The notes under the pieces are model-generated. The model had not been told where the DNA came from and ran no database searches. It saw nothing but the letters and a program-made list of their open reading frames with translations. DNA of 55,144 nt from a virus: positions 1 through 55,144 of IMG/VR virus record IMGVR_UViG_3300046660_000207; one strand, given 5' to 3'. This document shows positions 1 through 55,144 of the stretch, piece by piece. The position numbers and the translations under genes were made by a program. The number at the start of each line of letters is the position of its first letter. Position 1 is the first letter of the stretch.

Positions 1-105
1 CATCCTTGCCTACGCAATCTCCTATGGATCTGTCGTTCTCTTTTTGCGGAGGCTTTGACATGCCTATTTTCCTCTTATCCATCCTCTGGCTTGCGCCTTT
101 CATCA
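1..105. repeat. terminal direct repeat (left copy)
   Basis: These bases recur at 55040-55144 with 103 of 105 identical. The two differences are at 95 (G here, T in the right copy) and 98 (T here, G in the right copy). Both fall in third codon positions of the same small gene and are synonymous. The simplest reading is the overlap left when a circular or circularly permuted phage genome is assembled as a line, with the two ends coming from slightly different variants. A true short terminal repeat of the virion DNA is possible but less likely, because it sits inside an operon. Confidence 0.9.
2..58 (+). CDS. C-terminal end of 25-aa membrane peptide (partial at window edge)
   Basis: This is the second copy of the 3' end of the gene seen whole at 55020-55097. 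The reading frame ends in TGA at 56-58 and is identical to the right-hand copy. It is partial only because the circular genome was cut here. Confidence 0.55.
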   Translation: MLAYAISYGSVVLFLRRL

Positions 106-155
106 CGTGGCAAGCGGCTGTTGAAGACATGCTGGCCGGGAAGGTGAAGCCGTGA
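60..155 (+). CDS. small membrane protein, 31 aa
   Basis: ATG at 60 follows the previous stop by one base and has GCGGAGG eight bases upstream. The product starts MPIFLLSILWLAPFITW, a single hydrophobic segment, followed by a short polar tail ending in KVKP. It is the third of three consecutive tiny membrane proteins (54820-55023, 55020-55097, this one) just downstream of the Cro-like gene. Its 5' end is duplicated at 55099-55144. Function is unknown; expression early after infection is inferred from position. Confidence 0.5.
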   Translation: MPIFLLSILWLAPFITWQAAVEDMLAGKVKP

Positions 156-421
156 CCGAAACCCAAGCCCCGGCAATCCCCGCCGAAATCCTGCAAGCCG
201 CTGAGGCCGTGCACCTGAGTATCCTCGGTCGAGGCATTTCCGCGTCCGTTGATTTCATCGCCCGCGCCCTCATGGATCGCGACGAGCGAGCCGCGAAGAT
301 TGCTGAGGGTAACGCCAAGAGTTTCGATTTTCAGCAAGCTTTGGCGGATTGCGACGACTTTGTCGCTGGCTTCAACAGCGCTCGACTTTCCATCGCCGCC
401 GCCATCCGAGCAGGAGAATAG
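152..421 (+). CDS. hypothetical protein, 89 aa
   Basis: The GTG start at 152 overlaps the preceding stop (GTGA) and has GGAAGG upstream. The product is soluble, alanine-rich and probably helical, with no motif I recognise. It lies three bases before the GapR-like fusion gene and is presumably co-translated with it. Overlapping reading frames on both strands here look like shadows. Confidence 0.6.
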   Translation: MTETQAPAIPAEILQAAEAVHLSILGRGISASVDFIARALMDRDERAAKIAEGNAKSFDFQQALADCDDFVAGFNSARLSIAAAIRAGE

Positions 422-424
422 CCT

Positions 425-1654
425 ATGTCCGACGCTCGGCTCAAATCCTTCATCGACCGCGTTCTTCGGCTCAAAACTGAGCAGGATGAACTCGGCAAAG
501 ACATTCGCGATGTGTATGCGGAAGCCAAGGGCGAAGGCTACGACAAGACCGTTATGGGCAAGCTCGTCGCTCATCTCCGCAAGGTTCTCAAGGAAGGCGA
601 TGGCGCTGTCTCCGAACAGGAAAACGTCTTTGACACGTATCTGCTGGCCTATCATCGCGCATCTGGCATGCGCGTTGGCGAGGAAGACGAAATGTCCCCT
701 CGCACGCATGCGCATGCGAGGACGACACAGCCGCCGCGCGCCGCGTCCCTTACCGAAAAGATTGAGGCATACCGGGCTGGTAACCCGATCAGCCAGGATT
801 TCCGCTTTGAGAACGGTTGCGTCTATTTCATCGCTTTCCGCGATGTAGGCCGGGTGAAGATCGGCGTCTCGTCCGATGTCGCCAGTCGCATCGCTGATAT
901 TGAGAAGAACGTCGGCGAGGAGTGCGAGATAATCGCTATCGTACCCGGAAACCGTCAGGCCGAGATGCATGCTCATGACCATCACAAGGCATGGCGCGTT
1001 TCTGGCGAGTGGTATCGCCTTTGCGATGATCTGCTTGCGTCGATCGCAAGCTACACCGCTACGCACACGCATGAAGTCGATTACGACCGATCGACGGGCG
1101 AGATCATCGACCGTGACGCCCGCCGCCGTGCTCGCACGTCTGAAGCTATGGACGACAATATCGCCTTCTCTGCCGATATGGTGGCAGACGGTTTGATTTC
1201 TGAGGAAGCGCACGCTGAGAACGTAGCCCTTTCGAACGCCGTCGCCCGCAAGTACGGCAATGGCCCAATGAACACCCATTCCGGCGCTATCTCCACGCCG
1301 GACGCGCCTGTCACCTCCTCCCGTGACAGCAGCGCAACCGAGGGGGCTGAGGTTGAACCTCGCCCCCTCGCCAATCAGCCGGAAACGGCAATCGAGATGG
1401 ACCGCGCCACAGAAGGCTCTTTCGAGACCGGAAGTGAGGCAGCGGAAAAGGAACGCAAGGCAATCCCGGATCGCCCGGAAGGCGTCACCCTGAACCATGC
1501 CGGAACGGGTGAAAGCCCCGTCGCTATCAACGAGCGCTGCCAAACCCCAACTGGCTGCAAGTTCTCTCATCATCCTTACAAAATCACTTGTTCGGGTTGC
1601 AGTGCCGCATGGTCGGCAAAGGCGAAGGCAAAGCGCGAAAGGGAAAACGCATAA
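425..1654 (+). CDS. GapR-like (DUF2312) domain fused to T5orf172/GIY-YIG-like domain
   Basis: The 409-aa protein has three parts. Residues 5-80 match the GapR/DUF2312 pattern: LKSFIDRVLRLK, then DIRDVYAEAKGEGYD and a helical end. GapR is a known alphaproteobacterial nucleoid protein that binds overtwisted DNA. Residues 128-207 look like a T5orf172/MUG113 domain of the GIY-YIG type: VYFI at 133-136, VKIG at 144-147, a conserved Arg, and the His-rich stretch ending in GEWYRL. The C-terminus (about 372-393) has a CX5C and a CSGC cluster, perhaps a zinc site, followed by a basic tail. The domain assignments rest on motif reading. The nuclease-like part may be structural rather than catalytic. The ATG at 425 follows AGGAG. 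Confidence 0.75.
   Translation: MSDARLKSFIDRVLRLKTEQDELGKDIRDVYAEAKGEGYDKTVMGKLVAHLRKVLKEGDGAVSEQENVFDTYLLAYHRASGMRVGEEDEMSPRTHAHARTTQPPRAASLTEKIEAYRAGNPISQDFRFENGCVYFIAFRDVGRVKIGVSSDVASRIADIEKNVGEECEIIAIVPGNRQAEMHAHDHHKAWRVSGEWYRLCDDLLASIASYTATHTHEVDYDRSTGEIIDRDARRRARTSEAMDDNIAFSADMVADGLISEEAHAENVALSNAVARKYGNGPMNTHSGAISTPDAPVTSSRDSSATEGAEVEPRPLANQPETAIEMDRATEGSFETGSEAAEKERKAIPDRPEGVTLNHAGTGESPVAINERCQTPTGCKFSHHPYKITCSGCSAAWSAKAKAKRERENA
698..721. repeat. 24-bp near-palindrome
   Basis: CCTCGCACGCATG then CGCATGCGAGG forms a near-perfect inverted repeat with one mismatched pair. It falls in the linker-coding part of the GapR-like fusion gene (His/Ala/Arg-rich residues 92-99). It may be a DNA site, or simply a result of codon bias. 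Confidence 0.4.
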
Positions 1655-1968
1655 TGCTTCCATTCAAGTTCACCCCTTCCGATCGTCGGCCCGTCGTCAG
1701 AATTGATACCTTTGGAATGATTGCGGATTTTAAAGCCAAGGGCGGAGCCGTGCGCCAGTTCGAGCCAGGCGCCACCGCCTCCTACGATCATATCAAGCAA
1801 TACCTGTCTGATCATGGCTATCAGCTCTCGATGGTTCGCAACATGAACTGCGTGAAGAAGATCGGCGCCAAGGGCAAAGGCAAAGCCATGCACTGGACGA
1901 AGATCATCGCGCTCGTTGACGAGCTGCGCCTTGCTGACGGAAAGCAACCCTTCCGGAGGGCCGCATAA
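1654..1968 (+). CDS. hypothetical basic protein, 104 aa
   Basis: The ATG at 1654 overlaps the upstream stop as TAATG, which indicates translational coupling to the GapR-like fusion gene. The product is basic, with a GKGKGK run in its second half. It contains no cysteine pairs that would form a zinc site. Because of its charge and the neighbour, a nucleic-acid-binding role is conceivable, but no family is recognised. Confidence 0.65.
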   Translation: MLPFKFTPSDRRPVVRIDTFGMIADFKAKGGAVRQFEPGATASYDHIKQYLSDHGYQLSMVRNMNCVKKIGAKGKGKAMHWTKIIALVDELRLADGKQPFRRAA

Positions 1969-2180
1969 TGGACAAGCGCTTTGAGGCCGACTTCGCCCGC
2001 ATCTTTGATGACCACAAACCAAGCTGCCCTGCACAAGCGGACATCGAACGTGGCACGCAATATCGGGCGGCGGACCGCGATACCACGCTCGATGTCCCTG
2101 CAAGCAAGTGGACCGGTGCCACGAGGACAGCAGCCGGGATCGTCCTTGCTCACAATTTCGGAGGGAATGGAAATGCTTGA
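1968..2180 (+). CDS. hypothetical protein, 70 aa
   Basis: Another TAATG overlap joins this to the previous gene. The product is soluble and has no recognisable domain. Its last seven bases overlap the next gene in a different frame, typical of tightly packed early phage genes. Confidence 0.5.
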   Translation: MDKRFEADFARIFDDHKPSCPAQADIERGTQYRAADRDTTLDVPASKWTGATRTAAGIVLAHNFGGNGNA

Positions 2181-2439
2181 AATCAACTGGGCACCTATCC
2201 TCGTCGGCGGCGCTGCTATCTGCAGCCTGATCATTGTTGGCGCTGTCCTGTTCGTTGGCCTTTGCCACCGTATCGGTTGGTTCATCGTAGAGCACGGCCA
2301 GCGAGCGGAAGATGTTGATGATGCAATCGCGGCCTTGTTTGAAACCCCGGTTGAGAAATTCGAGTTTGCCGGCCAGCCAGACTATGCGGGTCTTCGCGCC
2401 TCCGTCTTCCGTGCCGAACAAGCCGCGAGGATGCAGTGA
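2173..2439 (+). CDS. small membrane protein, 88 aa
   Basis: The start at ATG 2173 is preferred because GGAGGG lies seven bases upstream; an in-frame ATG at 2167 is the alternative. Residues 7-30 form one strongly hydrophobic segment. The rest is an acidic cytoplasmic or periplasmic tail predicted to be helical. No family is recognised. Confidence 0.65.
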   Translation: MLEINWAPILVGGAAICSLIIVGAVLFVGLCHRIGWFIVEHGQRAEDVDDAIAALFETPVEKFEFAGQPDYAGLRASVFRAEQAARMQ

Positions 2440-2711
2440 TGGCCAAGAGCGTATTCTTGCAGCGCGTCGATGCTTTGGAAGGCCCGCAGGGGGCAATCCT
2501 CAAGGCACTTTACTCACGCTACCCGCAATCACTTTCCGCGAAAGATTTGATGAGCCGTATGAGGCTTCCCTTTGAAAGCAGCCCCGTCACGGCCTTCGCA
2601 TCGCTGTGCATCCATTTCTCTGACATCGATCGCCTCATCTCGTCTTATGGCTGGCAGGCCACACGGACAGGCGGGACACCCGATGATCGTTATCGGCTTT
2701 CGCCGGTTTGA
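2439..2711 (+). CDS. hypothetical protein, possible winged helix, 90 aa
   Basis: The ATG at 2439 overlaps the upstream TGA. The arrangement of two helices (LSAKDLMSRMRL) followed by a longer helix and a short strand region ending in YRLSPV resembles small winged-helix DNA-binding proteins, but this is structural guesswork. The 3' end overlaps a minus-strand gene candidate by 77 bases. Confidence 0.6.
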   Translation: MAKSVFLQRVDALEGPQGAILKALYSRYPQSLSAKDLMSRMRLPFESSPVTAFASLCIHFSDIDRLISSYGWQATRTGGTPDDRYRLSPV

Positions 2712-2880
2712 ATTTGGCGGCGAGCATTTTCGCTCCTGCATCCGAAACGACGAGGGCGACGACATCGCCTAAACGCATTACCGGCTCGCCCTGCGGCGGA
2801 CCAGAGAACGAGGCGGGTAACTCGCCATCCGCATGATGGAAGCGGCCCGTCTCGTTCTCTTCAATTTCAGTCCTGTGCAT
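2635..2880 (-). CDS. candidate reversed small gene, 81 aa
   Basis: A minus-strand frame starts at 2880 with AGGGAG eight bases upstream. It is the only protein-like frame in the otherwise empty stretch 2712-2900. The sequence has a plausible strand core (LGDVVALVVSDAGAKML) and a basic end. It is convergent with, and overlaps, the previous gene, and divergent from the next. It could be a small accessory gene; it could also be a chance frame. Confidence 0.4.
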   Translation of the reverse strand: MHRTEIEENETGRFHHADGELPASFSGPPQGEPVMRLGDVVALVVSDAGAKMLAAKFKPAKADNDHRVSRLSVWPASHKTR

Positions 2881-2928
2881 CTGCGTACTCCCTGAACAAG
2901 AGTGAAGGTGCCACAGGAGACGAACAAA

Positions 2929-3315
2929 GTGTTGTCCAAGCGTGACAAGGACCAGTCCAACAGGGCCAAGCTAATGAGCGATGTTTTTTATGCCCAAAAC
3001 CTTTTCAGAGAGGCTTTCCCGGAGCGCCGCTACGGAAGCGTAAAGGCTGCGCTGTATGAGGCGCACCGCTTTCTAAGCCGTAAGGTTGCCAAGGAATTCA
3101 CTTATCGCCGTGCACGATCGATCCATGAGGGGACAGCCCGCAGGATCGACGCTGAAGAAATGGAAGCGCTCAAGCTAGCGCTTATCGAGGAGAGCAAACG
3201 TGAACAGCAAAACCTCCGTGCCCGTCTGGCTTCGCTGGATGAAGCGATTGCCGCTTACGAGGCGGCTTCTCATCGCCAAGCGGTGGCGCGACAGAGCGAA
3301 GAAGTGGGCCGATAG
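2929..3315 (+). CDS. hypothetical helical protein, 128 aa
   Basis: I prefer the GTG start at 2929 because AGGAGA ends eight bases upstream; the frame is open from 2902. The N-terminus is basic. The middle is helix-rich (SVKAALYEAHRFLSRKVAKE). The C-terminal half is a long charged helix, probably a coiled coil. A DNA-binding role is possible but not shown. Confidence 0.65.
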   Translation: MLSKRDKDQSNRAKLMSDVFYAQNLFREAFPERRYGSVKAALYEAHRFLSRKVAKEFTYRRARSIHEGTARRIDAEEMEALKLALIEESKREQQNLRARLASLDEAIAAYEAASHRQAVARQSEEVGR

Positions 3316-3354
3316 GGCCGAATGGCTAATCAGCAACGAAAAGGACAAATGACG

Positions 3355-3957
3355 ATGAAAGCCTACATTCTCCTTGACCGCTCCGGTTCAATGTCAACCC
3401 GTTGGGGTGAGACGATCGGCGCTTTGAATGCCTACGTCTCCGGCTTGGCCGCCGCCAAGGCAACGAAGAAGACAGACGTGACGGTCGCCGCGTTTGACAA
3501 TCAGGAGCCATACCTTGTGCTGCGCAACTCGGTGAAGGCCAGCGAGTGGACGCCGATCAGCGAAAGCGAAATCTTGCCACGCGGCATGACGCCGTTGTTC
3601 GACGCCATCAGCAAGCTCGTCGCCGCCGTTCGTCATGATGCTCCGAAGAAGGCGACCATCGTCATCATTACTGACGGCGTAGAAAACGGCAGCATGGAAA
3701 TCAAGAAGGAAGCCGCGAAGGCGCTTCTGGACGAGATGCGCGGCAAGAATTTCGACGTGGTTTTCATCGGCGCCGACTTCGATGCTTTCGCGCAAGGCTC
3801 TGGCCTTGGCAACATGGCCGGCTCAACCCTCAACATGACGGTCGGCAATTACGCATCCGCGATGAAGGGCCTTTCCCTGCGATCCGCTTCCTATGCCTCA
3901 ACCGGAACCATCGGCGCATTCTCCGATGAAGACCGCAAGCGCGCGCAGGGAAAATAA
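3355..3957 (+). CDS. von Willebrand factor A (VWA) domain protein
   Basis: The 200-aa product is essentially one VWA domain. The metal-binding (MIDAS) residues are visible: DRSGSM near residue 8, a Thr in GMTPLFD, and an Asp in ITDGVEN. VWA domains bind a divalent metal and mediate protein-protein contacts. The start at ATG 3355 is chosen over 3349 and 3322 because AAGGA lies at the right distance. In phages and in TerY-type stress systems, similar stand-alone VWA proteins are known, but the partner here is unknown. A radical SAM gene follows after a possible terminator. Confidence 0.85.
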   Translation: MKAYILLDRSGSMSTRWGETIGALNAYVSGLAAAKATKKTDVTVAAFDNQEPYLVLRNSVKASEWTPISESEILPRGMTPLFDAISKLVAAVRHDAPKKATIVIITDGVENGSMEIKKEAAKALLDEMRGKNFDVVFIGADFDAFAQGSGLGNMAGSTLNMTVGNYASAMKGLSLRSASYASTGTIGAFSDEDRKRAQGK

Positions 3958-3999
3958 CCAATTCCCCGGCGGCTGAACTCCTCCAGAGCCGCCCGACTA

Positions 4000-4025
4000 C
4001 CGAGGCGCTAATGCCCCGGATTTTT
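4000..4025 (+). terminator. possible rho-independent terminator or attenuator
   Basis: CCGAGGC pairs with GCCCCGG around the six-base loop GCTAAT, with one mismatch, and is followed by A and five T. It lies between the VWA and radical SAM genes. The stem is short, so partial termination is more likely than a hard stop. Confidence 0.4.
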
Positions 4026-4048
4026 CTTTCCAGCAGAAGGACAGGCAA

Positions 4049-4981
4049 TTGACGACGTGGACCGGCCCCGAAAGCAAATGGTCAGGAGGTCTAGCTCACT
4101 GGACCTTGAACGATCGTGCCTATATCTCTGTAGCCTTTACGTTCAAGCTGCCGGACGCTCGACGGTGGGCGATCTATTATAAGGCTCTTGGCCACAAGGT
4201 CTTTGCCGGTGGGCCAGCGCTCGCTCATGTCAAAACGCAAAAATATATGGAAGACGTGGCATGGGTGCCGCGTGGCAAAGGCAATCCAGGTCGTTACGAC
4301 GGCGCGCTGCATCGCCATAACCCATCCGCGACAATCGCTAGTCGCGGCTGCGATCAAGACTGCTCGTTTTGCATCGTCCCGTTCATGGAAGGCGACTTTA
4401 CTCCGCTGCCTGATTTCCCGGTCCTGCCGGTGCTTTGCGACAACAACCTGTCCGGTTTGCCGGGAGAATACCAGGATCATATCGTTCGCCGCTATCAGGA
4501 CGCTGGTATCCCGTTGCTGGACGCCAACAGCGGATTCGAGCCGCGCACCTTCTCAGCCACGGTATTCGAGCGCTGGCGCGTCATCAATCAAGGTGTCTGG
4601 CGTCTGGCCTATGACGATCTAGTCGAGCGCGATTTCATCAAAGAGGCGATGGCGATCCTGCGCCACGGCGGGGTGTCGTCGCGCAAAATCCAGATTTACA
4701 CGCTGCTCGGCAATGAGCCTTACGAGGCCTGCATGCAGCGCGTCCGCGAGGTAATCGAGTGGGGCGGCGAACCCTATTGCCAACCGCTGATGAAACTCAT
4801 CGCCCTCACGCGAGACCCGCACGTCAAACACGACTGGACGGCCAAGAAGCTTCGCGCCGTTGCCCGCTGGGCCAACAATCACATGTGGCGATCTGCGGCT
4901 CCTCGATTTGAGGATTACAACCCGAAAATCAGACGCGCTCCCCGCGCCCGCTATGATGCCAGCCAAGGCTTGTTCCTATGA
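4049..4981 (+). CDS. radical SAM family protein
   Basis: The 310-aa protein starts at TTG 4049 with AGAAGGA upstream. Residues 98-110 carry the cluster motif SRGCDQDCSFCIVP, where C101, C105 and C108 would bind a 4Fe-4S cluster. The form resembles the core of MiaB-type methylthiotransferases (RGCxxxCxFC), but the MiaB N-terminal and TRAM domains are not evident. Later, DANSGF and LLGNEP resemble other conserved barrel strands. The substrate is unknown; a nucleic-acid or nucleotide modification would fit a phage and the nearby methyltransferase, but that is inference. Confidence 0.85.
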   Translation: MTTWTGPESKWSGGLAHWTLNDRAYISVAFTFKLPDARRWAIYYKALGHKVFAGGPALAHVKTQKYMEDVAWVPRGKGNPGRYDGALHRHNPSATIASRGCDQDCSFCIVPFMEGDFTPLPDFPVLPVLCDNNLSGLPGEYQDHIVRRYQDAGIPLLDANSGFEPRTFSATVFERWRVINQGVWRLAYDDLVERDFIKEAMAILRHGGVSSRKIQIYTLLGNEPYEACMQRVREVIEWGGEPYCQPLMKLIALTRDPHVKHDWTAKKLRAVARWANNHMWRSAAPRFEDYNPKIRRAPRARYDASQGLFL

Positions 4982-4997
4982 CCTTCCCGACCCAAAT

Positions 4998-5043
4998 CCT
5001 CCCCCTCCACACCAACACAAGCCTATGGCTTGAGAAGGGGAGG
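4998..5043 (+). promoter_or_regulatory. nested hairpin covering the helicase ribosome-binding site
   Basis: CCTCCCC at 4998-5004 is complementary to GGGGAGG at 5037-5043, which is the Shine-Dalgarno of the helicase gene (ATG 5049). Inside the loop, CAAGCC (5018-5023) pairs with GGCTTG (5027-5032) around TAT. In RNA this would hide the ribosome-binding site, so translation may be regulated. No experimental support is implied. Confidence 0.45.
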
Positions 5044-5048
5044 GACGA

Positions 5049-6446
5049 ATGACGGACGCATACGCTCAATTCCTCGCTCGCAAGCGCATCTTTGATCCTG
5101 AGACAGATATCACAGCAGCGGTGTCTCTGCCATCGGTCATGAAGCCGCACCAGCATGATATCGTCCGTTGGGCTTTGCGCCGCGGCCGCGCCGCCATCTT
5201 CGCTGGTACTGGCCTTGGCAAGACTTTCATGGAGCTTTCATGGGCTGATCAGGTATCGGACTTTACCGGCAAACCAGTGTTGATATTTGCGCCGTTGGCC
5301 GTCGCCGCACAGCATATCCGAGAGGCCAAGAAGTTCGGTATCGAGGCCCGGCACGTCGCCAATCAAAGCCAGATCGTCCCAGGCATCAACGTGACCAACT
5401 ACCAGAAGATGGATCACTTCGATCTATCCTCGTTCGGCGGCATTGTCATGGATGAAAGCAGCATCCTGAAAAGCACTGACGGAAAGTACCGGACGCGCAT
5501 GATCGAGGAATGCAGCCGGGTTCCTTTCCGCCTTGCCGCGACAGCCACACCGGCGCCGAATGATTTTATGGAGCTTGGCAACCACTCTGAGTTTCTCGGG
5601 ATCATGTCCTATACCGACATGCTCGCCACGTTCTTCACACACGATGGCGGCGATACGCAGAAATGGCGGTTGAAGGGCCATGCGGAAAGCGAGTTCTGGA
5701 AGTGGATGGCATCATGGTCGGTGATGCTGCGCAAGCCGTCAGACCTAGGCTATGACAATACCGGCTACGACCTTCCGCCACTGCGCTACCATTCGCACAC
5801 GGTGCAGGTTGAATATGCCCCTTGCATGGATACCGGTCTGCTTTTCCCCATAGAAGCCCGTACGCTGCAAGAACGCATCGCCGCGCGTCGTGATAGCGTC
5901 CAAGAGCGCGTTGCGCTTGCAGCGTCAATCACGCCCAGAGATAGGCCGTTTGTTTGGTGGTGCAATCTCAATGCGGAAGCCGACGCGCTGGCCCGTCAGA
6001 TCCCTGGCGCGGTGAACCTTTCAGGCGCCGATAGCGACGACGCCAAAGAGCGCAAGATGATCGACTTTTCGGAAGGTCGTATCACCACGCTGATTACCAA
6101 GGCATCAATCGCCGGCTTTGGCATGAACTGGCAGCACTGTGCGGATACCGGCTTCGTCGGTCTCAATGACAGCTTCGAACAGGTCTATCAGGCAATTCGG
6201 CGTTTTTGGCGGTTCGGCCAGACGGAAGCCGTCAACGCCCATTTTATCGCATCGGAGATGGAGGGCGCCACGGTCGCCAACCAGCGCCGCAAGGAAGCCG
6301 ATGCAGACCGCATGGCGGCGGCGATGGTTATGCACATGGCCGATCTATCCAGCGCCGTTGTGCGTGGTTCTGTCCGCGACCGGCCCGACTACAATCCGAC
6401 AATTCCAATGACAATTCCTGCATGGGTAGGGGAGTGCGCTGCATGA
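5049..6446 (+). CDS. SNF2/DEAD-like superfamily 2 helicase
   Basis: The 465-aa protein has clear SF2 motifs. The Walker A is GTGLGKT at 53-59. Motif Ia is IFAPLAVAAQ. The DExx box is MDES at 134-137. Motif III is ATATPAPN at about 164-171, and motif VI is QAIRRFWRFGQ near 380-390. This set is typical of compact phage SNF2-type translocases. It would use ATP to move on duplex DNA. Its stop overlaps the start of a DNA methyltransferase, a pairing seen in other phages and suggestive of joint work on DNA. The Shine-Dalgarno is strong but lies in a hairpin. Confidence 0.9.
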   Translation: MTDAYAQFLARKRIFDPETDITAAVSLPSVMKPHQHDIVRWALRRGRAAIFAGTGLGKTFMELSWADQVSDFTGKPVLIFAPLAVAAQHIREAKKFGIEARHVANQSQIVPGINVTNYQKMDHFDLSSFGGIVMDESSILKSTDGKYRTRMIEECSRVPFRLAATATPAPNDFMELGNHSEFLGIMSYTDMLATFFTHDGGDTQKWRLKGHAESEFWKWMASWSVMLRKPSDLGYDNTGYDLPPLRYHSHTVQVEYAPCMDTGLLFPIEARTLQERIAARRDSVQERVALAASITPRDRPFVWWCNLNAEADALARQIPGAVNLSGADSDDAKERKMIDFSEGRITTLITKASIAGFGMNWQHCADTGFVGLNDSFEQVYQAIRRFWRFGQTEAVNAHFIASEMEGATVANQRRKEADADRMAAAMVMHMADLSSAVVRGSVRDRPDYNPTIPMTIPAWVGECAA

Positions 6447-7438
6447 CCGTGAACGCCGTCGACCAAGTCATCACCGATCGATATGCGATATACGAGGGCG
6501 ATAGTTGCGAACTCATCCGCGCCGTTCCCGGCGATAGCGTTCATTTCGGTATTCATTCCCCGCCGTTCGAAGGGCTTTACAAGTTCTCCAACTATGACCG
6601 TGACATATCGAACAACGATGGCGCTGCCTTTTGGGAACACTACGCGTTCCTGATTTCGGAATTGTTTCGCGTCACGCGCCCAGGCCGCATCCATTCTGTT
6701 CATTGCATGCAACTGCCAACCAGCAAGACGAGGCATGGCTTCATTGGCATGCGGGATTTTCGAGGTGAAATCGTCCGCGCCTATGAGGACGCCGGTTGGA
6801 TATTCCATTCGGAAGTTTGCATTTGGAAAGACCCGGTAATCGCCCAGCAGCGCACCAAATCCATTCGCTTGCTTCATAAGCAGATCGAGAAGGACAGCAC
6901 GATCAGCGGCATGGGGCTTGCTGACTACATCGTCTCGTTCCGCAAACCGGGCGACAATGAGGACGCCGTATCGGGCGGGTTCACGCAGTGGCACGGCGAC
7001 GACAGTCTCGATATCAGCCGTGAAGCCTATGACCGCCATCGGCGCCAGACCGAAGCGGAAGGCCGCGCCGCATGGCCGTTCGAAAAATGGCGCTCAATCC
7101 TCGTGTGGCAGCGTTATGCATCGCCCGTCTGGATGGATATCAACCAGACGAACACCCTGCAGTATCGCGGCGGCAGGGATGAAAAGGACGAACAGCACAT
7201 TTCGCCGCTGCAACTCGACGTGATCGAGCGGTGTCTCGATTTGTGGTCAGCACCAGGGGAAACCGTTCTGACGCCGTTCCTTGGCATCGGCAGCGAGGTT
7301 TACAGCGCTGTGAAGCTTGGCCGCAAAGGCATCGGGTTTGAATTGAAGCCGTCGTACTTTCGCCAGGCAGTCAAGAACATCGCCGGTCTCGACGCGGCCA
7401 AGACCGACAACCTGTTTCAGATTGAAGGCGCGGCATGA
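6443..7438 (+). CDS. DNA methyltransferase, N4-cytosine/N6-adenine type
   Basis: The 331-aa product starts at ATG 6443, overlapping the helicase stop as ATGA; the longer open frame upstream is not coding. SPPF at 39-42 is the catalytic motif IV in the form common for N4-cytosine enzymes (N6-adenine enzymes may also use it). FLGIGSE near 279-285 is the AdoMet-binding motif I. The order IV before I is that of the beta class. The middle carries a likely target-recognition part. Probable role: protecting phage DNA from host restriction or marking it for control. Specificity cannot be read. Confidence 0.88.
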   Translation: MTVNAVDQVITDRYAIYEGDSCELIRAVPGDSVHFGIHSPPFEGLYKFSNYDRDISNNDGAAFWEHYAFLISELFRVTRPGRIHSVHCMQLPTSKTRHGFIGMRDFRGEIVRAYEDAGWIFHSEVCIWKDPVIAQQRTKSIRLLHKQIEKDSTISGMGLADYIVSFRKPGDNEDAVSGGFTQWHGDDSLDISREAYDRHRRQTEAEGRAAWPFEKWRSILVWQRYASPVWMDINQTNTLQYRGGRDEKDEQHISPLQLDVIERCLDLWSAPGETVLTPFLGIGSEVYSAVKLGRKGIGFELKPSYFRQAVKNIAGLDAAKTDNLFQIEGAA

Positions 7439-7692
7439 ACCGGATCGTCATCAACATGGATGTACAAGGCGGCTTCTCGGTATTCAGCGACGAACCTGCA
7501 GAGCTGTTCATCGTCTCGGATCACACGCCGGCAGACCGCGTCTACCAGATGGAAATCCATGTCGGTGTGCAGAAGGTCCGCGACCAACTGCGCAGCGATC
7601 CTGTCGGCCACAAGAACGACAGTCACACGCTTGGTACAGGCCACGGCCCGCGGAAGCCGCCTTCACGTCGAAAGTTCGAGGTGGTCAAGTGA
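7435..7692 (+). CDS. hypothetical protein, 85 aa
   Basis: ATG 7435 overlaps the methyltransferase stop (ATGA). The N-terminal half is strand-rich (RIVINMDVQGGFSVF) and the C-terminus is basic. No family is recognised. It is the link between the methyltransferase and the nuclease-like gene, probably one polycistronic message. Confidence 0.6.
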   Translation: MNRIVINMDVQGGFSVFSDEPAELFIVSDHTPADRVYQMEIHVGVQKVRDQLRSDPVGHKNDSHTLGTGHGPRKPPSRRKFEVVK

Positions 7693-8069
7693 ACATCCAT
7701 CTCACCCGCGAGGAAGGCCGCCAGCTCCTCTCCCAGAAGAAGACAAAGCGCGGCAACAAGTTCAACGCCGAGCGCGTCCTCTATGACGGGCACATGTTCG
7801 ATAGCAAGGCTGAGCGTGACTATTACGCTACGCTGAAGCTGAGAGAGCGTGCCGGGGAAATCACCGATCTTGAGCTTCAGCGTGAATACCACCTGATGGT
7901 CAATGGCGTCCTGGTCGCCAAATACAAAGCTGACATGGTGTTCAACGATCGAATTCTTTGCCGTCGGCGCGTGGTCGACATAAAAGGAGCGCCGGTAACC
8001 AGAGACTTCCGTCTGAAGCAGAAGCTCATGAAAGCGTGCTTCGGCATCGACGTCGAGGTGATCCGATGA
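7689..8069 (+). CDS. DUF1064 family protein, PD-(D/E)XK nuclease-like
   Basis: The GTG start at 7689 overlaps the previous stop. The 126-aa protein matches the DUF1064 pattern: basic start NKFNAERVLYDGHMFDSKAE, then LELQREYHL, YKADMVF, VVDIKGAPVTRDFRLK. The FDSKAE, ADMVF and VDIKG elements resemble a PD-(D/E)XK nuclease core (Asp, then xDxK). These proteins are common in phage replication regions and may resolve or trim DNA, but activity is inferred from fold only. Confidence 0.8.
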   Translation: MNIHLTREEGRQLLSQKKTKRGNKFNAERVLYDGHMFDSKAERDYYATLKLRERAGEITDLELQREYHLMVNGVLVAKYKADMVFNDRILCRRRVVDIKGAPVTRDFRLKQKLMKACFGIDVEVIR

Positions 8070-8551
8070 GCAAGCGCCGCCTGCCGTACATGCCTCTTTG
8101 GGTAGAGGACTATCACCGCGATACCCGTCACCTGTCGACCGAGGAGCATGGCGCTTATCTCCTGTTGCTCATGGCTGCCTGGGAGGCGCCGTCGAATTCC
8201 CTGCCAGATGACGACCAAACTCTCGCGGGCCTCGCCAAGGTCGCCCCTGCTCGGTGGGCAAAGATGAAACTCCGCGTCATGGCGTTCTGGTCGCTGGACG
8301 GCCGGAGCAAAATGTGGGTGCAGAAACGCCTTAAGAAAGAGCGTCGATTGGCGGTCGATAGAAAGCAGAAAGCAAGCGATGCCGCCGCAACTCGTTGGAA
8401 CAATGAGAAAAAATGTGATGCTAAAGCGATGCTCGGGCAATGCCATCCTTCCATAACCACCAATAAAAAACCTAACGGTTTTTCTTCGGGCGCTGGCGCG
8501 CCAAAAAAATCCGCTCAATCAAAGTTTTTGGAGGCGATAGACCGTGACTGA
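8066..8551 (+). CDS. DUF1376 protein, replication-module protein
   Basis: The 161-aa product starts at ATG 8066 (ATGA overlap). Residues 5-95 fit DUF1376: YMPLWVEDYHRDTRHLSTEE, then GAYLLLLMAAWE, LPDDDQTLA and a Trp-rich helix. This N-terminal domain is typical of phage replication-initiation or helicase-loader-like proteins. A Lys/Asn/Ser-rich tail follows. Its place next to the DnaA domain-IV protein supports a replication role. Confidence 0.8.
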   Translation: MSKRRLPYMPLWVEDYHRDTRHLSTEEHGAYLLLLMAAWEAPSNSLPDDDQTLAGLAKVAPARWAKMKLRVMAFWSLDGRSKMWVQKRLKKERRLAVDRKQKASDAAATRWNNEKKCDAKAMLGQCHPSITTNKKPNGFSSGAGAPKKSAQSKFLEAIDRD

Positions 8552-9182
8552 CATCATCCCAAGCGACATTTTCGAGCGCCTTCCTGAGCGATATCAAAAC
8601 CGGGCAAGGCAGATCGCGGCGCGAGTTCTGGAGCTGAACCGGCTCTTGGCAAGATGCGATATTGGCGCCATCAGGGATTCTGGGGCTCGTCTTTGTGGCC
8701 AGCTCCGGCCGCAGCCCGAAACCAAGATCGAAGAATTTGCCGACGAGTTCCGCGCCGCCTGCGCCGATCTTCCCGAGTGGGCGATATCCGAGGCGACGAA
8801 CGATTACCTGGCTGGGCGCGTCGATAACCATACGGGCCAGTTTATCCCGACCTGTGCTGAGTTTGCCAAGCACGCACGCGGGATCATCCGACCTTTCGTC
8901 GCGGAAAAGGCTGGTCTACGCAATGAGGCGGAACGGCTGTTCATTCGGGCCGAAGACGACCGCCGGCGCGAACTGATCGAGATCGAGCGCGCGAACCCGA
9001 CGGTGAAGGCGCGTGTCCGCGATCTGGTTAAACAATCCAGAGCTGGCGCCCCAGTCATCTCGACAGACCATCGTCATTTCGGAATTGAGCCGGAGGCACA
9101 GGCGCAGCTTGACGCGCTGCGAAAGCCTCCGGTTCCGGTCCAATCTAAAATAGCACAGTCGCGTATCGTGAAAGGCAGGTAA
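8544..9182 (+). CDS. hypothetical protein of the replication group, 212 aa
   Basis: The GTG at 8544 has GGAGG nine bases upstream and overlaps the previous gene by eight bases. The protein is mostly helical, with no Walker motif, so it is not an ATPase loader of the DnaC type. The region IEEFADEFRAACADLPEWA followed by a helix-rich middle is reminiscent of phage replication accessory proteins. Function stays open. Confidence 0.65.
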   Translation: MTDIIPSDIFERLPERYQNRARQIAARVLELNRLLARCDIGAIRDSGARLCGQLRPQPETKIEEFADEFRAACADLPEWAISEATNDYLAGRVDNHTGQFIPTCAEFAKHARGIIRPFVAEKAGLRNEAERLFIRAEDDRRRELIEIERANPTVKARVRDLVKQSRAGAPVISTDHRHFGIEPEAQAQLDALRKPPVPVQSKIAQSRIVKGR

Positions 9183-9184
9183 TT

Positions 9185-9715
9185 ATGAACATGCACACCC
9201 AGATTCCGAACTACGAGGAAATCAGGAACCGGCTTTGGAACTCCAAGCCTAAGCCGAAGGAGCAGCCAGTTCGTGAGCCGGTCTACGTTCGTTACATCGC
9301 TCCGCAGATCCCACTTTGGGAGCGTGAGCCGGTGCAGTTCGACGCTCACTCCGCCAACTGGAAATTTGACCGAGCCGTATTCAACACACCTCTGGCATAC
9401 CTCAAGCGCAGATGCACAAAACTGAATGTCCCGTTTCCACTCATGACCGGGGAAAGCCGGATGCGCGATTTGGCAGTCCGCCGTCAGTTGGTCACTTGGG
9501 AGATCATCGTCACGTTCGGACTGTCCTTCCCGGCAGTCGGTCGCCTCATGGGCGGTCGAGACCATACCACCTGTCTGCATTCGTTCCGCAAGATTTCGGC
9601 AATGACAGCAGAGGAGCGGGAGCGGATCGACACGCCGATGACATATCGACGTGAGCATGGGCAGAGCCGGTTGGTCCCGGCGGTGTCCACCATCAGCAGG
9701 ATCGCAGCATCATGA
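9185..9715 (+). CDS. DnaA domain-IV-like DNA-binding protein
   Basis: The 176-aa protein carries the DnaA-box-binding helix-turn-helix near residues 95-137: RRQLVTWEIIVTFGLSFPAV then GRLMGGRDHTTCLHSFRKI. GGRDHTT is the DnaA signature that contacts DNA. It lacks the AAA+ ATPase part, so it could bind DnaA boxes without acting as a full initiator. It may recruit or block host DnaA at the phage origin. The N-terminal 60 residues are Pro/Lys-rich and variable. The start follows the upstream stop closely (ATG 9185). Confidence 0.85.
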   Translation: MNMHTQIPNYEEIRNRLWNSKPKPKEQPVREPVYVRYIAPQIPLWEREPVQFDAHSANWKFDRAVFNTPLAYLKRRCTKLNVPFPLMTGESRMRDLAVRRQLVTWEIIVTFGLSFPAVGRLMGGRDHTTCLHSFRKISAMTAEERERIDTPMTYRREHGQSRLVPAVSTISRIAAS

Positions 9716-9752
9716 CCACCCTCAAAGCCAACAAGAACAAAGGAGACGGGAA

Positions 9753-9911
9753 GTGAGCATGGAACAGACGAGGACAGCCTTCCGACGCTTGCGCTTGAGT
9801 CTGCGTGTTCTGGCACAACTCTATCTTGTCGCGTTGCTCATAAAACTCACCCCAGCAAGTGACGCGAATTCATTGAACCTGCTCTTGAGGCTGAACAGAT
9901 CCATCAAATAA
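9753..9911 (+). CDS. small membrane-associated peptide, 52 aa
   Basis: GTG at 9753 has AAAGGAG about eight bases upstream; ATG 9759 is the alternative. The product has a basic start and one amphipathic-to-hydrophobic segment (LRVLAQLYLVALLIKL). A 14-codon frame at 9712-9756 (starting MTTLKANK) couples it to the DnaA-like gene and may be a leader. Function is unknown. Confidence 0.5.
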   Translation: MSMEQTRTAFRRLRLSLRVLAQLYLVALLIKLTPASDANSLNLLLRLNRSIK

Positions 9912-9922
9912 GGAGACAGGAA

Positions 9923-10291
9923 ATGACAGACGATGGATGGAAGAAAGAGGCGGCTGAATTCGGACGGGCACTTCGCCGCCTCCCGCAGCCGGTCTCATGC
10001 TTTTCCAACGGCGCGTGCTGCCCATGGTGCGGAAGTCTCAACAAGACCGTCACCTTCGGCATGAATAATTGCGAGGAGTGCGTTCAGCCATATGCTTTCG
10101 GTTATCCGGACTGGCACGAAGGGAAAGATCCGGTGAGTTGGGTGCCTTTCCCGTTCGCGGAATTTAACGCTCTCGGCAAGCGCGCCGATGTCATTCCAGA
10201 GTTCAAGCCCAACGAAAGGCTGCAGGCTATCTATTTCCAGAAAGCAGAAGAACATCTCGGCGTTCATGCCGATATCACAACGGCGAACTGA
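9923..10291 (+). CDS. zinc-ribbon protein, 122 aa
   Basis: ATG 9923 follows AAGGAGACAGGAA. CCPWCG at 32-37 and CEEC at 50-53 would hold one zinc ion. The remainder has aromatic residues but no other recognised domain. Small zinc ribbons like this are frequent in phage early genes. No specific partner is visible. Confidence 0.7.
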   Translation: MTDDGWKKEAAEFGRALRRLPQPVSCFSNGACCPWCGSLNKTVTFGMNNCEECVQPYAFGYPDWHEGKDPVSWVPFPFAEFNALGKRADVIPEFKPNERLQAIYFQKAEEHLGVHADITTAN

Positions 10292-10324
10292 GCACGGCGG
10301 CTCTACACAAGCGAGGAACAGGTA

Positions 10325-10885
10325 ATGGCAAGCAAGGCGGCAAAGCTGAAACAGAAGCGGGCATCACGAGGGCGCCCTAAGGTGGAGGACGTTGCACGCG
10401 AGCCGAACGGTCGCATCTCTCGGTCCCCGCTCGACACGAACAGCGAAGAAGTCACGCGCAGGGCAGAAAGGCTAGGCCTCACAGTGGTGCAGGCGAGGGA
10501 CCAGAAGGCAACAACATACATCGGCTACCTGAACCTCATCGGCAAGCGCGACGGGATCAGCGACGACCAGTATGACGCGGCGATGAAATTCCTCGACCTT
10601 CGCCGGTCCTATCTCCTTGCCATCAAGGCACCGAACGCAGAGCGCAGTGACGAAGGGCTTGGCGGCGGATCGGCAACCATCAGTGAATCTTATATCGACT
10701 GGTGCAAGGATGCCATAGAGACCTACACCAATTGCCGTAAAGCCATCCAGACGGCGCAAAACGAATGCCGCGCCAACCTCTGGGCCGCGCTTGATCTGTG
10801 CGTCCTTCGCGACCAGCGGCTTGACCATATGATTGGCGACGTAAGATTGTTGAGTAACGCGCTCATCGTCTTCTTTCGCGTTTGA
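10325..10885 (+). CDS. last early gene, candidate late-gene regulator, 186 aa
   Basis: ATG 10325 follows GAGGAACAGG. The N-terminus is very basic (KAAKLKQKRASRGRPK). The centre is helical. I do not recognise a family. Position is the clue: it is the last gene before a leader with two strong terminators and then the late genes, just where lambdoid phages keep the Q antiterminator. That role is inference only. Confidence 0.65.
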   Translation: MASKAAKLKQKRASRGRPKVEDVAREPNGRISRSPLDTNSEEVTRRAERLGLTVVQARDQKATTYIGYLNLIGKRDGISDDQYDAAMKFLDLRRSYLLAIKAPNAERSDEGLGGGSATISESYIDWCKDAIETYTNCRKAIQTAQNECRANLWAALDLCVLRDQRLDHMIGDVRLLSNALIVFFRV

Positions 10886-10929
10886 CTTCTGCGCGGAAAT
10901 CAGTAATTTCTGACGTAGATTTTTACATT

Positions 10930-10968
10930 GGGTGATTTGCGAATATACCTCTGCAAATCACCCTTTTT
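10930..10968 (+). terminator. rho-independent terminator, end of early operon
   Basis: GGGTGATTTGC (10930-10940) pairs perfectly with GCAAATCACCC (10953-10963) around a 12-base loop and is followed by five T. This is one of the clearest terminators in the window. It lies 45 bases after the last early gene. Confidence 0.88.
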
Positions 10969-10985
10969 GATTCGAGGCCCAGCCT

Positions 10986-10997
10986 CCCCCCCCCCCC
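10986..10997 (+). repeat. 12-base poly-C tract
   Basis: An uninterrupted run of 12 C lies in the untranslated leader between two terminators. Its length may be unreliable in sequencing and may vary in nature. Confidence 0.85.
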
Positions 10998-11004
10998 GAT
11001 TGCC

Positions 11005-11039
11005 GCTACCGACTACATGGCTTATTGAATGTCGGTAGC
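11005..11039. repeat. inverted repeat in the late leader
   Basis: GCTACCGAC at 11005-11013 and GTCGGTAGC at 11031-11039 are perfect 9-base arms around a 17-base AT-richer centre. There is no T run, so it is not an ordinary terminator. It could be a protein-binding site or an RNA element used for antitermination of late transcription. Confidence 0.55.
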
Positions 11040-11106
11040 AATAACTCGTCGGGGGATATATCGGGCGGCGGATTGCAGCATCTCCGGACCTACGAGCCCG
11101 GCCCAG

Positions 11107-11136
11107 CCCCGTCACCCGAAAGGTGGCGGGGTTTTT
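11107..11136 (+). terminator. rho-independent terminator upstream of late genes
   Basis: CCCCGTCACC (11107-11116) folds on GGTGGCGGGG with a small CGAAA loop and one mismatch, followed by five T. It lies just upstream of the first late gene, so late transcripts starting before it would need antitermination. Confidence 0.8.
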
Positions 11137-11153
11137 CATTTCAGGAGTCCCCT

Positions 11154-11393
11154 TTGACCGACATCCTCTCCCTATCAGCAGAACGCGCCAAGCGTGAGCG
11201 ACCGGATGCGGATTGCGTGCGGGATCATGACGGGACCGAGTTGAACCTGTTCGCCATCGACTACCCGATGAGCGGCAAGACGTTCAGCTTTGAGGTATGG
11301 GCGACATCGTTTGATGAGGCAGAAGCCCATGTCGAAGCGATCCGCAGCTGTGCGGTGTTGGCGGGGATGATTAAAGCGCGGGGCAATTTGTGA
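11154..11393 (+). CDS. hypothetical protein, 79 aa
   Basis: A TTG start at 11154 is chosen because AGGAG ends six bases upstream and the longer frame would run through a terminator. The product has a strand-helix pattern with FSFEVWATSFDEAEAHVEAI, like many small phage proteins of unknown role. It is the first gene of the rightward late block. The following 113 bases (11394-11506) hold no gene; a GGC-GAAA-GCC hairpin can be drawn there. Confidence 0.65.
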   Translation: MTDILSLSAERAKRERPDADCVRDHDGTELNLFAIDYPMSGKTFSFEVWATSFDEAEAHVEAIRSCAVLAGMIKARGNL

Positions 11394-11506
11394 CGTTCAG
11401 GGTCAGCAAACAAGGGTCTGTAGTAGCGCCGCCAAACGAGTGACCCCGAAAGACCCACAGGCGAAAGCCGGTTGAAGCTCTTAGGGCGGCCCCTGAAGGA
11501 TTTCCG

Positions 11507-11905
11507 ATGCACGACGTTCTGATGCTGGCTCTGATGCTTCTCGGAGCGCACTGGCTGGCGGATTACCCTCTTCAAGGCCAGTTCCTATCCGACGCCAAGT
11601 TCAAAGGCCCGCTGCGCTTCTATCACCTCGTTGCCCACGCGGGCATACAGGGCGCTGGAGTGGCGATAGTCACCGGCAACGCATGGCTAGGCCTTTCCGA
11701 ATGGATCGCGCACACGGCCATTGACGAGGCGAAGGTGAGGGGCAAGACGACGTTCGCGACTGATCAAGTGCTGCACATCGCCTGCAAAGCGGTCTGGCTT
11801 GTTCTGATGCTGACGTTCCTCGCCTCCTGCCAATCCTCGCAAGACCGGCAATGGGCAGACCTCCAGAAGATCATCCAGATCACACAGTTCCAACAGGACG
11901 AGTAG
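11507..11905 (+). CDS. DUF3307 membrane protein
   Basis: The 132-aa product fits DUF3307: HWLADYPLQGQFL near residues 15-27, a central H..H pair, EWIAHTAIDEAK, and TDQVLHIACK. Three hydrophobic segments span residues 1-15, 45-65 and 90-107. The last 25 residues are polar, after the motif LTFLASC. Such genes are widespread in bacteria and prophages with unknown role. ATG 11507 follows AAGGA. Confidence 0.75.
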   Translation: MHDVLMLALMLLGAHWLADYPLQGQFLSDAKFKGPLRFYHLVAHAGIQGAGVAIVTGNAWLGLSEWIAHTAIDEAKVRGKTTFATDQVLHIACKAVWLVLMLTFLASCQSSQDRQWADLQKIIQITQFQQDE

Positions 11906-11998
11906 ATGAGCGCATTCCTTGTCATCTTCGGCGGAGTGGGGCTGTATCTGATGCTGCTTGGATATGCCGTCGCGTTCTGGTCTGGTCGCTGGAGATGA
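11906..11998 (+). CDS. tiny membrane peptide, 30 aa
   Basis: ATG 11906 immediately follows the upstream TAG. The product is one transmembrane segment (FLVIFGGVGLYLMLLGYAVAF) ending in a basic GRWR. It overlaps the next start (ATGA at 11995). Function is unknown. Confidence 0.5.
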   Translation: MSAFLVIFGGVGLYLMLLGYAVAFWSGRWR

Positions 11999-12174
11999 CC
12001 CACGCCGAACTGCTCGACCACATCAAGGTCTTCCAGACCGAGCACGGCGTAGAGGACACCATCAACCTGTTGAACGATACGATCCTGGCCACGGCGCAGG
12101 CAGCGGGACTGGAGATCGAGTATTACGACGAAGACGACGAAGCCGAGCCGGCGACGGTTCATGCGGTGAATTGA
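11995..12174 (+). CDS. small acidic protein, 59 aa
   Basis: ATG 11995 overlaps the upstream stop. The product is helical with an acidic run (EYYDEDDEAEPA) near the end. No family is recognised. Confidence 0.6.
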   Translation: MTHAELLDHIKVFQTEHGVEDTINLLNDTILATAQAAGLEIEYYDEDDEAEPATVHAVN

Positions 12175-12191
12175 CTTGATCAAAAACGGGG

Positions 12192-12848
12192 ATGGTAGGC
12201 ATGTCTGACTACCTTCTCAATATGTTCGTAGGCCCATTGTCGGCGCTCCGGCGCAGGATCGTAGACCTTGGAGACGGAAGCCACGCCGAACAGCAGGTAG
12301 CGCACCCGCCGCTTGACCTACTGACCGATGGCGGAACCGGCCCGAACAGGCGGTTTCGTGTCGATGTGGGCCAGACAGGTTTCTTTGCTGGGCGGGAGTT
12401 CCGCACCTTTCGCAGATTGAACATTACCGCTGGGGCAATCGTCGTCATCAAGGCCGTAGTCCCGATCAATATCATTCTGTTCGGTCTTGAGGCGAACATC
12501 TACCAGGGCCTGCTCGATGTGGAGACAGTCGTCGGCGGGACGGAGGGCGGAACGTTTTCCGAGGCACTGCCGATCTTCCCGCGCAACACGATGTCTGAAC
12601 GGCCGACGCCGATCTATACGCCACTCGTCGTCTTGACCGCAGGTGGCACACATACCGGGGGAACGGTTCTAGACCCTCTTGTGGTGAAGGCTGCGGACAA
12701 CAGCAACTTCGCGGCAAGCGTCGGCAGTCAATCGTCCGATGAGCGCGGGGTGGGGGCTGGAACCTATTATATCCGCCTAACTGCCGTGACAGGGCAGGGC
12801 GACGTGCTCGGAACGTTCAAAGCGAGATGGGAAGAACGGCTCCCATGA
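12192..12848 (+). CDS. probable virion-associated protein, 218 aa
   Basis: The protein begins near MVGMSDYLLNMF; ATG 12201 is an equally possible start since neither has a good Shine-Dalgarno. The C-terminal 120 residues are rich in Gly/Thr and strands (TAGGTHTGGTVLDPLVV), like phage capsid or fibre accessory proteins. It lies directly upstream of the terminase block. Its role is inferred from composition and position. Confidence 0.6.
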   Translation: MVGMSDYLLNMFVGPLSALRRRIVDLGDGSHAEQQVAHPPLDLLTDGGTGPNRRFRVDVGQTGFFAGREFRTFRRLNITAGAIVVIKAVVPINIILFGLEANIYQGLLDVETVVGGTEGGTFSEALPIFPRNTMSERPTPIYTPLVVLTAGGTHTGGTVLDPLVVKAADNSNFAASVGSQSSDERGVGAGTYYIRLTAVTGQGDVLGTFKARWEERLP

Positions 12849-13101
12849 CATGCCCGTTAGGGAACGCGGTTCTTTGAGAATAATTTTCTCCCAGTGTCGC
12901 CGAAAATCGACCTGAAATGACACTCCCCCACGGGGTGGATAGAAATAATATTCCATTGCGGCGACTTCCGACCGGCCCAACCAGAAGCTGGAACAAGGTC
13001 TCCATTCGCGCCGGATCGCCGGCAACCGGGGCCGCACATCGTCATTTACTCGGTCAAGTGGGCAATCTGGCATTTCAACCTAACTGGAGCGTCGAAACTC
13101 T
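12849..13101. other. gene-free segment upstream of terminase
   Basis: No convincing frame exists in this 253-base stretch. It holds two AT-rich elements unusual for this genome: GAGAA-TAATT-TTCTC, a perfect dyad at 12876-12890, and a related GAAATAATATTCC at about 12943-12956. A promoter or a packaging-recognition site for the terminase just downstream would fit. Neither is proven. Confidence 0.45.
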
Positions 13102-13290
13102 ATGCTGAACTTTAAGGATTGGTACATCGCCAAGCACGGGGATTACCCCGGTCTTCAGGGCGAGCGGTACGACCATCTGTTCGCCCGCATGGCCGATGCA
13201 TTCGCAGACTATGTGGATTATGTGGTTGCGCATCGCTTGCCTGATCGTGGTTCACCGACGGCAACGTGGCGTCCGGATGTGGACGCATAA
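13102..13290 (+). CDS. hypothetical protein, 62 aa
   Basis: ATG 13102 has GGAGCG upstream. The protein is acidic and aromatic (ADAFADYVDYVVAHRL). It is encoded three bases before the terminase small subunit and is probably co-translated with it. No family is recognised. Confidence 0.6.
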   Translation: MLNFKDWYIAKHGDYPGLQGERYDHLFARMADAFADYVDYVVAHRLPDRGSPTATWRPDVDA

Positions 13291-13293
13291 GCC

Positions 13294-13980
13294 ATGGCTG
13301 ACCTCACCCCGAAGCAGGAGGCGTTCGTAAAGGAATACCTGCTTGATCTGAATGCCACACAGGCGGCCATACGGGCAGGCTACAGCGCGAAGACGGCGAA
13401 AGAGCAGGGTGGACGCTTGTTAACGAAAGTTCCCGTCATGCGGGCTCTGTCGAAGGCGCAGATCAAGCGGGCCGAACGGGTCGAGATCACCGCCGACATG
13501 GTGCTTCAGCAATGGTGGGCAATTGCCACGGCTGATCCTAACTCTGTCGTCCAGCATCGCCGGGTTTGCTGCCGCCACTGCCATGGGAAAGATCACCTGT
13601 ATCAGTGGAAGGCGCGCGAGTACCAGGCTGCGATGGAAGCAGCTGACGCAGCGGTCAAGGACACTGGCAACGAGCCATCGTATCCAAATGACGCAGGCGG
13701 CTATGGCTTTGACGCTACGCGCGAGCCGCATCCTGACTGCCCGGAATGCCACGGTGAGGGCTTTGGCGAGGTTCATGCGCTGGACACGCGCAATCTCCAA
13801 GGGCCGGCCAAGATGCTCTATGCCGGAGCCAAGCAGACATCGCAGGGAATTGAGGTGAAGCTTCACGACCAGGCGAAGGCGCTGGAGAATGTGGCCCGTC
13901 ACCTTGGGATGTACCAGGATCGCATCGAACATACCGGCAAGCTCGAAACGGACGTGCGGATAACCATCGTTGACCCTTGA
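13294..13980 (+). CDS. terS: terminase small subunit with zinc-binding insert
   Basis: The 228-aa protein starts with the classic small-terminase helix-turn-helix: LTPKQEAFVKEYLLDLNATQ and AAIRAGYSAKTAKEQGGRLL (residues 4-43). It recognises phage DNA and feeds it to the large subunit. Unusually, residues 91-153 contain CCRHCHG (92-98) and CPECHGEG (149-156), a DnaJ-like pair of CxxC knuckles that should bind zinc. The gene overlaps terL by 11 bases. Confidence 0.9.
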   Translation: MADLTPKQEAFVKEYLLDLNATQAAIRAGYSAKTAKEQGGRLLTKVPVMRALSKAQIKRAERVEITADMVLQQWWAIATADPNSVVQHRRVCCRHCHGKDHLYQWKAREYQAAMEAADAAVKDTGNEPSYPNDAGGYGFDATREPHPDCPECHGEGFGEVHALDTRNLQGPAKMLYAGAKQTSQGIEVKLHDQAKALENVARHLGMYQDRIEHTGKLETDVRITIVDP

Positions 13981-15376
13981 TGTCAGTGTCCCTCGTGCGC
14001 TTGCTCCCTTGCTTAAGCCGATGCGCTACAAGGGGGCGTATGGCGGGCGTGGGGCGGCGAAGTCGCACTTCTTCGCAGAGCAGTTGGTGTTGCGCTGCTA
14101 CGAGCGGGAGACGCGTGCCGCATGCATTCGTGAAGTTCAAGCGACGATCAAGGATTCGGTTCGTCAGCTTCTGATAGACAAGATCAAGAAGTTTAATCTC
14201 GGCGACTTCTTTCAGGTGCTCGACGGGGAGATACGTGGCGCCAACGGCTCGCTGATCATCTTCAAGGGGATGCAGTCCTATAACGCCGACAACATCAAGT
14301 CGCTTGAAGGCTTTGATATTGCCTGGGTGGAAGAGGCGCAGACATTCTCGGAGATGTCGCTGAAGATGCTTCGGCCGACGCTGCGCAAGGAAGGATCGGA
14401 ACTCTGGTTCTCGTGGAACCCGCGCCACGACACAGACGCGGTCGACAAGTTCTTCCGCGGCGGCCGGATCATCACCGATGGCGTGGCCGTTCGGGTGAAC
14501 TGGTACGACAATCCGTGGTTTCCAGAAGTTCTCCGCAAGGAGAAGGACGACGACTACGGCGCCGATCCCGAGACCGCTGAGCACGTGTGGGGCGGTGGTT
14601 ATGAGTTGATCACCGAGGGCAATTACTACGCCCGGTACATCGCCAAGGCTGAGAAGGATGGACGGGTAGGGTTCTTTCCGCATAACCCGGAACGGCCGGT
14701 CATCACGTCGTGGGATATTGGCGTGGACGACTACACCGCCATTTGGTTCTGGCAAGAGGACGGGTTTCAGGCCACGGCGATCGATTATTACGAGGTCAGC
14801 GGTGATGGTGCCGAGGATATCGTCAAGGCGGCGCTTCCGGAACTCAACCCGAATGACGAGGAAAAGGCGCAGGCATATCTCACCGCGATGCGGGAAGCTC
14901 CGTTCCGGTATGAAAAGCATCATCTGCCGCATGATGTCATGAACCGGGAATGGGGCGCAGGCGCGAGATCGCGGTTCCAGACGCTGACCAGCTTGGGCGT
15001 AAAGCCGATCAAGGTAGGAGCAGCGCAGAACCCGCAGGAGCGCGTAAACGCCATGCGGTCGCTATTCCCTGTCTTGAGGTTCCATCACTCGTTTCGGGTC
15101 AACCTGGGGCTAAAGCGGCTGCGCCGTTATTCGCGCAAGTTCAACGATGCGATGGGGACATACTCCACGCCGTTGCATGACGAGAACAGCCACGGCTCCG
15201 ATGCTGCCGGAGAGTTCGCCGTCAACTGCGCGATCAGGCCGATAGCGGTTCAGGAGAAGAAGCCGAAGGTGCTTCAATATGAAGCCAAGCCGGATGGCAC
15301 GATCCAAGGAAATATGAGTGTGGCCGATGCCGTCGAGGCAATGGTGCGCAAGCGGCGGCAACGAGGTGGAAGATGA
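13970..15376 (+). CDS. terL: terminase large subunit (packaging ATPase/nuclease)
   Basis: The 468-aa protein has the two-domain layout of PBSX-type terminases. The Walker A variant is GGRGAAKS at 25-32. The Walker B region is DIAWVEEAQ at about 115-123. The RNase-H-fold nuclease shows SWDIGVDD near 246-253 and a late Asp in HGSDAAGEFA near 408. It cuts concatemers and pumps DNA into the procapsid. The TTG start at 13970 is favoured because the ATG at 14021 would leave almost nothing before Walker A. Confidence 0.92.
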   Translation: MTLDVSVPRALAPLLKPMRYKGAYGGRGAAKSHFFAEQLVLRCYERETRAACIREVQATIKDSVRQLLIDKIKKFNLGDFFQVLDGEIRGANGSLIIFKGMQSYNADNIKSLEGFDIAWVEEAQTFSEMSLKMLRPTLRKEGSELWFSWNPRHDTDAVDKFFRGGRIITDGVAVRVNWYDNPWFPEVLRKEKDDDYGADPETAEHVWGGGYELITEGNYYARYIAKAEKDGRVGFFPHNPERPVITSWDIGVDDYTAIWFWQEDGFQATAIDYYEVSGDGAEDIVKAALPELNPNDEEKAQAYLTAMREAPFRYEKHHLPHDVMNREWGAGARSRFQTLTSLGVKPIKVGAAQNPQERVNAMRSLFPVLRFHHSFRVNLGLKRLRRYSRKFNDAMGTYSTPLHDENSHGSDAAGEFAVNCAIRPIAVQEKKPKVLQYEAKPDGTIQGNMSVADAVEAMVRKRRQRGGR

Positions 15377-15567
15377 AACGCTTTCTGGTGTTTGCTGGTG
15401 ACAGCTTCTATCCGGCCGGTGGGTGGGATGATCTGCAAGGCGACTATGAAACTCTGAAAGAGGCGCGGGAGTCCTTGTCGGTAAAGAGGCCCTACGATTG
15501 GCATCATATCGTTGATACTAAGACTGGCGAACAAGTCGAAGACGGTGGGGATGGCCCGCGCGTTTAA
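15373..15567 (+). CDS. hypothetical protein, 64 aa
   Basis: The ATG overlaps the terL stop (ATGA). The sequence pattern, MKRFLVFAGDSFYPAGGWDD then a helix and YDWHHIVDTKTGE, matches a small protein often found near phage structural genes. Its function is unknown. Confidence 0.65.
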   Translation: MKRFLVFAGDSFYPAGGWDDLQGDYETLKEARESLSVKRPYDWHHIVDTKTGEQVEDGGDGPRV

Positions 15568-15664
15568 ACGCCTGATGGATCGCCTCTACCTGATCTACTG
15601 GCGCTGTCGCGTCGTCTACGTGCTTCTGATCGCAGTTATAGCCGCGATGCGGTTTGAAAAATAA
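15551..15664 (+). CDS. tiny membrane protein, 37 aa
   Basis: ATG 15551 has GGTGGGG just upstream and overlaps the previous gene by 17 bases. A basic, amphipathic start is followed by one membrane segment (VVYVLLIAVIAAMRF). It sits between terL and the portal gene. Role is unknown. Confidence 0.5.
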   Translation: MARAFKRLMDRLYLIYWRCRVVYVLLIAVIAAMRFEK

Positions 15665-15682
15665 CCAGCAGGGAACTCCCAT

Positions 15683-17896
15683 TTGAAAAAGCCACGGAAG
15701 ACCAGCAAGGGTGCCGAGCGCCCCGGCGAAGCTCTGCGCAAGCAGGGCGCAAAGTGGCTGGAGCGGGTGGACGCCGCTGGCAAGCATGAGAAGACGTGGC
15801 TGGATGACGCCAAGAAGGCGGTGCAGGCCTATACCGGCGAGACGGAGAACAACGGGACATCGGTAACGACTGACGCGACTGGCAAATACGATTTCAACAT
15901 CCTGTTTTCGAATGTTGAGACGATCGTTCCCGCCGTCATCAACTCGTCGCCGGTTCCGGATATCCGCCGCCGCTTCTCTGATCCTGATCCGGTTGCCCGT
16001 GTCGTGTCTGACATCCTTGAGCGTGCCATCCGCGTCCAGGTCGATGACAGCCGCCTTCAGGTCGAGATGGAAGCCGCAGCGCAGGATTCATTCCTTGCGG
16101 GGCGTGGTCTTGTCCGTCTCAGGTTTTCGAGTGATATCGTCGGTGGTGAGCCGACAGACGAGGAGATTGAGGATGCAGCCGAAGATAGTTCCGGGGGTCA
16201 GGATGGCGACGAGACAGGAATGTCTCAGACTGATGTTCAGCCCTCGTATCTCGATGAAACTGAGGTTGCTGGCGCTCAGGCAGGCGATGGGGAAGCACAA
16301 GGGTCTCCCATTGTGGAGCCCCTCGAATCCCTCGCCAACGAGCGTATCGGATTTGAAGCCGTAAGCTGGATCGACTACCGCCACGGTCCTGCCAAGCGCT
16401 GGGCAGACCGTCCGTGGGACGCCTTCCGCTTCTGCATTCCTCGCGAGGATGAAGACAAGTCCTTCGACGCCACGCTGATTGGCGAGCAGTTGACCGAGCG
16501 GGATGCCATTGAACGCAAGAGCGGCGGCGATGACGAACTCGTCGGCTGGGAAATCTGGGACAAGGACAGCCGCAAGGTCATCTTTATCGATGACGCCGGG
16601 GTGGTGCTGAAGATCATTGACGATCCGCTGGGACTTTCCGGCTTCTTCTGCATTCCGGCGCCGATGCAGCCAATCGAGATCAACGGCCGACTGATGCCGG
16701 TCAATCCGTTCTCGGTCTATCGCCGGTTGGCTGATGACCTTGACGAGGCCGTGCGCCGCAAGAACGTCCTTATCCGCGCCATGAAGGCCAAGGGCTGGTA
16801 CGCGATCAGCGAAGCCGACATGACCAATGTCCTCAATCTGGAGGACAACGAATTTGCCCCGATCAAGGATGCCGAGATTTGGGCGCAGAACGGCGGGATC
16901 GAGGCGGCGGTTGCCTTCTGGCCTTTCGAGAAGTTCATTGCGGCCATCCAGCAGCTCGACAGCGCCATCAACATCTACAAGCAGTGGATCTACGAAATCA
17001 CCGGGATTTCGGACATTGTTCGTGGCGCTTCGAATGCCAAGGAGACGCTGGGAGCACAAGAAATCAAGAGCCAATGGGGCTCCCTGCGCATCCAGAAGAT
17101 GCAGCGGATGATGGAACGCTGCGCCCGCGATCTGTTCGTGATGATGGCTGAGATCATCCCGGCCAAATTCTCGCCAAAGACGCTTGAGGAAATGACGGGC
17201 ATCCCCATCCTACCGACGCCAACGGACACGCCAGAGCAAGTGCAGCAGAAGGCTGCGGTTCGCGAACTGTTGAAGCGCAAGCTCTCGTCCTACTACCGGA
17301 TTGACGTTGAAAGTGATTCCACGGTTCGCGCCGACCTCACGCGACAGAAGCAGGAAGTCGCGGAGTTCCTTCAGGGCGCCGCATCCTATTTCCAGGCTGT
17401 TGCCCCGCTCGTCCAGCAGGGAGCGCTTCCGGCGGATGCTGCGGTGGAAATTTTCGCAGCCAATGCCCGCATGTTCAATCTCGGTCGCACGGTCGAAGAC
17501 ACGTTGGAGCAGATGGTCAGCACGGCCAAGGCAAAGGCGCAGCAGGCACAAGGCCAGCCTGCCGGACAGGAACCCACGCCCGAGCAGCAGGCCGCAACGG
17601 CGAAGAACGCCGCCGACGCTCAGAAGACGCAGCTGGCCAATCAGGCCACACAACAGTCTATGGCCCAAAGCCAGCAAGAGTTCGCGCAGAAGATGGCGGA
17701 AGCCGCACGTAAGGCTCAGGGCGAAGGTGTAAAGGCCCAGCAACAGGCCGTGATTGATGCCATGGAGCGCGAGATCAAGCAAATCGAGTTGAGCATCAAG
17801 CGCATCGATCTGCAGATCAAGGAAACTGAATTGGCCGCCGCGATGGTTCCGCCCCCGGCACCACAGGTCGCACCGACCCCGATGGAGGTTGCATAA
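15683..17896 (+). CDS. portal protein, P22-like
   Basis: The 737-aa protein starts at TTG 15683 with AGGGA upstream. Its length, the N-terminal basic helix and wing region with an acidic low-complexity insert (about 155-210), and the stem region ITGISDIVRGASNAKETLGA (about 434-453) are those of P22-type portals. The last 130 residues are Gln/Ala-rich coiled coil, like the barrel of P22 gp1. Twelve copies would form the DNA gate at one capsid vertex and carry the terminase and then the tail. Confidence 0.9.
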   Translation: MKKPRKTSKGAERPGEALRKQGAKWLERVDAAGKHEKTWLDDAKKAVQAYTGETENNGTSVTTDATGKYDFNILFSNVETIVPAVINSSPVPDIRRRFSDPDPVARVVSDILERAIRVQVDDSRLQVEMEAAAQDSFLAGRGLVRLRFSSDIVGGEPTDEEIEDAAEDSSGGQDGDETGMSQTDVQPSYLDETEVAGAQAGDGEAQGSPIVEPLESLANERIGFEAVSWIDYRHGPAKRWADRPWDAFRFCIPREDEDKSFDATLIGEQLTERDAIERKSGGDDELVGWEIWDKDSRKVIFIDDAGVVLKIIDDPLGLSGFFCIPAPMQPIEINGRLMPVNPFSVYRRLADDLDEAVRRKNVLIRAMKAKGWYAISEADMTNVLNLEDNEFAPIKDAEIWAQNGGIEAAVAFWPFEKFIAAIQQLDSAINIYKQWIYEITGISDIVRGASNAKETLGAQEIKSQWGSLRIQKMQRMMERCARDLFVMMAEIIPAKFSPKTLEEMTGIPILPTPTDTPEQVQQKAAVRELLKRKLSSYYRIDVESDSTVRADLTRQKQEVAEFLQGAASYFQAVAPLVQQGALPADAAVEIFAANARMFNLGRTVEDTLEQMVSTAKAKAQQAQGQPAGQEPTPEQQAATAKNAADAQKTQLANQATQQSMAQSQQEFAQKMAEAARKAQGEGVKAQQQAVIDAMEREIKQIELSIKRIDLQIKETELAAAMVPPPAPQVAPTPMEVA

Positions 17897-18168
17897 TGGC
17901 AACGATGAATGAGTTCCGTGCACGAGGCACGGACATGTCCTCCCCCGGCACTGATATTGTGCCGATCGACCTGTCCGTTGAAGATCAAACGCCAGCGGTC
18001 CCGTATAGGTCTATTTTCGTCGGCGGGACTGCCGGGGATGTGAAGGTTGACACGCTTGGTGGCACGGCGAGGACGGTTCCCTTGCTGACAGGTGCCATTT
18101 TGCCGGTCACCGTGACCAAGATTTACAAAACTGGCACGACTGCCACCAGCGTTTTCGGGATTCTGTGA
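17896..18168 (+). CDS. small virion protein, beta-rich, 90 aa
   Basis: TAATG overlap with the portal gene. After a polar start, residues 37-88 form a small beta domain of a type common between portal and capsid genes: SIFVGGTAGDVKVDTLGG, then LLTGAILPVTVTKIY and TGTTAT. It is probably a head or spike accessory protein. No specific role is established. Confidence 0.65.
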   Translation: MATMNEFRARGTDMSSPGTDIVPIDLSVEDQTPAVPYRSIFVGGTAGDVKVDTLGGTARTVPLLTGAILPVTVTKIYKTGTTATSVFGIL

Positions 18169-18464
18169 TGACAGCCTATATCCAGCGCAACGGCCAATGG
18201 GTGTGCAAGGCGACCGGCGCCCCCATGCTATCGGCGCAAGAGCGGTCGAAGCCTCTCCCGACCCCATACTTCCTACCCGACATTCCCGAATACACGAGCC
18301 CGATTGACGGCCGTGTCATCGGCTCCCGTTCCGAGCGCCGGGAAGACATGAAGCGCAACAACTGCATTGATGCGCGGGACTTTGCTTCCCCGACCGGCGG
18401 GAAAATTCGCAATAAGGACTTCGCCAGGAAACGTGGGCTGACCGTTTCTGAAGAGTATCGCTGA
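18168..18464 (+). CDS. hypothetical structural-module protein, 98 aa
   Basis: ATG 18168 overlaps the previous stop (TGATG). The recognisable pattern is IPEYTSPIDGRVIGSRSERR followed by EDMKRNNCIDARDF and a basic end. Similar small proteins sit before scaffold genes in several podovirus genomes. Function is unknown. Confidence 0.7.
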   Translation: MTAYIQRNGQWVCKATGAPMLSAQERSKPLPTPYFLPDIPEYTSPIDGRVIGSRSERREDMKRNNCIDARDFASPTGGKIRNKDFARKRGLTVSEEYR

Positions 18465-18499
18465 AACCACCTTCCAAAACCGAACAAGGAATTTCAACC

Positions 18500-19618
18500 A
18501 TGAGCGTAGGCGTCGAAGCCGCTACGAATGACACTGGCGCTGCCGGTGTGATTGTCACCAATGTTGAGCCCGCGACTGACGCCGATCTCGGCGCTGTCTG
18601 GGATCGCATGGAAAGCACGAACGGGGCAACGCGGGGCGAGGATGGCCGTTTTGCCTCCCAGACCGCCGCTGACACCGGAACAACGGATAACGCCACTGCT
18701 GAGGCTGTAGGCGTCACGGAACCACTGGAAGGTGGTGAGGGAGGGGAGACAATCGAGGGCGAACTTTCGACGCCGCCGGCGGATGTCCCCCTCCCTTCGA
18801 ATTGGCGCGGTCTTGAAGACGCATGGGCGAAAATCCCGGCAGAGCTTCGCGAACCGATCGCCGCACATGAAGCCAAGCTTCACCAGACGCTTTCCCAGCA
18901 GGGCCAGACGCTGGCGGCATACAAGCCGCTTGGTGACACCATCATGGAATACAAGGAGTATTTCAACGGCGAGAAGATGAACGTCAAACCGCATGAGGCG
19001 GTAGGCTTCCTTCTCAACCTGCAGCGCAGCATGGACACAAAGCCGCTCGAAACGGCCTTGGAGATCATCGACCGCTATCAGTTGCGCGGCCCGCTGGCCC
19101 AGGTTCTCGGCGGCGCTCAGCCTGCCGAAGGTCAGACGCCACAACAGACCGACAACACACAGGCGCTGATGGCCGAAATTGGCCAGTTGAAGGAGATCAT
19201 CCGGGGAATCAACGACCCGTCGAAGATCGACCAGCGCATTTCGCAGAAATTGGATGAAGACCGGGCAACAACCCAAGTCAACGATGTCATCAGCCGCACG
19301 TCGAAGGACATGCCGCTTTATGCCGACGTTGAAGGGGAACTGCCAACCTTCATCACAATGGCGTGGGCAAAGCTCGGAGACACCGCTTCGCATGAAGCCG
19401 TGCTCAAGCGAGCCTACGACATGGCCGTTAATGCCGACCCCGACTTGAGGAAGAAGGCAGCCGCGCTTCAAACCGCCGCTGTCCCTGATCCAAAGCAAGT
19501 CGCGGCTGCAAAGAACGCGAACGCATCCAACATCCGTTCAACGTCAACCGGCAAACCACGCGAAGCCACAGAAGATGAGCTTCTGGCCGCCGTGTTCGAC
19601 AAGCACAAAAGGGCTTAA
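18500..19618 (+). CDS. scaffolding protein
   Basis: The 372-aa protein is acidic and Thr/Ala-rich at its N-terminus. It is mainly helical through the middle (HEAKLHQTLSQQGQTLAAYK). It ends in a basic tail with KHKRA. Together with its place right before the major capsid gene, this is the profile of a scaffold that shapes the procapsid and leaves before DNA packaging. No protease motif is visible. Confidence 0.82.
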   Translation: MSVGVEAATNDTGAAGVIVTNVEPATDADLGAVWDRMESTNGATRGEDGRFASQTAADTGTTDNATAEAVGVTEPLEGGEGGETIEGELSTPPADVPLPSNWRGLEDAWAKIPAELREPIAAHEAKLHQTLSQQGQTLAAYKPLGDTIMEYKEYFNGEKMNVKPHEAVGFLLNLQRSMDTKPLETALEIIDRYQLRGPLAQVLGGAQPAEGQTPQQTDNTQALMAEIGQLKEIIRGINDPSKIDQRISQKLDEDRATTQVNDVISRTSKDMPLYADVEGELPTFITMAWAKLGDTASHEAVLKRAYDMAVNADPDLRKKAAALQTAAVPDPKQVAAAKNANASNIRSTSTGKPREATEDELLAAVFDKHKRA

Positions 19619-19621
19619 ACC

Positions 19622-20587
19622 ATGGCATCTCCCAGTGCTGTATTCACCGAAATGGTGTCTACCACGATGCGCAACGTCTCCACCGATGTGGCGGACAACG
19701 TTTCGCTCAACAACGCTCTCTCTGCCCGCCTGAAGAAGAAGGGCAAGTTTATCACCCTCGACGGCGGCTATGAAATCCAGATCCCGCTGGAATATGCCGA
19801 AAATGGCACCTATCAGCGCTTTGCCGGCTTCGACACTCTCAACACCAACGCCTCCGATGTCATCACGTCGGCCAAGTACGACTGGGCACAGATCGCGCTG
19901 CATGTCGTCGCCTCTGGTCGTGAGCTTCGGATGAATTCCGGTAAGAGCCAGATGATCAACCTGGCGAAGGCCAAGAAGGCCAACGCGCTCAAAACTGCCG
20001 CCAACAACTTCTCCATCGATCTGTATTCGGACGGCTCGCTCACCAACCAGGTCGGCGGCCTTGCGAATATCATCCAGACGAACGGTCAGGGCACGGTCGG
20101 CGGCCTCAACTCGGCAACCTTCACCTTCTGGCGGAACAAGTTCCGTGAAATCGCCGGATCCGGCGCCTACACGAAGGATACGTTCAAGGGTGAATTGAAT
20201 GGTCTCTGGCTCCAACTCGTTCGCGGTGCGGACAAGCCCGACCTGATCGTTCTCAGCCATGACTTCTATTCGGTCTATGAAGCCGGTGAGCAGCAGCTCC
20301 AGCGCTACATGGACGCCGACATGGCGAAGGCCGGTTTCGTCGGTCTGAAATACAAGACCGCTGACGTGATCTTCGATGACAACACGAATTTCACCTCGAC
20401 GGCCGAGAAGGGCTATTTCCTGAATACTGACTACCTCTACGTCGCTCAGCACAAGGACGCGCAGTGGACGCAGGACGAGGAGAAGAAGCCCGTCAACCAG
20501 GATGCCGTCGTTCTCCCGTTCTACTGGATGGGCAACGTGGTGACTTCCAACCGTGCCCTGCAGGGCGTCCTGCTCGACGCAGCGTAA
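19622..20587 (+). CDS. major capsid protein
   Basis: The 321-aa protein directly follows the scaffold gene, the normal order. Composition and length suit an HK97-fold capsid protein: an N-terminal arm and extended loop region, strand-rich core (YEIQIPLEYAENGTYQRFAG) and Asn/Thr-rich late part ending VVTSNRALQGVLLDAA. AAAAGGG lies about nine bases before ATG 19622. No cleavage site is evident. Confidence 0.88.
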   Translation: MASPSAVFTEMVSTTMRNVSTDVADNVSLNNALSARLKKKGKFITLDGGYEIQIPLEYAENGTYQRFAGFDTLNTNASDVITSAKYDWAQIALHVVASGRELRMNSGKSQMINLAKAKKANALKTAANNFSIDLYSDGSLTNQVGGLANIIQTNGQGTVGGLNSATFTFWRNKFREIAGSGAYTKDTFKGELNGLWLQLVRGADKPDLIVLSHDFYSVYEAGEQQLQRYMDADMAKAGFVGLKYKTADVIFDDNTNFTSTAEKGYFLNTDYLYVAQHKDAQWTQDEEKKPVNQDAVVLPFYWMGNVVTSNRALQGVLLDAA

Positions 20588-20599
20588 GGAGAACCGACC

Positions 20600-21088
20600 A
20601 TGACCGCATTTGTAGGCGCAAGCCTCACACAGACCTATACCGCCGCGCAGCTGGCCGGCTCGGAAGCCCACAAGGTTCCCCAGCTCGGTCAGGTCTACAC
20701 GGACTCCAACGGCAAACGGTACAAGTTTGTCCTGTTCAACAACGGCGTCGGTGACGTTGCTGCTGTAGCGGGCAATTTCGCATACATCTACGCCGTCTCC
20801 GGTGCTTCGGCAGGCCAGATCACGACCGTGACGATGGACCTGACCGATACGCAGGGCATCGGCGCCGGCATGTTCATGTCCGTTCCGGCGGATGGTGAAT
20901 ACTGCTGGATCCAGACGTGGGGACCGGCAACGCTCACCACGGCTCTGACGGCGGGCGCCGATGGCAACGCGCTGACGCCTGTCGGTTCCACGGATGGCAC
21001 GCTCGACGTGTCGGCTCTGGTCACCGACCATATCTGCGCTATCGCGATCGATGCTTCGGCAAAGATCGTCTTCATCACCTGCCCGTAG
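20600..21088 (+). CDS. capsid decoration protein candidate
   Basis: ATG 20600 has a strong GGAGAACCGACC leader. The 162-aa product is strand-rich, with few charged residues and many Gly/Thr/Ala, typical of head decoration proteins. It follows the capsid gene and is followed by a terminator, so both may be made at high level from the same message. Confidence 0.7.
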   Translation: MTAFVGASLTQTYTAAQLAGSEAHKVPQLGQVYTDSNGKRYKFVLFNNGVGDVAAVAGNFAYIYAVSGASAGQITTVTMDLTDTQGIGAGMFMSVPADGEYCWIQTWGPATLTTALTAGADGNALTPVGSTDGTLDVSALVTDHICAIAIDASAKIVFITCP

Positions 21089-21110
21089 CAGAAAACGCAG
21101 GATCAGACGC

Positions 21111-21139
21111 AAAGGGCGGCTCTTCGGGGCCGCCTTTTT
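21111..21139 (+). terminator. rho-independent terminator after capsid genes
   Basis: GGCGGC (21115-21120) pairs with GCCGCC (21129-21134) around TCTTCGGG, with flanking A and five T. It would reduce transcription into the tail genes and so raise capsid over tail output. Confidence 0.85.
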
Positions 21140-21176
21140 CTATGGCAACCACCTTCCAAAACGAAAGGCCAATATC

Positions 21177-21944
21177 ATGGCTGAGAACAATCAAGACCCG
21201 ATGATCAAGGTTCTCGGGTTCAAGACGACCTATGAGCGCCTGCCGGTTCGCGGCGACATTCTGGACGAGAACGTTGATGAACGCGGGTTCCGGCTCGATC
21301 CCAAGGGCAAGCGCGTGATGGAACACGCCGAAGTCGATTGGGTTTCCTATGCCCCGGCGCATTCTCCGGTCAACACGATGAATTGGGAGCGCATCAAGCA
21401 TATCGAGATCACCGACGAAATGCTGTCCGGCGAAGTCACCGAAAAAATCCGGCTGATGGCCGTTCGCTGGAATCAGATCGCGCCAGCATATGCCGCATGG
21501 AAGGCAGGGCACGAAATGCCGGTCAATGGCACGCCTCTGTCGGCATGGGCCGGTGTCACGGCTGAAAAGGCCGAAGTGCTTCGCCGCTACGCCATCCGCA
21601 CGGTCGAAGAGGTGGCACGTCTTGCCGAAGGCCAGTTGGAAAAGGTCCAGCTTCCCGGCATGCGCGATCTCAAGAAAGCTGCCGCTCTGTTCCTTGAAGG
21701 CCGTGGCGCTGCTGAAGCGGCCGAGCGTGAAACCGAGCGCGACAACGAAATCGCCGTGCTGAAAGCGCAGTTGGCGGAAACGAACGAACGCTTTGCGGCG
21801 GCAATGGACCTTCTGGAACAGAAGACCAATCCGATCGGCGAAGTCGATCAGCTTCGCGCCGAACTCGACGCCAAGGGCATCAAGTACCACCACAAGGCTG
21901 GCGCCGACACGCTACGGGCTCTCCTGACCGAGCGAGCCGCTTGA
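21177..21944 (+). CDS. structural-module protein with C-terminal HeH/SAP-like end, 255 aa
   Basis: ATG 21177 is chosen; the longer frame upstream runs through the terminator. The N-terminal half is a mixed domain. A coiled coil lies about 180-222. The C-terminus, LRAELDAKGIKYHHKAGADT then LRALL, matches the HeH/SAP-type helix-extended-helix that often closes phage head proteins and may touch DNA. Exact role is unknown. Confidence 0.7.
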   Translation: MAENNQDPMIKVLGFKTTYERLPVRGDILDENVDERGFRLDPKGKRVMEHAEVDWVSYAPAHSPVNTMNWERIKHIEITDEMLSGEVTEKIRLMAVRWNQIAPAYAAWKAGHEMPVNGTPLSAWAGVTAEKAEVLRRYAIRTVEEVARLAEGQLEKVQLPGMRDLKKAAALFLEGRGAAEAAERETERDNEIAVLKAQLAETNERFAAAMDLLEQKTNPIGEVDQLRAELDAKGIKYHHKAGADTLRALLTERAA

Positions 21945-21945
21945 T

Positions 21946-22656
21946 ATGACGATCCTGTCCGTCGTCAAAGACGTATGCCGCACACCCGGTATAGGACTTG
22001 ATCCGCCTGCCCAGTTGATGAGCAGCACGGATCGGGAATATATGGAAATGGCGACGGTTGCCGATGAAATGGCAACCAGGATCATGCGTGCTTACGACTG
22101 GCAGGCTCTTCAGGTCCAGAAGACCTTTACCGGCGATGCGGCGACAGAAGCCTTCGACCTTCCCGCCGATTATGACCGGATGCCCAATGCAGCATCGATG
22201 TGGTCGAGCCGGTGGACATGGGCGTTCAACAAAATCACCAGTACGGATGAGTGGCTGGAGTATCAGGTCGTTCCCTACACCTTCATCAATGGTAACTGGA
22301 TTATCTACGGGGACCAGTTCCATTTTCTCCCGATCATGGCGGTGGCCGAGACGATCAAGTTTTTCTACATCTCGAACCTCTACGCCAAGGACGCCGACAA
22401 TGTGCCGAAGGCGGCTTTTACCGCCGATACGGACACGTTCCGGCTTGATGAAAAGCTGCTCAAGCTGGGCATCATCTGGCAGTGGAAAGCAGGCAAGGGG
22501 CTTCCCTATGAGGAAGACATGCAGAATTATGAACTCGCCCTCAATAAGCTGATGTTGTCCGATGGTGGCGCACGTTCGACGCTGAGCGGGAACCGCAACC
22601 GCTATTCGCGCGGCGTTAAAATAGCCTTCTGGCAGACCGTGGGCGGGTCTAGCTAA
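21946..22656 (+). CDS. head-to-tail adaptor (T7 gp11 / P22 gp4-like)
   Basis: The 236-aa protein begins with a helix-rich adaptor signature: ILSVVKDVCRTPGIG, then SSTDREYMEMATVADEMATR and the motif YDWQALQ. A strand region with PADYDRM and SMWSSRW follows, then a helical C-terminus. This is the known arrangement of podovirus adaptors that bind the portal and seal the filled head. The nozzle gene follows in TAATG overlap. Confidence 0.82.
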   Translation: MTILSVVKDVCRTPGIGLDPPAQLMSSTDREYMEMATVADEMATRIMRAYDWQALQVQKTFTGDAATEAFDLPADYDRMPNAASMWSSRWTWAFNKITSTDEWLEYQVVPYTFINGNWIIYGDQFHFLPIMAVAETIKFFYISNLYAKDADNVPKAAFTADTDTFRLDEKLLKLGIIWQWKAGKGLPYEEDMQNYELALNKLMLSDGGARSTLSGNRNRYSRGVKIAFWQTVGGSS

Positions 22657-24542
22657 TGGCGCTTCGTCAGCCGGCGCAGCAGCGGGCGCGTGTCAGGTCT
22701 CAGCCGTTCTCGTTCCCGGCGCCAACGCGGGGATGGGTGGCAAACGGAAACCTCGCGGTGCCACAGCCTGGCGGCGCTGTGGTCATGGAAAACTGGTTCC
22801 CGACCGCGACCGGCGCTATCATGCGGCGTGGCAAGCAAATCTACGCCACGCTAGGAAGCGGCGATCTCGATACCACGGCGCTGTTTGCCTACAACGACGG
22901 GAACAACCGAAAGCTCTTCGGGGCAACGGAAACAACCGTCTACGACATCACCACGATTATTTCCCCGATCAATTATACGCTCGGGACTGAGGACGGCGAC
23001 GAGATCGTTACAGACGACGGCGATTTCATCGGCCAACTGTCAACGGGCGATCTTGAGGTGATCACAGGCCAGACGGGGGGCAATTGGATATCCGTCCAGT
23101 TCTCGACAAGCGGCGGGGCATATCTGGTCAACGTCAACGGCATGGACCCGATGCAGGTCTACGACGGGGCAAACTGGTATCCGATTTCGGCCTCCGCTGT
23201 TTCGACGTTGAACTATGACGCTGAAACCGTCGCATTCACGGTGGGAGAGACATTGACCGGGGGAACGTCCGGGGCAACTGCGCCGATCCTTCGGGTGGAC
23301 GATAACGGGACCACCGGAACGCTTATTTTGGGTGCTATCACGGGTGGCCCGTTCCAGAACAACGAGACGATTACCGATGGAGATGGCGGCTCAGCAACGG
23401 CGGATGGAGCAAGCTCTACGCTGTTCGGGGCCTTTACCGGCGTTTCCACATCCAGCCTGTCCTATGTCTGGTCATTCAAGAACCGACTGTTCTTCATCGA
23501 AAAGGAGACGATGGACGCTTGGTATCTGCCGGTTGATCAAATCACGGGCGTTGCGGTCAAGTTCCCGCTCGGCGGTGAATTCTCGCTCGGCGGCTCGCTT
23601 GTGTTCGGTGCCTCATGGTCCCGCGATACCGGCGACGGTCTAAACGCCATGTGCGCATTCTTCACCTCTGAGGGTGAGGTTGCGATCTACCAAGGCACCA
23701 ACCCAGCCGATGCGGCGGCATGGTCTCAGGTTGGTATCTATCGGATAGGTAAGACACTCGGCCAACTCGCACACATCACAGCCGGTGGCGATCTGGTGAT
23801 TGCAACGGATATCGGCTTTGTTCCTTTGTCTCAGGCTCTCCAGAAAGACTACGCAGCGCTTTCCCCTTCGGCCGTATCAGCGCCGATCGAAGTAGAATGG
23901 AACAGCGCGGTGCAACTCCGATCCTCCGAGCCGTGGCAGTGTGAAGTCTGGTCAGCCGGCCAGATGGTCATTGTGGCTCTCCCAACGGTAAACGATCAGC
24001 CGGACAGGATGTTTGTCGCCAACGCCAGAACGGGCGCGTGGGCTCCCTTCACCAATTGGGGCGCCACTTGCCTCCAGGTATTCGAAGATCGCCTGTTTTG
24101 CGGCACGACAGAGGGGCGGGTGTTTGAATTGAATGTCACCGGCCTAGACGACGGCTTGCCCTATACAGCCACCTATCTGCCCTCATTCGACCCCATAGGT
24201 ACGCTCGGCCTCAAATCGGTATCGATGGCCCGCGCGGTTCTTAAGGCCTCAACAGCGCTCAATGAGCGGCTTTCCATCCAGAAGGACTACAACGTCTCGC
24301 TCCCGAACGTGCCTGACGCTTCTCCTGTTTCCGTTTCAGGAACCTGGGGCTCTGGTGTTTGGGGCGACAGCGTATGGGGCAGGCCAACGGAAAAGTCTGT
24401 TTTCCAACGGTGGAGATCAGTGGGAGGAGCCGGCGAAACGATTGCTCCAGCCTTGCAGATTACCAGTGGTAGCCTCGTCGCAATAGACGCTGAAATTATC
24501 CGTACGGATGTTCTCTACGACAGCGGCGGGTTCGTGACTTGA
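22656..24542 (+). CDS. tail nozzle / DNA stabilisation protein (P22 gp10-like)
   Basis: The 628-aa protein begins with PFSFPAPTRGWVANGNLA and ENWFPTATGAIMRRG, the hallmark start of gp10-type tail hub proteins. The body is a string of beta repeats as in a propeller. A Gly/Thr-rich insertion at about 190-255, beginning with AFTVGETLTGGTSGATAP, has the look of a small carbohydrate-binding or spacer domain. It would close the tail exit and hold the spikes. Confidence 0.85.
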   Translation: MALRQPAQQRARVRSQPFSFPAPTRGWVANGNLAVPQPGGAVVMENWFPTATGAIMRRGKQIYATLGSGDLDTTALFAYNDGNNRKLFGATETTVYDITTIISPINYTLGTEDGDEIVTDDGDFIGQLSTGDLEVITGQTGGNWISVQFSTSGGAYLVNVNGMDPMQVYDGANWYPISASAVSTLNYDAETVAFTVGETLTGGTSGATAPILRVDDNGTTGTLILGAITGGPFQNNETITDGDGGSATADGASSTLFGAFTGVSTSSLSYVWSFKNRLFFIEKETMDAWYLPVDQITGVAVKFPLGGEFSLGGSLVFGASWSRDTGDGLNAMCAFFTSEGEVAIYQGTNPADAAAWSQVGIYRIGKTLGQLAHITAGGDLVIATDIGFVPLSQALQKDYAALSPSAVSAPIEVEWNSAVQLRSSEPWQCEVWSAGQMVIVALPTVNDQPDRMFVANARTGAWAPFTNWGATCLQVFEDRLFCGTTEGRVFELNVTGLDDGLPYTATYLPSFDPIGTLGLKSVSMARAVLKASTALNERLSIQKDYNVSLPNVPDASPVSVSGTWGSGVWGDSVWGRPTEKSVFQRWRSVGGAGETIAPALQITSGSLVAIDAEIIRTDVLYDSGGFVT

Positions 24543-25000
24543 ACGTGATAGAGGCGGGGCCCGAAAGCAGTCCGGAACTCAACGCCATGATTGGTGATTT
24601 CGTCTGCGGGATCATCTGGGGGGAACCGGGGCGGATTACAGACTTCGCTTCGCTCGGCGTGTTCGACGGTGACAAGCTTATTGCGGGTGTTCTGTACCAT
24701 AATTGGTATGTCGAAACCGGCGTCATCGAACTCACGTCGGCCTCCATTTCAAAGCGCTGGCTGGCGAGGTCCGTATTGAATGCGATGTTCTCGCTGCCCT
24801 TTGATCGATGGGGCTGCCAGCTTTGTGCACTCCGGGTTTCCGAGCGCAACATCGGTATGATCTCCATTGCCGAGCGGTTCGGGTTCAAGAGCTACCGCAT
24901 TCCGCGCCTTCGGGGCAGGGACGAGGCAGAAATCGTCTTTACGCTGACAGACGAAGACTGGCGGGCTCACCCGTCCTGTCGAATCGTGAAAGGACAGTAA
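24539..25000 (+). CDS. GNAT-like acetyltransferase
   Basis: The TTG start at 24539 overlaps the nozzle stop (GTG 24545 is possible). The 153-aa protein has the GNAT layout: a strand-turn-strand LGVFDGDKLIAGVLYHNW, a central strand VIELTSASISKRW, and late ERNIGMISIAERFGFKSYR, matching the motif where a helix follows the acetyl-CoA site. The substrate is not known. Similar genes occur in podovirus tail modules and may modify virion or host proteins. Confidence 0.78.
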   Translation: MNVIEAGPESSPELNAMIGDFVCGIIWGEPGRITDFASLGVFDGDKLIAGVLYHNWYVETGVIELTSASISKRWLARSVLNAMFSLPFDRWGCQLCALRVSERNIGMISIAERFGFKSYRIPRLRGRDEAEIVFTLTDEDWRAHPSCRIVKGQ

Positions 25001-25001
25001 G

Positions 25002-26033
25002 TTGGGCAAACCAAAGGCGCCGGCAGCTCCGGATCCGGAAAAGACCGCATCAGCGCAAACCGGTACAAATATCGGGACTGCGATTGCGAACGGCTATCTG
25101 CAAAACGTAAATCAGGTTGGACCTGACGGCACGCGGACCTACAGCCAGACTGGCACGAAGAAGTGGACCGACCCGATGAGCGGGAAGGTCTACAATATCC
25201 CGATCACGACGGCGACAACGGCGCTTTCCGCTGCCCAGCAGGGCATCTACGACACCAATCAGTCAACGCAGCAGAACATTGCCAACATCGGCAAGGAGCA
25301 GTCCGCTCGCATTCAGGGTTTATTGAGTTCGCCTGTCGATCTCAACAACGAAGCGGTCGAAGCCCGTCTGAACGAACTCGGTTCCAAACGTCTTGATCCT
25401 CGCTTCGCGCGAGATGAGGAAGCGCTGCGCACTCGGCTTGTTAACCAGGGCGTCCGCGAAGGCTCGGCTGCCTATGATGCGGCGATGAACAACTTCGGCC
25501 AAACGAAGAACGATGCCTATAACAATCTTGCGCTAACCGGTCGTTCTCAGGCAGTCCAAGAGGCTTTGACGGCACGAAACCAGCCGATCAACGAAATCAC
25601 GGCGCTGCTTTCCGGGTCGCAGGTCTCGGCTCCGCAATTCCAGAACATCCAGAACCCGACAGCTGCCACAGTCGATTATGCCGGTCTGGTCAACCAGAAC
25701 TATCAAAACCAGCTCGGTGCCTACAATGCGAAGATGGGGCAGACGAACGGTATCCTTGGAGGTCTGTTCGGGCTTGGATCGTCGGCTATCATGGCTTCGG
25801 ATCGCCGTGTGAAGAAGGATATCGAAAAGGTCGGAAACCTGAAGGGGTTTGATCTGTTTGAATATCGGTACAAGGGCAAGTTTGATGACGGCAAGAAACA
25901 TACCGGCGTGATGGCGCAGGATGTGGAGAAAACCCGCCCCGACGCAGTACTAACGGGCAGCGATGGCGTGAAGCGCGTCAACTATGGCGCCCTCTTCGAC
26001 ATCGGTCGTGAGATGGCCAAGGAGGCCGCATAA
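25002..26033 (+). CDS. internal/ejection-type protein with C-terminal S74 chaperone domain
   Basis: TTG 25002 has AAAGGACAG upstream. Residues 1-260 are Gln/Asn/Ala-rich and helical, like short podovirus ejection proteins. Residues 266-335 form a Peptidase_S74 domain: ASDRRVKKDIEKVG, then LFEYRYKG, HTGVMAQDVEKTRPDAV and VNYGAL. In tailspikes this domain folds the trimer and then cuts itself off before the Ser. Its presence on a protein of this kind is unusual. Confidence 0.8.
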   Translation: MGKPKAPAAPDPEKTASAQTGTNIGTAIANGYLQNVNQVGPDGTRTYSQTGTKKWTDPMSGKVYNIPITTATTALSAAQQGIYDTNQSTQQNIANIGKEQSARIQGLLSSPVDLNNEAVEARLNELGSKRLDPRFARDEEALRTRLVNQGVREGSAAYDAAMNNFGQTKNDAYNNLALTGRSQAVQEALTARNQPINEITALLSGSQVSAPQFQNIQNPTAATVDYAGLVNQNYQNQLGAYNAKMGQTNGILGGLFGLGSSAIMASDRRVKKDIEKVGNLKGFDLFEYRYKGKFDDGKKHTGVMAQDVEKTRPDAVLTGSDGVKRVNYGALFDIGREMAKEAA

Positions 26034-28147
26034 TGGCAGTTCCGGGGTTCATTTTCGGGTCAGGCACGGGCGAAACCCAAGACACGCTGGCCCGTAAGCG
26101 CAAGGTAGCCGAAGCCCTCATGATCAAGGGCAGCATGGCACCGAAGAACGTAGGTGAAGGCCTGTCTGCCATCGGCAACGCTCTGCTCTATCGATCGCTG
26201 ATGAAGAAGATAGAGGGTGGAGAAAAGGGCCTGTCCGAAAATGCGGCCATGGATTACAACGCCCTGTTTGGGGGCGGTTCCCCGGCCTCCACTCCCGGCA
26301 AGACCGGCGGCGACATGCCGAAGGCCGATAGTGCCGGGAATATCGCGCCGGCCGAAATAGCGGGTGGTGACGTATTCACCCCGTTCATGGATACGGTAAA
26401 GAGTGGCGTCAAAAACCCGTATGCTCTCGCTGCCATTGCAGCCACGGGTAACGCTGAAAGCAAATTCTCCCCCGGCAACGTCAACCGGACGTGGAGCGAC
26501 CCCAGCGAAAGCGGCCAACCGGGAACCGCAGGCGGTATTATGTCGTGGCGTGGGCCTCGCTATCAGGCACTTGCTGCTACGGGTGATCTTTCCCCAGCGG
26601 GGCAGGCAAAGTTCTTCCTTCAGGAAAACCCGCAGCTTATCGAAGCTTTGAACAAGGCCGGCAGCGTGGAAGAGGCCCAGCGCCTCATGAACAATGCCTG
26701 GCAGTTCGCGGGCTACGATAAATCCGGCGGTGAGGCGCAGCGCAGGCTTTCGGCCGCGAATGCCTATCTGCCTCAGTTCGAGGGCCAGCAGCCCAACGAG
26801 GTTGCCAGCCTTGACCCTTCGGTCGGTCTTCCTTCTCCGGTAGAACGTGGCGCCGCTCTGGCTGACCCTTCGCAGCCACAGACCGCAGCGGGCGCTATTC
26901 AGGCGCAGACACCTTTGCCGGTTGGCGAATCCCTTGCCGACGAAGCCGCGGCGTTCCGCCAGACCCCGGAATATGCGGCGCAGTTCCCCGGCCAGCAGGT
27001 TACGCCCGATCCTCGCGTTGCTGCAGCGCTCGCAAACCCACAGGGAGCCTCACAGGCTGCGTTGCCAGTTATCCCGCAGGCAGACACCGCACAACAGCCG
27101 CAAACCAACCCACAGGTCGCTCAGGCGCTTTTGGCGGGCGATCAGTCGGGCGTTGGCATTGGTGGAGCAACTCCGGGAGAAGGGTATTTCCCTGCGCAGC
27201 CCAATCAGGCAGGCCAGAACGGCCCGTCGATGCAGCAGCTTATGCAGGCGGCGGCAAACCCGAACCTGAATGACGGACAGCGAGCCGTGGTCAATGCGTT
27301 GCTCCAGCGCAAGATGGAAGCCGATCAGCGCGCAAGCGATCCAGCCGTTGCGCTCGACACCGAGTACAAGCGGGCGCAGATTGCCGCCCTTGGCAGGAAG
27401 GGCGAAGGCTATACGGTCCTTTCCAAGGAAGAGCGTCAGCAGCTTGGCATTCCCGACACGGATCAGCGCGTCTATCAGCGTGGCGGCGACGGCAAGATTG
27501 ACGCTGTGGGCGGTGCAGGGCAAACAATCAACGTCGGCAACGAGGTCGAAGCACGGCGGGCAGCAGCTGAGCAGGCTGGGCTCAAGCCGGAAGACCCAGC
27601 TTATCAGGTCTTCATCCTGACCGGCAAGCTCCCGCGCGAGAACGAACAGACGCTAACCGCCACCGACAAGAAAGCCATCCTTGAGGCCGATGAGATGGTT
27701 CAAGGTGCTGAAAACGTCATTCCGCTGCTCAACCGGGCTATCGAACTTAACGACGAGGCCTACTCTGGGCCAACGGCGGGTATCCGTGGCACTATCATGG
27801 GGGCGTTCGGCGATGAAGCAGGCCAAGCCACTCAGGAACTTGACAACGTCGTAACCGGGCAGGCGCTCGGGCAGATGAAATCAATCTTCGGCGGCAACCC
27901 GACTGAAGGGGAACGCGCCATCCTTCTTGATATAGCCGGTTCCTCAAAGCTGCCTCCTGAAGTCCGAAAAGGGATTTTTGACCGTGCGATGGCCGCAGTG
28001 AACCGTCGTCTGGAATTCTACAGGCAGCGGGCCAACGATATGAGGGGCGGCACATACTTCAAAAATCCCGACGCGGAGAAAAAGACCGAAATACCAGCCA
28101 CGACTCCAAATGTTGACGACCTTCTCAAGAAATACGGCGGTCAGTAA
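26033..28147 (+). CDS. ejection protein with phage tail-lysozyme domain
   Basis: The 704-aa protein contains a Phage_lysozyme2-type domain at about 122-247: NPYALAAIAATGNAESKFSP with the likely catalytic Glu near 142, then GTAGGIMSWRGPRYQAL. A long Pro/Gln/Ala-rich linker runs to about 400, followed by a helical C-terminal third. It probably enters the cell wall with the genome and opens the peptidoglycan locally. TAATG overlaps join it to both neighbours. Confidence 0.82.
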   Translation: MAVPGFIFGSGTGETQDTLARKRKVAEALMIKGSMAPKNVGEGLSAIGNALLYRSLMKKIEGGEKGLSENAAMDYNALFGGGSPASTPGKTGGDMPKADSAGNIAPAEIAGGDVFTPFMDTVKSGVKNPYALAAIAATGNAESKFSPGNVNRTWSDPSESGQPGTAGGIMSWRGPRYQALAATGDLSPAGQAKFFLQENPQLIEALNKAGSVEEAQRLMNNAWQFAGYDKSGGEAQRRLSAANAYLPQFEGQQPNEVASLDPSVGLPSPVERGAALADPSQPQTAAGAIQAQTPLPVGESLADEAAAFRQTPEYAAQFPGQQVTPDPRVAAALANPQGASQAALPVIPQADTAQQPQTNPQVAQALLAGDQSGVGIGGATPGEGYFPAQPNQAGQNGPSMQQLMQAAANPNLNDGQRAVVNALLQRKMEADQRASDPAVALDTEYKRAQIAALGRKGEGYTVLSKEERQQLGIPDTDQRVYQRGGDGKIDAVGGAGQTINVGNEVEARRAAAEQAGLKPEDPAYQVFILTGKLPRENEQTLTATDKKAILEADEMVQGAENVIPLLNRAIELNDEAYSGPTAGIRGTIMGAFGDEAGQATQELDNVVTGQALGQMKSIFGGNPTEGERAILLDIAGSSKLPPEVRKGIFDRAMAAVNRRLEFYRQRANDMRGGTYFKNPDAEKKTEIPATTPNVDDLLKKYGGQ

Positions 28148-30117
28148 TGGCAACTATTGAACAACTTTCGCAGGCTTTGGTTAACGCCGATAAGGCGGGA
28201 GATGCTGACGCAGCCCGTGCATTGGCCGCTGAAATCACCAAGATGAAAAGCGAGCCGTCCGACCATTCGAACTTCGAACGCCTGATCACTGGCGAGCCGA
28301 TGAAGCCGAAGTATGACATCCCCTATGGCGCTGGTGCGGCATGGACGGACGCGGCGACGGGTGGCATGGCGGGGAAGGCATCGGCAGGACTGAATGCACT
28401 TCTGCGTGCTCCTTTCACCGACAAGACCATTGGCGAGGAGTACGACGAGCTTTATGGTTCGCTAAAGCAGGCTCGCGAGAAGTACGCCGAAGAGAGCCCA
28501 AAAGCCAATTTGGCGGCCAACATCGGCGGCGGTGTCATTGGTGGCGGTCAATTGATGAGCGGCGCTGGCAATCTGTTGAGCCGCATTCCCGGCGTGAACA
28601 CGGTGTTCAATTCTGGCATTGTCGGTCGCACGGCTGCGGACTTGGCCGGAGGCGCCGCGTTCGGCGGTGTTTCCGCTGCTGGATACGACGAGGATATTGC
28701 CAAGGGTGCGGCCATTGGCGGCGCTATGGGTGCCGTAGCGCGTCCTGTCCTTGCGCTCGGCGGAGCTGGCCTCAACACCGCTGCTGGTCTCATGGGGCTA
28801 GGCAATCGTGGCCGTGCTGCCAATGCGATGGCGGAAGCCGTGGCACGCTCCGGGCGCTCTGTTGACGACATCACCGACGATCTGACGAGGGCCGTCGCAG
28901 AAGGCCAGCCGCAATACACAGTGGCAGACGCCTTGGGCAATTCAGGACAGCGCATGCTTTCCGGTATCGTCCGCACCCCCGGAGACGGCAGGCAGGCCGT
29001 TGTAGAGGCTTTGCAGGCCAGACAGGCAGGACAGGGCCGCCGCATACAGAACGCGCTCACAGAGGGCTTTGGATCCCCGCAGACGGCACAGCAGACGGAA
29101 GCAGCCCAACGGGCGATGCGAACCGCCGATGCCCGCACAAACTACGGTGCGGCCCGCGCTGGGGCACGTTCCGTCAATCCGACGAAGGCAATCGAAGCCG
29201 CCGACGAATTCCTCGGCACGGCCGGAAGCTTGCCCCGCACCGGGATTGCCGACGATAGCGTTGAAGGCGTGGTACGTCGCGCGCGCTCCTTGCTCACCGA
29301 TGGCGACAATGTTGTGAGCGATTTCGACACTGCCTTCCGGGCAAAGGTCGAACTCGACAACATGATTGAAAGCGGAAGCGGGACGATACAGGCCAAGCTG
29401 AAGCCGATCAGGGATGCTCTTGACGCCTCTCTTGAGGATGCTTCGGACACCTACCGGAACGCCCGCGATACCTATCGCCAGCAGAGCCAGGCGCTTGAAG
29501 CTGTGCAGACGGGCCGCGATGCCGCAAGGCGTGGCCGGGTCGAGGACACCATTCCGACGTTTACGAACATGCGTCCTGATCAGCAGCAAGGGTTCCGGGC
29601 CGGTTATGCCGACGATTACATTGCCGATGTTCAAAAGGCAGTGGGGCCGATGACGAACAAGGCGCGTCCTTTGATCAGCGATGCCACGGCGCAGGAGTTC
29701 CCCGCCTTTGCCATCCAAGGGCAGGGCGACACGCTGATGAACCGCATCGGCCGTGAACAACGGATGTTTGAGACCGCAAACACGGCCCTTGGGGGCTCAA
29801 AGACTGCCGACAATCTCGCAGATACGGCAGATGCCAGCGGGTTCGACCCGATGATTATAGGCAACATCCTGACGGGAAATTGGCCGGCGGCGGCAAAGAC
29901 TGCCCTTGCGCAGAGTGCAGCCGGTATCAGCGGGCGCAATCAGGCAACGCGGGACATGATCGCGCGAGCACTGATGGAAAGCTCACCGACGAGGGCAAAT
30001 GCGGAGCTTGCGGGCGCTGTAGCGCGTGGGCAGCGGCTCACGAATGCGCAGCAGATGGTTATCAAGGCGTTGATCGGCGGAAGTGTCGGGGCAACGGCCG
30101 GGGGAACCGCAAACTAA
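28147..30117 (+). CDS. large ejection (internal virion) protein
   Basis: The 656-aa protein starts with a short helical repeat (QLSQALVNADKAGDADAARA). It continues with Gly/Ala-rich, membrane-active-looking segments between about 115 and 225. The rest is a long amphipathic helical part. This profile matches podovirus pilot proteins that form a channel through the cell envelope. No enzymatic motif is seen. Confidence 0.75.
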   Translation: MATIEQLSQALVNADKAGDADAARALAAEITKMKSEPSDHSNFERLITGEPMKPKYDIPYGAGAAWTDAATGGMAGKASAGLNALLRAPFTDKTIGEEYDELYGSLKQAREKYAEESPKANLAANIGGGVIGGGQLMSGAGNLLSRIPGVNTVFNSGIVGRTAADLAGGAAFGGVSAAGYDEDIAKGAAIGGAMGAVARPVLALGGAGLNTAAGLMGLGNRGRAANAMAEAVARSGRSVDDITDDLTRAVAEGQPQYTVADALGNSGQRMLSGIVRTPGDGRQAVVEALQARQAGQGRRIQNALTEGFGSPQTAQQTEAAQRAMRTADARTNYGAARAGARSVNPTKAIEAADEFLGTAGSLPRTGIADDSVEGVVRRARSLLTDGDNVVSDFDTAFRAKVELDNMIESGSGTIQAKLKPIRDALDASLEDASDTYRNARDTYRQQSQALEAVQTGRDAARRGRVEDTIPTFTNMRPDQQQGFRAGYADDYIADVQKAVGPMTNKARPLISDATAQEFPAFAIQGQGDTLMNRIGREQRMFETANTALGGSKTADNLADTADASGFDPMIIGNILTGNWPAAAKTALAQSAAGISGRNQATRDMIARALMESSPTRANAELAGAVARGQRLTNAQQMVIKALIGGSVGATAGGTAN

Positions 30118-30281
30118 AACGGCCAGCCGGTCCGGTAAAAATAGACTGCCGCTGAAATGAACACCAGCGGCAGCATGGCCGTCCAGTGCACGTCAGACCC
30201 ATACTTCTTGTGGACCCATGCCCGATCAAAGTCGGGAAGGCCGGTTTTCTTCGCTTCGTTCTTGTCGTGATCGATCTGCAT
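30114..30281 (-). CDS. reversed small membrane protein, 55 aa
   Basis: This minus-strand frame fills the gap after the ejection gene and overlaps it by four bases. The product is polar at first (MQIDHDKNEAKK) and ends in one membrane segment (AMLPLVFISAAVYFYRTGW). GGAT lies upstream of ATG 30281; GTG 30296 is an alternative. It is bounded by a plus-strand terminator. It looks like an independently expressed accessory gene. Confidence 0.5.
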   Translation of the reverse strand: MQIDHDKNEAKKTGLPDFDRAWVHKKYGSDVHWTAMLPLVFISAAVYFYRTGWPF

Positions 30282-30306
30282 TCCTGATCCATACACCAAC
30301 CTTCGA

Positions 30307-30331
30307 GGCCTCGCAATCGCGGGGCCTTTTT
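30307..30331 (+). terminator. rho-independent terminator before the tail fibre gene
   Basis: GGCCTCGC pairs with GCGGGGCC (one G-U pair) around AATC and is followed by five T. It ends just before the ribosome-binding site of the fibre gene. Confidence 0.75.
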
Positions 30332-30349
30332 CTATGAGGAGTTACGGCC

Positions 30350-31213
30350 ATCCCCCGCGATTCGAACGGTGTGTACAGCCTTCCACCGGGCTACTTGGCT
30401 GTCACCGGACAGGTGATCCTCGCCAGCCAGCACAATCCAAGTTTGGAAGACCTAGCGGCCGCGCTCACCAACTCGCTTCCGCGCAACGGCGCTGCACCGA
30501 TGATTGGCCATCTCGATATGGGGGGGTTCAAGGTCACCAATGCCGGAGAAGGCACGGCAGACGGCGATTATGTCACTCTGGCTCAGCTCAACGAATTAAC
30601 TTCCGCTATCGCTGCGGCAACACCAACCGGAACGGTTCTCGGGTTCCGCCGCACGACAGCTCCAACCGGCTGGATCAAGGAAAACGGCGGCACGATTGGA
30701 AACGCTGCATCTGGTGCAACCACTCGCGCCAACTCCGATACCGAGGATCTGTTTACTCTGCTCTGGGGGCAGTTCGACAATACAGCACTTCCAATCCAGA
30801 CGAGCGCGGGTGCGGCGTCAACTCGCGGGGCGTCGGCTGCGGCCGACTATGCGGCCAACAAACGCATGCCGTTGTTTGACAGCCGGTCGAGGTTCCATCG
30901 CGGCGCTGATGACGGTCTGGGCTTCGACGCCTCCCTGACCGTAGGCGCCGTGCAGGCCGATGCGATCAAGAACCATGTACACCCTGGCACGACAGCTTCG
31001 TCAGGGGCGCATACACACACGTTCCCTCGTGACAACCAAGGGAGCGGTTCTCCTCTCGCTGCTGATTTCGGAAACGGCGACACAGGGACACCCGGAACAA
31101 CCAGTTCGAACGGTGCCCATACCCACACGTTCACGACAGACAACAACACGGGCGGCCTCGCGCTGGAAACCCGTGTGCGTGCGTCTGTCGTCCTCGTGTG
31201 CATCAAGTTGTAA
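30350..31213 (+). CDS. short tail fibre / collar-domain protein, apparent ATC start
   Basis: The frame is open after a TGA at 30335. GAGGAG at 30336-30341 points to the codon ATC at 30350, giving IPRDSNGVYSLPPG at the N-terminus, a conserved-looking opening for this protein type. The only standard start is GTG 30371, with no Shine-Dalgarno, which would remove it. Residues 95-160 and the end (GTVLGFRRTTAPTGWIKENG, RFHRGADDGLGFDASLT, His/Thr-rich GAHTHTF repeats) are those of phage collar/fibre tips. It probably trims host recognition together with the spike. Confidence 0.75.
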   Translation: MPRDSNGVYSLPPGYLAVTGQVILASQHNPSLEDLAAALTNSLPRNGAAPMIGHLDMGGFKVTNAGEGTADGDYVTLAQLNELTSAIAAATPTGTVLGFRRTTAPTGWIKENGGTIGNAASGATTRANSDTEDLFTLLWGQFDNTALPIQTSAGAASTRGASAAADYAANKRMPLFDSRSRFHRGADDGLGFDASLTVGAVQADAIKNHVHPGTTASSGAHTHTFPRDNQGSGSPLAADFGNGDTGTPGTTSSNGAHTHTFTTDNNTGGLALETRVRASVVLVCIKL

Positions 31214-31226
31214 AGGAACACATCCC

Positions 31227-34046
31227 TTGGCGATCGAGAGAATCAATGCACTGCCGGTAGAGGCTTCTCCGGTAGCCAGCGAAGTTGTACCCATCGACGG
31301 CGCAACCACGCGGCAGACCACAATCCAGAAACTGGTTGACGCCGGGGCTCCTGTTGCGTCTCAGGCAGAAGCAGAGGCTGGAGTTAACCCCACAAAGCGC
31401 ATGACGCCGCTAACGACAGCGCAGGCCATTGAGGCGCTCGCCGCTTCCGTTGCGCAGGGTGATAAAGCCGATACAGCGCTCCAGCCGACCGATATTGGGG
31501 TTTCTATTGCTTCGTCCGCTCAAGGCGCGTTGGCAGACAGTGCTTTGCAGCCGGCGGCTATAGGCTCTTCAGTTCAGGGGTATGATATTGATCTAGCAGC
31601 GATTGCAGCCCTGACCAGTGCAGCGGATAAAGTCCCGTATGCTACAGGGTCCGGCACATGGGCTCTCGCTGACCTGTCGGCCGCTGGACGTGCGCTTATC
31701 GATGATGCGAGCGCGAGCGCACAGCGCACGACCTTGGGGCTTGGGACTGCTGCTGTTGCGGCTTCGTCTGATTTTGCCACTGCCTCACAGGGGGCGCTTG
31801 CCTCGACCGCGCTCCAACCCGCCGCTATTGGATCGACTGTTCAAGGATTTGACACCGATCTGGCCGCTATCGCCGCCCTGACAAGCGCTGCCAACAAGGC
31901 GCCATATGCAACTGGTGCAGGCACATGGGCGCTTATGGATTCGACAAGCGTTGGCCGTTCCTTGATGGGTTCTTCGCTGGTCGCAGACGTGCGCAACATC
32001 CTCGATACAGCCCCATATGTCGCCACGAGAACCGCCTTGAAGGCCCTCGATACGACGAAAGACCTCGTTGCCATTCTTCAGGAGAGCGGGCGGGAAGGCA
32101 TCTTCCTTTGGAAGACGGGTGACTATTCCACGCTGGTTACGGCGGATACCCAGGAAGGCATTGTCGTCAAGGCAACGGCCATTGCCGCTTCATCTGGCGC
32201 TTGGGTTCGTCAATTCAGCGGAGACATGAATATCGAATGGTTCGGTTGTGTAGGAGACAACGCTACAGATAACACCACCGCTTTACAGGCTACAATCGCT
32301 TACTGCGCTGCACTTGGCACCAGTGCGAAGAAGGCTTTGCTAGTCCCCGTTGGACAGTTCCTTTACACGACCCTGAATGTCCCTGCTGCCTGCCTTGGAC
32401 TGGCTATCAACGGGATAGATAGGCGTTGTTCGGTCCTGCGAACGACGAGTGTCACGGCCGGTGCAAAGTTTGTCATCGACACGTTCTCACTATCATTCAA
32501 TAACCTTGACATTCGCGGCAGCACCACTGCGTTTCTTGTGGGCAGCCCACAGTCTATCATTATCCAGGCAAAGCGTTCAACCGTGGTGCCTGTCGACTTT
32601 GATATCTATTTCAATAACTGCTTCATGAGCGACAGTTGGTATCTGACGGATCTCTGGGGCCGTGGCTTTGTCTTCACAAACTGTGTGTTTTCCAACGCCC
32701 GCTACGGGCACAACCTGCAATGGCCTGCAGATGGTGACTACACAGAGGGCTCTAGCTGGGAACAGAAGAAATCTACCGGGTTCCGGCGCCTTGTATTCCG
32801 TGACTGCGAAGTCCACGCCATGTCGCTCGCCCTTGTCCGCAATCTTGGCGACAACGCGATCAATGCCGAGATCAAGATGCAGCACGTCTTTTCCGAGAGC
32901 GGAGACAGCCTGCTTTCTGGCATGCTCGGGGAAGGTTCACACATCACCGGGTGCAATGTTTCGGGTGCGACTGGTATTCCCCTGCAAATTACTGGCGGCG
33001 AGAAATACCGCATCGATGACTGCCAGTTTACCGGGACTCTAAAGGCTAGTGAAGATGGCGCGACAACCTGCGTCATTTCGATGTCCGGCACGCATACAGG
33101 CTTTGTCATTGACGGCCTCACTGTAGGGAACTGCAAGGAGCATGGCATTGAGATGCTGTCTGGGGAGTTCGATGGCACCGTTAAAAACATCGATATATTC
33201 GAGGTCAGCCTATCATCGGCGGGCACCTACAGCGGTATTGTTGTTGGCGGCACCACCTCGGCAACAAAGATCAATGCGGAGAACATAAAGCTTAACAATA
33301 CGGCAGCCGCTTTGACAGTCATCCGTATGGTCACTTCGGGCACTGTACTCACGTACCGAGCTATACAGGCGCTTGGCGCTGCAACGCCGCTATTTGGCGG
33401 GGCGGGGACTAGTAATCCGGCCGTCACCAATCTTGTGTGGGCCAATGACGGCGCGGTCGGGGCACCTTCCTATAGTTTCGGGAGCGATTCTGACACGGGC
33501 TTCTGGCGGGCTGGCTCTGGTATCGTCGGCTATTCCGCCAACGGAACGGAAGTGTTGCGCTTCACCGCCACCACGCAGCTATGGGGCCGTACGACCAACA
33601 CGACCACAACGGCAGGCGTCGGGGTGATGGTCACGCCAGCCGGCCCGTTTATCAACACGTTCAGTTCGGGAACGGCGAACACGACACACAACCGTTTCTA
33701 CAACGACGCCGGAGCCACGCCTACCCAAGTTGGTTCGATCACCACGAACGGCTCTGCTACGGCGTTCAACACCTCTTCGGACATTCGGCTGAAAGAGGAT
33801 TTCCAGTCTATCGACCCGGCGCTTCTCGACCAGATCAAGGTCTATGACTTTGCGTGGAAGATCGATGGGACCCGGGCTTACGGCGTCATCGCTCAAGAGG
33901 TTCTGGAAATTGCGCCGTCCGTCGTCGCCCTTGGCGAAACGGAAGACGACATGATGGCGGTGGACTATTCGAAGTTCGTTCCGCTTCTCATCGCCACCGT
34001 GCAGGACTTGCGCGAACGGCTTGCGGCTCTCGAAACGGTTCACTGA
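31227..34046 (+). CDS. tailspike with beta-helix and C-terminal S74 chaperone
   Basis: TTG 31227 has AAAGGAA nine bases upstream. The 939-aa protein has four parts. Residues 95-250 hold two copies of a 60-residue tail repeat, 90 residues apart (each with QGxDxDLAAIAALTSAA). From about 332 the pectate-lyase-type start WFGCVGDNATDNTTALQ leads into a right-handed beta-helix to about 650. A strand-rich segment follows. From about 851 the S74 auto-cleaving chaperone begins (SSDIRLKEDFQSID, GVIAQEVLEIAP). It likely binds and cuts a host surface polysaccharide as a trimer. Confidence 0.88.
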   Translation: MAIERINALPVEASPVASEVVPIDGATTRQTTIQKLVDAGAPVASQAEAEAGVNPTKRMTPLTTAQAIEALAASVAQGDKADTALQPTDIGVSIASSAQGALADSALQPAAIGSSVQGYDIDLAAIAALTSAADKVPYATGSGTWALADLSAAGRALIDDASASAQRTTLGLGTAAVAASSDFATASQGALASTALQPAAIGSTVQGFDTDLAAIAALTSAANKAPYATGAGTWALMDSTSVGRSLMGSSLVADVRNILDTAPYVATRTALKALDTTKDLVAILQESGREGIFLWKTGDYSTLVTADTQEGIVVKATAIAASSGAWVRQFSGDMNIEWFGCVGDNATDNTTALQATIAYCAALGTSAKKALLVPVGQFLYTTLNVPAACLGLAINGIDRRCSVLRTTSVTAGAKFVIDTFSLSFNNLDIRGSTTAFLVGSPQSIIIQAKRSTVVPVDFDIYFNNCFMSDSWYLTDLWGRGFVFTNCVFSNARYGHNLQWPADGDYTEGSSWEQKKSTGFRRLVFRDCEVHAMSLALVRNLGDNAINAEIKMQHVFSESGDSLLSGMLGEGSHITGCNVSGATGIPLQITGGEKYRIDDCQFTGTLKASEDGATTCVISMSGTHTGFVIDGLTVGNCKEHGIEMLSGEFDGTVKNIDIFEVSLSSAGTYSGIVVGGTTSATKINAENIKLNNTAAALTVIRMVTSGTVLTYRAIQALGAATPLFGGAGTSNPAVTNLVWANDGAVGAPSYSFGSDSDTGFWRAGSGIVGYSANGTEVLRFTATTQLWGRTTNTTTTAGVGVMVTPAGPFINTFSSGTANTTHNRFYNDAGATPTQVGSITTNGSATAFNTSSDIRLKEDFQSIDPALLDQIKVYDFAWKIDGTRAYGVIAQEVLEIAPSVVALGETEDDMMAVDYSKFVPLLIATVQDLRERLAALETVH

Positions 34047-34048
34047 GC

Positions 34049-34279
34049 CTATTCGGCGCTATCCTCGTCCGGCCTGCTATCGATCGGGTCAAGTGCAGTC
34101 ATGGTCATCTGAACGGCCTGATTGATATCTGTCATAACCACGCCTTGATCAAAGTCGCGCTGCCACATTGAAACTGAGCCTGGGGTGTTGTGCGTCACAT
34201 CCCAGCCTTGGGCGCGAAGGTAGGAGCGCTTGGCATCGTCAAGCTGTATTTCGAGTTCTGCAATTGTGTCACGGGTCAT
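34049..34279 (-). CDS. hypothetical protein, 76 aa
   Basis: ATG 34279 has GGAG seven bases upstream. The acidic product is helical at first (TIAELEIQLDDAKRSYLRAQ) and has a later Gln/Met-rich helix. It is the last gene of a reversed three-gene cassette. Function is unknown. Confidence 0.65.
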   Translation of the reverse strand: MTRDTIAELEIQLDDAKRSYLRAQGWDVTHNTPGSVSMWQRDFDQGVVMTDINQAVQMTMTALDPIDSRPDEDSAE

Positions 34280-34294
34280 ATTCTGCTCCAAATA

Positions 34295-35380
34295 TCAGGC
34301 GAGGGAGGCGGCGAATTCATTGGCTTGGATATGCACCTTCTCGGCAAGTGCGGCACGGGTCTCTGAAATCGAGGATACCAATCGTTCTTCGTCGCGGATG
34401 AAGTGGTAAAGCTTTTCGATCATCATGTTTGCCATGTTCTCAAGCTGGTCTCGCGTCATCTTCGCGTTGCGGGTGACATTGCAGAGAAAGTCGTTCGATC
34501 CGAAATAATCCATCGGCATTCCCCGGCGCTCGGTCATTCCGATGAAAGCAGACGGAACATCGAAGGCGAGGAACGGAAGCCAGCCGTGGAGCCTTTTTCC
34601 AAAGGCAAACCGGCAATCAAGATAGCGATCTGCAAAGGATTTGTGTTTTACCAGAGCGGCCGTAAATTCTTTGTTAAAATCCTTGCCGGCGAGTTCCTTT
34701 TGAAGAACTTCGGTGAAAACTGGCTGGTCAATGTCGATGAGAGGGAAAAGCTCAAGAGACATCCTGTTGCTGTCGCCAAAGGCATTGACCATCGATCGCA
34801 CTTCTAGGCCTTCGGACTCGGCGTAAGCCCTGAACCGGCGTAGCGGGTGATCCTGGAAATTCTCTTCCGTGAAGAGGAAGGAATCGAAATTGACCACGAC
34901 GACATCGCGCTTACGAGGTTTGATGTCGAATAGGCTGTCTACAAAGAGGGATGCGCAGGGAGACCATTCCGGCGCCGTTTGTGGATCTATGCCACGGATA
35001 TAATCGGATTCCCGGTTTGCGCGGACGACGATCTTCTTCGAATTGGCGGTGAAGCGGCGAACTGAATCGGCTTCCATCTCTGACGGCTTTGCGAGAATTC
35101 CCGTAGACCAGAGATAGAAATTCGACTCCTGCAGCCGGTCCCATTGCTTTGCAAGCTTCTCGTGAAGGTGCTTTGACGAGTTGGTTTGAACGATAATCCC
35201 GCCGGGGCCGATGATGACGTTTTGAGGTGTCTCCTGACCTTCACGGATGTAGACCGGATCGCTCACACAGCGGAAGTCTAGATCAATAATGCCTTCAAAC
35301 AGCTTACGGGTTGCCTGATAGATAAGAGCATCTCCTGCATTCCCACGGATACCGAGCGTAATCCAGAGCGCCTTCTTCAT
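34295..35380 (-). CDS. polysaccharide pyruvyl transferase-like protein
   Basis: The 361-aa protein opens with the family-like motif GIRGNAGDALIYQA (10-23), then IIGPGGIIV and a later FGKRLHGWLPFLAFDVPSAFIG, all reminiscent of the pyruvyl transferase fold that adds ketal pyruvate to exopolysaccharides. In Rhizobiales such decorations occur on succinoglycan-like polymers. The gene is antisense to the tail operon, and its base composition is visibly less GC-rich than its neighbours. It probably came by transfer and may alter the host surface in lysogens. TAATG overlaps the gene upstream. Confidence 0.75.
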   Translation of the reverse strand: MKKALWITLGIRGNAGDALIYQATRKLFEGIIDLDFRCVSDPVYIREGQETPQNVIIGPGGIIVQTNSSKHLHEKLAKQWDRLQESNFYLWSTGILAKPSEMEADSVRRFTANSKKIVVRANRESDYIRGIDPQTAPEWSPCASLFVDSLFDIKPRKRDVVVVNFDSFLFTEENFQDHPLRRFRAYAESEGLEVRSMVNAFGDSNRMSLELFPLIDIDQPVFTEVLQKELAGKDFNKEFTAALVKHKSFADRYLDCRFAFGKRLHGWLPFLAFDVPSAFIGMTERRGMPMDYFGSNDFLCNVTRNAKMTRDQLENMANMMIEKLYHFIRDEERLVSSISETRAALAEKVHIQANEFAASLA

Positions 35381-35736
35381 TATTTGTCCTGACCGTGGGA
35401 GAGTTTAACGAGTGTGGCGATGCAGATCGCCATAGGGGTATTTGCAGCGACATGATAACCGGCAGAGCCGATAGAGGCCGCTCCGTCCTTATCGTCCCAG
35501 CTGGCACCACCACTCGTGCGTGGAAACAAGGTTGCCGCCAGTTTGTAAGCGGCGTCGATGGATGTCGTATATCTGGGAATTCTTACTTCTTCCCCATCGG
35601 GAGAAATCCAATAGGCATCGCGCTCTTTTGTCTTCGGGAAATGCCTGAAACCAAGCGCAGTCGCTACCATACTGTCGAGTGCCCGTGACGGGGTAGGCGC
35701 GGTCCTTAGTTTTTCGATGACTTGGTGAATATCCAT
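35380..35736 (-). CDS. phage ABA-sandwich domain protein
   Basis: The 118-aa product follows a familiar phage pattern: SMVATALGFR, a middle with AYWISPDGEE, then IPRYTTSIDAAYKLA and a C-terminal helix with PMAICIATLVKL. This matches the phage alpha-beta-alpha sandwich family of unknown role. It is the first gene of the reversed cassette; a promoter candidate lies just upstream. Confidence 0.75.
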   Translation of the reverse strand: MDIHQVIEKLRTAPTPSRALDSMVATALGFRHFPKTKERDAYWISPDGEEVRIPRYTTSIDAAYKLAATLFPRTSGGASWDDKDGAASIGSAGYHVAANTPMAICIATLVKLSHGQDK

Positions 35737-35766
35737 CACTGGCCTGATCTCGCCGTTCCATTCGCC

Positions 35767-35793
35767 TCTATAGCCCTTCGGGGCTCTTTTCAA
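35767..35793 (-). promoter_or_regulatory. promoter candidate for the reversed cassette, with plus-strand hairpin
   Basis: On the minus strand TTGAAA (35793-35788) and TATAGA (35772-35767) are 15 bases apart, shorter than ideal. The same stretch read on the plus strand is AGCCC-TTCG-GGGCT followed by CTTTT, a compact terminator. It would stop tail-operon transcripts after they cross the cassette. Confidence 0.45.
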
Positions 35794-35821
35794 CCCTGAA
35801 TTACAATTTAAGGACAGGCTA

Positions 35822-36634
35822 ATGAACATCACCACGTTCCTCGCATACGTGCGCCGTGCGCCCTTCGGTGGGCGTCTCGCGCAAGCCCAAATCGACGGCA
35901 TGACCGCGATCCTGAAGGAGTGGGACAAGCGCGGCCTAATGGATAAGCGGTGGCTGGCATATATTCTGGCTACTGCGTTCCATGAGACCGGCAACCGTAT
36001 GCAGCCGGTTCGCGAAACCTTCGCCACATCGGACGGCCAAGCCATTGCTCGTCTCGAAAAGGCTTGGAATGCTGGAAAGCTGGCATGGGTCAAAACGCCT
36101 TATTGGCGGGATGGATGGTTCGGGCGCGGCCTCGTCCAGATTACCCACAAGGCAAACTACGACAAGTTTGGGGTTACGAAGGCCGATGCACTCAAGCTAG
36201 ACGTGTCTGTGCGCGTCATCTTCGACGGCATGGTTGACGGTATGTTCACCGGAAAGAAGCTTCTCGACTATTTCAACGCCAAGACAGACGACCCGGAAGG
36301 CGCCCGCAAGATTGTCAACGGCACGGATAAGAAGGTGCTGATTGCCAGCTACCACAAGAATTTCCTTGATGCGCTGGAGGCGGCAAATGAAACGCTACGC
36401 CCCGTAGACGTGACGGTTGCCGATGCGAAGGCTGACGACAAGCCCGCCGGCCAGAGTGGCACGGTGCTGACGACAATCGGCGGGACGGGGACAGTCGGGC
36501 TCGGCGTCACGCTCGTTACCGGCCTGAACAATCCCTATGCGCTCGGCGGGTTCTCCCTGATGCTTATCGCCCTCCTCGTCGGGTTCATGTTCTACACCGG
36601 CCGGTGGCAGGTCAATCGGGGGAAAGCGCTGTGA
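35822..36634 (+). CDS. endolysin, GH19-type, with C-terminal membrane segment
   Basis: ATG 35822 has AAGGACAGG upstream. Residues 1-190 form a GH19/lysozyme-like domain: the likely acid is Glu55 in TAFHETGNRM, with a second Glu at 65, and the GWFGRGLVQITHKANYDKFG motif (98-117) is typical. Unusually, residues 205-260 add one or two hydrophobic stretches (GFSLMLIALLVGFMFYTG), so the enzyme may be held in the membrane until lysis. Spanins and a holin candidate follow. Confidence 0.85.
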   Translation: MNITTFLAYVRRAPFGGRLAQAQIDGMTAILKEWDKRGLMDKRWLAYILATAFHETGNRMQPVRETFATSDGQAIARLEKAWNAGKLAWVKTPYWRDGWFGRGLVQITHKANYDKFGVTKADALKLDVSVRVIFDGMVDGMFTGKKLLDYFNAKTDDPEGARKIVNGTDKKVLIASYHKNFLDALEAANETLRPVDVTVADAKADDKPAGQSGTVLTTIGGTGTVGLGVTLVTGLNNPYALGGFSLMLIALLVGFMFYTGRWQVNRGKAL

Positions 36635-36891
36635 TCTCGCGCGCCTCACTCGTGGCCGGTGGCGTCGTCGGGCTCATCATGGGCCTGCCGTTGTTCCATC
36701 TGGTCAACATCGCGTTCCTCCGTCCTGCTGCCGTCAGTGAGGGCAGGGAGCTTGAACGGACAGCGGCTCTCAAGAAGGCCATCGAACTCATTCAACAGCG
36801 GAGCCAAACCAATGCCAAAATACGTGACCTTGATCCTGCTGGTTTGTGCGGTGCTCTGGGTGGCCGCTGGATGCACGAAAACTGCGAATGA
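36631..36891 (+). CDS. inner-membrane spanin (Rz-like)
   Basis: GTG 36631 overlaps the endolysin stop. The 86-aa protein has an N-terminal membrane anchor (LVAGGVVGLIMGLPLF) and then a helical, coiled-coil periplasmic stretch (GRELERTAALKKAIELIQQR). The partner outer-membrane spanin is encoded inside its 3' part in another frame, the classical Rz/Rz1 arrangement. Confidence 0.78.
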   Translation: MISRASLVAGGVVGLIMGLPLFHLVNIAFLRPAAVSEGRELERTAALKKAIELIQQRSQTNAKIRDLDPAGLCGALGGRWMHENCE

Positions 36892-37030
36892 TGTGACGGG
36901 CGCGGGCTATGAAATGCTCACGCCCCTTCCAACTTCCCGACAGTTCATCATCGCCAATGATATTGAGTTTGCGCGTCAAGTCTTGGCTCACAATACCACA
37001 TGCAAATCACAGCCAGGATGTAGCAAATGA
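36812..37030 (+). CDS. outer-membrane lipoprotein spanin (Rz1-like)
   Basis: The 72-aa frame starts at ATG 36812 within the Rz-like gene. The signal peptide ends in the lipobox LWVAAGC, so Cys21 would be lipidated. The mature part is short and polar. This fits an Rz1-type partner that joins the inner spanin and fuses the membranes at lysis. Its stop overlaps the next gene. Confidence 0.78.
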   Translation: MPKYVTLILLVCAVLWVAAGCTKTANDVTGAGYEMLTPLPTSRQFIIANDIEFARQVLAHNTTCKSQPGCSK

Positions 37031-37320
37031 TGCCAGACCCCGAAAACTTCGATCTTCGCGCCCGTGTCGTGAGTGTTGAACAAACCGCCGCGAGCAATAC
37101 GAACCGGATCGCGACTTTAGAAAACTGGCGGATGCAGGCCGATATTTCCGACGCCAGGCGCGGCGAGCAATGGACCAATCTCACCGAAAAGTTCGCCGGG
37201 ATGGATAAGAAGATCGACAAAATCGAAGGGATGATTGGGCGCATCGCGTGGCTGATCATTGGTGCCGTCATCCTCGCCATCATCGGTTTCATGGTTCGTG
37301 GCGGGTTCAACATTCAATGA
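37027..37320 (+). CDS. holin candidate (coiled coil plus one membrane segment)
   Basis: ATG 37027 overlaps the spanin stop. The 97-aa product is a helical, soluble stretch (residues 10-70) with one C-terminal membrane segment (AWLIIGAVILAIIGFMV, about 73-89). That is the layout of XhlA-type haemolysin/holin proteins. Its place among the lysis genes supports this. The endolysin's own membrane tail is an alternative anchor, so the exact role is uncertain. Confidence 0.65.
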   Translation: MMPDPENFDLRARVVSVEQTAASNTNRIATLENWRMQADISDARRGEQWTNLTEKFAGMDKKIDKIEGMIGRIAWLIIGAVILAIIGFMVRGGFNIQ

Positions 37321-37333
37321 CGGGGAAACTGAC

Positions 37334-37480
37334 ATGCAAATATCCATAAGCCTGTCTCTCGGCAGTGTGGCCCTACTTGCGGGCGCGGGTGTGCCCCCGA
37401 ACGCTCTCGTGAGCAGAAGCAACAATCAACCACTGGTCAGCCGTGACAACGGCGCGATACTCACAGCGAGGGCTGCATAA
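37334..37480 (+). CDS. small protein, 48 aa
   Basis: ATG 37334 follows GGGGAAACTGAC. The N-terminal half is hydrophobic (ISISLSLGSVALLAGAG), the rest Asn/Arg-rich. It overlaps the SGNH hydrolase gene as TAATG. Such short proteins often precede fibre-associated genes in this phage group. Function is unknown. Confidence 0.55.
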   Translation: MQISISLSLGSVALLAGAGVPPNALVSRSNNQPLVSRDNGAILTARAA

Positions 37481-38931
37481 TGCCAAATTACGTTGCTGCT
37501 GCCGATGTGGCGCCGGTCCTCAGCGGAGGCGATATTTCCGTCGAGCGGGCCGCATATGTCGGCCTGTCGAAGTTTCACCGCTGGAGAGCCGGGTTCAATG
37601 GCTTTGGCGCCGTTCCTGATGTGATGGCGTCACCGCCGACTGTTACCGTTGGAGCTGCGGCTGGAAATAGCACCATAGGTGGATCAACGACGGTTGGCAT
37701 CGGTCGCGACGATACACGCCTGACAAAGCTCGGCGGCGCGTTTGTTGACAGCAGCGGTTACAAGGCCGGCACCAAAGTTGGTGTCCGGTATCGCTGGCTC
37801 GTTGATGGCACCTTCGACATGAAGATGAAGTCCTACCTTGGACAAAGCCAGTACACGCTTCTGATTGACGGCAAGCCCGTCTCGAAGGCCCGAAACTCGG
37901 TCGATAGCCCCGGCATGAACGATGACACGGAGCATTTCATTCTGTGTGAGTTCGGCGCAGATACATTGAGCTATGAACTGGCAAACCCCGTGAAGCTTGC
38001 CGGCGGTTCTGGGTATGTGGTCGGGGAAGTGATCACATTGACAGGCGGCACCTTCTCAACGGCAGCTCAGGTTCGCGTCACGGCCGTGAATGCTGGCGCA
38101 GTGACCGCCGCCGCTGTGCACCGGGCGGGCGTTTACTCCGTTGCTCCAGCTACCATGTCTCAAGGATCGACGTCGGGATCCGGAACTGGCGCGACATTCA
38201 CCACGGCGCTCGGCAAGCTCCACACCACCAAGAGAATGCGCACCGTCGAGCTAATCCTTGGCTTCGGAACAAAATTCGCGGGCCTCAATGTAGGTGGCGG
38301 TATCAGCGTCCTGCCGTGGCCGGAGAATACTGACAAAGCCAAACTGATGATGGTTGGTGACAGTTTCATCGAGAACCTGCACGGGTCATGGGCGGGTGGC
38401 AACTGGACCCGCCAAATGGCGTACATGCTCGGACTTCAGGAGCGTTTCGTTCAATATGGCACTAGCGGACAAGGGTTTGTCAGGGGATCAACTCTACTTT
38501 CTGCCGAAATTGCGTCGATCATCTCCCAGGCGCCTGACATGCTCGGCCTAGCTGAGGGCATTAATGATATGTTTCAGTGGTCTGATATCGTTGCCAACGA
38601 AGGCGCAGCTGGACTGACAGCGGCCGTTACCGCACGTCTCAACGAGCTGTTGACTGGCCTTCCCAAGGTCCGCATCGTTGGTATCGGCCCATATGCTGAT
38701 ACGACGGCGGCAAGGGCGTGCACGGTTGCTATCGCTGCCGGTTATGCCGCAGCGTCCGATCCTACGCGCGTGGCCTTCTACGACTTCGGTGCGACCGGTG
38801 CATATACGCTGACCGGTGGCGGTTCTGGCTACACGTCCACGGACGGCACGCATCCCGGCCAGACTGGCATGGACATGCTGGCCTCGGTGCTTGCGCCGCC
38901 GATCGCCAGTGCGTTCTTGGCGCTGGCATAA
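37480..38931 (+). CDS. SGNH/GDSL-type hydrolase, tail-associated esterase candidate
   Basis: The 483-aa protein has a beta-rich N-terminal half (1-280), probably for attachment or sugar binding, and a C-terminal SGNH domain. Its blocks are visible: GDS in LMMVGDSFIEN (about 293), a Gly block TSGQG, an Asn block EGIND, and DGTHPG with Asp455 and His458. These enzymes remove acyl groups, often acetyl, from polysaccharides. A role in processing host exopolysaccharide is likely. A terminator follows. Confidence 0.82.
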   Translation: MPNYVAAADVAPVLSGGDISVERAAYVGLSKFHRWRAGFNGFGAVPDVMASPPTVTVGAAAGNSTIGGSTTVGIGRDDTRLTKLGGAFVDSSGYKAGTKVGVRYRWLVDGTFDMKMKSYLGQSQYTLLIDGKPVSKARNSVDSPGMNDDTEHFILCEFGADTLSYELANPVKLAGGSGYVVGEVITLTGGTFSTAAQVRVTAVNAGAVTAAAVHRAGVYSVAPATMSQGSTSGSGTGATFTTALGKLHTTKRMRTVELILGFGTKFAGLNVGGGISVLPWPENTDKAKLMMVGDSFIENLHGSWAGGNWTRQMAYMLGLQERFVQYGTSGQGFVRGSTLLSAEIASIISQAPDMLGLAEGINDMFQWSDIVANEGAAGLTAAVTARLNELLTGLPKVRIVGIGPYADTTAARACTVAIAAGYAAASDPTRVAFYDFGATGAYTLTGGGSGYTSTDGTHPGQTGMDMLASVLAPPIASAFLALA

Positions 38932-38965
38932 CCCAGCGCCCGTAGATCATCTGCGGGTATCTCCC

Positions 38966-38996
38966 AAGGTGCCTGTGTCATGCAGGCACCTTCCTT
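38966..38996 (+). terminator. terminator at the end of the late operon
   Basis: AAGGTGCCTG (38966-38975) pairs perfectly with CAGGCACCTT (38983-38992) around TGTCATG; a pyrimidine-rich tail follows. The symmetrical stem may also serve transcripts from the minus strand. Confidence 0.7.
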
Positions 38997-39041
38997 CCCC
39001 TCTTGGCCTCTGTAATCACGGTAGAGGGGGCGCTACTAAGC

Positions 39042-39332
39042 CTAAAACGTTGTCGCGATGAATTCGCGTCCCTTGCTGGTCAGTTCATAATCCCCACGGC
39101 AACCGCAAGGGCAGCCATCAATAAGGCCACGCTTCATCAGCCTCGCTATCTTCGCCAAGACAAGCTTGTCCGGCAAGCCTGCTCCATTCGGCATCGCCTT
39201 CACGACGGAATTTTCAGGAATAACAAGGTCTCCTGTCGCGTCGTCTATCCAGCTAAACCAAGTTCCCCAATTGCCTTGCAGGTCAGCAATGAACTGGACG
39301 ATGGGACGATCTGGGATATCCTTGCACTGCAT
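39042..39332 (-). CDS. hypothetical protein, possible winged helix, 96 aa
   Basis: ATG 39332 follows AAGGAAAGAG. The C-terminal half has a winged-helix flavour: LPDKLVLAKIARLMKRGLI, then a wing with CPCGCRGDYELTSKGREFI. The N-terminal half has Trp-rich strands. It is an isolated minus-strand gene between the late operon and attP, so a control function is conceivable. Confidence 0.65.
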   Translation of the reverse strand: MQCKDIPDRPIVQFIADLQGNWGTWFSWIDDATGDLVIPENSVVKAMPNGAGLPDKLVLAKIARLMKRGLIDGCPCGCRGDYELTSKGREFIATTF

Positions 39333-39507
39333 CACTCTTTCCTTTTCACTTCTATAGCACGATGGGGAACGCTACTTTATCCACAGACGCCGAAAAATGT
39401 GGATGGAAGAACACCCGGCGAACATCCTCCCCCGATTTTCCCCCACTTCCCCACGCACGTTCCTGAGTCGTTCTACAAATTGCTCCATCTTTCTGCAAGA
39501 AAGGCTA

Positions 39508-39535
39508 TTGCCAAAGCGGCGGAAATCCTTAGAAG
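39508..39535 (+). promoter_or_regulatory. promoter candidate reading into the attP tRNA fragment
   Basis: TTGCCA (39508-39513) and TAGAAG (39530-39535) are 16 bases apart. Transcription would begin at about 39542, just before the first base of the tRNA-like sequence at 39545. After integration the phage side would be upstream of the rebuilt tRNA gene, so the phage would have to provide its promoter. Confidence 0.4.
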
Positions 39536-39544
39536 ACGGGGAAC

Positions 39545-39586
39545 GGAGAGGTGGCCGAGTGGTCGAAGGCGCTCCCCTGCTAAGGG
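39545..39586 (+). other. attP core: 5' part of a tRNA-Ser(GCU) gene
   Basis: From GGAGAGGTGGCCGAG through the D-arm to CCTGCTAAGGG the sequence reads as the first half of a serine tRNA, including the anticodon GCT and its stem. After 39586 it stops resembling a tRNA, so there is no complete gene. Its position against the integrase stop codon makes it the attachment core. The predicted bacterial attB is the tRNA-Ser(GCU) gene, with identity from its first base to the anticodon stem. Confidence 0.85.
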
Positions 39587-40630
39587 TCACAAGCCGCCTG
39601 TTATCGTTTGATAATTTGCCACTGTCCCCCGATTTTCCCCCGTGAAGTCCCAATTATGCGCTTTAATGGCGTCAGACAATCCAGGCGGGGCCGCTTTAAC
39701 ATACCGCTGATATTCGTTCGACATCCATCCCCCTTCCTTCTTCAAGATAAGCGGGTCTCGGTTCACGGCATAATGCCATGTTGCCCACGTGTGACGACAT
39801 ATATGCGGCGTCACCTCACTCGTAAGCCCAGCGCTTTCGACGGCATAGGCAAACGGATTTCGGATCTGACCGCCACGCCCCTTCCGCTCCTTGAATTCCT
39901 TCCCATCAAATCTCCTGAATACCGGCCCATCCTCTCCGATCGTCGGCAGCAAAGACAACGCTGCGACCACACGAGGGATAAGCGCTATCGTGCGCTCATG
40001 GCCGTTCTTGGTATCGCGCATGATAGCATACCGTGCATCCAGATTCACATCGCTGCCCTTCATCGCCAGCGTTTCCCCCATGCGGGTGCCTTGTCCGATA
40101 AGGAACGTTATCAGCGGCGCAAGATAGGGACTCGGCTGAGACAGAGCCGCCTGTATAAGCTTTTCAACCTCTTCCGGCCGCATGAATAGGGTACGCTGGC
40201 CCCCACCCTTCGGCGCGCGTAGCTTGTCATCCTTCATGAAGTTGATGATGGCGCTGACCGGAACATACAGTTGACGGCGGATGGTGGCCGGGGCCCGCCC
40301 TGGATAGATGGCGTTTGCGGCCCGCGACATTGCGGCGTTGTCGATGTCGCCGAGCGGAACGTCCAAGAAGTGCTCAATGATCTTGTCTAGAAACCGACTG
40401 TCGCGGCCATTGTTCAGGTAGGCCTTTGTGGCCGTGGCAAACGGAGTGTCCCGCCAATCGGAAGCTTGCGGCGCGGCTTGCGCCTGCTGAGCCTCATGCA
40501 GGATATCGGCTAGCTTTTTCCGCGCTTCAGGCTTCGAAGTCTCGCCCGTACTTCGTTCAAATCGGACACCGTTGACCGTGCCGCGCGCGTACCAGAACGG
40601 GCTTTTGGGGCGTCTCGTGAGGGTAAGCAT
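39587..40630 (-). CDS. int: tyrosine-family integrase
   Basis: The 347-aa protein starts at ATG 40630 (MLTLTRRPKSPFWYARG); the open frame upstream belongs to overlapping excisionase sequence. Catalytic residues are visible: the first Arg in GQGTRMGETLAMKG, the HxxRH block HICRHTWATW (about 276-285), and a nucleophilic Tyr in EYQRY (307 or 310). It recombines attP with attB and, with an excisionase, reverses this. The TGA at 39589-39587 abuts the attP core. Confidence 0.92.
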   Translation of the reverse strand: MLTLTRRPKSPFWYARGTVNGVRFERSTGETSKPEARKKLADILHEAQQAQAAPQASDWRDTPFATATKAYLNNGRDSRFLDKIIEHFLDVPLGDIDNAAMSRAANAIYPGRAPATIRRQLYVPVSAIINFMKDDKLRAPKGGGQRTLFMRPEEVEKLIQAALSQPSPYLAPLITFLIGQGTRMGETLAMKGSDVNLDARYAIMRDTKNGHERTIALIPRVVAALSLLPTIGEDGPVFRRFDGKEFKERKGRGGQIRNPFAYAVESAGLTSEVTPHICRHTWATWHYAVNRDPLILKKEGGWMSNEYQRYVKAAPPGLSDAIKAHNWDFTGENRGTVANYQTITGGL

Positions 40631-40812
40631 GCAACTGGCTCCGTTATTTTTTCCAGATCGGCGGGAGTGAAGAAAAGTGCCCGACCGATCTGACGATAAG
40701 CACCAATCTCCCTTGCTCGCTCCCTCAAAGCTCGTTCGGAAATTTGGACACCACGTTTCCACAGGATGTCCACAGCCGCGGCCGGGGATATAGCTTCGTC
40801 AAGGACCGTCAT
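40510..40812 (-). CDS. excisionase-like helix-turn-helix protein
   Basis: The 100-aa protein starts at ATG 40812 with GGAGGT upstream. The central part, ISERALRERAREIGAYRQIG followed by RALFFTPADLEKI, is the MerR/AlpA-type winged helix used by many excisionases. It overlaps the integrase gene by 121 bases in another frame. A role in excision or in controlling integration is likely. Confidence 0.75.
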   Translation of the reverse strand: MTVLDEAISPAAAVDILWKRGVQISERALRERAREIGAYRQIGRALFFTPADLEKITEPVACLPSRDAPKARSGTRAARSTVSDLNEVRARLRSLKRGKS

Positions 40813-41027
40813 TTCCACCTCCATCCTTGGCCGTCGTTCTTCCATTGTAGGCCGTGGCCGCTCGACAAGAGGCAAAGGAGAGCCACCAGCAGCCACCAAG
40901 GGCTCAGGCCAGCAAAGACTAGGCCGACGATAGCGCCGGCACAAAATGAGCCGCCGTGGTATTTGATCTTCATTCTGTTTATTCTGCAGCCAAGGAAGCA
41001 GGGGCGTTGGTTGAGCGGTGAGGTCAT
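40809..41027 (-). CDS. small membrane protein, 72 aa
   Basis: ATG 41027 overlaps the upstream stop (ATGA). Two close hydrophobic stretches (CAGAIVGLVFAGLSPWW and LLVALLCLLSSG) form a hairpin. The ends are polar. No family is recognised. A start at 40973 would keep the membrane part. Confidence 0.55.
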   Translation of the reverse strand: MTSPLNQRPCFLGCRINRMKIKYHGGSFCAGAIVGLVFAGLSPWWLLVALLCLLSSGHGLQWKNDGQGWRWK

Positions 41028-41239
41028 GGCTGCACCGCCTTGCCGTCTTTGGGCTTGCGCGTTTCCCAGAAGGGTTTCCTTAAATCCTTCGATCCGAACC
41101 AGAATGCCGTTGATGTGCCGTCCGCATGCTGAAACTCAAGGACCCATCGGTTTCCGCCCATGCATTCGAGATGAGCGCCGGCCGAGCAAACAACCTCGTC
41201 AAGCGTTCCTTTGTCGGTGAAGTCGACACGGTCTTTCAT
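41024..41239 (-). CDS. hypothetical protein, 71 aa
   Basis: ATGA overlaps link it on both sides. The protein has a short beta domain (HLECMGGNRWVLEFQHADGT) and a charged tail. Function is unknown. Confidence 0.6.
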   Translation of the reverse strand: MKDRVDFTDKGTLDEVVCSAGAHLECMGGNRWVLEFQHADGTSTAFWFGSKDLRKPFWETRKPKDGKAVQP

Positions 41240-41448
41240 TCCTCGCTCTCCTTGGCGTTACGGAGAGCGGTTCGGGCGGTGTCTCTTTCCTCTATAATGG
41301 CTTGGCGCTCGGCTCTGGCTATACTTTCCAGCCATTTCCAGAAACGATAAAGCCAGCCTCCATGCGGCGAAAGGTCTGCAATTTCTGCCAAATCTCGTTC
41401 CATCCTGCCCCATTCATGGATTTTGCGCTGTTCTTCGGTGAATTTCAT
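41236..41448 (-). CDS. hypothetical helical protein, 70 aa
   Basis: ATG 41448 with AAAGGA upstream is preferred to a longer frame. The product is almost all helix and highly charged, ending in a probable coiled coil (ERQAIIEERDTARTALRNAK). No family is recognised. Confidence 0.6.
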   Translation of the reverse strand: MKFTEEQRKIHEWGRMERDLAEIADLSPHGGWLYRFWKWLESIARAERQAIIEERDTARTALRNAKESEE

Positions 41449-41449
41449 C

Positions 41450-41791
41450 TCACGTCCTTTCCGATGATAGGGCGCGGGCAGGCTTGAGGCGCGGCCGGTC
41501 AAGCTGTTCGCGGTGGATGTCCTCCATCGTAAGGGCTTGTTCCGCGATATTGCGCATGTCGATGACCTTGGATGTGCCTAGCTCGCCGTTACGGCTGCGG
41601 GCAACGATCCGATCAAGCGCCACCCGAAGCTCGCGGTTCTCCCGTCTCAGAGACTCTATCTCGGTGGCGTCAGGGGAAGCGTCCAGCGCCGCATTGATAG
41701 CCTCGACAAAGCCGGGTCCGGGTCCAATGCTGCCTTTGTGACGAACATGCCACGTCGCCCATGCAGCGGCGATCTGTTCGGGTGTCGCCAT
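41450..41791 (-). CDS. hypothetical protein with coiled coil, 113 aa
   Basis: ATG 41791 overlaps the upstream stop. An N-terminal helix (PEQIAAAWATWHVRHKG) and a later coiled coil (IESLRRENRELRVALDRI) are visible. Function is unknown. Confidence 0.6.
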   Translation of the reverse strand: MATPEQIAAAWATWHVRHKGSIGPGPGFVEAINAALDASPDATEIESLRRENRELRVALDRIVARSRNGELGTSKVIDMRNIAEQALTMEDIHREQLDRPRLKPARALSSERT

Positions 41792-42003
41792 CACGGCTTC
41801 TCTCCTTCCTGCTTTCGGGAGGCGTTGCGGTTGGGAAGATAGTTCTCCAACATTTTATCCGCCTGCTCTGCGGGTATGGACCTCATGTCCGCCATGCACG
41901 CGACATCCCGACCTGGCCGGGATAGTGGCCTGTACTTTCCAATGGCGACTATTGCCCCGCATCGGTCGCAGATAAGAAGTTCGTTGATATTGTGTTTTAC
42001 CAT
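41791..42003 (-). CDS. hypothetical protein with one CxxC, 70 aa
   Basis: TAATG overlap with the upstream gene. LLICDRCGAIVAIGKYRP carries a single CxxC knuckle, so a zinc site would need a partner or a dimer. No other feature. Confidence 0.6.
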   Translation of the reverse strand: MVKHNINELLICDRCGAIVAIGKYRPLSRPGRDVACMADMRSIPAEQADKMLENYLPNRNASRKQEGEKP

Positions 42004-42347
42004 TAATCGAATTCCTGCTTTGTGGCGTCTGGCATATGAGGCGTGGATACCAGCGCCCTCGGGACGGGTGCTGGGTTTTGGCTGTATGGCATCATCGCCT
42101 TTTGAACGGCGGCCAATGCCTTCCTACGCACCGCCATGCCATGACCGTGGTCGAGGTTCGTCCACCCCATTTCCTGTATTTCGAGGACAACGGCCAAAAG
42201 GTCTGGCGCAGCAGAAATCAATCGGGCGTTAGCCTCGGTCGGGCCGTCGCTGGTCATGAAGCAGACGCGATTTACCGGGCTCGACCAAACATGAATGTTG
42301 TCTTTCGGGCCTTCATAGTGCCAAGGGCCGGGAGTGTGATCAGTCAT
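42003..42347 (-). CDS. conserved phage protein, 114 aa
   Basis: The pattern THTPGPWHYEG-like start (HTPGPWHYEG), a mid-strand region and EANARLISAAPDLLAVVLEI marks a small protein family found in very many phages. Its function is not known. ATGA overlap upstream. Confidence 0.72.
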   Translation of the reverse strand: MTDHTPGPWHYEGPKDNIHVWSSPVNRVCFMTSDGPTEANARLISAAPDLLAVVLEIQEMGWTNLDHGHGMAVRRKALAAVQKAMMPYSQNPAPVPRALVSTPHMPDATKQEFD

Positions 42348-42613
42348 GAGCGCGGATCCTTCACACCGAGGACTTCGCGGATTTCTTGCTTCGCGTGGGA
42401 GCGACCGAGGTCATAGACCTTGTCGAGGAAGCTTAAGAGCGTGTCCCGAGCATATATCCCCGCCTGGCTGTTATCGAATGACTGCTCGCCATAGCTATAG
42501 GCGCCAAGCGGCGTCACCTTGCACACAGTCCAATCTTCATCTGAAGAGGCGGCGCTGTTGCCCTTCCAGTAGCTGACGCGGCAAAATGGATAGCGTTGTG
42601 TGTGGTCACTCAT
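42344..42613 (-). CDS. hypothetical protein, 89 aa
   Basis: ATG 42613 overlaps the upstream gene by eight bases. The sequence is strand-rich at first and helical later (ARDTLLSFLDKVYDLGRSHA). No family is recognised. Confidence 0.6.
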   Translation of the reverse strand: MSDHTQRYPFCRVSYWKGNSAASSDEDWTVCKVTPLGAYSYGEQSFDNSQAGIYARDTLLSFLDKVYDLGRSHAKQEIREVLGVKDPRS

Positions 42614-42902
42614 CGGTCGAGCCCTCCGACGCTGCGAGGGCGGCGCGAATGTGCTTTTCCCAGTCTCTCTGAGCGAATGCTATTGCTTCGGCCTTATCGT
42701 CCATCGAGCCCGATAGAACGATGTCTCCGAAATACACCTCGAACCGGCCCTGAGAGCCCTTGAGTATGCGGTATGAGCCGAAGGGCGTAAGAGCGATGTC
42801 AATCACAAGGCCATAGGCATGGTGGAGCGCTGCAGGCTTCCATTCGAGCGGCTTGATCCCCCGCGAACTCGCTGCGGGTGGTGATTTTTGGGTGTCGCTC
42901 AT
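42606..42902 (-). CDS. conserved phage-type protein, 98 aa
   Basis: After a polar start, IKPLEWKP and the later GSYRILKGSQGRFEVYF and AEAIAFAQRDWEKHIRAALA follow a frequent small-phage-protein pattern. It overlaps both neighbours. Function is unknown. Confidence 0.65.
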   Translation of the reverse strand: MSDTQKSPPAASSRGIKPLEWKPAALHHAYGLVIDIALTPFGSYRILKGSQGRFEVYFGDIVLSGSMDDKAEAIAFAQRDWEKHIRAALAASEGSTDE

Positions 42903-43378
42903 ATCGAACTTTCCTCACCGACGATGTGAGTTGCATTGAAGCTATCGAGGTGCGGAACGTTGTCGGTGTCGCCGTGCTTGTCGAAATACCTTCGGGTTGC
43001 TCCCCGCTCATGGATGAGTATCTGGCCACCCGCGCGGACGGTGACCTCTGCGGATTTGGGCATTTCTCGAATGCACTTTTCTAAGCGCCGAAACCATCTG
43101 GCTTCGGCCATGCTCTTCCAGCGCTCTTCGTTGCGCCCGTTTTCCTTCTTCATGTCGATGTACAGATGCTTGTTGGCGCTGTTCGCCATGAAGGTGCACG
43201 GCGGGTGCCCGATCATCAGGTCCCATCCCAGATGCAGGACTGACTGAACCGGGGCCTCGATATGAAATGCCGGATCAGCTTCGGATGGCAGGATATCGCA
43301 GGACCAAGCGTCGTGCCCCAGAGCGCGGAAGGCATCCCGGACGCGGCCGGAATATTCGCAGGCGACGAGGACCCTCAT
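42899..43378 (-). CDS. cytosine-C5 methyltransferase-like protein, shortened
   Basis: The 159-aa protein begins like phage DNA cytosine methyltransferases: VLVACEYSGRVRDAFRALGH (AdoMet-binding motif I), SCDILPSE, and the PPC motif in LMIGHPPCTFMANS with the would-be catalytic Cys. From about residue 100 on, the usual ENPxxH and target-recognition parts are missing; the C-terminus is unrelated-looking and ends early. It is about 60 residues shorter than usual members. It may be inactive, or have a different task. Confidence 0.7.
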   Translation of the reverse strand: MRVLVACEYSGRVRDAFRALGHDAWSCDILPSEADPAFHIEAPVQSVLHLGWDLMIGHPPCTFMANSANKHLYIDMKKENGRNEERWKSMAEARWFRRLEKCIREMPKSAEVTVRAGGQILIHERGATRRYFDKHGDTDNVPHLDSFNATHIVGEESSI

Positions 43379-44049
43379 TCGTCGCCTCCCGATGGTACAT
43401 TTCCGGGGTGCAACGTGCTTTTATACCCATGATCGGTAACAACGTCGGAGCCATCGGGAATACCGAGTGCGCGCTCGATCGTGCTGGCGACGGACTCGAT
43501 GACGGCGCGCGCGAAGTGGACTTGCCCGAGTTCGTTCTCGGGGAAAGTTTCCGGTATCCACCTACGGATCATTGCTGCCGACCGGCGCAACTCCTCGATA
43601 TGGTCGGGCGAGATACCCACCACATGCTCCACGGGCGCTGTGTCTTGCACCTTTGGCGGTTGAAGGGCGGCGGAGAGGGCACGCCGGTTCCATGCGTCTA
43701 TGACAGATTGACGAGCTTCGTCTTGCGACGTTGCGGACCCCTTGACAAAAAACATGTCGACACAATCGCACTCGATAAACGACAGCCATTCCTCGTCGTC
43801 TGTCTCTCCTTCGATGGACCTGTCGCTTTCATGGGGCTCGACTATGCGTGGTGCACACCCGCAAAACGGGCAAGGCTTCAATTCCATCCCCTCCGTTACC
43901 GCGCTATCTGCTGTGGGGAGGGTGGAGCGGAGACGTTCGATCTCGCGAGCAGCCCACCATTCGCGTTCGTTCTTCGGGATGTTGGAATCCATGATCTGCC
44001 GTTCCAATTCGGCGGGTGGCGTAGCGGCGCATGCGCGGTCATCAGTCAT
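43375..44049 (-). CDS. Lar-like restriction-alleviation zinc ribbon protein
   Basis: The 224-aa protein starts at ATG 44049 (ATGA overlap). Residues 56-115 match the Lar family: ELKPCPFCGCAPRI with C60 and C63, a second pair at C94/C96 (IECDC), and the closing SQDEARQSVIDAWNRR. In Rac prophage, Lar weakens host restriction. A helical part of unknown role flanks the domain on each side. The activity here is inferred. Confidence 0.75.
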   Translation of the reverse strand: MTDDRACAATPPAELERQIMDSNIPKNEREWWAAREIERLRSTLPTADSAVTEGMELKPCPFCGCAPRIVEPHESDRSIEGETDDEEWLSFIECDCVDMFFVKGSATSQDEARQSVIDAWNRRALSAALQPPKVQDTAPVEHVVGISPDHIEELRRSAAMIRRWIPETFPENELGQVHFARAVIESVASTIERALGIPDGSDVVTDHGYKSTLHPGNVPSGGDE

Positions 44050-44465
44050 GGGGTTTCCTCGCTCTGTGTGGGAATGATGGTCTTGTCGAGCCAGCGTCTC
44101 ATGCGAGCAAAGCGCTGTTCGTCGGTCTCTTTCCAAGGGCCTGCCTCGTCATTGAGGTAGACAATCTCTTGTGCAAGCGGCTCAGCGATGCCAAACTTTC
44201 CAGCGACAGACGAATAATCTTCCGGGTCAATGACCGACATATCGACGCCGCGAGCTTTGCCAACCGCACCGATGGCGCAAACACTGCCCGCCACTTCCAA
44301 TTCCATCGCTACGAGTTTCTTCTCTGGCATCGCGTCAAGAGCATCCCGCATTTCAGCCAGGAAGGCTTGTCCGCGCTTCCCTCTGATCGAGCTCGTAACA
44401 GCGCCGCGCCAGCGGATGAGCGCCCACTGATCATCATAATCTTCGGAATATCCTGACCGGCTCAT
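44046..44465 (-). CDS. conserved phage protein, 139 aa
   Basis: ATGA overlaps join it to both neighbours. The start DYDDQWALIRWRGAVTSSIR, then GKRGQAFLAEMRDALDAMPE and ALGAVGKARG-like middle is a known pattern of an uncharacterised family found in many proteobacterial phages. Mostly helical. No function is known. Confidence 0.7.
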   Translation of the reverse strand: MSRSGYSEDYDDQWALIRWRGAVTSSIRGKRGQAFLAEMRDALDAMPEKKLVAMELEVAGSVCAIGAVGKARGVDMSVIDPEDYSSVAGKFGIAEPLAQEIVYLNDEAGPWKETDEQRFARMRRWLDKTIIPTQSEETP

Positions 44466-44800
44466 AGCGCGTCACCGCCGATCAGAGCGGAACGGATGCG
44501 GCGCTCGTAGTCGGATTGGGCGGCGTCCCTGCCGAGATCACCCTGCACGGGACCATGATTAATCCACCATGCCCCGTTACCCGCGACCTTGTAGACGCCA
44601 ACCACGGTCTCGGCGTAGCTTATTCCACAACGAACGGTCCACTCCAGCCCCTTCACTACCCCTGTATGGGGAAGAGCGAGGGCGGCAGCCATCTTCAGAG
44701 CCGCATTGTGCCAGAACGTCATTTGGCGCATCTCGCCGGGGAGCAGTGAATTGATATCGGCCGCGATTGACTTCGCTTCTTCGATCTGCGCCTCGGTCAT
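44462..44800 (-). CDS. hypothetical protein, 112 aa
   Basis: ATG 44800 overlaps the upstream gene (ATGA). The N-terminal half is helical. The middle has strands with Trp/Tyr (GNGAWWINHGP). The end is an alpha helix (AAQSDYERRIRSALIGG) shared by several small proteins in this operon. Confidence 0.62.
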   Translation of the reverse strand: MTEAQIEEAKSIAADINSLLPGEMRQMTFWHNAALKMAAALALPHTGVVKGLEWTVRCGISYAETVVGVYKVAGNGAWWINHGPVQGDLGRDAAQSDYERRIRSALIGGDAL

Positions 44801-45132
44801 GGCAAAGTCTCCTCGAATCTCTGGTGTTGAGGGCCGTCGATCTTGACCGCTCCGATGTTTTCGCAAGACAGCATTCGAATGCGCAGCGGGATGTTGTTGC
44901 CGACGCCAAGCTGATTCATCAGCCAGCCGACGCAGTGCGCCTCGTCTTCAACCGGATGTTCGTGGCAGGACATCGCAGGGACTGTTGACCGGAGATCGCC
45001 GGGCGTGGCTATCGTCGCGGTCAGCGCCCGATGCTGTGCCTCGCTGTATCCGTGCGGGATTTCATGCGGGTCAGTTCCGACTTTCCACGGGCACTTTTCG
45101 CACTGGCGTACCCTCTTGAGTTTGAAGGTCAT
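44797..45132 (-). CDS. DUF6283 family protein
   Basis: The start at ATG 45132 is chosen; the frame is open further but unlike protein. The 111-aa sequence has the DUF6283 pattern: RQCEKCPWKVGTDPHEIPHG, MSCHE, and CVGWLMNQLGVGNNIPLRI. Cys residues 10, 13 and others could bind zinc. The role is not known. Confidence 0.75.
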   Translation of the reverse strand: MTFKLKRVRQCEKCPWKVGTDPHEIPHGYSEAQHRALTATIATPGDLRSTVPAMSCHEHPVEDEAHCVGWLMNQLGVGNNIPLRIRMLSCENIGAVKIDGPQHQRFEETLP

Positions 45133-45539
45133 GGCTGGCGTTCCTCGTATAATTTCCGGTAGGCAAGTTGGGCCTTGGGCTCGCGGGCGGGCTTCTCGGA
45201 TTTGGGGAAAGGCGCGGAGCGGATCGACTGCTTCGGACGCTTCAAACCGTTGGCGCGGTCGTACCGGCGTTTCGCCTCGGCAATCTTGGCAACGTCGGAA
45301 TTTGTCTTCCCGGCCTCGCCGCGATGGCAGCATTCCATGCCGAGAAGCTGGCCTTCCGCGATGGTGATTTTCTTCTGCTTGTCCGCTTCCGGCCGCAGAC
45401 CTTCGGCAATGATGTGGTCGATCTCGTAAGGCTTGGCGCCAAGGACGAGGCTGCATCGCTCGCAGCAAATCTTGCCGTCGCGCTTCGACCGCTCTACGAT
45501 CTCTTCTCGCTGGTTGCGGGTGAAGTTGCGTCTGGACAT
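45129..45539 (-). CDS. HNH endonuclease-like protein
   Basis: The 136-aa protein shows an HNH fold: a CxxC pair (C26, C29), the core YEIDHIIAEGL (D41, H42), then LLGMECCHRG with further Cys/His, and TNSDVAKIAEAKRRYD. The C-terminus is basic and Pro-rich. In phages, HNH proteins may help packaging or act as nicking enzymes; this one sits in the early operon, so a packaging role is less likely. Confidence 0.78.
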   Translation of the reverse strand: MSRRNFTRNQREEIVERSKRDGKICCERCSLVLGAKPYEIDHIIAEGLRPEADKQKKITIAEGQLLGMECCHRGEAGKTNSDVAKIAEAKRRYDRANGLKRPKQSIRSAPFPKSEKPAREPKAQLAYRKLYEERQP

Positions 45540-45955
45540 CAAGCCGTCCTCTCATAAGCAAGAGTAAACGGAAGCCGATGTGAGATGACCCACATGTGGT
45601 ACATGTCGGCTTCATCGACCAATTCGGATTCAGGCGGCATGACCTGAATGGCGGTTGCTTCTGGTCCGCAGATTTCGTTCTTGATGCGCTGCATGTCCCG
45701 CCACGGCGGTTCCAACTGTGATATGGTGCGGATAGCAAGGTGAGTGACCTTGTTGCCGTTTTCATCGACAAACGGGCGGATCAGGACGGCATAAAGGTTG
45801 TTTCCCCATCCTTCCCTGATCTCCGATGGCCATGTGCCGTAGCGGCTACCGGGAATGCCACGAGGCAACGGGTTCTTGCGCCATTCTCCCCACTCGCCAC
45901 GAAGGCCGCGACGTTCAAATGATTTTGCAGCGAGGCGCTGTTGACGGTTTGACAT
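45539..45955 (-). CDS. DUF7694-like conserved phage protein
   Basis: TGATG overlaps on both sides set the start at 45955. The 138-aa protein carries a characteristic block: GNKVTHLAIRTISQLEPPWR, DMQRIKNEICGPEATAIQVM, then PPESELVDEADMYHMWV. This is a family of unknown role in phages of alphaproteobacteria. Family name from memory, not from a search. Confidence 0.72.
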   Translation of the reverse strand: MSNRQQRLAAKSFERRGLRGEWGEWRKNPLPRGIPGSRYGTWPSEIREGWGNNLYAVLIRPFVDENGNKVTHLAIRTISQLEPPWRDMQRIKNEICGPEATAIQVMPPESELVDEADMYHMWVISHRLPFTLAYERTA

Positions 45956-46155
45956 CACTTCACCTCCAGCCCAAGAGCAGCATGAATAACCCTGCGGTTC
46001 TGTGCTATGACTGGCTTGGTGTTCTTATGCTTTCGACGGAGCGCGGGGAGGACGTTATCCCGACGCTCTACGATGTCCGGCAAAGCACGGGCCAGACGGC
46101 GCTTTGCTCTCCATGCGTTCCATGAGTGGATGGCGATTAAGATGAGGCGGGTCAT
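45955..46155 (-). CDS. small basic protein, 66 aa
   Basis: ATG 46155 overlaps the ASCH-like gene stop (ATGA). The product is strongly basic and helical (SWNAWRAKRRLARALPDIVE), with few acidic residues. It may bind nucleic acid. The longer open frame upstream is a shadow. Confidence 0.55.
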   Translation of the reverse strand: MTRLILIAIHSWNAWRAKRRLARALPDIVERRDNVLPALRRKHKNTKPVIAQNRRVIHAALGLEVK

Positions 46156-46859
46156 GCTTCCCTCTCGATCTGGTCGATGTTGCCGCGATGGACGGTATAG
46201 GTGTAGGCGACCACCCACGGATTTTTCGCCGCGGCTCCTGCGCCGTTGATATGATCCCAAAGGGCGAAGTAGCTTTCGCGGGGATCGCCGTTCCATGTTG
46301 ACGCTATGCCGCTGATGCCATAGGTGGGAGCTACCCATTCCAGCCCTTCGGCAATAGCGTCTTCGCGGCTGATATCCTGAAGCCGTTCGACCTTCACGCC
46401 AGTGACGACCAACGTCAGGCGTGATGCCCAGCGGGGCATATGAATCGACGGGCGCCATGAAATCATTTCATCGCGGCGCAGTTGTTCAGGATCGGCCATA
46501 TAGGCAAACCGGCCGCATATTCTGGTCTCGGAAGGTTTGTTGAAAGCAGCAAGGCCAGTTGCCTTCCAGCTCTCGCGAACCCAGAAACGATCGCCTACAG
46601 CGGCCTTAAGTGGCACATACCATCCGCTGCGACCGGTCGGGTTGCGCTCTTGGTCCCACAGCCCAAGCGTAGAGTGAACGAACTCAACATGAGGCACGCT
46701 CTTGCCTTCAAGGATTTTCAGAGTGCCGGTTGTCTCGTATCCGTCAAGCTGAGGATACTTCGCGAAGGTCTTCGTGAGGTCGCGGCGCGTGTTAGTTTTG
46801 ATGTCCGCGAGATTGGCGCGGATCATCGCGCCGCTGAAAAGCATGGGACGGTCGCTCAT
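46152..46859 (-). CDS. ASCH-like domain protein
   Basis: The 235-aa protein follows a known phage pattern: PMLFSGAMIRANLADIKTNT, VGDRFWVRESWKA, RPSIHMPRWASRLTLVVTGV, then ISREDAIAEGL and a Trp-rich end. The first and third blocks are typical of ASCH-fold (RNA-binding-like) proteins. The ligand is unknown. Overlaps on both sides place it mid-operon. Confidence 0.75.
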   Translation of the reverse strand: MSDRPMLFSGAMIRANLADIKTNTRRDLTKTFAKYPQLDGYETTGTLKILEGKSVPHVEFVHSTLGLWDQERNPTGRSGWYVPLKAAVGDRFWVRESWKATGLAAFNKPSETRICGRFAYMADPEQLRRDEMISWRPSIHMPRWASRLTLVVTGVKVERLQDISREDAIAEGLEWVAPTYGISGIASTWNGDPRESYFALWDHINGAGAAAKNPWVVAYTYTVHRGNIDQIEREA

Positions 46860-47359
46860 GATGCCGCCCTCGCTGCAGTACGGTTGGAACCGACGAGCGC
46901 ATGGCACCAGTTCAAAACAGCCTCTTTGCTTTCCTCGAATGTCTTCTTGTCCATCGATCTCATATCCTGGCTAAGAGCGTGGTGAACCGTGACGATGCAG
47001 CCTTCGCGCTCGACAATCTGATAGGTGTCGTATGGCCGGACAGCCGCTTCCAGCCGCTCGGCTTCTTCCTCGGTCTTGCAAAAATGATGGGTTGTTGATC
47101 GGTAGCCGGTACGAATGAGGGCATGCTTGCGAAAATGATCCTCGCTCGGCATTGCCTCGGTCATGTATTCCGGCAGGCTTTCGAACAGGTCGTGCAACTC
47201 GGCAAAATAGTGGCTGTGGCTCGCAAGGCTCCGCTGGTGGACCTCGTCCATGACGTAGCCCTGACCAACGACGAAACGCTGATCGCATTTCGAAGCCCAG
47301 AATTTGTTGGCGGGCTCGAAAGCATCGCCGTTCCAGATGAGGTTGATCGGGCTCGCCAT
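46856..47359 (-). CDS. conserved phage protein, 167 aa
   Basis: The sequence INLIWNGDAFEPANKFWA, HSHYFAELHDLFESLPE, HFRKHALIRTGYRS and MDKKTFEESKEAVLNW fits a family often found next to phage recombination genes. Its role is not known. It sits beside the YqaJ exonuclease. Confidence 0.72.
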   Translation of the reverse strand: MASPINLIWNGDAFEPANKFWASKCDQRFVVGQGYVMDEVHQRSLASHSHYFAELHDLFESLPEYMTEAMPSEDHFRKHALIRTGYRSTTHHFCKTEEEAERLEAAVRPYDTYQIVEREGCIVTVHHALSQDMRSMDKKTFEESKEAVLNWCHALVGSNRTAARAAS

Positions 47360-47362
47360 GGA

Positions 47363-48034
47363 TCAGCCCGCCATCATCGGATGCTGGCGAATAGCATCAA
47401 TATCTTTTTGGGTTGCGGCAGGGCGCGCGCCGTATTGCCGAATCTTTTCGACAATCCCGGCAAGTTCCTCGTTGAACTGCTTCACAGACGCCGCGAGTGA
47501 AACGATATAGGCGCTGTCTCGATACTCTCGCTTCACGAAAAGAGGCATTTTCGGCCAGTAGATAACGATATCGATCCACTCGCGTTCTGCTACCCAGAGC
47601 GCACCTTGGCATTGAGCTTTGTGCTCCGGCGGGAAGGCATCGCGCATCAGGCTTTTGATAAGCAGGCGAGGGAGTTTCGACTTAGCTTCAAACATCCCGT
47701 TAGCGCCGATCAGGCCATCCGGGCTTGCGCCTTTATCGCCGTTACGGATGAACCCGGTTCGCTGGATTTCAGCGTCGGTGATGAAGGAGTACATCTCGCG
47801 TGCTTTCGGCTCGTGGATGTGACCGCGCTCCATGTGTGCGTTCGAATAGCTCTCGGTCGGCTCGCCAGTTATAATTTCGCCGGCAAGGTCGTAGAGATAG
47901 TCTTCGCGGGTCTTGCTCTCCCCGCCGCCACGACCGGAAGCCATGACGGTGTGGAATTTTGACGCCGTTGGGATTCCTGCTCTGCAGGCGTACCATTCAG
48001 GCGAATTCTGTTCGCAGTCGAAAATCTGGATCAT
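47363..48034 (-). CDS. YqaJ-type recombination exonuclease
   Basis: The 223-aa protein has the lambda-exonuclease-like signature: SPEWYACRAGIPTASKF near the start, a Glu in GHIHEPKARE, and the catalytic series GASPDGLIGANGMFEAKSK with D106, E116 and K118. It would chew double-stranded ends 5' to 3' and pass single strands to the ERF protein encoded just upstream. ATG 48034 overlaps that gene's stop. Confidence 0.87.
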   Translation of the reverse strand: MIQIFDCEQNSPEWYACRAGIPTASKFHTVMASGRGGGESKTREDYLYDLAGEIITGEPTESYSNAHMERGHIHEPKAREMYSFITDAEIQRTGFIRNGDKGASPDGLIGANGMFEAKSKLPRLLIKSLMRDAFPPEHKAQCQGALWVAEREWIDIVIYWPKMPLFVKREYRDSAYIVSLAASVKQFNEELAGIVEKIRQYGARPAATQKDIDAIRQHPMMAG

Positions 48035-48831
48035 CAGCCGCGCCTCTCATCGAAGCGGCGCTTGAGCATGCTCATAGCGCTGTCAAAATCACCAACCGGC
48101 ATGTCGGAAAGTCGTTTGATGTTTCCCATCGAACATACGCGGGCTTCGTCCGCCTCAGCGGCTTCGATCATTTCACGAAGCTCGATAAGCTGGTCTTCAG
48201 AGATGGTATCGACCGCAGGCTTGGACTGGTTGCCGTCGCCGTCATCCATGAACGCGAGATCAAGGGCGCTGGCCTTGAGATAGCGCCTGGCATAGGTCTG
48301 CGTGCTACCCTTGGCTTGGATAGGTGTCTTGTTGACCTTGCCGCCGGAGCCGGTTGCGTCAAGCGGGAAATCGTCTTCGTAGACCTTCTCATGACCTCCC
48401 GCGTGACCGAGCGTCAAACGCATGCGGATATGGCCGGGAAGATCGCAAGGGATCGGCGCCGACGTGGTGGAGAAGCCGTGCTTCGTCAGAATAGGAGTGA
48501 CGACGCGTTCGATGTCGGCAAGGTCGGCGTACTTCACCTTGGTGTGCTCGTTGTCGTTGGTCCGAAAGATAGGGCCAATTTCCGACTGGACGGCAGAGAA
48601 GGCAGCAAGCCATTCCCGTCGCGCCGCGTCTTCGCGGTCTTCACGCTCGATCCGTCGTAACTCGGCCCGTTCATCGGCGCGGACCTTCACGATGGCGGCG
48701 AATTTATCAGCATCCAGCTTGTCGTTGCTGGCGAGGCGCTCGATTACCCCAAGGAGGCCGTCAGAATGGATTTCGTTGTCATGGTAGGGAGCAACCCGCG
48801 TGTCGTGCTCAACTGTCGCGATATGGTTCAT
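48034..48831 (-). CDS. ERF-family single-strand annealing protein
   Basis: ATG 48831 with GAGG upstream is preferred over GTG 48837. The 265-aa protein has a helical start and then the ERF core: FSAVQSEIGPIFRTNDNEHT, KYADLADIERVVTPILTKHG, and STQTYARRYLKASALDLAF. It anneals complementary strands during phage recombination and circularisation. It is paired with the YqaJ exonuclease. Confidence 0.87.
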   Translation of the reverse strand: MNHIATVEHDTRVAPYHDNEIHSDGLLGVIERLASNDKLDADKFAAIVKVRADERAELRRIEREDREDAARREWLAAFSAVQSEIGPIFRTNDNEHTKVKYADLADIERVVTPILTKHGFSTTSAPIPCDLPGHIRMRLTLGHAGGHEKVYEDDFPLDATGSGGKVNKTPIQAKGSTQTYARRYLKASALDLAFMDDGDGNQSKPAVDTISEDQLIELREMIEAAEADEARVCSMGNIKRLSDMPVGDFDSAMSMLKRRFDERRG

Positions 48832-48833
48832 GG

Positions 48834-50048
48834 TCACATCCTCACGGTGCAGTGCGGTATTTGCCCAGCAATCAGGGCTTCCGCGATGGCTTCGGGGGTG
48901 GCGCGTCCCGACATGGTGCGCAGCGCGTCGGCAATGTCGGTCGCAATCTTGGTGCGGTGTGCGGTGTCGGCTTCCCGTTTTGCACGGGCTTCCTCATCCG
49001 CCTTGCGAGCGGCTTCGATCTTGTCGCGTTCGGCCTGTGCGGCTTCTTCGACTTCGCGCTTGTGGCGTGCTTCGTCTTCGACCTTTTTCTTTGCTGCCGC
49101 ATCTTTGGCGTCTGCCTCAGCCTGTGCGGCCGCTGCCTTGCGGTCTTCTTCCGCTTTGGCGGCATTTGCCGCTTCCTGCTGCTGCATCGCCAAAGTGACG
49201 TTGCGCAGGGCGGTGGTCCGAAGGATGTGCAGTTCTTCGGCATATGCGCCAAGCTCATCGATCAACGGCGGGAGCTTGCGATCAAGTTCGTAGATCAGAA
49301 TGCCGTAGGGCTGAGGATCACCGCCGATGAAACCCTTTTGGACTTCATCAATGTACTGCCGAGCCTTGACAGCACGTTCGCGCAACTTGGCGGCGGCTTC
49401 CTCAGTCTCGCGGCGCTGGCGGTCCTCTTCCTCCTTCGCGGCCTTGAGAGCGCGAAGCTCTTCCAATTCGCGGGCGTCGGTTTCGCGCTTCTCGGCTACG
49501 GCTAGATTCTGGCGAAGAGCGGCCACGGCGCGCCCCTTAGCAAAGGTCGCTTCCTCCTGGTATTCCTGCCAATCGTCACCGATCTCGGTGGCTTCGATCT
49601 CTGCGAGCACCGCGCTAATCTGTTCGGAAGAACAAAGCGCGTCGGCCCGACCGGCGTCCAAAGTCAAAAGCCGATCCTTCAGGGCTTCGACACGAGCTTC
49701 TTCAGCATCTTCCCAATCGTCTACGGGCTTGCGAACGCTGGCCTGAAGCTTTTCAAGGCGGTCCTTGATCTTGTTCCGGGTGTCATTGACGTTGCCAATA
49801 TTTTTGCGCCACTCTTCAGTCAGGCTCTTGCCCTGGTTGTCGAGCGTGGTTTTGGTACGGGCAATCTTGTGGGCGAGGGACTTGATTTCATCCCGCCCCT
49901 TTTTCGTTGACGTGTCCGGTTTGTGTTCTTCGACCTTCTTCAGGATCGCGTCATATAGCTTGTCGAATTCGGCCTCGTCCGTGAACGTCGCGACGTTCGG
50001 AACCGATGGCAGGCTGATAATCAGGTCGGTTGCAACTTCCGTCGCCAT
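48834..50048 (-). CDS. long coiled-coil protein of the recombination group
   Basis: I choose ATG 50048 (AAGGAG at the right distance; ATG 50054 also in frame). The 404-aa product is nearly all charged helix. Residues 1-190 resemble helical phage proteins near ERF genes. Residues 270-370 are a run of Ala/Glu/Lys coiled coil. No enzyme motif. It may organise the recombination complex. The low-complexity part also makes long shadow frames on the other strand. Confidence 0.7.
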   Translation of the reverse strand: MATEVATDLIISLPSVPNVATFTDEAEFDKLYDAILKKVEEHKPDTSTKKGRDEIKSLAHKIARTKTTLDNQGKSLTEEWRKNIGNVNDTRNKIKDRLEKLQASVRKPVDDWEDAEEARVEALKDRLLTLDAGRADALCSSEQISAVLAEIEATEIGDDWQEYQEEATFAKGRAVAALRQNLAVAEKRETDARELEELRALKAAKEEEDRQRRETEEAAAKLRERAVKARQYIDEVQKGFIGGDPQPYGILIYELDRKLPPLIDELGAYAEELHILRTTALRNVTLAMQQQEAANAAKAEEDRKAAAAQAEADAKDAAAKKKVEDEARHKREVEEAAQAERDKIEAARKADEEARAKREADTAHRTKIATDIADALRTMSGRATPEAIAEALIAGQIPHCTVRM

Positions 50049-50065
50049 GTTCATTTCTCCTTGGT

Positions 50066-50218
50066 TTAGATCTGGCCTGCGAACAGCAAGCCGTAAAAGA
50101 CGGTGGCGAGCACGATCAGCAGAAGGGTGAACTGCTTCCAGCAGTAGCCGCGGGCTTCGCTCAAGAGCCGCGACGGATTATTGTGGCCGATGACAGTCGG
50201 GAGGCGGATCGGGGTCAT
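50066..50218 (-). CDS. small membrane protein, 50 aa
   Basis: ATG 50218 overlaps the upstream gene (ATGA). A polar N-terminus (PTVIGHNNPSRLLSEARG) is followed by one C-terminal membrane segment (FTLLLIVLATVFYGLLFAG). Function is unknown. Confidence 0.6.
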   Translation of the reverse strand: MTPIRLPTVIGHNNPSRLLSEARGYCWKQFTLLLIVLATVFYGLLFAGQI

Positions 50219-50574
50219 GCTGCACCGACTTTCGCTGCCCGCGATTTCCACTTCGCGTATTCGATGAAGGATATGGACCCGTCGTAATCGAGCCAGTTCT
50301 GATAGGTCTGCTGCGAGCGCGTGAGCTTGGGCGGGGGAGGACTTTCCGCCACGACGGCGATACGGCCAGCGTCCGTGACATGAAACACGTCATCACCGCC
50401 GCTCAGGACTGAACCGCTGCGCACGGTCATGAAGCCAAGGCCGACGAGCGCCATGCAATCGGCATGGTCCTTACTGCCTTCGCCGGTCACAAAGTGGTTG
50501 CGGTAGAAGGTGCCCCGGCCGTACTGGTCAAGGCCGAGCGAATGCTGCAAGATGTGGAGTTGCTTGTCATCCAT
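50215..50574 (-). CDS. conserved phage protein, 119 aa
   Basis: ATG 50574 with GGAG eight bases upstream. DDKQLHILQHSLGLDQYGRG, YRNHFVTGEGS and LVGLGFMTVRSGS form a pattern shared by small proteins in many phages. The C-terminus adds YQNWLDYDGS-like residues. Function unknown. Confidence 0.68.
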   Translation of the reverse strand: MDDKQLHILQHSLGLDQYGRGTFYRNHFVTGEGSKDHADCMALVGLGFMTVRSGSVLSGGDDVFHVTDAGRIAVVAESPPPPKLTRSQQTYQNWLDYDGSISFIEYAKWKSRAAKVGAA

Positions 50575-50579
50575 CGCCG

Positions 50580-50948
50580 TCACTCCGCAGCTACTTGCAT
50601 TGGTGCATTCTCGCGGGTGGCGTAAGCATCGCGGCGCTCGTCATAGGAGCGGTCGGGATCGGGGCGGCGGGATTGCGTCCAAGCCTCGCCCCACGCCTCC
50701 GCTGCCTTCGCTCCGTAGTCGGTGCTGTCGTCGTAGAGGACGGCGGCAATCTCGCGGTAAAGCAGAGCATTGAGCGTCTGGCCTTCACGGACAGAGCGAA
50801 GCCATGTGCCGTTGTCGAGTTCGATCGACTGGACCCAAAAGTCACCGTCGCCAGCGCTTTGGAGATAGGCCGTGCCATAGAGCAGCATGCCGGCGCCGAA
50901 GTTCGGGAGCTGCAGTTCATCGAAGCCGAATTTGATTTCGAGTGCCAT
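50580..50948 (-). CDS. hypothetical protein, 122 aa
   Basis: ATG 50948 has GGAAGAG upstream. The first half is strand-rich and aromatic (DGDFWVQSIELDNGTWL). The C-terminal half is helical and charged. No family. Confidence 0.62.
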   Translation of the reverse strand: MALEIKFGFDELQLPNFGAGMLLYGTAYLQSAGDGDFWVQSIELDNGTWLRSVREGQTLNALLYREIAAVLYDDSTDYGAKAAEAWGEAWTQSRRPDPDRSYDERRDAYATRENAPMQVAAE

Positions 50949-50990
50949 TGTCTCTTCCCTTCGTATGCCGGTCCCGTGGGGGATGGAGGA

Positions 50991-51302
50991 TCAGTCGGTG
51001 TAGAGGCTGGTGACGACGTATGCGTACCGGTCGTCGCCAATGGCCTTGAAGGTGTAATGAGGACGGAAAGCGTCACCCATGCTGCAACCCGGCTTGCGGT
51101 AGTCTTCCTGCCATTCAGCGTGCGGGATGGCCTTGTAGACGCGCTCCCGGCAGACCTTCTCAACCTGCTCGGCAGGGAGATCGCTCGACACGTCGTATTC
51201 ATAGAAGCTGTCGCCGTAGGCCCGCTTCTGGCCCGAATGGATGTTAGTGAACGTCACGCCGTCGATGGTGTCCGTCTGCCTGTCGATATGCGCGGTGATC
51301 AT
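50991..51302 (-). CDS. hypothetical protein, 103 aa
   Basis: ATG 51302 follows AGGAG by seven bases. A mixed sequence with many Asp/Tyr residues; no motif recognised. Short gaps on both sides suggest independent ribosome loading. Confidence 0.62.
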   Translation of the reverse strand: MITAHIDRQTDTIDGVTFTNIHSGQKRAYGDSFYEYDVSSDLPAEQVEKVCRERVYKAIPHAEWQEDYRKPGCSMGDAFRPHYTFKAIGDDRYAYVVTSLYTD

Positions 51303-51356
51303 GTCCGTTACTCCTGATTGTTTATGGAGCGAGGTCTTCCTCTGCTCCGTGAAAGG

Positions 51357-51623
51357 TCAGTCGGTGGTGGTGATGGTCGCCGAATGCTCGGTCGTGTTGC
51401 AAAATGCGTCAGCCACGCGTCGGGCCTGCTCGATGGTGGGGAACGTGAAAATCAACTCGTCACCGAGCAGCCGGTCTTTTGGCCTGCCTTCACGTTCAGC
51501 CGATGCCCCGACTTCTCCCGGAAATTTGGCGGGCGCGATCATCACAACCGGGGTGTCGTCTATGTGCCCGGTCGTGATTGTGATCTCACCTTTTCCAACG
51601 TGGATGCGCGTCATGGCGGTCAT
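51357..51623 (-). CDS. hypothetical protein, 88 aa
   Basis: ATG 51623 is preferred to 51626 for its AGGAG spacing. Strands (GEITITTGHIDDTPVVMI) then a helix (TIEQARRVADAFCNTT). No family is recognised. Confidence 0.6.
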   Translation of the reverse strand: MTAMTRIHVGKGEITITTGHIDDTPVVMIAPAKFPGEVGASAEREGRPKDRLLGDELIFTFPTIEQARRVADAFCNTTEHSATITTTD

Positions 51624-51655
51624 CATCTTCTCCTGCTGCTCCTTGAATGGGTTGG

Positions 51656-51961
51656 CTAGACGGTGGTGCTACGAAGGGCTGACCGGGGCGCAAATTCTGG
51701 GTGAGCGCTGGATATGTCCTGAAGCAGCTCCTCCGTGACTTTGAGACCGGCATCGAGCTTTGCCTTCCGCATCATGGCGCGAAGGACGCAGAGCCCGAGG
51801 TACGACCGGAACAGCAATTCAACGCTCGGCTCATCGGAGATGACGGCAGCAATCGCGGCCTCGTAGCACTTGTCGCTGTACCCACCGCCGTTGTGGACTT
51901 CGTGCCAATATGCGGCTTTGGCTGCAGCGATCTGCGCTTCGGTTGGCTTGCTGTCCGTCAT
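51656..51961 (-). CDS. hypothetical protein, 101 aa
   Basis: ATG 51961 with AAGGGA upstream; the longer open frame is not protein-like. The pattern TEAQIAAAKAAYWHEVHNGG and CYEAAIAAV is a common small-phage-protein motif. Mostly helical. Function is unknown. Confidence 0.62.
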   Translation of the reverse strand: MTDSKPTEAQIAAAKAAYWHEVHNGGGYSDKCYEAAIAAVISDEPSVELLFRSYLGLCVLRAMMRKAKLDAGLKVTEELLQDISSAHPEFAPRSALRSTTV

Positions 51962-52002
51962 GCTCATTCCCTTCATTGTCGTTCGGTAGGATGGGACGGG
52001 GG

Positions 52003-52713
52003 TTAGGCTGCTTCGACCGGCGCGGCCGTATCGAGTTTGATGCCGTTCAGGACGCAGAACTCTTCGGCCCATTCGAGCGCCATCTTCGATGCAAAGCCGC
52101 CGCCGCTGTCGTCACCCGGCTTGTCGCCGGTCTTGATCATGGCAAACCATTTTTCGGCAGGGTTCGAGGCGTTGTGATCCAACGTGGCATATGGGACAGA
52201 CTTCGCGTTTGCGATCGTGCCGACGAGGCACGCGCATTCGCCCTCGTAAGTCGATCCGTTCACCTTGCCGTCACGCAAGGCTGTGACGAGCGCCGGTACT
52301 TCGTGGCGGTTCTGCGTAAGGGTCATCCAAAGATCGGCCTTAAACGTCCGCAGGTCGGCGGAGCTCAGGTCGGCGGAGCTCAGGTCGGCGTAGCTCAGGT
52401 TGGCGGAGCTCAGGTCGGCGTAGCTCAGGTTGGCGGAGCGCAGGTCGGCGTAGCTCAGGTTGGCGGAGCGCAGGTCGGCGGAGCTCAGGTTGGCGGAGCT
52501 CAGGTCGGCGTAGCTCAGGTCGGCGTAGCTCAGGTTGGCGGAGCTCAGGTCGGCGTAGCGCAGGTCGGCGGAGCTCAGGTTGGCTTTCGCCTTAATCGCC
52601 CACTTCACGGCCAATCCGAGCTTGTAGGAACGCGCGGCATTTTCGTCGCATTCGATCTCGGCAGTGATTTGCACTTCGCCGGAAAATCTATTGAGGATGT
52701 CAAACTTAATCAC
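52003..52713 (-). CDS. pentapeptide-repeat protein
   Basis: GTG 52713 has GGAG nine bases upstream. In the 236-aa product, residues 45-125 hold 16 uninterrupted pentapeptides of the form A-(N/D)-L-(S/R)-(S/Y), which would fold as a short right-handed quadrilateral beta-helix. A globular C-terminal part (about 130-236) follows. Some pentapeptide proteins mimic DNA and bind gyrase; whether this one does is unknown. The DNA repeats every 15 bases. Confidence 0.85.
52345..52585. repeat. 15-bp tandem repeats coding for pentapeptides
   Basis: About 16 nearly identical 15-base units (on the plus strand CAGGTCGGCGGAGCT or CAGGTTGGCGTAGCT variants) lie head to tail in the pentapeptide gene. Such DNA is prone to slipped-strand gain or loss of units without frame change. 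Confidence 0.85.
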
Positions 52714-52800
52714 GGTTCATTTCTCCAGTGCGTTTCGTTTATCCGAGAGGGTGAGATCAGCTTTCGATATCCCGCCGCGTGTGCGGGATGCCGAAGGGGA

Positions 52801-53016
52801 TCAGGCGTCAGTTCTGACAACGACGCGCTCTGGGGTACATTGAGCCCAGAATTCATCGCGGTACTGTTGAGGGTCGAGGCCGTTGGCTTCTGCGTAGGCG
52901 TCGGTGAGAAGCGCGAACGTTTGCGTTCCAAGGCCCATCAGGTATGCCTTGCGTCCGTCGTCGCGAATTGCTCTGAGGACATGCGCCACGGCGATTTCAG
53001 ACTTGGTCGCGCTCAT
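52801..53016 (-). CDS. hypothetical protein, 71 aa
   Basis: ATG 53016 overlaps the upstream stop (ATGA). Helical start (SATKSEIAVAHVLRAIRDDG), then aromatic middle and a strand at the end. No family is recognised. Confidence 0.62.
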   Translation of the reverse strand: MSATKSEIAVAHVLRAIRDDGRKAYLMGLGTQTFALLTDAYAEANGLDPQQYRDEFWAQCTPERVVVRTDA

Positions 53017-53300
53017 GCTGCCTCACAGAGCATCGAGGAGCCACGACCGTGGTTCTTGCCGCCGCAGGAGCATTCGCACTTCATGATGCGGCCAGTGGCG
53101 TTCATGCAGCGGCTGTCGCATTCGTGACGGGAGGGGTTGGACTTGTACTCAACGGTGCGTTCGACGGCGGTGAAGCCCTTCCAGCCCTCGCCAGCAACGA
53201 AGAACAGCTCATCAGCCGAACCGAATCCGAACAGCTTGCCGCCGATTTCGCGGATGCCGGTCAGTTCCTTGTCGCCGTTGAAGTGTTTGATGTTCGCCAT
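53013..53300 (-). CDS. Cys-rich protein, first gene of leftward operon, 95 aa
   Basis: ATG 53300 follows GGGGAGA. The N-terminal half is strand-rich. The C-terminal half holds ECDSRC and KCECSCGGKNHGRG, about six Cys plus His, a probable zinc-binding part. Its position straight after the operator pair makes it the first gene released when the repressor is lost. Confidence 0.7.
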   Translation of the reverse strand: MANIKHFNGDKELTGIREIGGKLFGFGSADELFFVAGEGWKGFTAVERTVEYKSNPSRHECDSRCMNATGRIMKCECSCGGKNHGRGSSMLCEAA

Positions 53301-53377
53301 GTCCGTCTCCCCGTTGAGGCTTTCTCCGAGACCAGATCACCTTGCGGGTCTTCGTGGTCGCTGCTTACGAGGATTAA

Positions 53378-53394
53378 GTTGTCATGAAGCCAAC
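53378..53394. promoter_or_regulatory. repressor operator candidate 1
   Basis: GTTGTC-ATGAA-GCCAAC: two hexamers in inverted order, with one mismatch in symmetry, same spacing as the other two sites. Confidence 0.7.
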
Positions 53395-53422
53395 CGGATT
53401 GCAATAGGGGTGGCGAAATAAA

Positions 53423-53439
53423 GTTGTCGCGTAGACAAC
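53423..53439. promoter_or_regulatory. repressor operator candidate 2 (perfect dyad)
   Basis: GTTGTC-GCGTA-GACAAC is a perfect 6-5-6 inverted repeat, 45 bases from the first. It is the best site of the set. Confidence 0.75.
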
Positions 53440-53565
53440 CGATTTCTAACGCGCCGTCTTCCCGGAGACAAGAAAGCCCTTGGCAATGCCTTTCGGGTGA
53501 AACATTTTTGGGGGTGTCACACAACCGTCGCAAATCGATCCATTCAACCGAAAGGATCGTCAACC

Positions 53566-53628
53566 ATGAACGCCAATGTGAAGGTTTTATCCGTATACCA
53601 CAGCAGTTATAGCTATATGCGGCCCTGA
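53566..53628 (+). CDS. 20-aa peptide frame, possible leader
   Basis: ATG 53566 has a very good AAAGGA at nine bases. The peptide begins MNANVKVLSVYHSS. It may be a small real peptide, a leader, or chance. Confidence 0.3.
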   Translation: MNANVKVLSVYHSSYSYMRP

Positions 53629-53678
53629 ATTTGCCCTTATGTTAGCGCGTCGGGGGTAATCGCGAGGAAACTGCAATC

Positions 53679-53906
53679 ATGCGAAGTAGACGGGAAGTTT
53701 TAGGATGGATGTCTGCGGGGGTGGCCACGGCGGTTTTGCCCGTCGCCGCAGACGCAGAGACGGAAGGCATAAGCTGTCATCAGTATGCGGGTAAAATAGC
53801 CGACGCCATGACGGCGGAACATGGTGGCATCTGGCGGGTAAGCATCGGCAATGATTTCGTGCTTATCTCAAAGCAGCTGGTCAGCCCGTCCTCAACAAGG
53901 CTGTGA
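53679..53906 (+). CDS. small exported protein with Tat-like signal, 75 aa
   Basis: ATG 53679 has GAGG upstream. The N-terminus is SRREVLGWMSAGVATAV and then AADA, a twin-arginine-like signal with likely cleavage after residue 26. The mature part is about 49 residues with one Cys. It lies in the immunity region and overlaps the 3' end of the repressor gene by 26 bases, convergent to it. It is a plausible lysogen-expressed envelope protein. Function is unknown. Confidence 0.6.
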   Translation: MRSRREVLGWMSAGVATAVLPVAADAETEGISCHQYAGKIADAMTAEHGGIWRVSIGNDFVLISKQLVSPSSTRL

Positions 53907-54219
53907 CGACAGAAATAACCTGAGTGCGCTGTTCCGGCGTTGCGCCCCTCAACAGCTCATCCAGGGTTGGCCGTTCTGGATCTCGGAAGAGATCGCCCGG
54001 GTTATCTAGGCCAAGCGCATCTGCCAGCGCGGCTTGAACATCCATTGTCATGCCGCGTTGGTTTCTTTCCCACCGACTGATTTGGTCCTTGCCAGTCGGC
54101 TTTCCGTCCTCGCCATTGGGCAAGCGATCGGCAAGCTGCTGTTGCGTCAGGTCGCGTTTCAACCGCCATTCCTTGAGGAAATGTTTGATTGGGTCGCGTG
54201 GTCCGATTCTTGTCACCAT
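53881..54219 (-). CDS. HTH (XRE-type) phage repressor candidate
   Basis: The 112-aa protein has one helix-turn-helix domain (about 10-70): FLKEWRLKRDLTQQQLADRL, then KDQISRWERNQRGMT and AALADALGL. The rest is a short helical tail. It faces the Cro-like gene across an operator cluster, the usual place of the main lysogenic repressor. No S24 peptidase part is present, so it cannot be cut in the LexA manner; induction must use another route. Confidence 0.8.
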   Translation of the reverse strand: MVTRIGPRDPIKHFLKEWRLKRDLTQQQLADRLPNGEDGKPTGKDQISRWERNQRGMTMDVQAALADALGLDNPGDLFRDPERPTLDELLRGATPEQRTQVISVVTALLRTG

Positions 54220-54240
54220 GCCAACATTCTAATTCCAACG

Positions 54241-54269
54241 AGTATTTTAGTAGACGGCCATGTAGACAA
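54241..54269 (-). promoter_or_regulatory. repressor promoter candidate
   Basis: On the minus strand TTGTCT (54269-54264) and AATACT (54246-54241) are exactly 17 bases apart and about 20 bases before the repressor start. The -35 lies in a GACAAC half-site, so the repressor could control its own gene. Confidence 0.5.
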
Positions 54270-54298
54270 CTATTTTTCGGACGACCCCTTGCCAACAG

Positions 54299-54315
54299 GT
54301 TGGCTATATGACAAC
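54299..54315. promoter_or_regulatory. repressor operator candidate 3
   Basis: GTTGGC-TATAT-GACAAC has the same 6-5-6 form as the two leftward sites. It ends eight bases before the Cro-like start. Its left arm also forms the dyad GCCAAC-AG-GTTGGC (54291-54304). Confidence 0.72.
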
Positions 54316-54323
54316 CTAGGCGA

Positions 54324-54539
54324 ATGGATCAGAAGCACCCACTCACCAAATGGCGCGCCGAGAACAACCTTACGCAGGGCGAACTTGCGACTGAGGTGAA
54401 GGTCACGCGCTGGATGATCAACCGGATTGAACTCAGAGAGCGCAGCCCGTCGCTTACGCTCGCAACGAGGATCCGCAACTTCACCAAAGGTGAAGTGTCC
54501 TTGGATGATCTGGCTACCTCGAAGGCGGCGGCAGAATGA
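54324..54539 (+). CDS. Cro-like HTH protein
   Basis: The 71-aa protein is one helix-turn-helix: LTKWRAENNLTQGELATEVK, then TRWMINRIELRERSPSLTLA. It is divergent from the repressor gene, directly behind an operator, the position of Cro. It probably turns down repressor synthesis and favours lysis. Its stop is followed by a minus-strand gene. Confidence 0.82.
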   Translation: MDQKHPLTKWRAENNLTQGELATEVKVTRWMINRIELRERSPSLTLATRIRNFTKGEVSLDDLATSKAAAE

Positions 54540-54544
54540 CATCC

Positions 54545-54793
54545 TCACCCCTCCAGAGCGCGAAGCGACCTGCAGAGCGACCACGCTGTTTCGGTCTTCA
54601 TCCTCAGCCTGACGGAAACGTCGGCTTTAGGGATACCGTCGCCGTCTTGGCTGATTGCAGCGAAGCTCATTCGGATGATGCCTTCATGTTCGGAAATCTC
54701 GGTGACGATATCGGCCCACACCGGATCGGTTCCGTCGTCAAAGACGATCAGGATTTCATCGCCGTCCCTAACCTTGCCGACTGTACGTATCAC
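54545..54793 (-). CDS. reversed hypothetical protein, 82 aa
   Basis: GTG 54793 has AAGGAG five bases upstream. The product is protein-like, with strands (DEILIVFDDGTDPVWADIVT) and an acidic middle, ending in a basic helix. It is convergent with the Cro-like gene. A plus-strand frame (54536-54823) covers the same bases but looks like its shadow. Function is unknown. Confidence 0.6.
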   Translation of the reverse strand: MIRTVGKVRDGDEILIVFDDGTDPVWADIVTEISEHEGIIRMSFAAISQDGDGIPKADVSVRLRMKTETAWSLCRSLRALEG

Positions 54794-54819
54794 ACGAACT
54801 CCTTTGCGAGGGCTGCAGC

Positions 54820-55023
54820 ATGATGATCGAAATCAATCTCGGATGGTGGATCGCACCGATGGTCGTTACCGCCGCCGTCTTCATTTGGGCTTACATCGTT
54901 GGAGACGTTCAAGGCTCTGGCGACTACGGGCATATCGGCGCGGCCCTTGCAAATCTGGTGGTCTTTGGAGTGGCATTGATTGTCACTCTCTTCGCGTGGC
55001 TGGTTTGGGCGGTGTTCGCATGA
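54820..55023 (+). CDS. small membrane protein, 67 aa
   Basis: ATG 54820 starts MMIEINLGWWIAP. Two membrane segments are visible (about 7-25 and 41-66). It is the first of three consecutive small membrane proteins across the circular junction. It overlaps the next start (ATGA). Function is unknown; superinfection exclusion is one possibility. Confidence 0.6.
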   Translation: MMIEINLGWWIAPMVVTAAVFIWAYIVGDVQGSGDYGHIGAALANLVVFGVALIVTLFAWLVWAVFA

Positions 55024-55097
55024 CCCCGTACCTCACCCTCATCCTTGCCTACGCAATCTCCTATGGATCTGTCGTTCTCTTTTTGCGGAGGCTTTGA
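55020..55097 (+). CDS. tiny membrane peptide, 25 aa
   Basis: ATG 55020 overlaps the upstream TGA. The peptide is almost all membrane segment (TPYLTLILAYAISYGSVVLF) with a basic end (RRL). Its 3' part recurs at 2-58. Confidence 0.5.
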   Translation: MTPYLTLILAYAISYGSVVLFLRRL

Positions 55098-55144
55098 CAT
55101 GCCTATTTTCCTCTTATCCATCCTCTGGCTTGCTCCGTTCATCA
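55040..55144. repeat. terminal direct repeat (right copy)
   Basis: Right-hand copy of bases 1-105 with two synonymous differences near the very end of the window. Bases 55099-55144 start the 31-aa membrane protein that is whole at 60-155. Confidence 0.9.
55099..55144 (+). CDS. 5' end of 31-aa membrane protein (partial at window edge)
   Basis: This is the same gene as 60-155, cut by the end of the window. Codons for Ala12 and Pro13 are GCT and CCG here but GCG and CCT in the left copy. Confidence 0.5.
   Translation, partial: MPIFLLSILWLAPFI

Follow-up and report, generated by a model that had tools for sequence, protein, structure and literature searches.

Among sensors of overtwisted DNA, GapR is the best known, and it serves as a mapping tool. 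In Caulobacter and other alphaproteobacteria the host protein (UPF0335/DUF2312) stands alone and is about 80-90 amino acids long (PMC7373187, PMC8360656). One report describes GapR in a phage genome as a first (PMC12185513), but GapR/DUF2312-like genes were already present in phages Cd and PBC5 (L182, L183; CU468217, AF448724). Domains of the T5orf172 type are known to exchange DNA-binding partners (PMC10448857), and in Odn (ICP1 Gp88) such a domain is joined to RepA_N: the purified protein cuts its target, the origin bound by its RepA-like domain, and the E180A exchange abolishes cutting (PMC8263062). The main text of the study that describes partner exchange contains neither 'GapR' nor 'DUF2312' (PMC10448857).

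The window analysed here is a whole virus record of 55,144 nucleotides. Its first and last 105 bases (1-105 and 55040-55144) overlap with two mismatches, and the record is therefore a circular genome; it has been cut inside the early operon, and the two end copies differ slightly. Close to this cut lies an ATG-started open reading frame of 409 amino acids (425..1654, plus strand), the same span as in the original prediction, which had read it as a GapR-like domain fused to a GIY-YIG-like one. A Cro/HTH-type regulator (54324..54539, plus strand) is situated about 1.2 kb upstream across the circular join, and an HTH repressor-like frame, recognised by sequence inspection only, diverges from it (53881..54219, minus strand). 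As this pair leads into the plus-strand operon of which the chimera gene is part, the latter is an early gene. Also early and near the chimera are genes for a VWA protein (3322-3957), a radical-SAM-like protein (4049-4981; PHROG_9298, 1.6e-11) and a helicase (5049-6446; PHROG_62, 2e-55). Elsewhere the genome carries TerS/TerL, integrase, RecE-like exonuclease and Erf genes, and the host is very probably a root-nodule-type bacterium. A pentapeptide-repeat-like protein, judged by eye only, is encoded at 52003-52713 (minus strand); proteins of this kind can act as DNA mimics or influence gyrase.

GapR-family proteins of a common layout are carried by some 30 related virus records and prophage loci, whose hosts, where named, are Rhizobium, Sinorhizobium, Ensifer and Shinella. 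They start with the same type of GapR, followed by a middle that is helical or of another kind, a long disordered stretch and a variable end. Early proteins of this family (for example Rhizobium phage RHph_TM3_3_3 EVB37_071 and IMG/VR records L059-L086) are encoded at the same position behind the repressor/Cro region and share with the chimera a close GapR domain (best 73-83% identity), the disordered stretch and Cys-cluster or ParB-like ends, but, unlike the chimera, they have no T5orf172 insert. The surroundings are shared as well. Homologues of the upstream neighbour (54545..54793, minus strand) immediately precede the GapR-family gene in L080 (50%) and L005 (43%), those of the downstream gene (1654..1968, plus strand; 39% identity to L080:4796-5161) follow it, and with 2902-3315 included the best matches of these neighbours, all in the same place around the relatives' genes, range from 39 to 67% identity. 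Since the neighbours on both sides are syntenic, the chimera is the positional counterpart of the relatives' GapR-family genes.

The ends of the relatives are of two kinds, a Cys cluster (26 of 34) and a ParB-like domain (8 of 34: L061, L063, L065, L072, L077, L006, L007 and L011). Those ParB-like ends that were tested gave no Pfam match under E 1, and their PHROG ParB matches are weak (0.002 in one); a GapR-ParB-like fusion is unusual. Other GapR fusions do exist, as a protein of Ruegeria phage 45A6 annotated as FtsK (L181:1655-2710) has a C-terminal part that resembles GapR, in agreement with phrog_4212. An alignment of the full family is left out of our results, its T5orf172 rows being misplaced.

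Both domains named in the original prediction are recognised by curated profiles above their cut-offs. Residues 4-75 (434..649, plus strand) match Pfam GapR_DNA-bd (PF10073) at E=2.3e-16, with 59.6 bits against a cut-off of 22.6, which places them in the family; the model predicts helices at 3-36, 41-57 and 64-79, and solved GapR-type chains match at 5e-10 to 1e-8. The phage domain thus resembles host GapR as a helical domain of about 72 residues recognised by Pfam and by the sequences of solved structures, but it differs in carrying long extra domains, in an insertion of about four residues in helix 2 and in the loss of several DNA contacts. In alignment to the solved chains (residues in CcGapR numbering, PMC7373187, mapped by hand, with ambiguous placement around the helix-2 insertion), K34, K56 and K59 are not kept and E28, the structural partner of R65, is lost; K49, R65 and K66 are kept, and K42 is replaced by arginine. 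The score against the NCBIfam GapR equivalog NF052541 is 46.9 bits, far below its cut-off of 140.

The second domain (residues ~128-214; 806..1066, plus strand) belongs to T5orf172/MUG113, within the GIY-YIG superfamily. Pfam MUG113 matches residues 144-207 (E=6.4e-5; 23.9 bits, cut-off 22.3) and Pfam T5orf172 residues 131-200 (E=9e-4); with 20.1 bits, where the cut-off is 20, the latter is borderline by itself. T5orf172-type families in PHROG give E-values of 1e-14 to 1e-11, PHROG_4284 being at 1e-14. Predicted alone by AlphaFold, the domain has a mean pLDDT of 85 with a core above 90, and after VIA realignment its top seven PDB neighbours are all GIY-YIG proteins, with modest Z-scores, below 6, that run from 5.8 to 3.8 (HIGLE 5.8, Slx1 5.0, AtGRXS16 4.9, I-TevI 4.6; also EF2693 and BH0048). 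The model thus has the predicted fold of a GIY-YIG domain. Foldseek alone returned zero PDB matches under E 1 for the same model, and no GIY-YIG chain came up when PDB sequences were searched with the region by hmmsearch. Viral structures are closer: T5orf172 domains in BFVD match at about 1e-6, and 99 viral structures match at E<=0.001, the named ones among the matches listed being mostly T5orf172, MUG113, Bro or GIY-YIG.

The conserved Tyr, [K/Y]IG, Arg and Glu are all present (Y134, K145-I146-G147, R155 and E180), and with H184 the active-site set is complete; E195-W196 follows within the domain. Among 59 T5orf172 sequences Y134, G147 and E180 are invariant and R155 is found in 57, and the chimera keeps them all. 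T5orf172 domains have a lysine in place of the YIG tyrosine (KIG). This departure from the classical motif counts against cutting, yet activity is possible in T5orf172 domains, as Odn demonstrates.

Beyond this domain the full-length model is confident only for a conserved helical segment (residues 230-277, DARRRARTSEAMDDN...DGLISEEAHAEN...; 1112..1255, plus strand), the GapR helices and the T5orf172 domain being its other confident parts. Residues 285-377 (1277..1555, plus strand) are of low confidence (pLDDT <50) and probably disordered. The possible zinc site foreseen at the end comprises four cysteines, C372-x5-C378-x10-C389-x2-C392 (1538..1600, plus strand). The protein is a mosaic: its GapR part is nearest to L002 (83%), its middle to L006 and L005 (77-78%), and its tail to L065 (73% over 49 residues), while the helical segment is shared in mosaic fashion with L006, L005, L009 and L002. 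A VIA search with the whole protein returned mostly matches to the helical segment (218-286) at Z <6.5, which we read as non-specific.

How did the T5orf172 domain enter this gene? Codons 85-212 (677..1060, plus strand) form an in-frame insert that is missing from the syntenic relatives. There the hinge after the GapR domain reads without interruption GTT-GCT-ACG-CAC-(A/G)CG-CAT; in the window it reads GTT-[codons 85-212]-GCT-ACG-CAC-ACG-CAT, a clean, in-frame joint at a point where the relatives are contiguous. The insert opens with a Shine-Dalgarno-like GAGGA followed by an in-frame ATG at codon 90 (680..694, plus strand), possibly a remnant start or an internal one. In the window genome such a motif precedes 13 of 331 internal in-frame ATGs and 31 of 63 called starts. 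Since GAGGA and ATG open the insert, they suggest that a stand-alone T5orf172 gene was captured in frame together with its own start, and a short form from this ATG, a T5orf172-tail protein without GapR, may still be made. Also inside the insert is a near-palindromic stretch (688-725; CCTCGCACGCATGCGCATGCGAGG), which encodes THAHA, a peptide similar to the THTHE hinge at the other insert end. An intein is unsupported, no splicing block having been seen on inspection.

An insert of this kind raises the possibility that the T5orf172 module acts, or until recently acted, as a homing endonuclease whose target would be the uninterrupted hinge of related phages, a free-standing gene beside a GapR gene (as in L002) having been inserted in frame at GTT|GCT-ACG-CAC and tolerated. 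In other phages, T5orf172 genes that lie near essential genes are taken for homing endonuclease genes (PMC10448857), and those of ICP1 and T5-like phages resemble the chimera in modular partner exchange, sporadic occurrence and a zinc-finger-like element in the same protein, but their partners are CapR, DUF723 and DUF4397 zinc fingers, whereas the T5orf172 of the chimera is fused inside another gene (PMC10448857). The start-like motif fits such an origin, as do the strong conservation of the hinge among uninterrupted relatives and the sporadic presence of T5orf172 in the window and 4 of 30 related virus records, where it is always close to the GapR gene. Against it, the insert is in frame on both sides, with no stop and no intron or intein signal seen, and the recipient gene is not known as essential. 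The uninterrupted relatives that share the hinge reach at best 83% identity in the GapR domain, and the relatives yielded no pair of near-identical alleles with and without the insert. The second fusion described below, moreover, joins at a different point. We regard a homing origin as a serious rival, though less probable than the reading that we prefer.

This second fusion is found in the related record L087 (L087:3995-4429), where GapR residues 1-43 continue in frame into a T5orf172 domain in a protein of 144 amino acids; in the next gene (L087:4430-5326) the usual body of the family is preceded by a different N-terminal domain, as yet unclassified. Within the family set the L087 T5orf172 domain is the closest to that of the window (42% over 73 residues), and the fusion evidently arose independently in the two viruses. 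T5orf172 also occurs unfused nearby: in L002 a free gene overlaps the start of the GapR gene, and in L080 and L083 the genes lie at most 1.5 kb downstream of the GapR-family gene. With two independent fusions and one stand-alone gene next to a GapR gene, it seems that one phage group has tried this pairing repeatedly.

The original prediction had allowed that the fusion might be an assembly join, and the gene does lie less than 0.5 kb from a contig end. The ends overlap in a circular record, however, the frame is open throughout, and the GC content of the insert by codon position is coding-like. Given also that the flanking genes have same-place homologues in relatives on both sides and that L087 holds an in-frame fusion of its own, an error of assembly or annotation is excluded as far as sequence can do so, and we hold it to be extremely improbable.

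The joining of GapR to T5orf172 is real and apparently rare. Searching annotated phages by tblastn gave 58 records with one matching place each, and among the matches listed none covers more than 24% of the query, so that none of these phages matched both domains. No GapR-T5orf172 fusion was found in the plasmids searched. T5orf172 searches, with up to 30 loci inspected in each, found no frame with both domains in 395 genomes of Rhizobiaceae, 397 at order level and 385 at class level, nor did a PF10544 search of 298 Rhizobiaceae genomes (up to 30 loci); over 1,000 alphaproteobacterial genomes were sampled in all, the Rhizobiaceae, order- and class-level samples overlapping. Viral contigs scanned with the T5orf172 region as a single protein gave no match, and with a two-row alignment they gave L087 again and two phages with other T5orf172 proteins. 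As no paper joining GapR, phage and GIY-YIG was found, within an incomplete coverage of the literature, the fusion appears to be undescribed.

What might such a protein do? We favour, tentatively, an early-operon DNA-transaction protein of the modular GapR family that acts as a chimeric nuclease; homing from a tolerant hinge ranks second and a non-cutting regulator third. The regulator would use T5orf172 merely to bind DNA or a partner and would act on early transcription or on the nucleoid. Its attractions are the KIG motif, the place of the gene in an early operon after a Cro-like gene, the regulatory look of the family's interchangeable Cys-cluster or ParB-like ends and the similar role suggested for Bro-N/KilA-N-T5orf172 proteins. 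Yet the chimera keeps those residues for which a catalytic role in T5orf172 is known or inferred, and the T5orf172 protein of another phage is an active nuclease (PMC8263062), and we think this reading rather unlikely.

The chimeric nuclease that we favour has its basis in the architecture, the predicted fold, the intact active-site residues, the family-wide synteny, the early-operon position and the two fusions; from these we infer that the protein would bind and cut DNA, and what its target and its benefit to the phage might be. An ancestor with a GapR domain, helical middle, disordered tail and Cys cluster would have gained the GIY-YIG-type module at the post-GapR hinge, perhaps with the module's own start region. 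The GapR coiled coil would oligomerise and, together with the C-terminal Cys cluster, hold DNA, and the T5orf172 domain would nick or cut near the held site. The most plausible targets would be competitor, host or cognate phage DNA, as for Odn with its RepA_N domain. Odn is likewise a phage protein in which a borrowed DNA-binding domain accompanies a T5orf172 nuclease domain that retains the catalytic Arg and Glu (PMC8263062). The chimera has GapR instead of RepA_N, which sets it outside the Odn type (RepA_N plus T5orf172) and makes the comparison one of likely working only; its T5orf172 domain also sits mid-protein, before the helical segment and the Cys cluster.

That a GapR module should hold a nuclease or DNA-binding activity on DNA, as originally proposed, is plausible, given that the T5orf172 domain has retained its active-site residues. 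The further proposal of targeting to overtwisted DNA finds no support from sequence alone: the equivalog score falls short, K34, K56, K59 and E28 are not conserved, and the GapR part of L087, which ends near residue 43, does not reach the DNA-binding helix H2. Cut off there, that part can at most oligomerise. Helix 1 of Caulobacter GapR binds no DNA on its own (PMC7373187), and the L087 fusion has little beyond helix 1. The safest role to assign to the GapR part is therefore oligomerisation, and supercoil sensing by the chimera is unproven. More doubtful than the regulator is a nuclease guided by topology, whose GapR clamp would settle on positively supercoiled DNA in front of the replication or transcription machinery and whose T5orf172 domain would nick or cut there. 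Such a protein would relax phage DNA without gyrase, or break host or rival chromosomes at active forks, and a natural GapR-nuclease fusion would be a testable candidate for a supercoil-directed nuclease. Such a fusion would extend the rule that phages build DNA weapons from T5orf172 cutters and borrowed DNA-binding domains.
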